Positions 1-37,221 of a DNA stretch of 37,221 nucleotides are shown one piece after another. The DNA is taken from contig CP070692.1 of NCBI GenBank assembly GCA_020353215.1, positions 207,812 to 245,032 of the forward strand, in the 5' to 3' direction. Made by a program: the position numbers and the translations under genes. Positions within the stretch are counted from its first letter, which is position 1; each line of letters begins with the position of its first letter. This stretch comes from Deltaproteobacteria bacterium. Lineage in GTDB: Bacteria; Desulfobacterota; Syntrophobacteria; BM002. The notes under the pieces are model-generated. The model saw only the letters and a list, made by a program, of their open reading frames with translations, had not been told where the DNA came from and ran no database searches.

Positions 1-134
1 GGTATTACCAGGGCGGGTCTGTCTTTATCGCTTGCCGCCTGCACGCTTGACAGAGCAAACATTGCAGCGAACCCCAAAAGCAGATAGATCAGCCAACTGG
101 TCGCCTTAGATAATCTGCTGCATTCGTGGATCAT
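1..134 (-). CDS. Exported protein of unknown function, N-terminus only (runs off the left edge)
   Basis: Reading leftward from an ATG at 134-132 gives about 44 codons to the window edge. The product begins MIHECSRLSK, followed by a hydrophobic stretch (about residues 14-31) and a probable signal-peptidase site after SSVQA. The first mature residues are about ASDKDRPALVIP. A Shine-Dalgarno sequence (GGAG) lies about 10 bases upstream. It sits just downstream of the sigma-54 response regulator and in the same direction, so it could be a target or part of the same stress regulon, as zraP is for ZraSR. That is inference; too little protein is visible to name it. Confidence 0.6.
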   Translation of the reverse strand, partial: MIHECSRLSKATSWLIYLLLGFAAMFALSSVQAASDKDRPALVI

Positions 135-258
135 AAGATCATCTCTCCATTGCTGATATCGGGTAATTCTAATGTAACGCGCTCCGAATGGCAACGGTTC
201 AGGCCCCAGGACTTTCCCCGTTTTTCCTCGGTGCAGGTTTGCAACGTCAGGTTAAACT

Positions 259-1635
259 CTAATGGGCTTTATACTTCTGCAGTTTTTTGTGCAGTGTTTT
301 CCTAGTGATCCCCAACCTTCGTGCAGTCTCGCTCTTGTTACCTCCGGCTGCCTCCAAGGTGGTCAGAATGGCGTGCCGCTCAATGTCCTCTAGAGAGGCA
401 TGGTGTGCGAACTCTTGAGGCGGTACTTTCGGTTCTGCCTTCAGACGATATGATTGAATGATACTCAGCGGGAGTTCCGCCTCGGTCACGTAGTCTCCTG
501 GGACAAGAATGATTGCACGTTCCACCGCGTTTTCAAGTTCTCTTACGTTGCCGGGCCAATCATATTTCAACAGCATATCCATGGTGAGTGGGGTAAATCC
601 TTTGACCCGTTTGCGGTTCCTCTCAGAGTATTTTTCCAAAAAGTGCTGCGCCAGCATAGGAATATCGTCCACCCGTTCTCTCAGTGGGGGAACCCTGAGA
701 GTTACGACGTTTAGCCTGTAATAAAGGTCTTCCCGAAAACCACCAGCAGAGACGTCTTCCTGTAAATCTCGATTGGTCGCGGCGAGAATCCGCACGTCAA
801 CCTGGACAGTTTCATCACTGCCCACCCGCTGAATTTCCCTCTCCTGAATCACTCGGAGCAATTTGGCTTGCATAATCGGTGCCATCTCCCCTATTTCATC
901 CAAGAAGATGGTACCCCTGTTGGCCTGCATGAAACGTCCCTCACGCCTTCTATCTGCTCCGGTGAATGCACCCTTTTCGTGGCCGAACAGTTCAGATTCG
1001 AGCAGAGTTTCGGTGAGAGCTGCACAATTGACAATGACCAGAGCCCCTTCCCTGCGACCGCTGTTGTAATGAATTGATCTGGCAACCAGTTCTTTACCGG
1101 TCCCACTTTCCCCGGTTATCAATGCCGTTGCTTCAGAAGGGGCTACCATTGCCACCATATCTATCAATTCCTTCATCGGCGCGCTTCGGCCGATAATGTT
1201 TTCGAACTCGAAGGTTGAAGTCAGTTGCTTTTTGAGATCGATGTTTTCCGCCTTCAGGCTGGTGTGCTCCAGTGCTCTTTGCATGGCGATGCGCAAGACA
1301 TCAAAATCCAAGGGCTTGGTCAAATAGTCGTACGCTCCCGCTTTCAGCGCCTCGACTGCTGTTTCCACAGAAGAATAAGCCGTCATAATAAGAATTGGGA
1401 TGGCGGGGTTATACTGCTTGATCAACTTTAAGGCCTGAATTCCGCTCATCGTAGCCATGCGAACATCCATTAAAATCAAGTCAAACGGCCTCTCTCTGGC
1501 CTTCTCTACAGCCTTGGCGCCTTCATCCGTCCCTTCAACAAGGTATCCCCAACTTTTGATGATGGTCTGGAGCACAGCCAAATGTCCGGAGTCGTCTTCA
1601 ACCACCAGTATGTTCGCCTGTTCGTCACGATTCAT
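259..1635 (-). CDS. Sigma-54-dependent response regulator, NtrC/ZraR (HydG) family
   Basis: A three-domain enhancer-binding protein of 458 residues. The receiver domain (about 1-120) has the phospho-acceptor Asp57 in LILMDVRM and the conserved KP pair. The AAA+ ATPase domain has Walker A GESGTGKE (about 175-182), the sigma-54 contact loop GAFTGA (about 222-227) and Walker B FLDE (about 244-247). A Fis-type helix-turn-helix ends the protein (GGNKSETARRLGITRKTLHK). It should activate sigma-54 promoters when phosphorylated by the kinase encoded just upstream. I chose the ATG at 1635, which follows a GAGGTG ribosome site, over a GTG at 1653; the gene then overlaps the kinase gene by 11 bases, pointing to translational coupling. 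I found no convincing -24/-12 promoter nearby, so its targets are not visible here. Confidence 0.95.
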   Translation of the reverse strand: MNRDEQANILVVEDDSGHLAVLQTIIKSWGYLVEGTDEGAKAVEKARERPFDLILMDVRMATMSGIQALKLIKQYNPAIPILIMTAYSSVETAVEALKAGAYDYLTKPLDFDVLRIAMQRALEHTSLKAENIDLKKQLTSTFEFENIIGRSAPMKELIDMVAMVAPSEATALITGESGTGKELVARSIHYNSGRREGALVIVNCAALTETLLESELFGHEKGAFTGADRRREGRFMQANRGTIFLDEIGEMAPIMQAKLLRVIQEREIQRVGSDETVQVDVRILAATNRDLQEDVSAGGFREDLYYRLNVVTLRVPPLRERVDDIPMLAQHFLEKYSERNRKRVKGFTPLTMDMLLKYDWPGNVRELENAVERAIILVPGDYVTEAELPLSIIQSYRLKAEPKVPPQEFAHHASLEDIERHAILTTLEAAGGNKSETARRLGITRKTLHKKLQKYKAH

Positions 1636-3460
1636 GCTCACCTCGTTCAACACTTTCGTTCTCTCTGATGGGAATAAGAATGGTAAAGATGGTGCCCTTT
1701 CCTGGTTCGCTTTTCACCTTTATGTCGCCCTCATGCGCCTCGATTATCTTGTGAACGATGGCAAGGCCCAGCCCGGTTCCCGCTGATTTGGTGGTGAAAT
1801 AGGGATCAAAAATCTTGCTGAGATCATTCGGGTCTATGCCAGCACCTGAATCGGCGATTTCAATCTCAAAATCCCCATGAAGACCAATTGAACTCTTAAC
1901 TGACAATGTTCCACCTTCCTCCATGGCGTGAATCGCATTCAGGTAAAGGTTGAGTAGAGCTTGGGAAAAACGGTCCGGATCCAGAAGAATCAGAGGAAGA
2001 TCATCGCCGGTCAGTAAATTGATCTCGACGTTCTCGGCCTTGGCATCCTGCTGAACCAACCGCAAGGAATGTTCCAGCAATTCATTGCTGTCAGTGGGCT
2101 TCATTTTCAGTTCCGAAGGTCTGGCGAACTCGAGGAGTTCGCTAATCACCCTGTTCAGCCGGTCTACTTCCCTTACCATGACGCCAGCGGAGTCTTTATC
2201 CTCAACGGTTTCCGCATATTTGTTGCCGAAGTAGGTGGCAAGCCCTTTGATTGAGCTAAGTGGATTTCTGATTTCGTGAGCAATCCCAGCTGCAAGGCTT
2301 CCAAGTGCCGCCAGCTTTTCTTTGCGACGAATTTCTTCCTGAAGCCTTCGCACTTCACCCAGGTCCCTGAGGATAAGGATGTTGCCCACGAAGTCTCCTT
2401 CTTCGTTGACAATCCTAGTGGCGCTGACACTCAAAGGCACAGACTCACCGTTAGCAAAGACGCATTCCATTTCCTGTTCCAATATGGTCTGTCCCTGATC
2501 GATGCAATCTTTGAGACCACACCAGTGAGCCGGGAGAACCTCATCCGGTTCTCTTCCCCGCGCTTCACTAAGGTTGAGACCCGTTATTGTTTCAGCGGCT
2601 TCATTGAAGAAAGCAATCCTGCCGTCTCTACCTGCGGCAATCAAGCCCACAGGAAGATTGGCCACCACTTCGTCAGCAAAGGCGCTGGTATCCTGAAGCA
2701 CTCGTTTTGTGGCCCGATAGTTCTCGGCCAAAAACAACGACACAAATCCCCCAAACCCCAGAAGCATAAGAACGCCCGAAATAACCAAGGTATGCTTGAT
2801 GTCTTCCTTGCGTGCCTCTTCGAAGGGGGCCACATCCAGCCCGACGAATATAATCTGCTGAGTCGCAGTCCGGCTCGTGGTCCCATCAGCCGAAGGAAAA
2901 CACCAATCGCTCCTCTGGCCCATCATTTTGTGCCCACCCATACCTCGACGACGCCTTCTAACGGTCTTGGGATCGCAGTCAGCTAAGGGTTGAAAATATC
3001 TATAGACTTCAAAAGCATGTCGACCAGTGCCATGATCGGTCAATTTCCACTGCTCGCGGGTTTCCGGATTCAGTGCTTCCAGCGAGAACTCATCACGAAA
3101 TATCCTTCCTATTTTGGACTTGTCACTGTGTGCTAGAACGATTCCTTTCTTGTCTGTCACGGCCAGATACAGGATGTCAGGCTGACGTGCCGTCTCTTCC
3201 AACAGGTTCTGGACCTGATCGCCTCCCCACATCATGCCCATCATGCCGGTTCGCGCTCCGGCCTCAAAAGATCTGATCAGTGCGGCGCCTTTTTCACTCA
3301 ATACTTGGGCCATTCCGTGCTTTTCTCGGTTGATATTCCTAATGGCAAGCACCACGACAACGATCAGGAGGATCGTCACGGCGCCAACGATCATCCAGGG
3401 CGAAATGTAGGCTCCGATGTGCTTTCCGTGCGTAAGTTTTCGTTTCCCTTGAGTGTTCAT
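1625..3460 (-). CDS. Membrane sensor histidine kinase with PAS domain, ZraS/HydH type
   Basis: About 611 residues from the ATG at 3460. TM1 (about 21-40) and TM2 (about 224-244) bracket a periplasmic sensor of about 180 residues. Then come a PAS domain (about 261-370), the dimerisation/phospho-acceptor domain with H-box HEIRNPL (His about 395), and an HATPase domain with DSGAGI, FDPYFTTK and GTGLGL. The partner is the overlapping sigma-54 regulator downstream. The sensor ends in an odd segment with a run of five Arg followed by GMGGHKMMG, flanked by two Cys (about 162 and 187), which could bind metal or form a disulfide. A longer reading frame opens at 3661, but those extra residues lack family character and a good promoter (3570-3598) lies inside them, so 3460 is preferred. 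Confidence 0.93.
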   Translation of the reverse strand: MNTQGKRKLTHGKHIGAYISPWMIVGAVTILLIVVVVLAIRNINREKHGMAQVLSEKGAALIRSFEAGARTGMMGMMWGGDQVQNLLEETARQPDILYLAVTDKKGIVLAHSDKSKIGRIFRDEFSLEALNPETREQWKLTDHGTGRHAFEVYRYFQPLADCDPKTVRRRRRGMGGHKMMGQRSDWCFPSADGTTSRTATQQIIFVGLDVAPFEEARKEDIKHTLVISGVLMLLGFGGFVSLFLAENYRATKRVLQDTSAFADEVVANLPVGLIAAGRDGRIAFFNEAAETITGLNLSEARGREPDEVLPAHWCGLKDCIDQGQTILEQEMECVFANGESVPLSVSATRIVNEEGDFVGNILILRDLGEVRRLQEEIRRKEKLAALGSLAAGIAHEIRNPLSSIKGLATYFGNKYAETVEDKDSAGVMVREVDRLNRVISELLEFARPSELKMKPTDSNELLEHSLRLVQQDAKAENVEINLLTGDDLPLILLDPDRFSQALLNLYLNAIHAMEEGGTLSVKSSIGLHGDFEIEIADSGAGIDPNDLSKIFDPYFTTKSAGTGLGLAIVHKIIEAHEGDIKVKSEPGKGTIFTILIPIRENESVERGEHES

Positions 3461-3569
3461 GACTGTCGAGTTCACTCCACTACCCCATCGGCTTCGACCG
3501 GACTCTTGAGGGGCAATACTTAACGAGATTCCGAACTTCTGCCCACCGCCCCGGCGAAATTCTCTTGAA

Positions 3570-3598
3570 AAAATAACGGTTTCTGGATACTTTGTAAA
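3570..3598 (-). promoter_or_regulatory. Sigma-70-like promoter for the two-component operon
   Basis: On the minus strand TTTACA (3598-3593) and TATTTT (3575-3570) are separated by 17 bases. This gives a leader of about 100 bases to the kinase ATG at 3460. The match is to consensus only. Confidence 0.5.
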
Positions 3599-3753
3599 CA
3601 CCTCAGGACAATAAGGGCTTGATGTGGGTACAAAATACCCAGATATTCGCCTGGACGACAACTCCGGGCCGCACCGCTTACTGACGAAATTCGTTATTCA
3701 TAATAGCGTGTTAACTGGTTGAACAGTGCAATCGCGTACAGGATTTCCCGGGT

Positions 3754-3782
3754 TTGACTTGGCTCCGGTCAAGTGCTACAAG
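3754..3782 (+). promoter_or_regulatory. Sigma-70-like promoter for the lipoprotein gene
   Basis: TTGACT and TACAAG with a 17-base spacer, about 135 bases upstream of the ATG at 3919. The 458 bases between the kinase and lipoprotein starts hold these two divergent promoters and no other gene that I can see. Confidence 0.45.
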
Positions 3783-3918
3783 CTGAGTGGCAATACTGCG
3801 AAGAAAAGCTCGACGAGACAAACGAGGTCAGTTTTCTTCTCTGACCGTGGCGACACGTTCACCCACTGTAGAAGTATAAACCCTAACCTGGTGGACTCTA
3901 GGTAAATCAGGAGAACCA

Positions 3919-4527
3919 ATGATGAGAAAGTGGAAAGTAATACTCCTGCTCGCGGCGGCGTACTTGTTGGCTATGACTTCGTGTGCGACAACGACGATGA
4001 ACACGGTCTGGAAAGACAAAGACTACACGGGCGGCAAACTCGAAGATGTCCTGGTGATCGGAGTCGCCAAGAATCCCACGATCAGAAGATCCTTTGAGGA
4101 TCAATTCGTCGCACAGCTCAAGGCTCGGGGAATAACCGCGTTTGCGAGTTACGCAATTATTCCATCTGAAGCCAAGCTGGATAAGGAGACGGTAGACGTC
4201 AAGGTCAAAGACCTGGAGGTGGACGCGGTCTTGGTGACGAGATTAGTCGATACAAGGAAAGAAAAGGTAGCTGCCCCGACACAACACTATTACAGGGATT
4301 GGTACAATTATTATGCGAGGACTTATGAGGTTGTCAGGTCTCCAGCATACTACACAGAGTACGAATACGAGGTCATAAGCCTGGAAACCAATCTTTATGA
4401 CACCAAATCAGGGAAACTGATCTACTCCGGCTTATCAGACACTTCCATCGAAGACACGGTTGAAGCAGCGATAAAGTCGTTTATAAAAGTCCTGATCGAG
4501 AGTCTAGCCAAGAATGAGCTGGTATAG
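3919..4527 (+). CDS. Putative outer-envelope lipoprotein, paralogue of 30441-31067
   Basis: A 202-residue protein with a lipoprotein-type signal: a hydrophobic core, then AMTSC with Cys at about residue 22. The mature region has VWKDKDYTGG near its start, an alternating beta/alpha pattern (DVLVIGVAKN, VDAVLVTRLVD), a Tyr-rich insert (about 116-146) and LETNLYDTKSGKLIYSG near the end. The same landmarks recur in the gene at 30441-31067, so the two are paralogues. It resembles DUF4136-like small lipoproteins of unknown role, but I cannot assign it firmly. The start has two adjacent ATGs (3919, 3922) behind CAGGAGA. It stands alone with its own promoter and a strong hairpin downstream. Confidence 0.85.
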   Translation: MMRKWKVILLLAAAYLLAMTSCATTTMNTVWKDKDYTGGKLEDVLVIGVAKNPTIRRSFEDQFVAQLKARGITAFASYAIIPSEAKLDKETVDVKVKDLEVDAVLVTRLVDTRKEKVAAPTQHYYRDWYNYYARTYEVVRSPAYYTEYEYEVISLETNLYDTKSGKLIYSGLSDTSIEDTVEAAIKSFIKVLIESLAKNELV

Positions 4528-4621
4528 ACCGCGACAATCGTCGGACGTTTCCGGTTTGCTCCCGACGAAAATACAGTGTCGTTTTAGCGGATATCCGGTA
4601 TTCACCCCATGCTGACGAGTT

Positions 4622-4674
4622 ATGATCCGCCAGAATATCGAGACGCTCCACTCGAATATGGGGCGGATCATTTT
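4622..4674 (+). terminator. Long hairpin with short T run after the lipoprotein gene
   Basis: A perfect 10-base inverted repeat, ATGATCCGCC (4622-4631) and GGCGGATCAT (4662-4671), encloses a second near-perfect pair (ATATCGAG / CTCGAATAT). TTTTCT follows on the plus strand. It probably terminates the lipoprotein transcript. The 236 bases between the lipoprotein and protease genes hold nothing else I can support. Confidence 0.6.
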
Positions 4675-4763
4675 CTGACCGATAGCTCATCGACCCGGGA
4701 CGAGGTTCTGGCCATAGTCGATTCCCCGTTGAGCCACGAAGAGCCTTGACGGCAATCTCGCCT

Positions 4764-6224
4764 TTATCTTCCTTTCTCTACGATCTTCAGGAGTGTGTTC
4801 CCCGGGACCGGGTCATCCAGACCTTTTCCGTTTAGGCGAGCCAGTTCTTCCAGTTCGTCTTCCTGAGCACCCAGGGCCCTGAGTGCTTGACGCATGGACA
4901 TCGCTTTGGGCGTTGCCCGAATCCGGATACGAGAGGGTTTGGCGTTTAGCATTTTGGGGTTCCTGAGTTCATCGAAACGCATCATCACACTTTCGAAGGT
5001 GGGCCGGTAACTCCGGAATCTGCCCACGGAGCTGAACCCGTGGAACAAGTACACCCTGGCATCTTTCTGAATGAAGTACGAGATTGCCTGCAGAAATCCC
5101 TGTTGTGAATCAATTTGCCAAACCATACGATGGGCCGGCAGACCGCTTACCCTGGTTCGGCCATATTCTATTACCGTCGCCTTGCTCTTGACAGCAAACT
5201 CCTGGGCCGCTTCGTGCGTTGAGCGACTGTTGGAGATGGTGAAGAAGATGGCAGCATCCTCTTTCGGACTAAGCATTTGAACGAAAACACGGGTGTTAAC
5301 CAGTGTCCAATTCGCTGGAACCGGGAACTGAAAACGAAGATCGGGGTGATAAAAGACATTGTTGTCAACCAGACCCTGGCGTGGATCTTCTCCAAATACC
5401 AACCCGTCGATGCGTTTCAGATACTCGCCCCGATCGACCTTGGCGTCTTTAACACCCAACTGCTGCTGCCATTCCTTTGCCTTGCGTTCAACTGTCCTGC
5501 TCCGTTCCACTGGGTTGGGATGGGTGGAGAACCAACTCGGCAACGCGCCTTGTCCAGAACTCTCCTGCATCCGCTCCAGGGTATCGAAGAAACTCGCCAA
5601 CTGGGAAGCGTCATATCCCAGTTTGGTAGCGTATTCTACGCCAAGGTCATCAGACTCCCGTTCATTGTCGCGGCTGAACTTCAAGAACAGCATCCCCACT
5701 CCGAACTCAGCCAAGCCGGCAAGAGGGCGGAGCGAGTCGGATAGACTCATGCCCAAACCCAATCCGATCTGGGCAAGCTGCGCCCGACTGTATTGTTCAG
5801 CAGAGTGCCGGGCCGTGATGTGTCCCAATTCGTGTCCCATGACACCGATCAATTCGGCCTCACTGTTCAAGTGAGCCAGGATTCCACGGGTAAAGTAGAC
5901 ATAGCCACCGGGAACAGCGAAGGCGTTTACCACCTGACTATCGACGATCTTGAGTTGGTACGGCAAATTGGGCCGATGTGAAACCTGGGCTAATTCTTGC
6001 AAGAAAGCATTCAGGTACTCCTCCAACTCCTGATCATGGTAGACTCCGTATTCCTGGACCACGCCCTGATCAGTCTGCCTGCCGAGGTTTATCTCGTCGG
6101 ACTCACTGAGTAGCATCAACTGCGGTTGACCGGTCACAGGATCAACAGCACATGAAATGGTGCAGAGAGCGAGAAGGACGGTCAACGAGCCAAGAACGAA
6201 TGGTGTGAAGAGCTTCTTATACAT
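4764..6224 (-). CDS. M48-family zinc metalloprotease, probable lipoprotein (BepA/YfgC-like)
   Basis: A protein of 486 residues from the ATG at 6224. It has a lipoprotein-like signal ending TISC (Cys about 25) followed by the AVDPVTGQ segment usual in this family. The M48 zinc motif HELGH lies at about 131-135, and the third ligand is in NERESDDLGVEYA. After the protease domain comes a region of about 220 residues resembling the C-terminal part of other M48 lipoproteins (SGLPAHRMVW and a final PKAMSMRQAL to LLKIVEKGR module). Such proteins act in the periplasm on misassembled outer-membrane proteins. A GTG at 6278 would add 18 residues in front of the signal sequence and is less likely. It has its own promoter (6306-6335), divergent from the transporter operon. 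Confidence 0.92.
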   Translation of the reverse strand: MYKKLFTPFVLGSLTVLLALCTISCAVDPVTGQPQLMLLSESDEINLGRQTDQGVVQEYGVYHDQELEEYLNAFLQELAQVSHRPNLPYQLKIVDSQVVNAFAVPGGYVYFTRGILAHLNSEAELIGVMGHELGHITARHSAEQYSRAQLAQIGLGLGMSLSDSLRPLAGLAEFGVGMLFLKFSRDNERESDDLGVEYATKLGYDASQLASFFDTLERMQESSGQGALPSWFSTHPNPVERSRTVERKAKEWQQQLGVKDAKVDRGEYLKRIDGLVFGEDPRQGLVDNNVFYHPDLRFQFPVPANWTLVNTRVFVQMLSPKEDAAIFFTISNSRSTHEAAQEFAVKSKATVIEYGRTRVSGLPAHRMVWQIDSQQGFLQAISYFIQKDARVYLFHGFSSVGRFRSYRPTFESVMMRFDELRNPKMLNAKPSRIRIRATPKAMSMRQALRALGAQEDELEELARLNGKGLDDPVPGNTLLKIVEKGR

Positions 6225-6305
6225 AACTACCCGCCGGGTCTCGGAAGCCATGTCCTTTGAGCTTGGCTTCTTTACCACCGCTAAATAGGTTGAAAGTATA
6301 GGTTA

Positions 6306-6335
6306 AGAATAAGGGAGAAGACTAATGTATGTCAA
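6306..6335 (-). promoter_or_regulatory. Sigma-70-like promoter for the M48 protease
   Basis: On the minus strand TTGACA (6335-6330), an 18-base spacer and TATTCT (6311-6306), about 80 bases before the ATG at 6224. Confidence 0.55.
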
Positions 6336-6370
6336 CGGTGACCTGCGATCCCATAACATGACACCGATGC

Positions 6371-6400
6371 TTGACACTCATCACTGCTTCAGCCTATATA
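6371..6400 (+). promoter_or_regulatory. Sigma-70-like promoter for the Liv-type transporter operon, with a long leader
   Basis: TTGACA (6371-6376), an 18-base spacer and TATATA (6395-6400). Its -35 box is only 35 bases from that of the divergent protease promoter. The leader to the ATG at 6731 would be about 320 bases. It contains a GGAGCC/GGCTCC hairpin (about 6670-6702) just ahead of the ribosome site AAGGAGG, so control in the leader is possible. Confidence 0.55.
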
Positions 6401-6730
6401 TAAGAAGTTTTTACCAGAGGCGGGTTCCCATCACTCTCCAGTTCAGTGCTTTCTGTCCAAGGCGGTTTCTTTGAAGCTCTCTTCAGTCTCCGCTCGCAGA
6501 ATCTGAGGCGGGAAGTTTTCGATAGGCAGAAATGGGTCTCCGTTTTGGTGAGCTTCGCTCGTTAATCCTTCGATTCTAGATTCTATTCGGAATTTAGCAG
6601 CATATTGGATAGTCACTCAAGCACGCTTTGTTTGCGCATCGGAGGACTAGCTTCGATGCACCGAAAGTGGAGCCATGGGCCCACGGTAGATGGGCTCCCT
6701 GGTATAACTTCAATTAAGGAGGCGAAGAAC

Positions 6731-7897
6731 ATGTTTAAAAGGTTATCGGTTTCATTGATTGTGGTTCTCTTCTTCACAGCATCCATCGCTTCTGCAGGTA
6801 CCATCAAGATCGGTATGATTACCACGCTTTCTGGAGGTGGTAGCGGCCTGGGCATTGCAGTCAGGGATGGCTTCAAACTGGCGATAGACCAGGAGGGTGG
6901 GAAACTAGGCGGCTATCCAGTGGAATTGATCGTTGAAGACGACGCTCGCAAGCCGGACAAAGCCACACAAATTGCGGATCGGCTGATTAAGCGCGACAAG
7001 GTATCAATCATGACCGGGATCATTTGGTCAAACCTGGCAATCGCCGTTGTCCCGAAAGTTGTTCGTGCAGGCGTGTTTTACATCAGTCCCAACGCGGGAC
7101 CGTCTTTGTTGGCCGGCAAGGGCTGCGACAAAAACTACTTTAACGCCGCATGGCAGAACGACAACCTCCATGAGGCGATGGGGCAATACGTAAAAGACCG
7201 GAACTTCAAGAGGGTTTATATTCTGGCTCCGAACTACCCGGCGGGCAAAGACGCACTCCGAGGATTCAAGCGCTTTTACAAGGGAAAGCCCATTGCCGAG
7301 GTATACACCAAGCTGGGTCAGAAGGACTACGCTGCGGAAATCGCTGCAATTCGCAGTGCCAAGCCGGATGCAGTATTTTTCTTCCTGCCCGGCGGCATGG
7401 GAATCAGCTTTATCAAGCAATACAATCAGGCCGGCCTGATGCAGGAGATTCCCTTGTTCGGTCCCGCATTTTCCTTCGACCAGACGATTCTAAATGCAGT
7501 CGGTAAGGCAGCACTTGGGGTAATGAATTCCTCACAGTGGAACAAGGACATCAACAACCCGGCAAACAAGAGGTTTGTTGGCGACTTCAAGAAAACCTAC
7601 GGACGGTTACCGTCATTATATGCCAGCCAGGGGTATGACACCGCGCGGCTGATTGGGAGCGCTATCAAAGCGGTCGGCGGGGACATGTCCAAGAAAGACG
7701 CTTTTCGAGAAGCTTTACGCAGGGCTGATTTTAAATCTGTTCGCGGGCCCTTCAGGTTCGGGCCCAACCAACACCCGGTCCAGGATATCTACATCAGGGA
7801 AGTGGTGGAAGAAGACGGCCTGTTAACCAACCGAATAGTCACCAAGGCTTTCACCAACCACTCCGACGCCTATGTTGGCGAGTGCAAAATGCAGTAG
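6731..7897 (+). CDS. ABC transporter periplasmic substrate-binding protein, LivJ/LivK-like (Peripla_BP_6)
   Basis: A 388-residue exported protein. Its signal peptide (1-22) ends in SIASA before GTIKIGMIT. The body has the type-I fold hallmarks: GGGSGLGIAVRDGFKLAIDQ, a VEDDARKPDKA segment and SLYASQGYDTARLI near the hinge. It captures a small amphipathic ligand for the LivHMGF genes that follow. The family includes binders of branched-chain amino acids, amides, ureas and aromatic acids, and I cannot tell the ligand from sequence. I chose the ATG at 6731 because AAGGAGG lies 8 bases upstream and a proper signal peptide follows. It is separated from livH by 541 bases carrying a MITE-like element. 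Confidence 0.92.
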   Translation: MFKRLSVSLIVVLFFTASIASAGTIKIGMITTLSGGGSGLGIAVRDGFKLAIDQEGGKLGGYPVELIVEDDARKPDKATQIADRLIKRDKVSIMTGIIWSNLAIAVVPKVVRAGVFYISPNAGPSLLAGKGCDKNYFNAAWQNDNLHEAMGQYVKDRNFKRVYILAPNYPAGKDALRGFKRFYKGKPIAEVYTKLGQKDYAAEIAAIRSAKPDAVFFFLPGGMGISFIKQYNQAGLMQEIPLFGPAFSFDQTILNAVGKAALGVMNSSQWNKDINNPANKRFVGDFKKTYGRLPSLYASQGYDTARLIGSAIKAVGGDMSKKDAFREALRRADFKSVRGPFRFGPNQHPVQDIYIREVVEEDGLLTNRIVTKAFTNHSDAYVGECKMQ

Positions 7898-7927
7898 TTG
7901 GCGGGCGGCGGATACCTGTTTCCTGAA

Positions 7928-8220
7928 TTGAGCGATTGTTAGGGTTGATGCTAGTCATGATGATCTCCCTTTGACCTGGCGCTTTGAAGTCCCTCTTGCA
8001 AAGGGGGATTTAGGGCGATTTTCAAGCGCTTGCGAAATCGCCCCAGACCCCCACATTCGGCGAGACCTGTCGACGAGCTCATGCCGAGCCGCTTTACGAA
8101 AGGGGGGTACAGGACCCCGTGCGCTACGTTTCCGCCTTCAACCCAACCGGTTTCATGGAAACCAATCCAGAAGTCCGTCTGATAAGTAGCTGCCCACCTT
8201 CTGGATGAAGAATCGCTCAA
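7928..8220. mobile_element. MITE-like element, 293 bp, between the binding-protein and livH genes
   Basis: Terminal inverted repeats of 13 bases, TTGAGCGATTGTT (7928-7940) and AAGAATCGCTCAA (8208-8220), match at 12 of 13 positions. Inside are a 27-base near-palindrome (8015-8041), CCCTCTTGCAAAGGGGGATT facing a related arm at about 8096-8108, a GGTTTC/GAAACC hairpin (about 8149-8163) and a CCAGAAG/CTTCTGG hairpin (about 8167-8204). No transposase is encoded. I could not recognise a clear target-site duplication. It looks like a non-autonomous element inserted inside an otherwise tight transporter operon. The bases from 8221 to livH show no further feature. Confidence 0.6.
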
Positions 8221-8438
8221 TCTAAGTATTTATCTGTTCACCGCGGGTGCAATCTTCCGTCAGCGCTCAGCTGTCAGTCTTCAGCGATGACAAAGCCCAT
8301 GAATCAATGATCATATACTGGATGAGGGTCTGAGCAAAACTCCTGGGCTATAACTGGAGATTCCCTGGTTAGAAAACCGCATGTATCGCTTTGGTGGTCG
8401 CTGTTCGCTGACCGCTTGCTTCTTAACCTCACCACTAC

Positions 8439-9368
8439 GTGAACAATATGTATTTCTTATTGTTTCTTCAACAATTCCTCAATGGCCTCCAAGCTGGGGT
8501 GATGCTGTTTCTCATGGCCGCCGGACTGACACTGGTATTCGGTATCATGGATTTGATCAATCTGGCCCACGGCTCGCTGTTCATGGTCGGAGCATATTTA
8601 TGCGCGACAGTGTTTCAGCAAACAGGCTCCTTCTTTCTCGGCCTCGCCGTGGCGCTTCCGGGAACCGCTCTCGTAGGGATAGCAGTGGAGATCATTACGT
8701 TGCGAACACTTTACACCCGTGACCACCTTGATCAGGTTCTCGCAACCTTTGGATTGATTCTCTTCTTCAATGAACTGACCAAGATAGTCTGGGGACCACG
8801 GGCGCTGTTCCTGGATGTGCCCGAATTACTATCCGGTACGGTGGAAATTATTCCCGGGGCCCCCTATCCGACGTTTCGATTGGCGATAATCGGCGTGGGT
8901 ATTCTGGTCGCCATCTTCCTTTACCTTACGGTTACCAGAACGCGGGTGGGCATGCTGATCCGGGCAAGCGCCACCAATCGAGAGATGGTCGGGGCCCTTG
9001 GGGTCAATGTCAAGCTGCTCTATACCCTGGTATTCGGTCTGGGCGCTCTATTGGCTGGGTTAGCCGGGGCCATGGCAGGGCCTTTAATCGCGGTGGAGGT
9101 GGGCATGGGTGAGGACGTTTTGATTCTGACCTTCGTGGTCATCGTCATCGGTGGGATAGGTTCCATAAGGGGAGCCCTCGTAGGAGCAATTCTTGTCGGC
9201 TTAATCGACAACTTGGGGCGCGCCTTTCTTCCAGCGTTATTTAAAGTGTTCCTAGATCCAGCCACCGCGGACGGGGTCGGCTCCTCGCTCGCTTCTATGG
9301 CCATTTACATCCTGATGGCGTTGGTTCTGGCCTGGAAACCGCGAGGACTGGTGCCGGCCTATGGTTAG
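8439..9368 (+). CDS. livH: ABC transporter permease, LivH-like
   Basis: A 309-residue membrane protein with about eight hydrophobic segments. It carries the LivH signature near the N-terminus (GVMLFLMAAGLTLVFGIMDL followed by INLAHGSLFMVGAYL) and the cytoplasmic coupling segment ATNREMVGALGVNV. It forms the inner-membrane channel with LivM. The start could be the GTG at 8439 or the ATG at 8448; neither has a good ribosome site. Its stop overlaps the livM start by 8 bases (ATGGTTAG), so the two are coupled. The repeat-rich DNA upstream may have displaced its original leader. Confidence 0.93.
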   Translation: MNNMYFLLFLQQFLNGLQAGVMLFLMAAGLTLVFGIMDLINLAHGSLFMVGAYLCATVFQQTGSFFLGLAVALPGTALVGIAVEIITLRTLYTRDHLDQVLATFGLILFFNELTKIVWGPRALFLDVPELLSGTVEIIPGAPYPTFRLAIIGVGILVAIFLYLTVTRTRVGMLIRASATNREMVGALGVNVKLLYTLVFGLGALLAGLAGAMAGPLIAVEVGMGEDVLILTFVVIVIGGIGSIRGALVGAILVGLIDNLGRAFLPALFKVFLDPATADGVGSSLASMAIYILMALVLAWKPRGLVPAYG

Positions 9369-10359
9369 ATTGAAACTGACCCTGAAGACCTGTGTCCTGC
9401 TGACAGGGTTGGTATTCCTTCTCGTCCTGCCATTAATTGCTTCTGCGTTGGAAGAACAGTTCTACATCGGGATGTTCAGCCGGATTCTGATCTACGCCTT
9501 GGCGGCCGTGAGTCTGGACCTTATCCTTGGGTACGGCGGCATGGTGAGTTTCGGTCACGCTGCTTTTTTCGGTACGGGCGCGTATGTAGTAGGAATCCTC
9601 GCCTTCCACGGCGTGGAAAACTCAGCACTTCTGCACTGGCCCCTCACTTTGCTGGGCACGGAAAACGTGTTGCTCTCCTGGCCGGTGGCGGTTCTGGTTT
9701 CGGCCGTGTTGGCCGCTGTAATCGGGGCTATCAGTCTGCGGACAAGCGGTGTGTACTTCATCATGATTACCCTTGCCTTTGCCCAGATGATGTACTTCTT
9801 TTTTATATCCCTTGAAAAGTATGGGGGAGACGACGGACTAAGCCTTTTGCAGCGAAACAGCGTTGGGGGGATCGATCTCGGCGACGATACCAACTTCTAC
9901 TACCTTTGTCTTGCCCTACTCATCGGTTTTCTTTTTCTCTGTCATCGGCTGGTCAATTCACGTTTTGGGATGGTTATTCAGGGTTGCAAGGAAAATGAGC
10001 GGAGAATGGGTGCGCTGGGATTTCCAACCTACCGTTACAAGCTTTTATGTTTCGTGATCGCCGGAGCCGGGGCGGGTCTGTCAGGGGCTTTGATGGCCAA
10101 CCTGGCAGAGTTTGTCAGTCCCAGCCTTATGCACTGGAGGATCTCGGGTGAGATTTTGGTCATGGTAATTTTAGGGGGAATGGGCACACTCTTTGGGCCT
10201 GTGTTCGGCGCGGCAGGACTTCTGTTGTTGGAAGAATTTCTGTCCATCTACACCGAGCATTGGATGCTCTTCCTTGGCCCTGCAATGATACTTGTCGTTT
10301 TGTTTGCCCGTCGCGGGCTTTACGGATCTTTTGTGGAAAAGAGAGAGAAAAATGGCTGA
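9361..10359 (+). CDS. livM: ABC transporter permease, LivM-like
   Basis: A 332-residue inner-membrane protein. It has the LivM hallmark LDLILGYGGMVSFGHAAFFG at about residues 46-65, the TSGVYFIMITLAFAQMMY helix and the EILVMVILGGMGTLFGPVFG segment. It pairs with LivH to form the translocation pore of the importer. It overlaps livH by 8 bases and livG by 8 bases, so all three are translated as a coupled unit. Length and order are normal for this family. There is nothing unusual in the sequence. Confidence 0.95.
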   Translation: MVRLKLTLKTCVLLTGLVFLLVLPLIASALEEQFYIGMFSRILIYALAAVSLDLILGYGGMVSFGHAAFFGTGAYVVGILAFHGVENSALLHWPLTLLGTENVLLSWPVAVLVSAVLAAVIGAISLRTSGVYFIMITLAFAQMMYFFFISLEKYGGDDGLSLLQRNSVGGIDLGDDTNFYYLCLALLIGFLFLCHRLVNSRFGMVIQGCKENERRMGALGFPTYRYKLLCFVIAGAGAGLSGALMANLAEFVSPSLMHWRISGEILVMVILGGMGTLFGPVFGAAGLLLLEEFLSIYTEHWMLFLGPAMILVVLFARRGLYGSFVEKREKNG

Positions 10360-11101
10360 ACCGCTTCTTAAAGCTCGCGGACTTTCCAAGGCCTATGGAG
10401 CTCTTAGAGCCACAGACGAGCTATCTCTGGATGTCAGTCATGACGAGATTCACGCAGTGATAGGGCCGAATGGTGCAGGGAAGACTACCGCGGTTGGACA
10501 ACTCTCAGGCGAACTGGAATCCGACGCCGGAACCATTTATTTTGCCGGCCAAGACATTACCGGGCTTGCCATGTACAAAAGAGCCCATTTGGGTCTCGCC
10601 CGGTCTTACCAGATCACCTCTGTCTTTTTGCAGTTCACCACAGAAGACAACGTGGCCATAGCAATTCAAGCCCATGACGGCCATTCCTTCAGATTCTGGA
10701 GAGCCGCCCGGACCGACCCGAAGTTGCGCGGTCCGGCCCGTGAAATACTGGAACAGGTTGGCCTCGCGGACCGAGCTGATGTTCCTGCGGCAAATCTTTC
10801 TCACGGTGAGCAACGACAGTTGGAGCTGGCAATGGCCCTTGCCACGCGCCCCTCTCTCTTGCTGCTTGACGAACCGACGGCCGGTATGGGTCAGGAAGAC
10901 TCGAGTCATATGGTGAACTTCCTTCGCAACCTCAAGGGCCAAGTTGCGATACTTTTGGTCGAGCATGACATGGATGCCGTATTCGCCCTGGCGGATCGAA
11001 TCACGGTTCTGGTCTATGGGAAGGCAATCGCGACGGGAACGCCCGAACGAATTCGTTCGGATCCGGCAGTGCGACAGGCCTATCTCGGTGAAGGCGACTG
11101 A
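10352..11101 (+). CDS. livG: ABC transporter ATP-binding protein, LivG-like
   Basis: A 249-residue cytoplasmic ATPase. Walker A is GPNGAGKTT, the signature is LSHGEQRQLELAMAL, Walker B with the catalytic Glu is LLLLDEPTAGM, and the switch His is in LVEHDMDAV. These features are intact, so this subunit should hydrolyse ATP normally, which matters because its partner LivF looks altered. The ATG at 10352 (after GAGAGAG) is preferred over an upstream start at 10292 that would lie deep within livM. The stop shares one base with the livF ATG (TGATG). Confidence 0.95.
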   Translation: MAEPLLKARGLSKAYGALRATDELSLDVSHDEIHAVIGPNGAGKTTAVGQLSGELESDAGTIYFAGQDITGLAMYKRAHLGLARSYQITSVFLQFTTEDNVAIAIQAHDGHSFRFWRAARTDPKLRGPAREILEQVGLADRADVPAANLSHGEQRQLELAMALATRPSLLLLDEPTAGMGQEDSSHMVNFLRNLKGQVAILLVEHDMDAVFALADRITVLVYGKAIATGTPERIRSDPAVRQAYLGEGD

Positions 11102-11802
11102 TGCTTCTGGTAACCGATATCGAAACGTTTTACGGAAGAAGCCAGGTCCTGTTCTCAGTCAGTTTGGAAGTTGGCCCGGGTGAAGTGGTCACTGTGATGG
11201 GCCGAAACGGAATGGGAAAAACCACCTTGCTTCGATCTATCCTTGGCTTGACCCCGCCCAAGGCCGGCAGCATCCGGTTCGAAGGAAAAGAACTCAAAAA
11301 CAAACCTAGCTATTCGGTGGCAAGGGCAGGGATCGCCCTAGTCCCGGAAGGGAGACAGATTTTCCCGACGCTGACCGTGCGCGAAAATCTGGTCGCAACC
11401 GCCGCCAACCGGTCATCCCTTTCGAACCCTTGGACATTGGAGTCCGTGTTTGAGTTGTTCCCAAGGCTGGAAGAGAGGAAAAATCTTCACGGCAGAAGCC
11501 TTTCAGGCGGCGAACAGCAGATGTTGGCCATCGGTAGGGCCTTGATGACCAATTCGAAATTACTCATTCTGGACGATGCCACGGAGGGATTGGCTCCGCT
11601 GGTTTGTATCGAGATCTGGAAGTGCCTCAAACAACTAAAAGAGGCAGGCCAAGCGATATTGGTTGTCGATCGCAACCTGGAAGCATTGATGCGCATTGCC
11701 GATAACCACTACATTATGGAAAAGGGGCGTTTCGTTTGGTCCGGTACCTCAGCCGAGCTCGCTTCCCAACCGGATCTCATCCAACGCTATCTGGGGGTGT
11801 GA
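11101..11802 (+). CDS. livF: ABC transporter ATP-binding protein, LivF-like, with Walker-B Glu replaced by Asp
   Basis: A 233-residue ATPase with Walker A GRNGMGKTT (34-42), the LivF-type VPEGRQIFPTLTVRENL segment and signature LSGGEQQMLAIGRAL. The Walker B region reads LLILDDATEGLAP: Asp158 is followed by Asp159 (codon GAT, 11575-11577), where the family has the catalytic Glu. The switch-loop region reads VVDRNLEAL rather than the common LVEQN. LivF subunits usually lack the switch His, but loss of the Glu is unusual and could make this a low-activity site in the LivG-LivF heterodimer. Its start overlaps livG by one base. Confidence 0.93.
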   Translation: MLLVTDIETFYGRSQVLFSVSLEVGPGEVVTVMGRNGMGKTTLLRSILGLTPPKAGSIRFEGKELKNKPSYSVARAGIALVPEGRQIFPTLTVRENLVATAANRSSLSNPWTLESVFELFPRLEERKNLHGRSLSGGEQQMLAIGRALMTNSKLLILDDATEGLAPLVCIEIWKCLKQLKEAGQAILVVDRNLEALMRIADNHYIMEKGRFVWSGTSAELASQPDLIQRYLGV

Positions 11803-11879
11803 CATTTCGGACTGAGTGGGAAATCGGAACGGTAGATTGGGGCGCACAACGACATGCATGAGTTGGGAGCAGGTCCAGC

Positions 11880-12749
11880 ATGAGTGAACCCGTATTCGGA
11901 GGATACACTCCGCACCAACTGGAAGAACAGTACAATGCCCGCGCGGCTGTTCCGGGTTACGAGAAGATCTTTCTGGATTGGAGGGAGCGGAGTGAGAGCT
12001 ACCGGCAGCGAAGCCCGTGTGAACTGGATATTTCCTATGGACCCAGCGACAGACAAACACTCGATCTTTTCATCCCGGGCCGGGGAGGTAGTCCGGTGCT
12101 TGTTTTTATCCACGGCGGCTATTGGCGTTTAATGGACAAGAGTGATTTCAGCTATCTGGCCGAGGGATTCGTAGAAAGGGGTGGCCTGGTGGCTGTGGTC
12201 AATTACGGTCTATGTCCCGCGGTAACAATAGATGAAATCGTCCGGCAGATGAGAACGGCGTGTGAATGGCTGTGGCGAAATTGCCGTGAGTATGGAGGCA
12301 ATCCCGATAGGATCCATGTTTCCGGTCATTCCGCCGGAGGACAGCTTTCCGCCATGTTGATGGCAACGGACTGGCCTTCGTTTTCGCCTGATTTACCTTC
12401 TGAGCTTGTAAAAAGCGGGATACCGGTGAGTGGCCTCTTTGAGCTGGAACCGATGCGTTTTCTTTCGCTCAATGAGGATCTGAAGCTCGATAAAGAGAGC
12501 GCGAGCCGCAATAGCCCGAGTTTGCTGTATCCCAAGACCAAGGCGCCGCTTTCGGTGGTTGTTGGGGGGGCAGAATCTGAGGAATTCCGGCGTCAATCGT
12601 ACAGTTTTACACAGAAGTGGCGGGAACGGGGAGTCAATGCCGAGTATGTCGAAATGGAAGGGCTGAATCATTTCACCGTATTGGACCAGATGAAAAGTCC
12701 CGGCAGTCCACTGACAGACATCATACTGCAACACATGGGGCTCGGGTGA
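11880..12749 (+). CDS. Alpha/beta hydrolase, kynurenine-formamidase-like (HGGYW family)
   Basis: A 289-residue cytoplasmic hydrolase. It has the oxyanion motif HGGYW (78-82), the nucleophile elbow GHSAGG (149-154, Ser151) and a probable catalytic His in GLNHFTVLD near the C-terminus. HGGYW is typical of arylformamidases and related amide or ester hydrolases. It follows livF after 77 bases in the same direction and probably shares its transcript, so it may process the imported compound, for example an N-formyl or other amide. That link is inference. The ATG at 11880 has a modest GAGCAGG site. The family is clear but the substrate is not. Confidence 0.88.
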   Translation: MSEPVFGGYTPHQLEEQYNARAAVPGYEKIFLDWRERSESYRQRSPCELDISYGPSDRQTLDLFIPGRGGSPVLVFIHGGYWRLMDKSDFSYLAEGFVERGGLVAVVNYGLCPAVTIDEIVRQMRTACEWLWRNCREYGGNPDRIHVSGHSAGGQLSAMLMATDWPSFSPDLPSELVKSGIPVSGLFELEPMRFLSLNEDLKLDKESASRNSPSLLYPKTKAPLSVVVGGAESEEFRRQSYSFTQKWRERGVNAEYVEMEGLNHFTVLDQMKSPGSPLTDIILQHMGLG

Positions 12750-12762
12750 ACCCTGAAGGGTT
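12749..12762 (+). terminator. Weak hairpin at the end of the transporter operon
   Basis: AACCCT-GA-AGGGTT begins on the last base of the hydrolase stop codon. The stem is only six base pairs and only TTTC follows, so termination here is uncertain. The 421 bases from here to 13170 hold no gene I can support, but they do contain the inverted repeat at 12827-12971. Confidence 0.3.
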
Positions 12763-12826
12763 TCGGGACGTCAATACGTAAATTGTCAGGACTTTCCCCA
12801 AAGAAGTCCTTAGCGTACCAGGCTAC

Positions 12827-12971
12827 GGGGAGGCTACTCCACAACGAGCAATGCGCGCCATTTTACGGCAATGATCCGGTTAAGAAAGCACCAAATCTTC
12901 ATGCAGGCCCTAGCCGAACTGAGATAGGCAATGGCAGGCTGCTCAGATGCTCGTTGTTTCGCAGCCTCCCC
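12827..12971. repeat. 145-bp inverted-repeat element upstream of the MBL hydrolase
   Basis: Left arm GGGGAGGCT-5-ACAACGAGCA (12827-12850) faces right arm TGCTCGTTGT-5-AGCCTCCCC (12948-12971), giving 19 paired bases out of 24 with one internal mismatch block. The core of about 97 bases codes for nothing obvious. It may be a small non-autonomous element or a foldable untranslated RNA. The arms differ from those of the other palindromes in the window. Confidence 0.5.
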
Positions 12972-13170
12972 CGAAGCCTTCTCTGGTGTCTCTACTGAGT
13001 GACCCCGGACGCGCAGAAAAGACACAAGCAATGCATTTTCAGTTGCAAATGCCCCTGGCTCGCGAACGGCCTTACTATATGAACATCAAACGTAAGTTTT
13101 TGGGGAAACTCCTGGTAAATTGTCCGGGGGTGTTGTGGTATGTGGCTTGAAACGTCGGAGGTGAAGCACC

Positions 13171-13812
13171 ATGGCCACGGTTGCAGACAATGAAGGTATC
13201 CGGATTGACCGGTTTGAATTGGGGCCCTTCGGCACCAATTCCTATGTCCTCATCTGTTCGAAAACGAGTGAGAGCGTGGTGATTGATGCACCTGGTGATT
13301 CTGGCATGATTCTGGACGCACTGGAGCAGACCTACCCGAAGTACATTCTGATCACCCACCACCATTTCGATCATGTCTCCGGTCTCTCCGAACTGAAGTC
13401 GGCCCTGGGTGTGCCAATTGCTGCTCATCCATTCGATGCGAGCAATCTGCCGGTAGTAGCCGACATTCTGCTTGACGACGGTGATGAAATACCCTTCGGC
13501 GATGTCCGACTCGAGGTGTTGCACACCCCCGGGCACACCCCGGGGAGTCTGTGTTTCCGAACGAGCAAATACCTGATTGCCGGCGACACACTGTTTCCAG
13601 GAGGTCCAGGGCACACTCACTCGCCTGCCGACTTCCTCCAGATCATTGCGTCCATTACCGGCAAGATCTTCAGACTATCGGACGACACACCGGTGTTTCC
13701 CGGCCATGGTGAATCGACGACAGTAGGGCGGGCAAAGGAGTTGTTCGAGGTGTTCTCTTCCAAGGGGCACGATCCAAGCCTCTGCGGAGATGTTGAGTGG
13801 GAGACTTCTTAA
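13171..13812 (+). CDS. MBL-fold metallo-hydrolase (glyoxalase-II/YcbL-like)
   Basis: A 213-residue hydrolase with the metal motif THHHFDH (62-68), HTPGHTPGSLCF carrying a further ligand, the bridging Asp in AGDTLFPGG and the last His in FPGHGEST. This is the layout of short glyoxalase-II-like proteins that cleave thioesters or related bonds with two metal ions. There is a strong ribosome site GGAGGTGA upstream of the ATG. It converges with the PIG-L deacetylase gene across the palindrome at 13922-14058. Small MBL hydrolases are sometimes linked to thiol metabolism, which is worth remembering given the neighbouring cluster, but nothing here fixes the substrate. Confidence 0.9.
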   Translation: MATVADNEGIRIDRFELGPFGTNSYVLICSKTSESVVIDAPGDSGMILDALEQTYPKYILITHHHFDHVSGLSELKSALGVPIAAHPFDASNLPVVADILLDDGDEIPFGDVRLEVLHTPGHTPGSLCFRTSKYLIAGDTLFPGGPGHTHSPADFLQIIASITGKIFRLSDDTPVFPGHGESTTVGRAKELFEVFSSKGHDPSLCGDVEWETS

Positions 13813-13921
13813 CAAGGCGAGAGGAGCGACAAATCCACTGACCTTTCAGCGTCTTGCTTCTCTCTCGGCTTTTCTCGCGTTTCGCGCCTGTCACGCTGGC
13901 GAACGCTGTACTCCATGCCTG

Positions 13922-14058
13922 GTCATTACGCTGCGCTGTCATTGATAGTCAAGGGGTCTGTCGTGATGTGAAAGGATCACTGACTCATCCGCTTCGCGTT
14001 TGTCGGTGACGATTCTTTGTGATGACATAGTGACTCAATGACAGCGAAGCCGAATGAC
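13922..14058. repeat. Palindromic repeat, copy A (137 bp)
   Basis: The 24-base ends (13922-13945 and 14035-14058) pair at 21 positions. The interior has a second stem running from GGATCAC (13974-13980) to GGTGACGATTC (14005-14015), with CTCAT and GCTTCGC in the loop. The same order of blocks recurs in copy B at 17145-17287. It lies between two convergent genes, where it could act as a bidirectional terminator. The 287 bases from 13813 to 14099 contain nothing else I recognise. Confidence 0.65.
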
Positions 14059-14099
14059 TATGAATGACAGTGAGGCGAAATCACTGGAGGACGATTACA

Positions 14100-14798
14100 T
14101 TACCAGGAAATCTCTACTCGATGGAAACCCTCTGCCAGTTCGAATTCCTCTCCTTCGGCCATCTCCCTACACCGTGATCTCAGCCAATCTTCCACGCTAC
14201 TCGGGTTGGGAAATCCTTTGACCTGACTCTCGTGACAGTGCAGAGCCGCCAGCTTGAGGTCAAAAGTCTCGGTGATATCTGAACGGTAGTTTACGTCCTC
14301 CGCAGCCCAAAACAAAATCTCTTCTACATTATGCGGTTCCAAACCTTCCTTCAGCAAATCAGGATAGGCGAGATGATCTCTGGCGTAAGGGAAAACCGCA
14401 TCCAGGGTAACCTGTCCGGCAATGCGATGGTCGCGATGCCAGATGTAGCGGCGGTAGGGATCCGAGGTCACGACGATTTTGGGCCGGTATATTCTAATCC
14501 AGCGAACGAGTTCCTTCCGAAATTCCGGGGTATCCTCCAGCCCCTGGTCCGGGTATCCTAGAAAGACGACTTCTCGCACCCCAAGAACCTTGGCCGCAGC
14601 CCGTTGCTCGTTTTGCCGGATTTGAGCCAGTTCCTTGGGTTCAAGAGTCCGATCGTTCGTGCCTTTGTCGCCGCTGGTGCAGACGACGTAAACAACCTGC
14701 TTTCCTTCCCGGGTCCAGCGTGCAACTGTTCCAGCGACACCGAATTCGGCATCATCCGGATGGGCTGTGATCACCAAGACGTCAACTGCTGTGGTCAC
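14100..14798 (-). CDS. PIG-L/LmbE-family N-acetyl-sugar deacetylase (MshB/BshB-like)
   Basis: A 232-residue zinc deacetylase. It has the family motif AHPDD (12-16) giving the first metal ligands and catalytic Asp, and HRDH (121-124) giving the third. Family members remove the acetyl group from GlcNAc conjugates in mycothiol, bacillithiol, GPI-anchor and glycopeptide pathways. Its gene starts 10 bases after the stop of the GT4 gene, the same pairing as mshA/mshB and bshA/bshB activities. The start is a GTG at 14798 with GGAG seven bases upstream; an ATG two bases earlier is out of frame and stops at once. It is the last gene of the minus-strand cluster. Confidence 0.93.
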   Translation of the reverse strand: MTTAVDVLVITAHPDDAEFGVAGTVARWTREGKQVVYVVCTSGDKGTNDRTLEPKELAQIRQNEQRAAAKVLGVREVVFLGYPDQGLEDTPEFRKELVRWIRIYRPKIVVTSDPYRRYIWHRDHRIAGQVTLDAVFPYARDHLAYPDLLKEGLEPHNVEEILFWAAEDVNYRSDITETFDLKLAALHCHESQVKGFPNPSSVEDWLRSRCREMAEGEEFELAEGFHRVEISW

Positions 14799-14808
14799 AT
14801 CAAAACTC

Positions 14809-16125
14809 CTAAATCATCGAGACTTTTCCGCAACAGCAAGTCTCGAAATTATATTGTCTAAGCACCGCCGCATATTCGTTCATCATTGCGGACGCCACAC
14901 TCGCCCAACTGAATTCGAGAACAGTGGCGCGGATTGCATCGGCCGAGGGAAAATGTGACCGGGAGATAAATGTTTCTATACCGTTTGCCAGCAAACGGGG
15001 AGAACAATTTTCCACCACAAGTCCCGTCTCACCCTCTCTGAGAATACTCTCCATAGCCCCAACCTTGGTTGCTACCACCGGCGTACCAGAAGCCAGTGAC
15101 TCCAAAGCAACGAGACCGAAGCTTTCATAGTGAGACGGCACAACGGAGACGTCTGCAGCGCTGTAATAGGGCGGTAGTTTTTCTTGTTCGATCCTGCCCA
15201 CAAAGGTCACGAAATCCTGAATGCCCAATTCTCGACTCAGGCTCCGGAGACTCTTAGACTCCGGAGTGTGATCACCATCGCCACCGACAATCACCAATCG
15301 AAACCGCCGATAGTGCTGGAGGTGGGCTACGGCCTCCAGCAACCTGTCTATTCCCTTCAATGGTGCAAACCTGCCCACAAACAACACAATAGATTCATCT
15401 TGACCAAAACCTAACTGCTGCCGCGCTTTCTTTTTGTCTAATGGGCGAAAAAGATCCAAGTTGACGCCACAGGGTACAACGCCAATGGTCTCAGCGGCTG
15501 CCCCATAGTGTTGCATCAAATGGACTCTTTCTTTATCCGTAGCCACGAGTATGCGGTCGCAGTTTCTTGCCAAATGGTTTTCAATGGCAGTGCGAAGTTC
15601 GGGCTCTCTTTCCGAACCGACTGTATTGTTCTTCACCGCACCAACAGTATGAAACATGAAGACATGAGGAACTTCCCAACGTTCCTGGGCCCAGTTGCCC
15701 ACCCTCCCCGATAGCCAGTAGTGACTGTGTATGAGATCATAGTCAATTGACTCACGCGTTCTAAATCCCTCCAGCTCTTTTAAAAAGTCGTCCAGATGGG
15801 CGTAAAGAGCCAATTTGTTCATATGACCGTTGTTTCCGCTCCTTAGATGAATCAACCGTACGTTCTCGTACAGTTCAGCCATCTGGTTCTGTCTGGCATC
15901 GTTTAGACGGGTATAGATGTCGACCAAATGACCGCGATTCCCCAGTTCCCGGGCAATCTCTCTTACATAGACACTCATGCCTCCCGTGTCTTTCGTCCCT
16001 AGTTCTCCGATGGGGCTCGAATGAATGCTGAGCATCGCGATTCTTAGATTATCTGCTTCCACGGGCGCTACCTCTCCAACTTGTGCTCGTTTCAGGTTCA
16101 GGTCGGTTAGAATTTGACTTGGCAT
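14809..16125 (-). CDS. GT4-family glycosyltransferase, MshA-like
   Basis: A 438-residue retaining glycosyltransferase with a GT-B fold. The N-terminal half has the acceptor-side signature DTGGMSVYVREIARELGNRG typical of MshA and sucrose-phosphate-synthase-like enzymes. The C-terminal half has the nucleotide-sugar motif VGRFAPLKGIDRLLEA and the E-x7-E motif in SHYESFGLVALESLASGTPVV. It likely transfers GlcNAc or another sugar from a nucleotide donor to a small acceptor such as an inositol phosphate or a carboxylic acid (inference). Its start overlaps the GNAT gene by 19 bases. The C-terminus is odd: FETCCCGKVSMI with three adjacent Cys. The acceptor cannot be read from the sequence. Confidence 0.93.
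   Translation of the reverse strand: MPSQILTDLNLKRAQVGEVAPVEADNLRIAMLSIHSSPIGELGTKDTGGMSVYVREIARELGNRGHLVDIYTRLNDARQNQMAELYENVRLIHLRSGNNGHMNKLALYAHLDDFLKELEGFRTRESIDYDLIHSHYWLSGRVGNWAQERWEVPHVFMFHTVGAVKNNTVGSEREPELRTAIENHLARNCDRILVATDKERVHLMQHYGAAAETIGVVPCGVNLDLFRPLDKKKARQQLGFGQDESIVLFVGRFAPLKGIDRLLEAVAHLQHYRRFRLVIVGGDGDHTPESKSLRSLSRELGIQDFVTFVGRIEQEKLPPYYSAADVSVVPSHYESFGLVALESLASGTPVVATKVGAMESILREGETGLVVENCSPRLLANGIETFISRSHFPSADAIRATVLEFSWASVASAMMNEYAAVLRQYNFETCCCGKVSMI
14818..14845 (-). other. Hairpin over the end of the glycosyltransferase gene
   Basis: CGAGACTT and AAGTCTCG form a perfect 8-base stem with a 12-base loop, just before the stop of the GT4 gene and 19 bases ahead of the deacetylase start. 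In the mRNA it could tune deacetylase translation. Part of the Cys-Cys-Cys tail is encoded in the loop. Confidence 0.4.
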
Positions 16126-17135
16126 CTGTACAACGTAATGGGTTTCCCCCCCAACCGATGCTTGTATTCCTCTGCGCCTTTGAGAAAATCGTACTTTCTT
16201 CTCCCTCTGAGAATACTCTCCTTTATCGCCAAAACCTTGCTGAGCAGACCGACGCTCAACGAACTGAATCTGCCGTCGTAACCATTGTTGTATAGATATA
16301 TGGTAGAATTATAATCAAAGCACATTACGGCGGCTGCAGGCGTTCCATCAAGATCGAGAAAAAAAAGCCTCAAGAGGTTCGCTTTCGCCATTGTTTCTGC
16401 CAATGACCGAAAATAAGTAGCCATTTGGCTCGTCATAAAGGCCACTTTATCTGATCGGCTCAAACCGAACAGTGCCAGAAACGTCTCCACCTCATCCATC
16501 ACCGCTTCATAATCCTCCACAACTCGATAATTGATCTCGGCGGCCTCATGTAATCTCCTGAGTTTTCGTCTTACTTCATGTCGTTGTTTTCCGCTTAACA
16601 TCCCCAAGAATTCATCCCAAGTAGCCGGCAAGTCCAGTTCCAAGGTAACATCCTCGGACTGGTAGGAAACTTCACACTCCAGAGTTTTAGCCACACCCAC
16701 AAGTTCGGTGAGTACTTTGGAGTCGGTTCTCACAGGGTTCAGATCTAGACTACGGATGCCTTCCTGCTTTAACCGATCAAACAGAGTCTCAAAGAATTCC
16801 TTTCCCCTTCCAGGGGCCACAATGAAGTCTTGGTAATCACAAACGTCAGGGTCACCGATGAACCGTGCCTCGTCCCCTTCGACCAGAAGAGGCGCCAGAC
16901 CGATAAGATTGTCCTTGTCTCTAACGGCAAAGATGTATGGGTTCGATCCGTTACTGAATACGCTCCACCATACCTTCAACCAGCCGGGTAATACAAAAAG
17001 GCAATCCCATTCCAAGGGATATCCTGGATCCAGCCAATAAGAAGCCAAGCTGTCGAAGGTTTCTTCGGTTATTCTAAATGTCTTATTCGTTGTTTTCAGT
17101 TTTCGATCTCCTGGGCGTTGGGTGCGCGAGGTCAT
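16107..17135 (-). CDS. GNAT acyltransferase, BcsL/CelD (FemAB-like) type
   Basis: A 342-residue protein with tandem GNAT-like folds. The C-terminal half shows the usual BcsL landmarks: GKQRHEVRRKLRRL, LFFLDLDGTPAAAVMCFDYN, YLYNNGYDGRF and YDFLKGAEEYKHRLGG. Such enzymes transfer acyl or aminoacyl groups onto sugars and cell-surface precursors, and are common in exopolysaccharide clusters. Its stop overlaps the GT4 start by 19 bases. The ATG at 17135 lies in the outer arm of the palindromic repeat and has no good ribosome site, so the true start could be slightly downstream. It is not the same subfamily as MshD. Confidence 0.88.
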   Translation of the reverse strand: MTSRTQRPGDRKLKTTNKTFRITEETFDSLASYWLDPGYPLEWDCLFVLPGWLKVWWSVFSNGSNPYIFAVRDKDNLIGLAPLLVEGDEARFIGDPDVCDYQDFIVAPGRGKEFFETLFDRLKQEGIRSLDLNPVRTDSKVLTELVGVAKTLECEVSYQSEDVTLELDLPATWDEFLGMLSGKQRHEVRRKLRRLHEAAEINYRVVEDYEAVMDEVETFLALFGLSRSDKVAFMTSQMATYFRSLAETMAKANLLRLFFLDLDGTPAAAVMCFDYNSTIYLYNNGYDGRFSSLSVGLLSKVLAIKESILRGRRKYDFLKGAEEYKHRLGGKPITLYRCQVKF

Positions 17136-17144
17136 TGCGTTTCA

Positions 17145-17287
17145 GGTCATTTGGCTCGGCCGTGATGACATAATCACTAGATCCTTAGGTCGCTGTTTGT
17201 TTGGATCACCTGCTCATAGCTTCGCTCTTATTGGTGATCACTTAAAGGATGGACACAATGACCTGATGACGGCGAAGCTAAATGACC
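17145..17287. repeat. Palindromic repeat, copy B (143 bp)
   Basis: Outer arms GGTCATTTGGCTCGGCCGT (17145-17163) and the complement of GGCGAAGCTAAATGACC (17271-17287) pair with few mismatches. A further GGTCATT/AATGACC pair lies outside them (17132-17138 and 17289-17295). The inner stem runs from GGATCACC (17203-17210) to GGTGATCAC, with CTCAT and GCTTCGC in the loop exactly as in copy A. It fills the gap between the oxidoreductase stop and the GNAT start, inside the operon. Confidence 0.65.
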
Positions 17288-17303
17288 GAATGACCGCACC
17301 AGG

Positions 17304-18347
17304 TTATGAGCTGCGCGAAACATTAACAGTATCCGGTTCCAAAGCAACCGTACTCCCGGTTCGCGCTGCCTTTGCCAATGCGTCCAGAACTCGCATGTTG
17401 CGAATACTCTCCTGTGGCGATAGAGCCAGTACTGTTTTCCCCGACACCGCATCGGCGAAATGTTCGACCATGAGCCGGTACTCGTCGACGCCGGGTACGA
17501 CATGTTCCTGGCCAACTTCCTGATCTTTGCGACGAACGGTGAACACAGAGTCCTTCTCCCAAGGGATAAAAGCATCGTGCGGTAACTCAATCGCACCTTC
17601 ACTGCCCACGATGCTGTAGGTTTGCTGCAATGCTGAGATGAAACTGGCTTCCAGTGTGGCGAATCCATCATCCGAGAATCGCAGTGAACCCACCAGGTGC
17701 ACATCGACCCCGGCAGGGTGAAACACCGCCTGCGCCTGAAGCAGCGTTGGTTCTTTGTCCAGAAGCCAGCGAGCTACACTGACGCCATAGCATCCCACAT
17801 CCAGCAGGACCCCGCCACCCATGTCCGGCTTGAGGCGCGCATTGTGCCCGCTTTTCAACAACTCGCTGTCCATGGGGTAGCAGAACGCAGATCGCACTAG
17901 GTAAATACTGCCGATGGCACCGTTCGCAGCCATCTCCTTGATGCGCTGGCTCCTGGGATGGAACCGGTACATGAGCCCTTCCATCAACAACAAACCGGCA
18001 TTTGTGGCAGCATCCACCATTTCTTGCGCTTCACCCTCATTACACGCCAACGGTTTTTCGCACAAGACGTGCTTGCCGGCTTGCAATGCCTTCAATGTCC
18101 ACGGGTGGTGGAGATGATTGGGAAGTGGGATATAGACCGCCTGAATCTCCGGATCAGCCAATAGATCGTCGTAGCTACGGTAGAGGTGCTTGATGTGGTT
18201 TGTCGCCACTACTCGGCCACCACTCTCTGGGGAGCGGGTGGCAAGCGCCCGAACCAATCCGTTTCCAGATCTCTGAATGGCAGGGATAACGCACACGCGG
18301 GCAATTTCCGCATTGCCCAGAACACCCCAGTTGATTTTCTCAGCCAT
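17304..18347 (-). CDS. Gfo/Idh/MocA-family NAD(P)-dependent oxidoreductase
   Basis: A 347-residue sugar or cyclitol dehydrogenase. The N-terminal Rossmann motif is WGVLGNAEIARVCVIPAI. The catalytic-lysine motif CEKPLA is present, as is the C-terminal-domain motif GGGVLLDVGCYGV. Members oxidise or reduce hydroxyls on sugars, inositols or nucleotide sugars. Its start overlaps the upstream ThuA-Gfo gene by 8 bases behind AGAGGTG, so the two are coupled, and the second Gfo module suggests sequential or paired redox steps. The family is certain, the substrate unknown. The following gene is separated only by palindrome B. Confidence 0.93.
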   Translation of the reverse strand: MAEKINWGVLGNAEIARVCVIPAIQRSGNGLVRALATRSPESGGRVVATNHIKHLYRSYDDLLADPEIQAVYIPLPNHLHHPWTLKALQAGKHVLCEKPLACNEGEAQEMVDAATNAGLLLMEGLMYRFHPRSQRIKEMAANGAIGSIYLVRSAFCYPMDSELLKSGHNARLKPDMGGGVLLDVGCYGVSVARWLLDKEPTLLQAQAVFHPAGVDVHLVGSLRFSDDGFATLEASFISALQQTYSIVGSEGAIELPHDAFIPWEKDSVFTVRRKDQEVGQEHVVPGVDEYRLMVEHFADAVSGKTVLALSPQESIRNMRVLDALAKAARTGSTVALEPDTVNVSRSS

Positions 18348-20013
18348 CCAACACCTCTACTGCACCGCCATTGGCCGCGGACCTTGCCGCCGCTTCTAAG
18401 ATCTCCACTACGCGCAACGAGTCGTCGAGTGGGGCGGCAATCGGCTCTCCCGTCAGCAAATGATCTGCCAGGTTACAGTGAAAAAGATAATACTCTCTCT
18501 TGGGAAGTGCCAGTTTTTGGGCAACAATCTGACCAGAACGGTGACGGCGATGAAGGGTCAAGTCCGGCACCATTTCAGTGGCGGGGATATCGTGCTGATG
18601 GTAATATAGAATAGGATCAATTTCGTAAGTGCTCACATCCCGCCAGTGGCCTACGATTGCCCCCTCTGTTCCCAGCAAATACCATTTCGGCTTGCGCACA
18701 GCGGCAATGTCGGAGTGAATAAACTCCGCTTCCTGTCCCCCGGCGAAGCGTACCTGTATGCGCTCCTGGTCGGCGTTGGTGACATCGTGCCAAACCCGTT
18801 TCTGGCTGGTTGAAGTAACGGTGGAAACCCGCTCGGGTATCAAGCTTACCACCCAATCCAGATAATGGGCTCCCCAATCATAAGCGGTGCCCCCTGAAAT
18901 CGCATCGTGCGAATGCCAGTATCCACAAGGGTGGTTGAAGCCTCCAACGAACGTTTCCAGGTAAAACAGCTCGCCGATCAGTCCTTCGGCTAGGGCTTGT
19001 CTGATGGCCAAGTAATCGACATCCCACCGCCGGTTTTGATGGCAACTGAGATGTACCTGGTGTTTTTCCGCCAATTCCGCCATAGCGGCTGTTTCCTTCC
19101 GGTTCAATGCCAAAGGCTTCTCACAGACTACGTGTCTGCCTGCGGCCATCATCTGCAAGGAGAGCATGGCATGGGTATTGGGAGGCGTGGTCACAATCAC
19201 CACATCAACTTCAGGGTCATTCGCTAAGGCGCCAGCCGAGTCATAGGTCTTCAGGTTTGGAAAATCCTGTTGCGCCTGTTGAAGCCGTTGCTGATCCAAA
19301 TCACAAGCGGCTCGCAGGATGAGACCATCCGTGGCCTCGATGCCCAGCCCGTGTGCCTTCCCTACGGATTGGGCGTAGCCCAGCAACCCAACCCCCAGGG
19401 TTCGCTCGCTGGGCGGTTGTCCGGCTAATTGGCACAATAAACGGTAAACGATCTGTTGAACAACGGCGTGGTCGTAACCTTGCAGCGTACTGCAGGCAAC
19501 CTGCCCCTCACCTACAGAATGGTAGACGAGTACGGGGCAGTGCTGATAACGCCAGTCAGCATAGAGGATTGTTTCTGCGGTTGCAGCCGTTTTGTCGAAA
19601 GTTTGAAAGCGGCCGTTGACATAAATGGCATCCGGCAAACGTGCTGCCAAAGGATTCCTGCTATCTGTAAACAATACTCGCAACTCGTTAACTGGTCCTA
19701 GCACGGTTGGTTGTGCCCCAAATATCTCCGGTAATGGTTTCTCTGATAAATGAACCAGTCCAAACCAGCCGCCGCCGGTCCGGACGAAATTCGTCAGGTG
19801 GTCGCTGGTATCCGTAAAAGCAGCCGTGTTAGCAGTAGCAACAACATCATAGGGGCTCAAATCGTTAGGCAATCGGGCTGCCATCGTCAATTTGACGTGT
19901 CGGATGGATCGTAGATAGGACAATAGGGGCCCGAGAGATGGTTCGTCCTTTTCGCTTACGAAAAGAACAGATATTGGGGGATGAACAATCACTGTTGCTA
20001 CCTCACTACGCAT
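18340..20013 (-). CDS. Fusion protein: ThuA-like domain plus Gfo/Idh/MocA oxidoreductase
   Basis: About 557 residues. The first about 205 resemble ThuA (class-I amidotransferase-like fold; VLFVSEKDEPSLGPLLSYL, FVRTGGGWFGLVHLSE, ILYADWRYQHCPVLVYHSVG). The rest is a Gfo/Idh/MocA enzyme: TLGVGLLGYAQSVGKAHG, CEKPLALNRKE and GGTAYDWGAHYLDW. ThuA proteins are linked to trehalose and other disaccharide use, and ThuA and Gfo genes are frequent neighbours, so the fusion supports action on a glycoside. I chose the ATG at 20013; a GTG at 19992 with GAGGTAG seven bases upstream is an equally good alternative. The frame is open to 20094, but that extension is repeat DNA. Confidence 0.88.
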   Translation of the reverse strand: MRSEVATVIVHPPISVLFVSEKDEPSLGPLLSYLRSIRHVKLTMAARLPNDLSPYDVVATANTAAFTDTSDHLTNFVRTGGGWFGLVHLSEKPLPEIFGAQPTVLGPVNELRVLFTDSRNPLAARLPDAIYVNGRFQTFDKTAATAETILYADWRYQHCPVLVYHSVGEGQVACSTLQGYDHAVVQQIVYRLLCQLAGQPPSERTLGVGLLGYAQSVGKAHGLGIEATDGLILRAACDLDQQRLQQAQQDFPNLKTYDSAGALANDPEVDVVIVTTPPNTHAMLSLQMMAAGRHVVCEKPLALNRKETAAMAELAEKHQVHLSCHQNRRWDVDYLAIRQALAEGLIGELFYLETFVGGFNHPCGYWHSHDAISGGTAYDWGAHYLDWVVSLIPERVSTVTSTSQKRVWHDVTNADQERIQVRFAGGQEAEFIHSDIAAVRKPKWYLLGTEGAIVGHWRDVSTYEIDPILYYHQHDIPATEMVPDLTLHRRHRSGQIVAQKLALPKREYYLFHCNLADHLLTGEPIAAPLDDSLRVVEILEAAARSAANGGAVEVLDG

Positions 20014-20066
20014 ACTCAACTTGTTTCCTGCAAAGCGCCCACCCTTGAGTGCACGCGTCAAGCTGC

Positions 20067-20226
20067 GCACTAAGCACTGCGCACTAAGTGCCAAATGTCA
20101 GGACATCGACAACCCATGAACAACAATAGATGAGGTTAGTCCTGTAGCGCTTACTGTCTACTGTCTAGTCCTGTAGTGCTTAGTGTCTAGTGCTTAGTGT
20201 CTAGTGTCTAGTGCCTAGTGTCTACT
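20067..20226. repeat. Degenerate tandem and inverted repeats of a TAGTGCTTAGTGTC unit
   Basis: From 20139 to 20226 variants of CCTGTAGTGCTTA and GTGCTTAGTGTCTA are repeated several times head to tail. An inverted copy (GCACTAAGCACTGCGCACTA) lies at 20067-20086. The region can fold on itself. It fills the gap between the S51-fusion gene, whose stop codon lies within the repeat, and the ThuA-Gfo gene. Confidence 0.65.
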
Positions 20227-21490
20227 GGATTATTCCCTTAGACTTTAGTCGCCAACGGGGGCCGTCCTTGGTATCTTCAACGGCAATGGCGGCCCGGTCG
20301 AGGCTCTCCCGAACCGCATCAGCCTCCTTCCATTGCTTTTGCTGTCTAAATCTCTCCCGTAACTGGAGCAGGTCCTCCACTAAAGGGGCGAGGGCCTCGA
20401 CTTGGTCTTTGGGGGAAGACTCGAGTTTCATCCCTAAAACCACGATCAGATCCCGAAGAACCTCTCTGGCCTGGGTAACAAACTCCTCATGTTCGAGATC
20501 CTGTTTTGCCTGCCAAATCGTCCGATCAAGCTCCAAAAGGGCGCCAGTGGTCTGGCTCGCCTTTCGCTTCTCCAGACCGATGTGGAAAGCATCCTTGATG
20601 GCATGAATCCTATCCCAAAAAGACTCCTCCCCTGCGTCGAGTGCTGTCTCCAACTCTGCAGGCTTTGGAACCTTCATTTTCAGTTCCTGATCCACAGCTC
20701 CTCCGCGAAGGACATCTAAGGAAAACCTGTCGCCCTTTGCAAAAATAATCTCTTTCCCCTGACGCCGTAAGGTCACACAGCCAATCCCTTTGATTACGGC
20801 CTCCTCGTTTTCGAGATCAATGAGGCAGGCGGTATGCTCATCCAAACCGAAAATGGATACGTCCGCCGGTAAGAGAGATTCAAGTTGCTGAAAACGCGAC
20901 TTACCCATGAAACAGCATTGGGTATCATGGGTTCCCCCTTCCGCATTGTTCCAGTGGGGAACCACCACCAGGTTGAATCCAAAATACTCCAGGATGTTCA
21001 TCCCCTCAACCCAGTGCAAGTTTTCTCCTACTTTGTAAATCTCATAAACTGGAAGGGTAAAGCGTCCCACTGTCAGGGCAGCCGCACTGGCTGCTACCAA
21101 GCAGCCCCCGAGTTCTACCTGTTGAATGATAATTTCTGGAATAGGTGTGTGTTGCCATTGGCGAACGGCATAAGTAGGACTACCGGGACCTATCAAAACA
21201 AAATTGGCTTCCCGCAAGGCATGATAAGCCTGCTCGGTTTCGTATTCCGAACACCCCTCCCTCGATTTAAAAGAGACTAGCGCCATGGGCTGCTGAACAT
21301 GAGTGTTGAAGTATTCCATTGCTCGCTGGGATATCTCATCTACATTCAGTTGAAAGCCGGCCGGAGTATCCAGAAACACGGCTCGTGGAGGATCAGAAAG
21401 CCCGCTCAGCAGTTCTTTGTGGACCTCTACCATGGTAGCGGTCAACTCCCCGGAACCCATAAGGGCGATGATTCCTCGTCTAGATGACAT
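20222..21490 (-). CDS. Peptidase S51 (cyanophycinase-like) domain fused to a CysRS C-terminal domain
   Basis: A 422-residue protein from the ATG at 21490 (AGAGGT site; a further upstream start at 21523 is less likely). Residues 1 to about 265 have the S51/class-I-amidotransferase-like fold: IIALMGSGEL, VLIGPGSPTYAVRQW and a nucleophile elbow LVAASAAALTVG with Ser about 135. Residues about 288-418 match the C-terminal end of cysteinyl-tRNA synthetase: the DALR helical part, VLRDLIVVLGMKL, then LRERFRQQKQWKEADAVR and AVEDTKDGPRWR. The HIGH and KMSKS catalytic core is absent, so it cannot charge tRNA. The role is unknown; it may bind RNA or an amino-acid conjugate, or hydrolyse a peptide-like bond. 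It is the first gene of the minus-strand cluster. Confidence 0.85.
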   Translation of the reverse strand: MSSRRGIIALMGSGELTATMVEVHKELLSGLSDPPRAVFLDTPAGFQLNVDEISQRAMEYFNTHVQQPMALVSFKSREGCSEYETEQAYHALREANFVLIGPGSPTYAVRQWQHTPIPEIIIQQVELGGCLVAASAAALTVGRFTLPVYEIYKVGENLHWVEGMNILEYFGFNLVVVPHWNNAEGGTHDTQCCFMGKSRFQQLESLLPADVSIFGLDEHTACLIDLENEEAVIKGIGCVTLRRQGKEIIFAKGDRFSLDVLRGGAVDQELKMKVPKPAELETALDAGEESFWDRIHAIKDAFHIGLEKRKASQTTGALLELDRTIWQAKQDLEHEEFVTQAREVLRDLIVVLGMKLESSPKDQVEALAPLVEDLLQLRERFRQQKQWKEADAVRESLDRAAIAVEDTKDGPRWRLKSKGIIQ

Positions 21491-21523
21491 AGATATACCT
21501 CTTAATGGAAACTGGAAGACCAC

Positions 21524-21912
21524 GTCCTTTAGGCCTGAGGCCTGGGAAGCGTGCTCTGGGGGCGCCGACTGTACCTTAAAACACTAAACATGAAGAGCCT
21601 GGAGTCAAGAGCTAAAGTCGACATCAAGGGCAACTGCCGTGTCCGAAATAGGTGTCAATAACCATTGCCATACACCGAACCCTTTGAACTCATACTGCAG
21701 ACCCTTTTTGCTTGCCAATCTTTCGCAAACTAACACATATGATATGTCCTTGTAAAACAAACAAAAGTAGCGCAGCAAAAACCTGCTCTTTATAGATACT
21801 CGGATCTGTTTTATTATGTAGTTGTCTCAAAATCTTCTCGATGTCGGGAGGGGATGAAGGGGAGGTGGATAAAGCCAATGAAAATGGTGGTGTCAGGTAG
21901 GGAAGGGCAGGC
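21524..21912. other. Divergent intergenic region with a 13-base palindrome
   Basis: This 389-base stretch separates the S51-fusion gene and the DMT transporter. I see no gene in it. ACATAT-G-ATATGT (21735-21747) is a perfect palindrome that could be an operator. TTGACT at 21608-21603 (minus) with a poor -10 is the best, but weak, promoter candidate for the leftward cluster. Confidence 0.35.
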
Positions 21913-22950
21913 ATGTTGAGATTTCCGCTGACTATGGCATTTCTTGCCGCGCTACTGTTTGGTGCGGCAACTCCAGCAAGTAAGGCCTTGCTGGAAGCAC
22001 TGCCCACATTTCAGCTCGCAGGGCTTCTCTACCTCGGTGCAGCGCTTGGGGTCTTACCTCTACTGGTCAAGGAGCGGCAATTCACCTGGCCCACGAACGT
22101 GGATCGGAAAACGGGCCTCAAACTTCTGGGGGCGATTGGCTTTGGAGGTGTGGCAGGGCCCTTGCTGCTGCTCTACGGGCTCCGGCTTGCTTCCGCTGCT
22201 TCAGTATCCCTGTGGCTCAACTTGGAGCTCATTGCCACCGTCCTTCTTGGGCACTTTGTATTTCGGGACGAGCTAAGCATCCATGGATGGATCGCAACCG
22301 CAGGAACATTGGCAGCCGCAACCTTACTGTCCGTATCAGAGGGCCATGCAGGTGTGCTAGCTGGTCTGTTGGTAGCCGCGGCCTGTTTCTGCTGGGGTTT
22401 GGACAATCATTTGACCGCCCTAATCACCGGCATTACCCCTGCTCAGACCACTTTTTGGAAGGGCTTGGTGGCCGGTATAGTGAATCTTGCCATCGGAATG
22501 CAACTAAACCTTTATGGCGCCACGATCTCGACGACGATTATCGCGCTCACTGTCGGCGTTTTCTCCTACGGAGTAAGCATTGTGCTCTATATTGCGTCAG
22601 CCCAGAAACTCGGTGCTTCACGGAGTCAGATCGTTTTCTCCAGTTCGCCATTTTTCGGGGTCATCCTGGCTGCATTATTTCTGAGAGAACATATTTCTGT
22701 GGCGCAAATAGTCGCCAGCTTGCTGATCATTATTGCCCTGGGATTCCTATTCTTCGAGCAACATTTGCACACGCATCATCACGAAGCTACAGCGCATGAC
22801 CACTGGCACCGCCACGACGACGGTCACCACGATCACGTGTTTCCAGGAATGCCGCAATCCGTTTATCACCGTCACCGGCACGAACATCGAGCCACCAAAC
22901 ATGCACATTCCCACTGGCCCGATCCTGAGCACAGGCACAAGCATGAATAA
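21913..22950 (+). CDS. DMT-superfamily (EamA) transporter with a His-rich C-terminal tail
   Basis: A 345-residue inner-membrane protein with ten predicted membrane helices forming two EamA repeats (about 1-140 and 145-280). EamA landmarks include LNLELIATVLLGHFVFRDEL and SSSPFFGVILAALFLREHIS. After the last helix comes a hydrophilic tail of about 66 residues with 22 His, arranged as HxH and HHH clusters. DMT proteins export or import small metabolites. Such a tail usually marks metal binding, so this copy may move or sense Zn, Ni, Co or Cu (inference). Its start follows GGAAGGGCAGGC. It converges with the MFS gene 37 bases downstream, with no obvious terminator. Confidence 0.9.
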   Translation: MLRFPLTMAFLAALLFGAATPASKALLEALPTFQLAGLLYLGAALGVLPLLVKERQFTWPTNVDRKTGLKLLGAIGFGGVAGPLLLLYGLRLASAASVSLWLNLELIATVLLGHFVFRDELSIHGWIATAGTLAAATLLSVSEGHAGVLAGLLVAAACFCWGLDNHLTALITGITPAQTTFWKGLVAGIVNLAIGMQLNLYGATISTTIIALTVGVFSYGVSIVLYIASAQKLGASRSQIVFSSSPFFGVILAALFLREHISVAQIVASLLIIIALGFLFFEQHLHTHHHEATAHDHWHRHDDGHHDHVFPGMPQSVYHRHRHEHRATKHAHSHWPDPEHRHKHE

Positions 22951-22987
22951 ACGGGGTCCGATCTTCATTTGTCATTTAATATTCTCT

Positions 22988-24193
22988 TCAGATCGCCCTA
23001 ACCGGTTTTTTGATGAAACCATAGAACAGACCACCCAACAGAAAATTGATGAAAGCGGTTATGAGAAAGCCCTTTGCGAAACCAATCCTCTCGATGACCG
23101 CTCCCATTAAAGCAGAACTAAGCATCATGCCAAAGTAAATACAGGTGTTATAACCACCCATGGCCAGTCCCCTCGATTCGGGAGGTACAACTTCCGCGAT
23201 AAGCGCCCCGACCGACGTAAAGGCCAATCCCATACTCACCCCGAATACGGTCGCAAACAGTAAGAATTGGCCTGAACTCTTGGACATGGCAAATCCGGCC
23301 ATAGAACCGGCAAACCCAAGGAGGCCTATGACTACAAGGGTCCCGCGATTGGCAACACGATCGCTAAGATGGCCAAATGGAACTCGAGAGATGGCGTTGC
23401 AAAGCCCTTGTGTTGCGAACACAAGGCCGATCAGCCCCACATGGAGGCCGTGGTTTTGGGCGTGAAGAGGAATGAAAGTCACAAACATTCCAAGCCCAAA
23501 ACAGCCGCCTACGGTAACCAGCCAGCAACCTAAAAGAGGGCGATTTTGCAGGAGCTCCTTAATGATGGCAGACTCTTTTTTCGTTCTAGGTCCTTGGCTG
23601 ATAATGAGACGCGGTCGGGGTAGACAAAAAATGATCAACCAGAAGGTTAGAAAGACGACCACCCCGGAAATTAGAAAAACCTGCAAGAAACCCAGCTCCT
23701 TAGCCACGAAACCTCCCAACGCGGGTCCCAGGCTCATAGAAGTGTACAGGGCGGTGGTGTACCATCCGTACGAACGTCCAAGATGGGTTTGCGGAGAAAT
23801 ATCCGCAACCAATGACATCATGGTTGGACCAAACGCGGCCAATCCTATTCCAAAAAAGAGATAGACCCACAACATTTGCATGGGGGTTGTGCTGAAATAA
23901 AGCAAGAAGGATGTTGCCGATAAAACCAGTACTCCAAGGCAGGCAAGCCTCTTGCGGCCAAAACGGTCTGAGAGTATACCGAGTGGTAGTGACAACAACC
24001 CCGCTGTAAGTAAGAAAGCGGAATTGATCATGCCTACCTGGACGGTGTCAGCACCTAGAGACCGGGCGTAAAGCGGTACCACGGGAAGTCGCATGTGCGA
24101 ACCCAGATAACCGCCGAAAGCGACCGCACAGCAAATGAAAAGCAAGGTTGCGTAGGATGGGACACCCGAATTGTCACGACTGAAGACTGTCAT
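22988..24193 (-). CDS. Major facilitator superfamily transporter
   Basis: A 401-residue protein with 12 membrane helices. The MFS motif after helix 2 reads GILSDRFGRKRLACLG, and a second copy after helix 8 reads GHLSDRVANRGTLVV. The size and motifs fit a 12-helix drug or metabolite exporter; the substrate is unknown. I chose the ATG at 24193 because the preceding in-frame residues (from 24394) lack membrane or family character and are Cys-rich in an unlikely way. The ribosome site is weak. The start region faces the nitroreductase gene across a 298-base gap. Confidence 0.88.
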   Translation of the reverse strand: MTVFSRDNSGVPSYATLLFICCAVAFGGYLGSHMRLPVVPLYARSLGADTVQVGMINSAFLLTAGLLSLPLGILSDRFGRKRLACLGVLVLSATSFLLYFSTTPMQMLWVYLFFGIGLAAFGPTMMSLVADISPQTHLGRSYGWYTTALYTSMSLGPALGGFVAKELGFLQVFLISGVVVFLTFWLIIFCLPRPRLIISQGPRTKKESAIIKELLQNRPLLGCWLVTVGGCFGLGMFVTFIPLHAQNHGLHVGLIGLVFATQGLCNAISRVPFGHLSDRVANRGTLVVIGLLGFAGSMAGFAMSKSSGQFLLFATVFGVSMGLAFTSVGALIAEVVPPESRGLAMGGYNTCIYFGMMLSSALMGAVIERIGFAKGFLITAFINFLLGGLFYGFIKKPVRAI

Positions 24194-24329
24194 GTTGCCC
24201 AGTTTGCACAATGAGTGTTGCTGCAAGCGGTGCACAGCAGTGTGGGGAAGTATACGGCAAAGACAACTTGAACTCCACCTACAAATTCGGGGGCATCCTA
24301 TCGTTGCGGGGAGTTTCCCCAAAAACACT

Positions 24330-24434
24330 GTTTCGGAAAGGACTGTCTTTGTGCCAACAGGGAAAGCTACTACGCAACGTGCAACTGTATTCACCTTGAC
24401 ATCCAGAAAGGTTCTGTGTCAGTTTCGGAAACTG
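24330..24434. promoter_or_regulatory. Pair of GTTTCGGAAA sites, one inside a 15-base palindrome
   Basis: GTTTCGGAAA occurs at 24330-24339 and again at 24422-24431. The second copy is the core of the perfect palindrome CAGTTTCGGAAACTG (24420-24434). Both lie between divergent genes (MFS and nitroreductase), a typical place for a shared regulator. No regulator gene is visible here. Confidence 0.4.
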
Positions 24435-24491
24435 CGAATCTGAGTCGACAAATCATCGTCAATTCATCATACACACACCAGGAGAAGCGCC

Positions 24492-24995
24492 ATGAATGAA
24501 ATAACTGAGGTTATCAAGAAACGGCGAAGTGTCAGGAAGTTCGAACCGCAGGCTGTGAGAGAAGAAATCATCAGAGACATACTAGATTGTGCTCGATTGG
24601 CGCCCACCGCAAACAACATCCAACCCTGGCTCTTTGGTGTTGTGACTGATCCTGACTTAAAGACCCAGATCGCGGAAATGACCGACTATGGGAAATTCAT
24701 CGAAGAATGTGCGGTCTGCTTTGCAGTCTTTGCCGATGCAACGAAGAAGTATTTCCTCGAGGACGGATCCGCGGCTACAGAAAACATCTTACTGGCCTGC
24801 ACGGCTCACGGAATCGGTAGTTGCTGGGTGGCGGGTCACAAGAAGGGTTATGCTGATTCGGTGAGGCAGTTGCTTGGCGTTTCCGAGCCCTATACCCTGA
24901 TAGCACTTATAGCTTCTGGATATTCGGAACAGAGGGCTTCTCCCAGCAAGAAAACTCTCGAAGAGGTGAGTTTCTTTAACAAAGCCACCGGATAA
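24492..24995 (+). CDS. Nitroreductase-family flavoprotein
   Basis: A 167-residue FMN-dependent NAD(P)H oxidoreductase. It has the N-terminal FMN-phosphate motif KKRRSVRKFEPQAV, RLAPTANNIQPWLFGVV, and the AATENILLACTAHGIGSCWV helix with its Gly-Ile-Gly-Ser turn. This is the short, single-domain version of the family. Members reduce nitro, quinone or flavin substrates. The start has a good CAGGAGA site. It is followed 55 bases later by the DUF2284 gene, probably on one transcript, a pairing that suggests a redox step with a metal-bound partner. The substrate is unknown. Confidence 0.93.
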   Translation: MNEITEVIKKRRSVRKFEPQAVREEIIRDILDCARLAPTANNIQPWLFGVVTDPDLKTQIAEMTDYGKFIEECAVCFAVFADATKKYFLEDGSAATENILLACTAHGIGSCWVAGHKKGYADSVRQLLGVSEPYTLIALIASGYSEQRASPSKKTLEEVSFFNKATG

Positions 24996-25050
24996 TGAAC
25001 GAGGAAGCCGATAGAGAAAACTGCTCTTCGCTGGCGAGAAAGGAGTAACT

Positions 25051-25698
25051 ATGGCAAAAGAGGCCAAAAGGATAACCGTGGAAATAGGAGAGGCTCAACT
25101 TGAACAAGACCTCGAAAGGTACAAGAAAAAGGCTTTGGAACTGGGAGCCACAAGGGCCAAGATAATCAAAGCGGAAGAGATTCCAGTGGATGAGCGAGTG
25201 ACTCTCAAGTGTCAAATCCCTAGGTGTTTCGGCTATGGCGTCTCCGCCCACTGTCCACCCAACACTCTCAAACCAGAGGAGCTCCGGCACTGTCTGAAGA
25301 AGTACAGACGGGCGGTTTTCTTTGTCAAGGATGTGCCCTCGGAGGTCGTGGTGAGAGACAAGGCGACAATCAAGGAACGTGTTGCCGCATATGAGGATAT
25401 GTTCAAGCTTGTTAATGAAGTTGAATCGATGGCCTTTTATGACGGCCATTATCTGGCCTTTGGATTCGCAGCCGGCTCCTGCCGCCATACCTTTTGCGGT
25501 CAGGAAAAAGGCTGTCGAGCGCTTGAGGGAGAGAAGTGCAGATTGTCTTTGAGGTCAAGACCTTCCATGGAGGCAGTTGGCATCGATGTTTTCAAGATGG
25601 TCGCATCGGCCGGATGGGACATCTATCCAATTGGCAGCGATGCCAAGCCAGAGGATATTCCCAAAGGGACTTTGGCCGGGATTGTCATCGTGCAGTGA
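25051..25698 (+). CDS. DUF2284 cysteine-rich, predicted metal-binding protein
   Basis: A 215-residue protein with the Cys pattern of this family: Cys54, Cys59 and Cys68 (CQIPRCFGYGVSAHCPPN), Cys81, then CRHTFCGQEKGCRALEGEKC (Cys144, 149, 155, 163). The layout suggests an Fe-S cluster or zinc. A GAAAGGAGT ribosome site precedes the ATG. It is cotranscribed with the nitroreductase. The family occurs widely in anaerobes, without an established role that I know of. It converges with the AsmA gene 81 bases downstream. Confidence 0.9.
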   Translation: MAKEAKRITVEIGEAQLEQDLERYKKKALELGATRAKIIKAEEIPVDERVTLKCQIPRCFGYGVSAHCPPNTLKPEELRHCLKKYRRAVFFVKDVPSEVVVRDKATIKERVAAYEDMFKLVNEVESMAFYDGHYLAFGFAAGSCRHTFCGQEKGCRALEGEKCRLSLRSRPSMEAVGIDVFKMVASAGWDIYPIGSDAKPEDIPKGTLAGIVIVQ

Positions 25699-25779
25699 AT
25701 TCCGTTTGCAGAATGAGCTTGTTCACTCTGCCAAGAACTTCTCAACAACCTTGGACAACGGTTCTGCGGACTGTGGCCT

Positions 25780-27903
25780 CTAATTGCCGAAAAGCTTTTT
25801 GAGGGTGTTCCCGACACCAACGACACCTTCCTCCACAGTCTTAGTGGTCTTGTCAGCCAGGGTCTTGTCCTTTCCCTGTTGCTTGTCTTCGGTGACTTTC
25901 ACCCCTTTCTTCGCTGTCTCGATAGCTGCGAGGCAAGCGTTCTCGCCGCTTGAACCGCCTTGTACCAGGACAGCGGCAACGCCGGCAGGCCCGAAAAGTG
26001 CAGTCCCGCCGAATGCTTTACCCAGCGTAACCGCGCTCTTCATGGGGTCGACGGCCAGGGAAGGCCTGGCCAGAGTTCCGCCCAGTTTAAAGGGCTTCGC
26101 CAACTCGCTAAGGCTTACGCTAACCTTGCCCACGCCACTGGTACCAACGCCTTCCTTCGGAAAAAGATCGAGCGACAAGTTAATTTTTTCCGTGCCCAAA
26201 TCAACATAACCATCGCCGACAACACTCGTGGTGCTGGTGTCAAACACCAATGCGGTGGTGTCTGCTATCCCTTTCTTGATATCCAAGCGACAGACAAAAC
26301 AGTTGGCGATGGTATATTCTCTCTTTCCCTTGAGGGGATTGAGAACTTGCCAGACTCCCGAGGTGAGGTCGCCTCCAAGCAGGCTGACGTATTTGTTGTT
26401 CAGTTTACCTTCACCCATCATGATCACAATCTTACCGTTGAGCCCGGCCATCAGCTCCGCAATTGAACGGCCTCGACCATCCAGCTCTACGTTCACATTG
26501 AGCTTTCCTTCAACAATGTTGCTAAAGCCCAACTCTTTGAGCATGCGGTCAAGATCAAGCTTCTCGGTCTGTACGGCGGTAGCCAGTGACGCTCGTTTGC
26601 CCCGAGGCCGTAACTCGAGACGGCCCCGCATATCAGCCCCACCAATGGTCGCTTTGACCGGTTCCGTCTTAAGACGTCCGTTTTCCATCACGAGCTCGAA
26701 AGAGAGATTATTCAGTATCATTTGAGGCAGCACAACACGATCACCTTGGAATTTGACCCGGGCATCGAGCTGTTTCAAACTATCAAATGGCAGAGGATCA
26801 TTAGAAAATACCCGGTCACTTCTTCCGCTTGCTTGGCCAGCAGACTCTTGCGATTTGCCTTCTTCGTTTCCATTCGCCAAGATAGGCCGCAGATCAAGGT
26901 TCTTCGACGACAGATTCGCCCTTACCTTGGGCGTTTTGTGGGCCAGGTTTATCTCGGCAGACCCACCAAGGTCGCTCTTCCCGAAAGTAACCTTGAGATC
27001 GGAAATCTTGTAAGCCTTGGGCGCGGGGTCAGAGACCTTGAGTGTTATCTCGAAAGGACCTATGTCGGGAAGTCCGGTTATTCCGGCGAGCCCGGCTAGT
27101 TCAGGTATCGAACGACCCTTTGCATCCACCGCGAGATCGATACCCTTGGGGGCCGTGACGTCCATTATCTTGCCATCCAAACTCACTGTTGCCCCTCCGA
27201 CGTCTAAAGTAAGATTCAGCGGCCATTGTTTGTCTGGCTGTGTCAGTCCGTCCAGCGGGCCCAAGGTCCCGGCAAGACGAAAAGGATTCTCTTTGTACGC
27301 CCCCTTGAGGTCGACTTGGAGCGGACCGTCGAGTTCCTTTGCGCTGGCTCTCAAACTCTGCCCCAAGACTACATAGGTTTCTCCAGATTTGCCGTCTTTA
27401 TACGTGAGACGTCCTTTTTCCATGCTTATTTGTCTGAGTTTGACCGTCGGCAGTTTGATTGGTTCCGCTACCTCTTTTTGAACCGGTTCTTTCTTCCCCT
27501 TCTGTTCGCCCGGCTTGAATTCCAAATTGGTTCTGCCCGACTTATCCGTTTCAATCAAGATGTCAGGCTCCACAAGAACGAAGCGCTTGACTTCAATATC
27601 CCCACGCATGAGAGGAAAAAGCTCGACCTGTACCTCGAAACGGTTTACTTTTGCCATCTCCGGCCGTGAACCCCAAGGGGCATTCTGAAAGGTGACATCT
27701 TCCACTACGAGGGCTGGCGAAAAGCCAATCTTAAGATCGATGTCGCCCCCCAGTCTTAATTCCCGACCGGTGGCATCCTTTGCCGCCCTTACTATGTGAG
27801 GTTTGAGTTTGTTGTAGTCGTAACTTGACAGGATTAGATAGACCGTCACGAGGAGTGCGACGGCCAGAATAGCAGTAATACCAAGAACCAGTTTCCAGCG
27901 CAT
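25780..27903 (-). CDS. AsmA-family inner-membrane-anchored envelope protein
   Basis: A 707-residue protein. One N-terminal membrane helix (about 5-27) leads into the AsmA-type opening (LKPHIVRAAKDATGRELRLG and DIDLKIGFSPALVVEDVTFQ). A long beta-rich periplasmic body follows, ending in the AsmA C-terminal region (GKLNVNVELDGRGRSIAELM, GVGTSGVGKVSVSLSELAKP). AsmA-like proteins are beta-groove bridges thought to move phospholipids between the two membranes. A Lys/Thr-rich, probably disordered stretch lies near the end (about 665-690). The ATG at 27903 has GGGAG upstream. Its order after the small zinc-ribbon gene is the only context. Confidence 0.92.
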   Translation of the reverse strand: MRWKLVLGITAILAVALLVTVYLILSSYDYNKLKPHIVRAAKDATGRELRLGGDIDLKIGFSPALVVEDVTFQNAPWGSRPEMAKVNRFEVQVELFPLMRGDIEVKRFVLVEPDILIETDKSGRTNLEFKPGEQKGKKEPVQKEVAEPIKLPTVKLRQISMEKGRLTYKDGKSGETYVVLGQSLRASAKELDGPLQVDLKGAYKENPFRLAGTLGPLDGLTQPDKQWPLNLTLDVGGATVSLDGKIMDVTAPKGIDLAVDAKGRSIPELAGLAGITGLPDIGPFEITLKVSDPAPKAYKISDLKVTFGKSDLGGSAEINLAHKTPKVRANLSSKNLDLRPILANGNEEGKSQESAGQASGRSDRVFSNDPLPFDSLKQLDARVKFQGDRVVLPQMILNNLSFELVMENGRLKTEPVKATIGGADMRGRLELRPRGKRASLATAVQTEKLDLDRMLKELGFSNIVEGKLNVNVELDGRGRSIAELMAGLNGKIVIMMGEGKLNNKYVSLLGGDLTSGVWQVLNPLKGKREYTIANCFVCRLDIKKGIADTTALVFDTSTTSVVGDGYVDLGTEKINLSLDLFPKEGVGTSGVGKVSVSLSELAKPFKLGGTLARPSLAVDPMKSAVTLGKAFGGTALFGPAGVAAVLVQGGSSGENACLAAIETAKKGVKVTEDKQQGKDKTLADKTTKTVEEGVVGVGNTLKKLFGN

Positions 27904-28113
27904 GGTTTCTTTTTTCTCCCGTTACGGTTCTTCTGCCTTGTATTGATCTATCTATGGGACACCTAAACCACAATAATCGTACTCTCTCCTTCATGTAAAC
28001 AAGAAAACGCGGGCTGCCAATACCTGGTTGGGGCGAGCTTCGGTTTAACTTCATCAAGTCCCAACAACAGCAACATGGAGATGGAAGCGTTCGGCCTTGT
28101 TCCGGTTCGTCAA

Positions 28114-28281
28114 TCAGGCTTCCAGGTCATCTTCCCGCAACTCTTCCCCGCAGTCCGGGCATTGGGTTATTTCCTGGACATTGAGATCTGAAAAGCGATG
28201 GGTCCACTCTTTCCCGTTCCAAAGATACTCGATCCAGACCTCAAATCCACAATTGCAGTATCCCAACTTGTTGTAAACCAT
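28114..28281 (-). CDS. Small zinc-ribbon protein, 55 residues
   Basis: The ATG at 28281-28279 opens a frame of 55 codons ending in TGA at 28116-28114. The product begins MVYNKLGYCNCGFEVWIEYL. It carries two Cys pairs, CNC at 9-11 and CPDC at 41-44, separated by a beta-rich stretch with Trp and Glu, and an acidic C-terminus (EELREDDLEA). This is the layout of a rubredoxin-like or FmdB-like zinc ribbon. AAAGGT lies nine bases before the start. I do not recognise a specific family. It lies between the alkyl-transferase gene and the AsmA gene, all on the minus strand. Confidence 0.65.
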   Translation of the reverse strand: MVYNKLGYCNCGFEVWIEYLWNGKEWTHRFSDLNVQEITQCPDCGEELREDDLEA

Positions 28282-28392
28282 GTAGTGGACCTTTTACCGT
28301 CAACCCCCAACCGTTAGCGGTGGAACGAAGTGACAGATTTCGGAGGTTCGAGCACTATGAATCCGCCAGCCCATCGCCTGGTCTCGAGCATA

Positions 28393-28860
28393 TCACGGCA
28401 AGATACAGCCTTCGTGTTTCAACAGCCATTCCTTCCTCCACAAGCCGCCTCCATAACCGGTCAAGTTTCCGCTGCTGCCAATGATCCGATGGCAAGGGAC
28501 GATAATGGCAATAGGATTCTGACCGTTGGCCGCACCCACCGGACGTACAGCCTTGGGTCGGCCGATTGCTTTGGCGATATCCTGGTAGGAGGCTAGGTGG
28601 CCATAAGGCACGGTTAGTAATTGCCGCCAGACCTTTTCCTGGAATTCAGTCCCAGACAATGAAAGCTCTAGTTCAAAGGTACGCCGCTTGCCAGCGAAAT
28701 ATTCCATCACTTGTTGAACGGCTTTGCCAACGGCAGGATGAGACTCGAATCTCTCTCGACGTTTTTCCACAAAACCCAATGACGTTACACCTCTAGACGT
28801 ACCGCCCACTTCGACGAGGCCAATGGGCGACTCACAAAAATCGTAGTACAAATCACTCAC
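28393..28860 (-). CDS. ogt: Methylated-DNA-protein-cysteine methyltransferase (Ogt type)
   Basis: A suicide DNA-repair enzyme that takes O6-alkyl groups from guanine. It has the helix-turn-helix recognition region (YGHLASYQDIAKAIGRPKAV with the arginine finger), the active-site motif PCHRIIG with the acceptor Cys, and GYGGGLWRKEWLLKHEG at the end. With a GTG start at 28860 behind GAGAGGG the protein has 155 residues beginning SDLYYDFCESPIG after Met, the normal length and start for this family. An ATG at 28926 would add 22 residues of no family character. It stands alone between unrelated genes. The bases from 28861 to 29163 hold nothing I recognise. Confidence 0.93.
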   Translation of the reverse strand: MSDLYYDFCESPIGLVEVGGTSRGVTSLGFVEKRRERFESHPAVGKAVQQVMEYFAGKRRTFELELSLSGTEFQEKVWRQLLTVPYGHLASYQDIAKAIGRPKAVRPVGAANGQNPIAIIVPCHRIIGSSGNLTGYGGGLWRKEWLLKHEGCILP

Positions 28861-29163
28861 AACATACCCTCTCAATCCGTGTGACAGTTGACCAACCCAA
28901 CGAAGCGAGTCTTTCGCCCGGGTCATTGCAGTCACACCGTGCGGCTGCTCGGTGGCATGCCCATCTTCTTCGCGCTCGCTTCGTTCCGCTCAGGCGCCAC
29001 CCCTTTGGAGCGGGTTCCCGGTTACACGGTCTCGCGACAGCAATTCATGAAACATCCAGGCTAAGAGTACTTCATAGTAATCGTGAGCCTGACCATCATA
29101 AGAGTTCAGTTGTTTATATTATGCGATATGATTCCGTCGCCAATTTAGGTATTTAAGACCGAT

Positions 29164-30165
29164 TCATCTGAACGGTAAGGTCAAGATTATCGGTTGATTG
29201 TCATAGAATTCTTTCGTCAATATATCAAATTCTGCTGATGATAAACCTGGAAACAGGTTGGAATCTCTGGAATACAAGTACGTCAGATACTTGAATCTAT
29301 CGATGGTAGACCATTTGACAGGATAATTCTTATATTTCTCTGTGTCAATGACAGTGTGCAGCTTATTATAAAGAGCGTCACAGTCTCTCCTTGCGTAGGA
29401 TGTATACAGTCTTTTCACGATTTCTATCTGTTTATCCAATCTGAAGTTCATTTCTTGGAGATTTCGATCAAAGTTGTTCCCTTCATTCCAGTAGTTCATG
29501 AAGCCGTGGTTTTGTCCAAAACTATCAGGATTGACCCAATTACCTCTTTCTTCCAGTACTATTTTCACTTTTTCCCGCTTATCCGCGTCGTACCTTGAGC
29601 CATAACCAATTATTTGCGCTCTTTTCACCGCTTGCCAATGTTCAACAACGACCTTTGAAAGATGATAGTAACTTGAGCGATAGGCTTGGTTTCTGTAGAG
29701 CGTTACTCTTGGGTAGAATTTTTTCTTCAGACCGTCGAAGAAATCGTGAGCCACTCGGACATAAAGACCGCCGTGCCTTCCTGCTGAGGCCGGAATTTGA
29801 CCAACAAAATGGACTATTCCTGAGGCCACAGCGCGGACCGGTTCGCCAACCGTGTCATACTCAACACCAGGTCTCAAGTTGTTGTCAATCGAGGACTGAA
29901 AAGACTGCAATTGCATGTACGGCCTTTTCACAAAGGGATTGATCTTGTTTGCTCGCAGCTCACTAGGCAGCTTCGTTTTGCTATGAATCCGGGGATCAAA
30001 CTTCAACGCGAACCAGCCCTCCATTGCCTGCAACGAAGAGGCTTCTCCAAACTGATCGGTTCCTTGAGGTTCTGACGCTTTCGAGTTATCGGTTGCCCTG
30101 GGTAGGAGAAACATGCCAATTCCGGCGATCATGACCAGGACGAATAAAGCTTTGTGCGGCTTCAT
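29164..30165 (-). CDS. Exported M23-peptidase-like protein, probably inactive
   Basis: A 333-residue protein with a signal anchor or signal peptide (about 6-22, ALFVLVMIAGIGMFLLP). The middle resembles the LytM/M23 fold: VGEPVRAVASGIVHFVG, HGGLYVRVAHDFF and YYHLSKVVVEHWQAVKRAQI with IGYGS. The segment that should hold the first zinc ligand reads RPGVEYDT, so the usual HxxxD is absent. The C-terminal third (about 230-333) is Tyr- and Arg-rich and not recognised. It may be a scaffold that binds peptidoglycan or a partner without cutting. The ATG at 30165 follows GGAGGG; the frame is open to 30273 but lacks a signal there. It lies downstream of the lipoprotein, in the same direction. Confidence 0.72.
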   Translation of the reverse strand: MKPHKALFVLVMIAGIGMFLLPRATDNSKASEPQGTDQFGEASSLQAMEGWFALKFDPRIHSKTKLPSELRANKINPFVKRPYMQLQSFQSSIDNNLRPGVEYDTVGEPVRAVASGIVHFVGQIPASAGRHGGLYVRVAHDFFDGLKKKFYPRVTLYRNQAYRSSYYHLSKVVVEHWQAVKRAQIIGYGSRYDADKREKVKIVLEERGNWVNPDSFGQNHGFMNYWNEGNNFDRNLQEMNFRLDKQIEIVKRLYTSYARRDCDALYNKLHTVIDTEKYKNYPVKWSTIDRFKYLTYLYSRDSNLFPGLSSAEFDILTKEFYDNQPIILTLPFR

Positions 30166-30440
30166 GAAATTTCCCTCCATAATGTGCCTGATCTGGTGCT
30201 CTATGCCTTTCCGATGGCTACCGAAGGCGGGAAACGGATCGTTCATTTCCAATCCAACCACGTTCCGCTGCAAGACGCTCAGAATTCCCTGGGTATATTT
30301 CCTGAGGGAGATGGTTCGCCTGAAGCAAAAATAGTTCCAACGGTTGAGATCCAGAAGTCCAGTGGATGAGGTGGGTGAGTATTGGACCTTATAATAGAAT
30401 CAGAGTGTCAACAGGTAGTTCGCTACCCGTATTTTCGTCT

Positions 30441-31067
30441 TCACCTGAGTAACTTATTTTCGCGGAGGTTTTTCATAATTGTCACGCACAGGGAATCAAA
30501 GACATCACTGACGCTTTTTGGATCAATGGTTTCGGATTTGGCAGACCAGATCAACTTCTCTGTTGCGAGTTCATAAAGGTTGCTTTCCAACTTCACGTGC
30601 TTCTTCTCGGAATAGGTTCCTCCATACTTACTATAGTCACCTGATGAATAAGAATACGTATCAAATCTAAAATACCGATTCGGTGCCGCAGTGGTGCTTG
30701 GTGGATGATATTCCTCCTCTTTGTTTACACTTATCAAGTGTGTAACCAGTACCGTATCTATTTCCAGCTTTTCCGCTTTAGCTATGATTATCTCTTTACT
30801 TAATTCCCTATTTGGCGAAGTTGCAGCCACACTGGAGACTGCCCTCACTCCATGTTTTTCAAATCGTTTTACGAAAGTTTCTTCAAACATTTTCCGTCTT
30901 TCAAATTTGTCGGAACGTCCGACAACCATTACATTGTCTATGAATCCTCCAGTGTACTTGTTATCCTTCCATACGGAACTCATTTTGGTGCTAGTGCTAG
31001 TACAGGATGTTGAAAAAAACAACCCGATAATTGCGAAACTACATGATAATTTGAAGAATGTTTTCAT
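30441..31067 (-). CDS. Putative envelope lipoprotein, paralogue of 3919-4527
   Basis: A 208-residue protein with a lipoprotein-like signal ending FFSTSC (Cys about 22). Shared landmarks with the other copy, in the same order, are SVWKDNKYTGG, DNVMVVG, an RRKMFEETFV segment, DTVLVTHL, and LESNLYELATEKLIWSAKSE. The middle Ser/Tyr-rich part (about 118-155) differs. A strong AAAGGAGG site precedes the ATG. It starts 44 bases after the nucleotide-sugar dehydrogenase stop and probably shares its transcript. That link to sugar metabolism, and its companion M23-like protein, suggest an envelope polymer role, which is inference. The function of the family is unknown to me. Confidence 0.85.
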   Translation of the reverse strand: MKTFFKLSCSFAIIGLFFSTSCTSTSTKMSSVWKDNKYTGGFIDNVMVVGRSDKFERRKMFEETFVKRFEKHGVRAVSSVAATSPNRELSKEIIIAKAEKLEIDTVLVTHLISVNKEEEYHPPSTTAAPNRYFRFDTYSYSSGDYSKYGGTYSEKKHVKLESNLYELATEKLIWSAKSETIDPKSVSDVFDSLCVTIMKNLRENKLLR

Positions 31068-31111
31068 GGAATTGCCTCCTTTGCTGTAATTGAACCCTCG
31101 GGCGAAATTCT

Positions 31112-32785
31112 TCAGCGACCGCGACCCATTTCATGCACTAGTCTCTGCTCTCTCTCTTCGCGGACCTGGTCTTTTATCCGTTTAACATGGCCGCGACCCA
31201 ACCCTTTGACTTCACATCCCAACTCAAAGTACCGTTTAATCTGAGCATCGTCCGTGATACCAAAGCAGTCGATGATAGCCAACGGTCCACCAGCTGTCGC
31301 CACAACCTCGTCCGGGTCCAGATCCAAGTAAGGCTGATGCCGAACCGCAAAAACCACAGCCTCCGCTCCGCGCAAAGCATCTTTCAAATCTAACTCGAGT
31401 CGCAGGTCTGCCAACTTGTCCTGGTTACGGAAGAATCTTTTCAGGCTATGGCTTGGAGAAGGATACTGGTCCTGGTTTTCAAATTCCCACCAGTGCTGCA
31501 CATAGGGATCGTGAACTCTCAGTTCTGCGCCCATCTCCGTAAGTCTTCTCACAATTAGTTCCGAACCACTATTCCTCGTGTCGCCAACATCTTCGCGGTA
31601 CGAAGCTCCCAACACCAGGATCTCTGCTGCGGCTAGGGGACGGCCCATATTACGCATGGCATCCCTTGTGAGCTGTGCCACGCGCAACGCTCTGGTGTCG
31701 TTTATGTTGATGGCAAGCGGGGTGATTTTGAAAATGTCATCCTCAAACCCGTGGATATGGTGGTAGGCCCAGATGCCCAAACCTCCGTCCTTGGGTAAGC
31801 AGTAGCCGCCGATGCCGGGGCCTGGGAAAATAATATTGCTGTGCGTGGGCCGAACCTTGATAGCCTCGATCACTTTGATCAGATCCACCCCGTTTCGCTC
31901 GGCGAAAAGACTCCATTCGTCCAGGAAGGCCAGAATAGTCGCCCGAAAGCTGTTTTCCACTATTTTTGCCGTCTCCGATTCAACCGGACGATCCAGGACT
32001 GTTAGTGGATACTCATCTGTATTGATTACCTCGCTCAGAAACTTTACTACTCGCTGTGTCGCCTCCTCATTGATTCCACTGCACACACGCCAGAAATCGC
32101 GAATACTGGCAACGTACCGCTTGCCCGGCATTACCCTCTCAAAGCTGTGCGCAAGCAACGGGTCACTCTGAATGCCACGTCTACGAAAGACTTTTCTCAT
32201 AATAGGGTAAGCCACCTGTTCCGTAGTGCCTGGCGGCACCGTGGTTTCAATAAGCACCAGCGTTTCCGGGGAAATGTGTTCAGCAATGATCTCGAGGGAT
32301 TTTTCTAACGCAGCCATATCCGTCTGTCCCTCAGCCACATTCCCAAACGACTCTTTTGTATAGTCACACTGGACATCAGACACTACCACGTCAGCGAGCT
32401 TTAACGCATCATAGACGAATGTCGCGGTCAGGGTTTGTTTCTCATTGACACAACGAAAAATCATCGGCTCCAGTTCGGGATCTTCGGACTTTGTTGGTGC
32501 CAATCCGCGATTTAAATAGGGGATCTTCCAATAACTGCGTGTGCTCGGACGTTGCATGCCAATAACGAACTTGGTCGGGTTACCCGTTTGATCTTGGGCA
32601 TCCGCTACAACGGCAGCCATTGCTGCGCCTACGAATCCCACACCCATCACAACCACGATCTCACGCCCCAAAGACCGCTGATTCATTACCAATTTCTTCA
32701 GCCGTTCGATTTCTTTTGCATGGTCGCCGGGTTCAGGCAACTTGAAGTTTTCGCCGTCAGGACTGAAGGAATACTCTGCTGGCAT
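31112..32785 (-). CDS. UDP-glucose/GDP-mannose dehydrogenase-family protein, oversized
   Basis: A 557-residue NAD-dependent nucleotide-sugar dehydrogenase. The Rossmann motif is GVGFVG (48-53), the catalytic lysine region is ETAKIVENSF (Lys about 274), the active-site Cys is in GGYCLPKD (Cys about 329), and the C-terminal domain has LGASYREDVGDTRNSGS. The usual length is about 430; this one has an N-terminal tail of about 40 residues, inserts near 70-110 and a basic C-terminal tail. It should oxidise a sugar C6 alcohol to the uronic acid. The start has GGAGGAGA. It heads a likely operon with the lipoprotein and M23-like genes and has its own promoter. Confidence 0.9.
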   Translation of the reverse strand: MPAEYSFSPDGENFKLPEPGDHAKEIERLKKLVMNQRSLGREIVVVMGVGFVGAAMAAVVADAQDQTGNPTKFVIGMQRPSTRSYWKIPYLNRGLAPTKSEDPELEPMIFRCVNEKQTLTATFVYDALKLADVVVSDVQCDYTKESFGNVAEGQTDMAALEKSLEIIAEHISPETLVLIETTVPPGTTEQVAYPIMRKVFRRRGIQSDPLLAHSFERVMPGKRYVASIRDFWRVCSGINEEATQRVVKFLSEVINTDEYPLTVLDRPVESETAKIVENSFRATILAFLDEWSLFAERNGVDLIKVIEAIKVRPTHSNIIFPGPGIGGYCLPKDGGLGIWAYHHIHGFEDDIFKITPLAININDTRALRVAQLTRDAMRNMGRPLAAAEILVLGASYREDVGDTRNSGSELIVRRLTEMGAELRVHDPYVQHWWEFENQDQYPSPSHSLKRFFRNQDKLADLRLELDLKDALRGAEAVVFAVRHQPYLDLDPDEVVATAGGPLAIIDCFGITDDAQIKRYFELGCEVKGLGRGHVKRIKDQVREEREQRLVHEMGRGR

Positions 32786-32912
32786 GGACTGTCTCCTCCA
32801 CCAAACAGGGATGAAATCAGATTGGATGATCTAGCTCTCGAAACTAGAATCGCATAGAAAACTTCTAGTGTCGGAGAAACATCGGGTTGAAGACCAGGCA
32901 AGATACACCGGG

Positions 32913-32941
32913 ATGGTATGTGGTATGACCCAAATAGTCAA
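32913..32941 (-). promoter_or_regulatory. Sigma-70-like promoter for the nucleotide-sugar dehydrogenase operon
   Basis: On the minus strand TTGACT (32941-32936), a 17-base spacer and TACCAT (32918-32913), leaving a leader of about 120 bases. It starts immediately after the dodecin terminator, which makes separate transcription likely. Confidence 0.55.
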
Positions 32942-32958
32942 GAGAGGGTTGACCCTCC

Positions 32959-32997
32959 AAAGAAAAGCCCCCACTGACCAACGAGGCCAGTGAGGGC
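32959..32997 (-). terminator. Rho-independent terminator of the dodecin transcript
   Basis: On the minus strand GCCCTCACTG (32997-32988) pairs with CAGTGGGGGC (32976-32967) with one G-U pair, followed by TTTTCTTT (32966-32959). Just upstream a second hairpin, GGGTAGTG/CACTACCC (33007-33040), has a perfect 8-base stem. Together they fill the 398-base gap with the promoter above; no gene is seen. Confidence 0.75.
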
Positions 32998-33183
32998 CTG
33001 GGCATCGGGTAGTGGTTGGTTGGTGTTGACTGCACTACCCATTGCATAAGTTAGCACGAAGGAGCGGTGCCCTGTCAATACGAAAAACAACCATTTTGAG
33101 GTTTGCTGAGGAGTTTGAAAAAAGGAAAGCTCATAGGACTCTCAATTCATCGAATACGGCGTACCTCTATCGTCCCGACATGT

Positions 33184-33399
33184 TCATTCTTTTACTTGAT
33201 ATTTGAAAGATAAGTTTAGCCTAGCTCGGTAGGCAGCAACCTTGCCATCCTCAATTTTCATATCCAGTTCTGTGACCTCAGCAATTCTTAAGTCGCGTAG
33301 ACTCTTGCCGGCTGTCTCCACAGCATTCCTTGCTGCCTCCTCCCAAGATACTTCGCTCGTGCCCACCAATTCGATTATTTTGTACGCGCTTACGGACAT
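33184..33399 (-). CDS. Dodecin, flavin-storage protein
   Basis: A 71-residue protein that assembles into a hollow dodecamer binding FMN, riboflavin or lumichrome. The family pattern is clear: KIIELVGTSEVSWEEAARNA, the Trp (residue 19) that stacks on the flavin, a central helix, and VTELDMKIEDGKVAAYRARL as the paired strands. Its length is normal. A GGGAGG site precedes the ATG at 33399. Its transcript probably starts at the promoter at 33528-33555 and ends at 32959-32997, making it a single-gene unit. The role is to buffer free flavin. Confidence 0.95.
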   Translation of the reverse strand: MSVSAYKIIELVGTSEVSWEEAARNAVETAGKSLRDLRIAEVTELDMKIEDGKVAAYRARLNLSFKYQVKE

Positions 33400-33527
33400 A
33401 ACCTCCCTCCTTTCTACCTGATGCTACGGATGTTGTTCCCCGCAGACCGAGCCCCTCCTAAAGTGGCTCAAAACCCACGGTGCCAATGAGAGATGCTTCA
33501 CACGTCTATCTAATTCTCTCAGTTCAC

Positions 33528-33555
33528 GATATACGTGGAGCAAAGATCTGGTCAA
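33528..33555 (-). promoter_or_regulatory. Sigma-70-like promoter for dodecin
   Basis: On the minus strand TTGACC (33555-33550), a 16-base spacer and TATATC (33533-33528). The 336 bases between the dodecin and Fe-S genes hold this site and no gene I can support. A TATAAT-like word at 33669-33674 on the plus strand lacks a -35 partner. Confidence 0.45.
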
Positions 33556-33735
33556 CCAGAAAAGTTAGTTGCAACGGAATTTCCTCCTTCCCAGGGGAAG
33601 GGGCCGAAGGATACTTTTGATGCTTGACCTTGGGTGTGCGTACGTTCGTTCCGGGGTGGAATTCTCGATATAATGTTTAGAAGGGAGTGTTGGCGTAGTT
33701 GAACAGCAACCTAGTAGTTGTCGGGTTCTTCTTTC

Positions 33736-34530
33736 CTATGGAAGCCGGGCGAGAGGATCGACACTGCAGGGCACGTTAACCGCGCATTTGCCGCAGACGT
33801 GGGTTGTCTCATGGAGACCCGATAGTTTCTCAGTCCGTTCAATATTAAACCGGAGTCGGTCCCAACAACACTTTCTATCAATACCATGTTCGCCGACGGC
33901 CTGGACCGGGCAGCGCTCAGCACATTTCAAACATTGCTGCCCGGCCTTATGAAGGCAAAGCTCTTGTGCCTCAACCAGAGGACTGTCACCAAGATCAGCC
34001 TCAGTGACTAGGCTGCCGAGACGACCTGCGCAGCCTGATGGCGTTATCAGTTGGGCATTGACGCCGAAACGCCCTAACGCTGATAGGTAAGCGAGATGTT
34101 TGTGAGACCATCTGGAAACGAGCCTCACCTCGTCAAAGTTATGCGTTGCCGGTGTAAGAGCGGATTGATACCCTCCACCGGCCAAGTAGTCCTGCATCCT
34201 TTCTGCCACCATACCGATCAGCTCGTTCGTTGCTTCATAGGCCAAGCCCCAATTACGGCAGGGAAACTTTCCGGGACTGTTTTCATTAACAAGGTCAATG
34301 GTAAAGGGAAGGAAAAAGACAACTACAGCCTTTACCGAGGACAGGAGTTGCGAGGGGAGAAAATGTCCGTCGAAAGCGATTTCCGGGAGAATGTCAAAAC
34401 GTTCATCGGCCTGAGCAGTAGCTAATAGCGGTTTCCGCCACCAGTTTTGTGCTCCGGCCGCTGCGGCATAGGTTGCAACGAGCTCTTCAACCAGGAGTCT
34501 GAGACCATCAACGGTTACTCTGGCACCCAT
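33736..34530 (-). CDS. 4Fe-4S protein related to epoxyqueuosine reductase (QueG-like)
   Basis: About 264 residues from the ATG at 34530 (GGGAGG upstream; the frame is open to 34671). The N-terminal part resembles the QueG-type domain (LPSQLLSSVKAVVVFFLPF, GRFGVNAQLITPSGCAGRLG, VTEADL). The C-terminal part has two Cys clusters, CLKCAERCPVQAV and CGKCAVNVPCSVDP, plus CCW between them, fit for two 4Fe-4S clusters. QueG completes queuosine in tRNA using cobalamin, but this shorter family lacks several QueG motifs, so its substrate is unknown. It lies between dodecin and the aldehyde-dehydrogenase-like gene on the same strand. Confidence 0.85.
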   Translation of the reverse strand: MGARVTVDGLRLLVEELVATYAAAAGAQNWWRKPLLATAQADERFDILPEIAFDGHFLPSQLLSSVKAVVVFFLPFTIDLVNENSPGKFPCRNWGLAYEATNELIGMVAERMQDYLAGGGYQSALTPATHNFDEVRLVSRWSHKHLAYLSALGRFGVNAQLITPSGCAGRLGSLVTEADLGDSPLVEAQELCLHKAGQQCLKCAERCPVQAVGEHGIDRKCCWDRLRFNIERTEKLSGLHETTHVCGKCAVNVPCSVDPLARLP

Positions 34531-34752
34531 ACCCCTGCCAACCTCCCATTTTTGTTGTTTATTTCCTTGAAGCCCCATCCTGAAGGGTTGATTACGTAAT
34601 CTGCAGATTGTGCCCGTTTCGACCCGGGGCGGGAAGGGGTTAACACGGCCACAACTCAGATCTTGCTGCAACTTGTCCTTTCATCTGAAAATCGCGGCAG
34701 AGGGGCTGCTTCAGCACCGGAACTAACCGCAAAACAGACTAAGGGCAATCAT

Positions 34753-35955
34753 TCAAGCGGTCGGACGGTGTACGAGTTCCTGGCTGTAAAGAAAGGCTCC
34801 GTCTCGCTCGATCCAGTCTTTGCCATGCCGTTCCAGAATCCAGCCACTCGATTTCTTGCCTCCAAAAGGAAGGCGAAGGGGTGTGAAGAAGAAATCGGGA
34901 TTATCGTGAATCATTCCGAAGTGCAGATCAAAGAGGTTTCTTGCTTCCTCTGGGGGTGATCCGAAAAAAGCCAGTAAGAACCCGTATCTGGTCTGAATTA
35001 ACTCGCGCACCACTTCTTGCGGATCGTCAAATGATTTGAGGACGAGGAACGGGCCGAAGAGTTCCAAGTCAGGAATCCCACCCTGTTCCATTTCAAGAAC
35101 CAGGGGCAACACGAATTCCCCTTTTATGGTGCCAGAGAGAAGTCGGGCCTCCTTACACTTTTCCAAAGCATTTTCAAGAATTAGCCGGGTCCGTTCCACC
35201 TTTATGGGGCCGATATCCGTTCCCGGATCGAAAGGGTCCCCCACTTTTAGATGGCGGACGTAGTCCAATATCTGCTTCCGCATAGCTTCATAATGGTCGC
35301 CGTGAATCAGGGCTTTTTTTATTGTAGTGCAGTACTGACCGCCATTGATGAAGGCACGGCGTGCGATAAATCTGCTTGCGGTCTCAACGTCTGCATCGGC
35401 AAAAACCACAGCGGCAGGCATACCGCCGGGCCCGGCGAAGAATACCTTGTCAAAAGCATGATACTTGCCGCGATAAGCCTCTCCCACCGAAGAAGCTCCG
35501 GAGATGAAGAGAACTCGCACAGCCGCATCTTCCACACAATTGCGACCGAATTCTCGATTGTCCTCCGCTACCACCGGTTCGAAAGATTCAAACGGTTCAC
35601 AGATTTCGGCGATTAGATCGGCTGACCGGGGTGTCTGTGAGGAGAAACTAAACCGCAGCCGGTTTCCCCCTAAAAGCGCAGCACCTCCGAGTCGTGCCAG
35701 CATGACGACCGGAGCATCATAAGGAAGGATCGCGGCAACGGTTCCATATGAGCTGCCATTCCGGAGCCAGTCAATTTCCTCTCGCATTGTCCGAAGATGG
35801 CCGACGGCCAAATCCACCTCGACTTCTGTAATCTTCACGGGAAATCCAGCATCCAGCGCTGCAGCCTTCAGGATATCCGAAGTTCTACGTTCAAGGGCGT
35901 CCGCAAACCGTGCAATCTCTTTGAGCCGAACACTGTAATCTACTGTTTCATCCAT
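34753..35955 (-). CDS. Aldehyde-dehydrogenase-fold protein lacking the catalytic Glu
   Basis: About 400 residues from the ATG at 35955 (a TTG at 36018 would add 21). The ALDH fold is clear: GGAALLGGNRLRFSFSSQTP, FISGASSVG, NGGQYCTTIKKA with the catalytic Cys, and PFGGKKSSGW near the end. The segment that normally reads LELGGK is FAGPGGM, so the general-base Glu is Gly, and the cofactor-binding KPSE is SFSS. The protein is also shorter than the usual 450-500. It may act on CoA thioesters or have lost dehydrogenase activity. It ends 222 bases upstream of the Fe-S gene start. A weak GAG ribosome site leaves the start open. Confidence 0.85.
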   Translation of the reverse strand: MDETVDYSVRLKEIARFADALERRTSDILKAAALDAGFPVKITEVEVDLAVGHLRTMREEIDWLRNGSSYGTVAAILPYDAPVVMLARLGGAALLGGNRLRFSFSSQTPRSADLIAEICEPFESFEPVVAEDNREFGRNCVEDAAVRVLFISGASSVGEAYRGKYHAFDKVFFAGPGGMPAAVVFADADVETASRFIARRAFINGGQYCTTIKKALIHGDHYEAMRKQILDYVRHLKVGDPFDPGTDIGPIKVERTRLILENALEKCKEARLLSGTIKGEFVLPLVLEMEQGGIPDLELFGPFLVLKSFDDPQEVVRELIQTRYGFLLAFFGSPPEEARNLFDLHFGMIHDNPDFFFTPLRLPFGGKKSSGWILERHGKDWIERDGAFLYSQELVHRPTA

Positions 35956-36096
35956 GGGTATCTCGCGCCAAAGTGTTTTGGGGTCAATTGAGATCTCGTC
36001 CTCAATACAGTCACGCAAAGGGCTACCGTGTTTGCGCCGACAAAGGCTTAACCGTGAGCGAGCATCGTAGCCTCACGATAGGTAACAACGTGCCCA

Positions 36097-36366
36097 TCAC
36101 AACCGAGTGGTGATGGTTTTCTCATACTCTGGGAAGTATTCACCAATGACCGGTAAATCGAAGCGAGATAATATCATTGTGTTACTTTCGCGGTCGAGCA
36201 GGAATTCAAATGATTTCTCGATCAGTGTTTCCGGGGTCACTTTGCCCCCGGTCAGCTTCTGGTAGTAATTTGTTGTAAGTGCGACTGTGTGAACCGTAGT
36301 GGTTGAAGCCTTTACCGTGACTTCGAAGTTCTCGTCGTCTTTCTGGATAACTTGGATTTCAACCAT
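36097..36366 (-). CDS. Conserved small protein of unknown function, 89 residues
   Basis: The frame is open to 36579 but overlaps the O-methyltransferase there; the ATG at 36366 behind GAGAGGAT gives an 89-residue protein. It has an N-terminal beta section (VEIQVIQKDDENFEVTVK), a Thr-rich strand (STTTVHTVALT) and a C-terminal block SFEFLLDRESNTMILSRFDL followed by VIGEYFPEYE. I believe this last block is conserved in short proteins of many bacteria, but I know no function. There is no signal peptide and no Cys. It begins 49 bases after the methyltransferase stop and is probably cotranscribed. Confidence 0.8.
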   Translation of the reverse strand: MVEIQVIQKDDENFEVTVKASTTTVHTVALTTNYYQKLTGGKVTPETLIEKSFEFLLDRESNTMILSRFDLPVIGEYFPEYEKTITTRL

Positions 36367-36415
36367 GGCAAAATCCTCTCGTACTGCAGTCGTCAATTCA
36401 TGTCTCGAAATCACC

Positions 36416-37057
36416 TCATTTCTTGAATGCGACTCCCAGCCCATCGCGAATGGGCACGAGCGTAACAATCCAGGTAGGGTCGCTGGTAATCTGCCGGGTG
36501 AATTCGCGAATTCCCTGAGTATCAGGAGAGTGGTCACTGTCGTCAAATATACTTCCACCCCAGAGCATATTGTCAACAATCAGTACACCGCCCCTCCCCA
36601 GCTTTTCTTTGATCACAGGCAGTGCGTCCGGGTAGCCATGCTTATCAATATCGTTGAAAATCAAATCAAATTGACCGGGCATCTCGCGAAGGCTTTGTAC
36701 GGCTTCGCCCACGTGATACTGAACGATCTCCCCTAATCCCAGCGCAGCAAGATGAGCCTGCGCTTTCTTCGACAGTCCGTCATCCCACACCACGTGATGT
36801 ACGGCACCCCCGCCGTTCTCCTTTACGGCCTGTGCAAACCAGGCCGTGGAGTAGCCGTAGCCTGAGCCAAGCTCAAAAATGTGCTTCGCGTTGATCATAC
36901 GCGCCATCTGGTAACAAAAATACCCGCAGGCAGCGCCGATGATCGGAAAGCCATTTTCCTTCGCATACAATTCCATTGCCTCCAATTCTGTTGGGCGAGC
37001 TGGAACCAGGCTGTCCAGATAATTCTTGACCTGCTTGGAAATCAATTCATCGCTCAT
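36416..37057 (-). CDS. Class-I SAM-dependent O-methyltransferase (CCoAMT/COMT-like)
   Basis: A 213-residue methyltransferase. The SAM-binding motif is IFELGSGYGYSTAWFA, the metal and catalytic motif is LIFNDIDKHGYPDALPVI, and DNMLWGG holds the second acidic/Asn metal ligand pair. Family members methylate catechol-like hydroxyls or related small molecules using a divalent ion. I chose the ATG at 37057 behind AGGGG; a TTG at 37072 adds five residues. It is the first gene of the leftward group with the 89-residue protein. The acceptor is unknown. Confidence 0.92.
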   Translation of the reverse strand: MSDELISKQVKNYLDSLVPARPTELEAMELYAKENGFPIIGAACGYFCYQMARMINAKHIFELGSGYGYSTAWFAQAVKENGGGAVHHVVWDDGLSKKAQAHLAALGLGEIVQYHVGEAVQSLREMPGQFDLIFNDIDKHGYPDALPVIKEKLGRGGVLIVDNMLWGGSIFDDSDHSPDTQGIREFTRQITSDPTWIVTLVPIRDGLGVAFKK

Positions 37058-37136
37058 CTGATTTCCCCTCAATAGTTCATGGCCGCAGAAAGTCCCTTCT
37101 CAATGGCGGTACCATAATAATAATCCAATAGGTAAA

Positions 37137-37155
37137 CCCTCGGCTTTGCCGGGGG
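37137..37155. repeat. REP-like or IS-end-like hairpin at the right edge
   Basis: CCCTCGGC-TTT-GCCGGGGG is a compact 8-pair stem with one T-G pair. It is nested in a second pair, AAACC (37134-37138) and GGTTT (37175-37179). This GC-rich foldback followed by spaced AAGGTTTG is reminiscent of IS200/IS605 ends or REP units, but the window stops before any transposase could be seen. Confidence 0.4.
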
Positions 37156-37221
37156 ACTCCATAAGGTTTGACCGTGTGAGGCAGTAGTAATAAGAAGACC
37201 TCCCATAGAGATCGCCAAATC

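Follow-up and report, generated by a model that had tools for sequence, protein, structure and literature searches.

Gene content of the operon

Six genes run along the minus strand of the window, the 37,221-nucleotide stretch analysed here. The first encodes a PIG-L/LmbE deacetylase (14100..14798), separated by 10 bp from an MshA-like GT4 glycosyltransferase (14809..16125). The GT4 gene overlaps by 19 bp that of a FemAB/FemX-like double-GNAT transferase (16107..17135), followed by a Gfo/Idh/MocA oxidoreductase (17304..18347) and a second one with a ThuA-like N-terminal part (18340..20094). The last protein carries an S51/cyanophycinase-like hydrolase domain and a C-terminal CysRS anticodon-binding domain (20222..21490 with an ATG start, or to 21523 with GTG). 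On the plus strand, a metallo-beta-lactamase-fold, glyoxalase II-like hydrolase (13171..13812; GloB, 92.7 bits) is convergent with PIG-L.

An ORF check places all six genes where a preliminary description of this DNA had them, gap and overlap included, and Pfam and NCBIfam searches support their names, those of both Gfo/Idh/MocA enzymes among them. What had been called simply an acyltransferase is more exactly a two-domain FemAB/Acetyltransf_6 protein (PF13480, weakly PF04339).

Conservation across relatives

The pathway first proposed for these genes depended on a conserved neighbourhood, and such a neighbourhood exists: the order S51-CysRS-anticodon-domain protein, (two Gfo/Idh/MocA), FemAB-like GNAT, MshA-like GT4, PIG-L is found again in 40 loci among relatives and, in a scan of the whole collection, in 80, far exceeding chance. 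Desulfobacterota and Nitrospirota account for dozens of these loci. The two oxidoreductases, predicted to modify a sugar or cyclitol, occur in about 34-39 of the 80 loci and thus form an optional insert; the glyoxalase II-like gene is found in 21 of 40 compared loci, window included. Co-occurrence at genome level was assessed in 148 genomes, 41 with the GT4 and 107 without.

Glycosyltransferase and deacetylase

The GT4 scores 360.3 bits against the MshA family TIGR03449, under the equivalog cut-off of 462.5. This is its only strong family match, the next family reaching 117 bits (roughly threefold lower) and BshA 109.8 bits, under a cut-off of 273.7. The best PDB matches are CgMshA structures 3c48 and 3c4q, and the equivalents of the MshA inositol-phosphate ligands K78, Y110, T134 and R154 are all kept. 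Across the cassette GT4s these acceptor-phosphate ligands are retained in 65/83 (K78), 83/83 (Y110), 82/83 (T134) and 83/83 (R154) sequences. Judged by HMM and ligand residues, the enzyme is MshA-like rather than polysaccharide-like, as first suggested, with a predicted UDP-GlcNAc:inositol-phosphate glycosyltransferase activity. The phylogeny itself settles less: deep nodes are poorly resolved, and common descent with Actinobacterial MshA is neither proven nor disproven.

PIG-L passes no MshB or BshB cut-off in profile searches. Its best deacetylase family is BshB1 (112 bits, below cut-off), MshB giving 56.7 bits against a cut-off of 224.35, and its nearest solved structure is a diacetylchitobiose deacetylase. 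We predict that it deacetylates a GlcNAc conjugate. As it is the single PIG-L of its genome, where neither BshC nor MshC was found, no complete separate mycothiol or bacillithiol set, which would have spoken against the proposal, was seen there.

The S51-CysRS-anticodon protein

The proposed fusion of a CysRS-derived domain to an S51 domain is confirmed, the former by Pfam, which reports CysS_C only, and the latter by PDB profile and fold searches. Residues Ser135, His179 and Glu184 are invariant in the alignment; with the fold and the catalytic Ser/His of S51 serine hydrolases in place, hydrolase activity is predicted. In the anticodon domain, R378, R382, W387 and D391 correspond to CysRS R423, R427, W432 and D436, which contact G34 of tRNACys; all four are kept. 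Genome G006 lacks FemAB and nevertheless retains this protein, which therefore is not simply a FemAB partner.

A FemAB-like transferase, probably in the place of MshC

A sequence search of the PDB with the FemAB-like protein returned zero matches. Its AF2 model (pLDDT 94.2) has a double-GNAT FemX fold, with FemX, Sbb17/Sba18 and FemXWv as best matches in a structure search. FemX-like folds are also known from double-GNAT proteins whose activity may be independent of tRNA. A conserved basic helix, RHExRRKLRR, and a YK motif are suggestive; a CoA P-loop motif was found at no consistent position, a weak negative.

FemAB is present in 39 of 41 genomes with the GT4 and in 1 of 107 without it (p=4e-32). 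MshC-type ligases are rare (3/148 genomes): two are carried by exactly the two GT4-bearing genomes without FemAB, and one of the 39 genomes with both FemAB and GT4 has one too. They cluster at 100% with MshC of M. smegmatis and lack a CysS_C domain. In one genome the gene directly precedes the GT4, and in the other two it adjoins desulfoferrodoxin or OsmC. The MshC-linked GT4 nests within a 100% clade of FemAB-linked GT4s. Since both GT4-bearing genomes without FemAB, the only two in which the swap is seen, carry an MshC-type ligase, FemAB is likely the cysteine-attaching enzyme, in MshC's place. The ligase described earlier as missing is thus absent as MshC from the window's genome, but probably present as the FemAB-like protein.

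One apparent exception, an operon with neither FemAB nor MshC (L124), was rejected, FemAB being encoded elsewhere in that genome. We also considered the MshC-type genes as CysRS* of a CysRS*/SelC* system. In Desulfobacterales, CysRS* is an anticodon-domain-less CysRS coupled to SelC*/SelB*. Both are truncated CysRS paralogues from the same phylum; however, the MshC-type genes group with MshC, and neither a tRNA gene nor a SelB-like ORF was seen near them, so this assignment was discarded.

Inositol, phosphatase and redox genes

In 11 loci the gene for inositol-phosphate synthase (Ino1) lies beside the cassette; a single one was tested, and it scores 414 bits against TIGR03450 (mycothiol_INO1). 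Cassette neighbours also include a histidine phosphatase gene in 15 loci and an inositol monophosphatase-like gene in three others. Ino1 is found in 40 of 41 genomes with the GT4 vs 64 of 107 without (p=1e-6). The window's genome has two, away from the cassette and belonging to a different subtype (22-26 bits against TIGR03450); a search there for such synthases, proposed earlier, was therefore positive. The same genome encodes a mycoredoxin-TrxR fusion (mycoredoxin 90.6 bits, cut-off 89.5), which lies beside the cassette in five further loci and also occurs in 8 of 107 genomes without the GT4. DinB_2 thiol-transferases show no significant enrichment (p=0.16). BshC was detected in 1 of 148 genomes and in none of the window's own family, and the best GshB-type ATP-grasp in the window's genome scores 28 bits, genuine matches exceeding 118.

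Proposed pathway and alternatives

From the computed gene content, conservation, residue retention, fold, co-occurrence and FemAB/MshC swap, we infer each of the following reactions, as well as which amino acid is transferred and that tRNA is required. Inositol phosphate would be made by Ino1 and receive GlcNAc from UDP-GlcNAc through the MshA-like GT4. A phosphatase, of the histidine-phosphatase or IMPase family in relatives, would remove the phosphate, and PIG-L the acetyl group. The FemAB-like double-GNAT would then add a cysteinyl group to the free glucosamine amine, the job of MshC; cysteinylation is probably tRNA-dependent, with Cys-tRNACys as the most likely donor. The S51-CysRS-anticodon-domain protein may bind tRNACys and hand it over, or hydrolyse the conjugate or a mischarged tRNA. 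Where present, the Gfo/Idh/MocA pair would modify the sugar or cyclitol.

We put at about 60% the probability that the product of the operon is a low-molecular-weight thiol resembling mycothiol, either Cys-GlcN-inositol or a form with a modified cyclitol. The GlcN-cyclitol conjugate, possibly a thiol, of the preliminary description gains support from the MshA-like GT4, the linked genes and the swap. The fullest version of our own reading is more tentative, at somewhat less than even odds: a FemX-type transferase moving cysteine from Cys-tRNACys to glucosaminyl-inositol, assisted by the S51 anticodon-reader protein, as a non-orthologous replacement of MshC that would supply many Desulfobacterota and Nitrospirota with their main thiol.

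On the same GlcN-inositol scaffold, FemAB could instead attach an ordinary acyl group or an amino acid other than cysteine, and the result would be a glycoconjugate of the cell-surface or osmolyte type and not a thiol. The Acetyltransf_6/CelD family is broad and its donors vary, and the Gfo/Idh/MocA enzymes suggest sugar tailoring. We nevertheless consider this unlikely: FemAB gives way to an MshC-type cysteine ligase in both GT4-bearing genomes without it, the operon contains a tRNACys-type anticodon domain, and redox genes lie beside the MshC-type genes and some cassettes.

An exopolysaccharide route had also been envisaged; in this or a GPI-like glycolipid route, GT4, PIG-L and FemAB-family proteins would assemble an amino sugar attached to a lipid or polymer. 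Polysaccharide clusters do contain GT4, PIG-L and Acetyltransf_6 proteins, and the poorly resolved tree does not keep their GT4s out of the clade. This route is improbable, as the GT4 is soluble and MshA-type with inositol-phosphate ligands, and no flippase, polymerase or chain-length gene is among the conserved neighbours of cassette loci; the inositol/thiol branch is favoured because of Ino1, the phosphatases, mycoredoxin-TrxR and the FemAB-for-MshC swap. It is very improbable that the product is true mycothiol or Cys-GlcN-Ins made by an ATP-dependent ligase elsewhere, with FemAB performing the final N-acetylation. MshD is also a double GNAT and the scaffold would be identical, but the window's genome and nearly all others with both FemAB and GT4 have no MshC-type ligase, the MshC distribution (two of three such genomes lack FemAB) fits replacement rather than cooperation, and the CoA motif is not consistently placed.

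Relation to known systems

Mycothiol biosynthesis in Actinobacteria uses Ino1, MshA, MshB, MshC and MshD. The cassette shares with it the GT4, PIG-L, mycoredoxin, the link to Ino1 and phosphatase genes in relatives and, in some of these, a real MshC-type ligase; unlike it, most cassette genomes have FemAB instead of MshC, and the S51-CysRS-anticodon fusion and Gfo/Idh/MocA enzymes are added. Bacillithiol synthesis (BshA, BshB, BshC) follows the same GT4 and PIG-L logic, with BshB1 as closest deacetylase family, but BshC is absent and the GT4 is far nearer MshA than BshA. The operon is thus a member of neither pathway as defined.

The double-GNAT fold is shared with FemABX-related aminoacyl-tRNA-dependent GNATs (FemXWv, VlmA, DhpH, PacB, BD-12 Orf11, Sbb17/Sba18), the top structural matches, although this likeness comes from the predicted fold and no sequence similarity to solved members is detectable. 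Sbb17/Sba18 are aminoacyl-tRNA-dependent amino-sugar synthases; like Orf11, they have streptothrisamine, an amino-sugar antibiotic core, as their substrate.

The mshA-D genes are described as confined to Actinobacteria (PMC6282198). We found no description of a mycothiol-type pathway in Desulfobacterota or Nitrospirota in the searchable literature. The operon appears to be a previously unrecognised relative of the mycothiol antioxidant pathway, with MshC apparently replaced. If our reading is true, it would give the biosynthetic genes of a candidate main thiol in two phyla of sulfate-reducer-related anaerobes that are key to the sulfur cycle, and its product would be directly testable. Aminoacyl-tRNA would join the known ways of making a redox thiol, and the CysRS appendage on a peptidase-like protein would be explained.

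A conserved cassette for a putative thiol

Six minus-strand genes lie at window positions 14100-21490, and Pfam and NCBIfam bear out the families named in the preliminary description. What was called an acyltransferase there does exist as a gene, but is more exactly an Acetyltransf_6/FemAB_like protein (FemAB). The MshA-like glycosyltransferase (GT4) scores 360 bits against TIGR03449 (MshA; curated cut-off 462.5, next family 117), while PIG-L fits BshB1 best, at 112 bits, below the cut-off of 182.5. The CysRS piece is genuine: profile-alignment residues 294-419 match the anticodon-binding region at the C-terminal end of CysRS, following an N-terminal S51/cyanophycinase-like fold (S51-CysRS). 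A Gfo/Idh/MocA enzyme (18340-20094) carries a ThuA-like N-terminal domain; its homologue in locus L052 is two separate frames.

Protein searches detected the GT4 in 41 of 148 related genomes. In the 40 loci fetched around GT4 matches, FemAB adjoins GT4 in most, and PIG-L, S51-CysRS and a glyoxalase-II-like MBL protein are recurrent neighbours. An S51-CysRS alignment, used to scan a genome collection, brought up 289 relatives; the best 80, examined as loci, belong to Desulfobacterota, Nitrospirota and a few Bacillota MAGs. Strand and gene order are mostly constant over these 80 loci, although many contain contig ends: 62 have FemAB, 61 GT4 and 45 PIG-L. The Gfo/Idh/MocA pair is found in 34-39, so both oxidoreductases form an optional insert. 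Directly upstream of S51-CysRS, 21 of the 80 loci have an extra stand-alone S51 (cyanophycinase-like) gene (e.g. L159:7253-7942).

FemAB as a likely replacement of MshC

Neither BshC, an MshC-type protein nor a genuine GshB was found in the source genome, which has one PIG-L; with the neighbourhood conserved as well, the earlier proposal of a mycothiol/bacillithiol-like amino-sugar conjugate cluster stands. FemAB occurs in 39/41 genomes with the GT4 against 1/107 of the rest. Both exceptions, G006 and G081, have a CysRS paralogue without CysS_C; the TPYDxTHLGHA signature and an insertion of four residues are common to it and M. smegmatis MshC, with which it clusters (100% bootstrap) apart from all CysRS. 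MshC-type cysteine ligase genes of this kind in Desulfobacterota (L055:7408-8889, L089:5778-6989, L090:8186-9439) lie beside an MshA-like GT4, desulfoferrodoxin or OsmC: immediately before GT4 in G081, whose GT4 nests within a 100% clade of FemAB-linked GT4s; away from the operon, beside desulfoferrodoxin, in G006, where the operon is intact apart from a cleanly absent FemAB; and beside OsmC in G001, the sole further case among the 148 genomes (the latter two neighbours named from sequence). Locus L124 was rejected as a FemAB-less exception, FemAB being present elsewhere in its genome.

The CysRS*/SelC* system known from Desulfobacterales (PMC9437257) is a disfavoured identity for the MshC-type genes, as no tRNA gene was found near them. 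Given the co-occurrence with GT4 and the MshC-type gene in both FemAB-less genomes, FemAB is likely a non-orthologous replacement of MshC, the swap being seen in two genomes.

Possible tRNA dependence

The AlphaFold model of FemAB (pLDDT 94) matches, in rank order, FemX (E 1e-11), Sbb17 and Sba18, FemXWv, then MprF and FemA. The PDB describes Sbb17/Sba18, whose structures contain streptothrisamine, as aminoacyl-tRNA-dependent peptide synthases; the related Orf11 glycylates streptothrisamine using Gly-tRNA, and Lys305 is a catalytic residue of FemXWv (PMC12945691). An almost invariant YK pair close to the FemAB C terminus and an invariant, very basic RHExRRK helix are candidates for the roles described there. 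A FemX-like fold is by itself no proof of tRNA use.

In E. coli CysRS, R427, D436 and W432 contact G34 of tRNACys, and R423 does so via water (PMC12684709). Aligned to the E. coli enzyme, S51-CysRS carries R378, R382, W387 and D391 at the positions of R423, R427, W432 and D436, and they are kept in 38, 37, 36 and 38 of 38 homologues, respectively; on this ground the protein has probably retained the ability to read the anticodon of tRNACys. Ser135, His179 and Glu184, its hydrolase residues, do not vary. Since G006 has S51-CysRS without FemAB, a hydrolase role (editing or conjugate recycling) appears as likely as that of a tRNA shuttle.

Acceptor and redox context

Inositol-3-phosphate synthase (Ino1) adjoins the cassette in 11/80 loci, and a histidine-family phosphatase closely follows PIG-L in 15/80. 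The one adjoining Ino1 tested matches TIGR03450 (mycothiol_INO1) at 414 bits. Three lineages that lack S51 have, convergent with GT4, a gene resembling inositol monophosphatases (assigned by motif). Genome-wide, Ino1 is found in 40/41 genomes with the GT4 and 64/107 without. In the published structure of C. glutamicum MshA, K78, Y110, T134 and R154 are the ligands of the acceptor phosphate. Their equivalents are kept in 65, 83, 82 and 83 of 83 cassette GT4s; Tll1590 (sucrose-phosphate-synthase-like) deviates at two of the four. Together, the Ino1/phosphatase linkage and retained ligands make GlcNAc-inositol-phosphate the best-supported predicted product of the GT4. Deep nodes of the GT4 tree lack resolution. 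A second MshA-like GT4 (61% identical; G000:C1:4565221-4566324, L032:9551-10855) sits beside cytochrome-type genes, without cassette partners.

The source genome also encodes a mycoredoxin-thioredoxin-reductase-like flavoprotein fusion (L093:10137-11483; 90.6 bits, cut-off 89.5) with one Ino1 gene some 4 kb away; the genome's other Ino1 neighbours a mycothione/lipoamide-type disulfide reductase and a fused MsrAB (L092:2395-7206). Five of the 80 loci (L116, L133, L137, L159, L169) have the same fusion next to the cassette, and it occurs in 13/41 genomes with the GT4 versus 8/107 without (p=0.0004, treating genomes as independent and ignoring shared ancestry). DinB-family thiol transferases showed no enrichment with GT4.

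The cassette is assigned to neither mycothiol nor bacillithiol, because defining features of both, when tested, did not hold. As the statistics ignore kinship and the MshC swap concerns two genomes, we give the main reading a probability of about 0.6, and tRNA dependence a lower one: the cassette would encode a mycothiol-like pathway with MshC replaced, its predicted product being a thiol.
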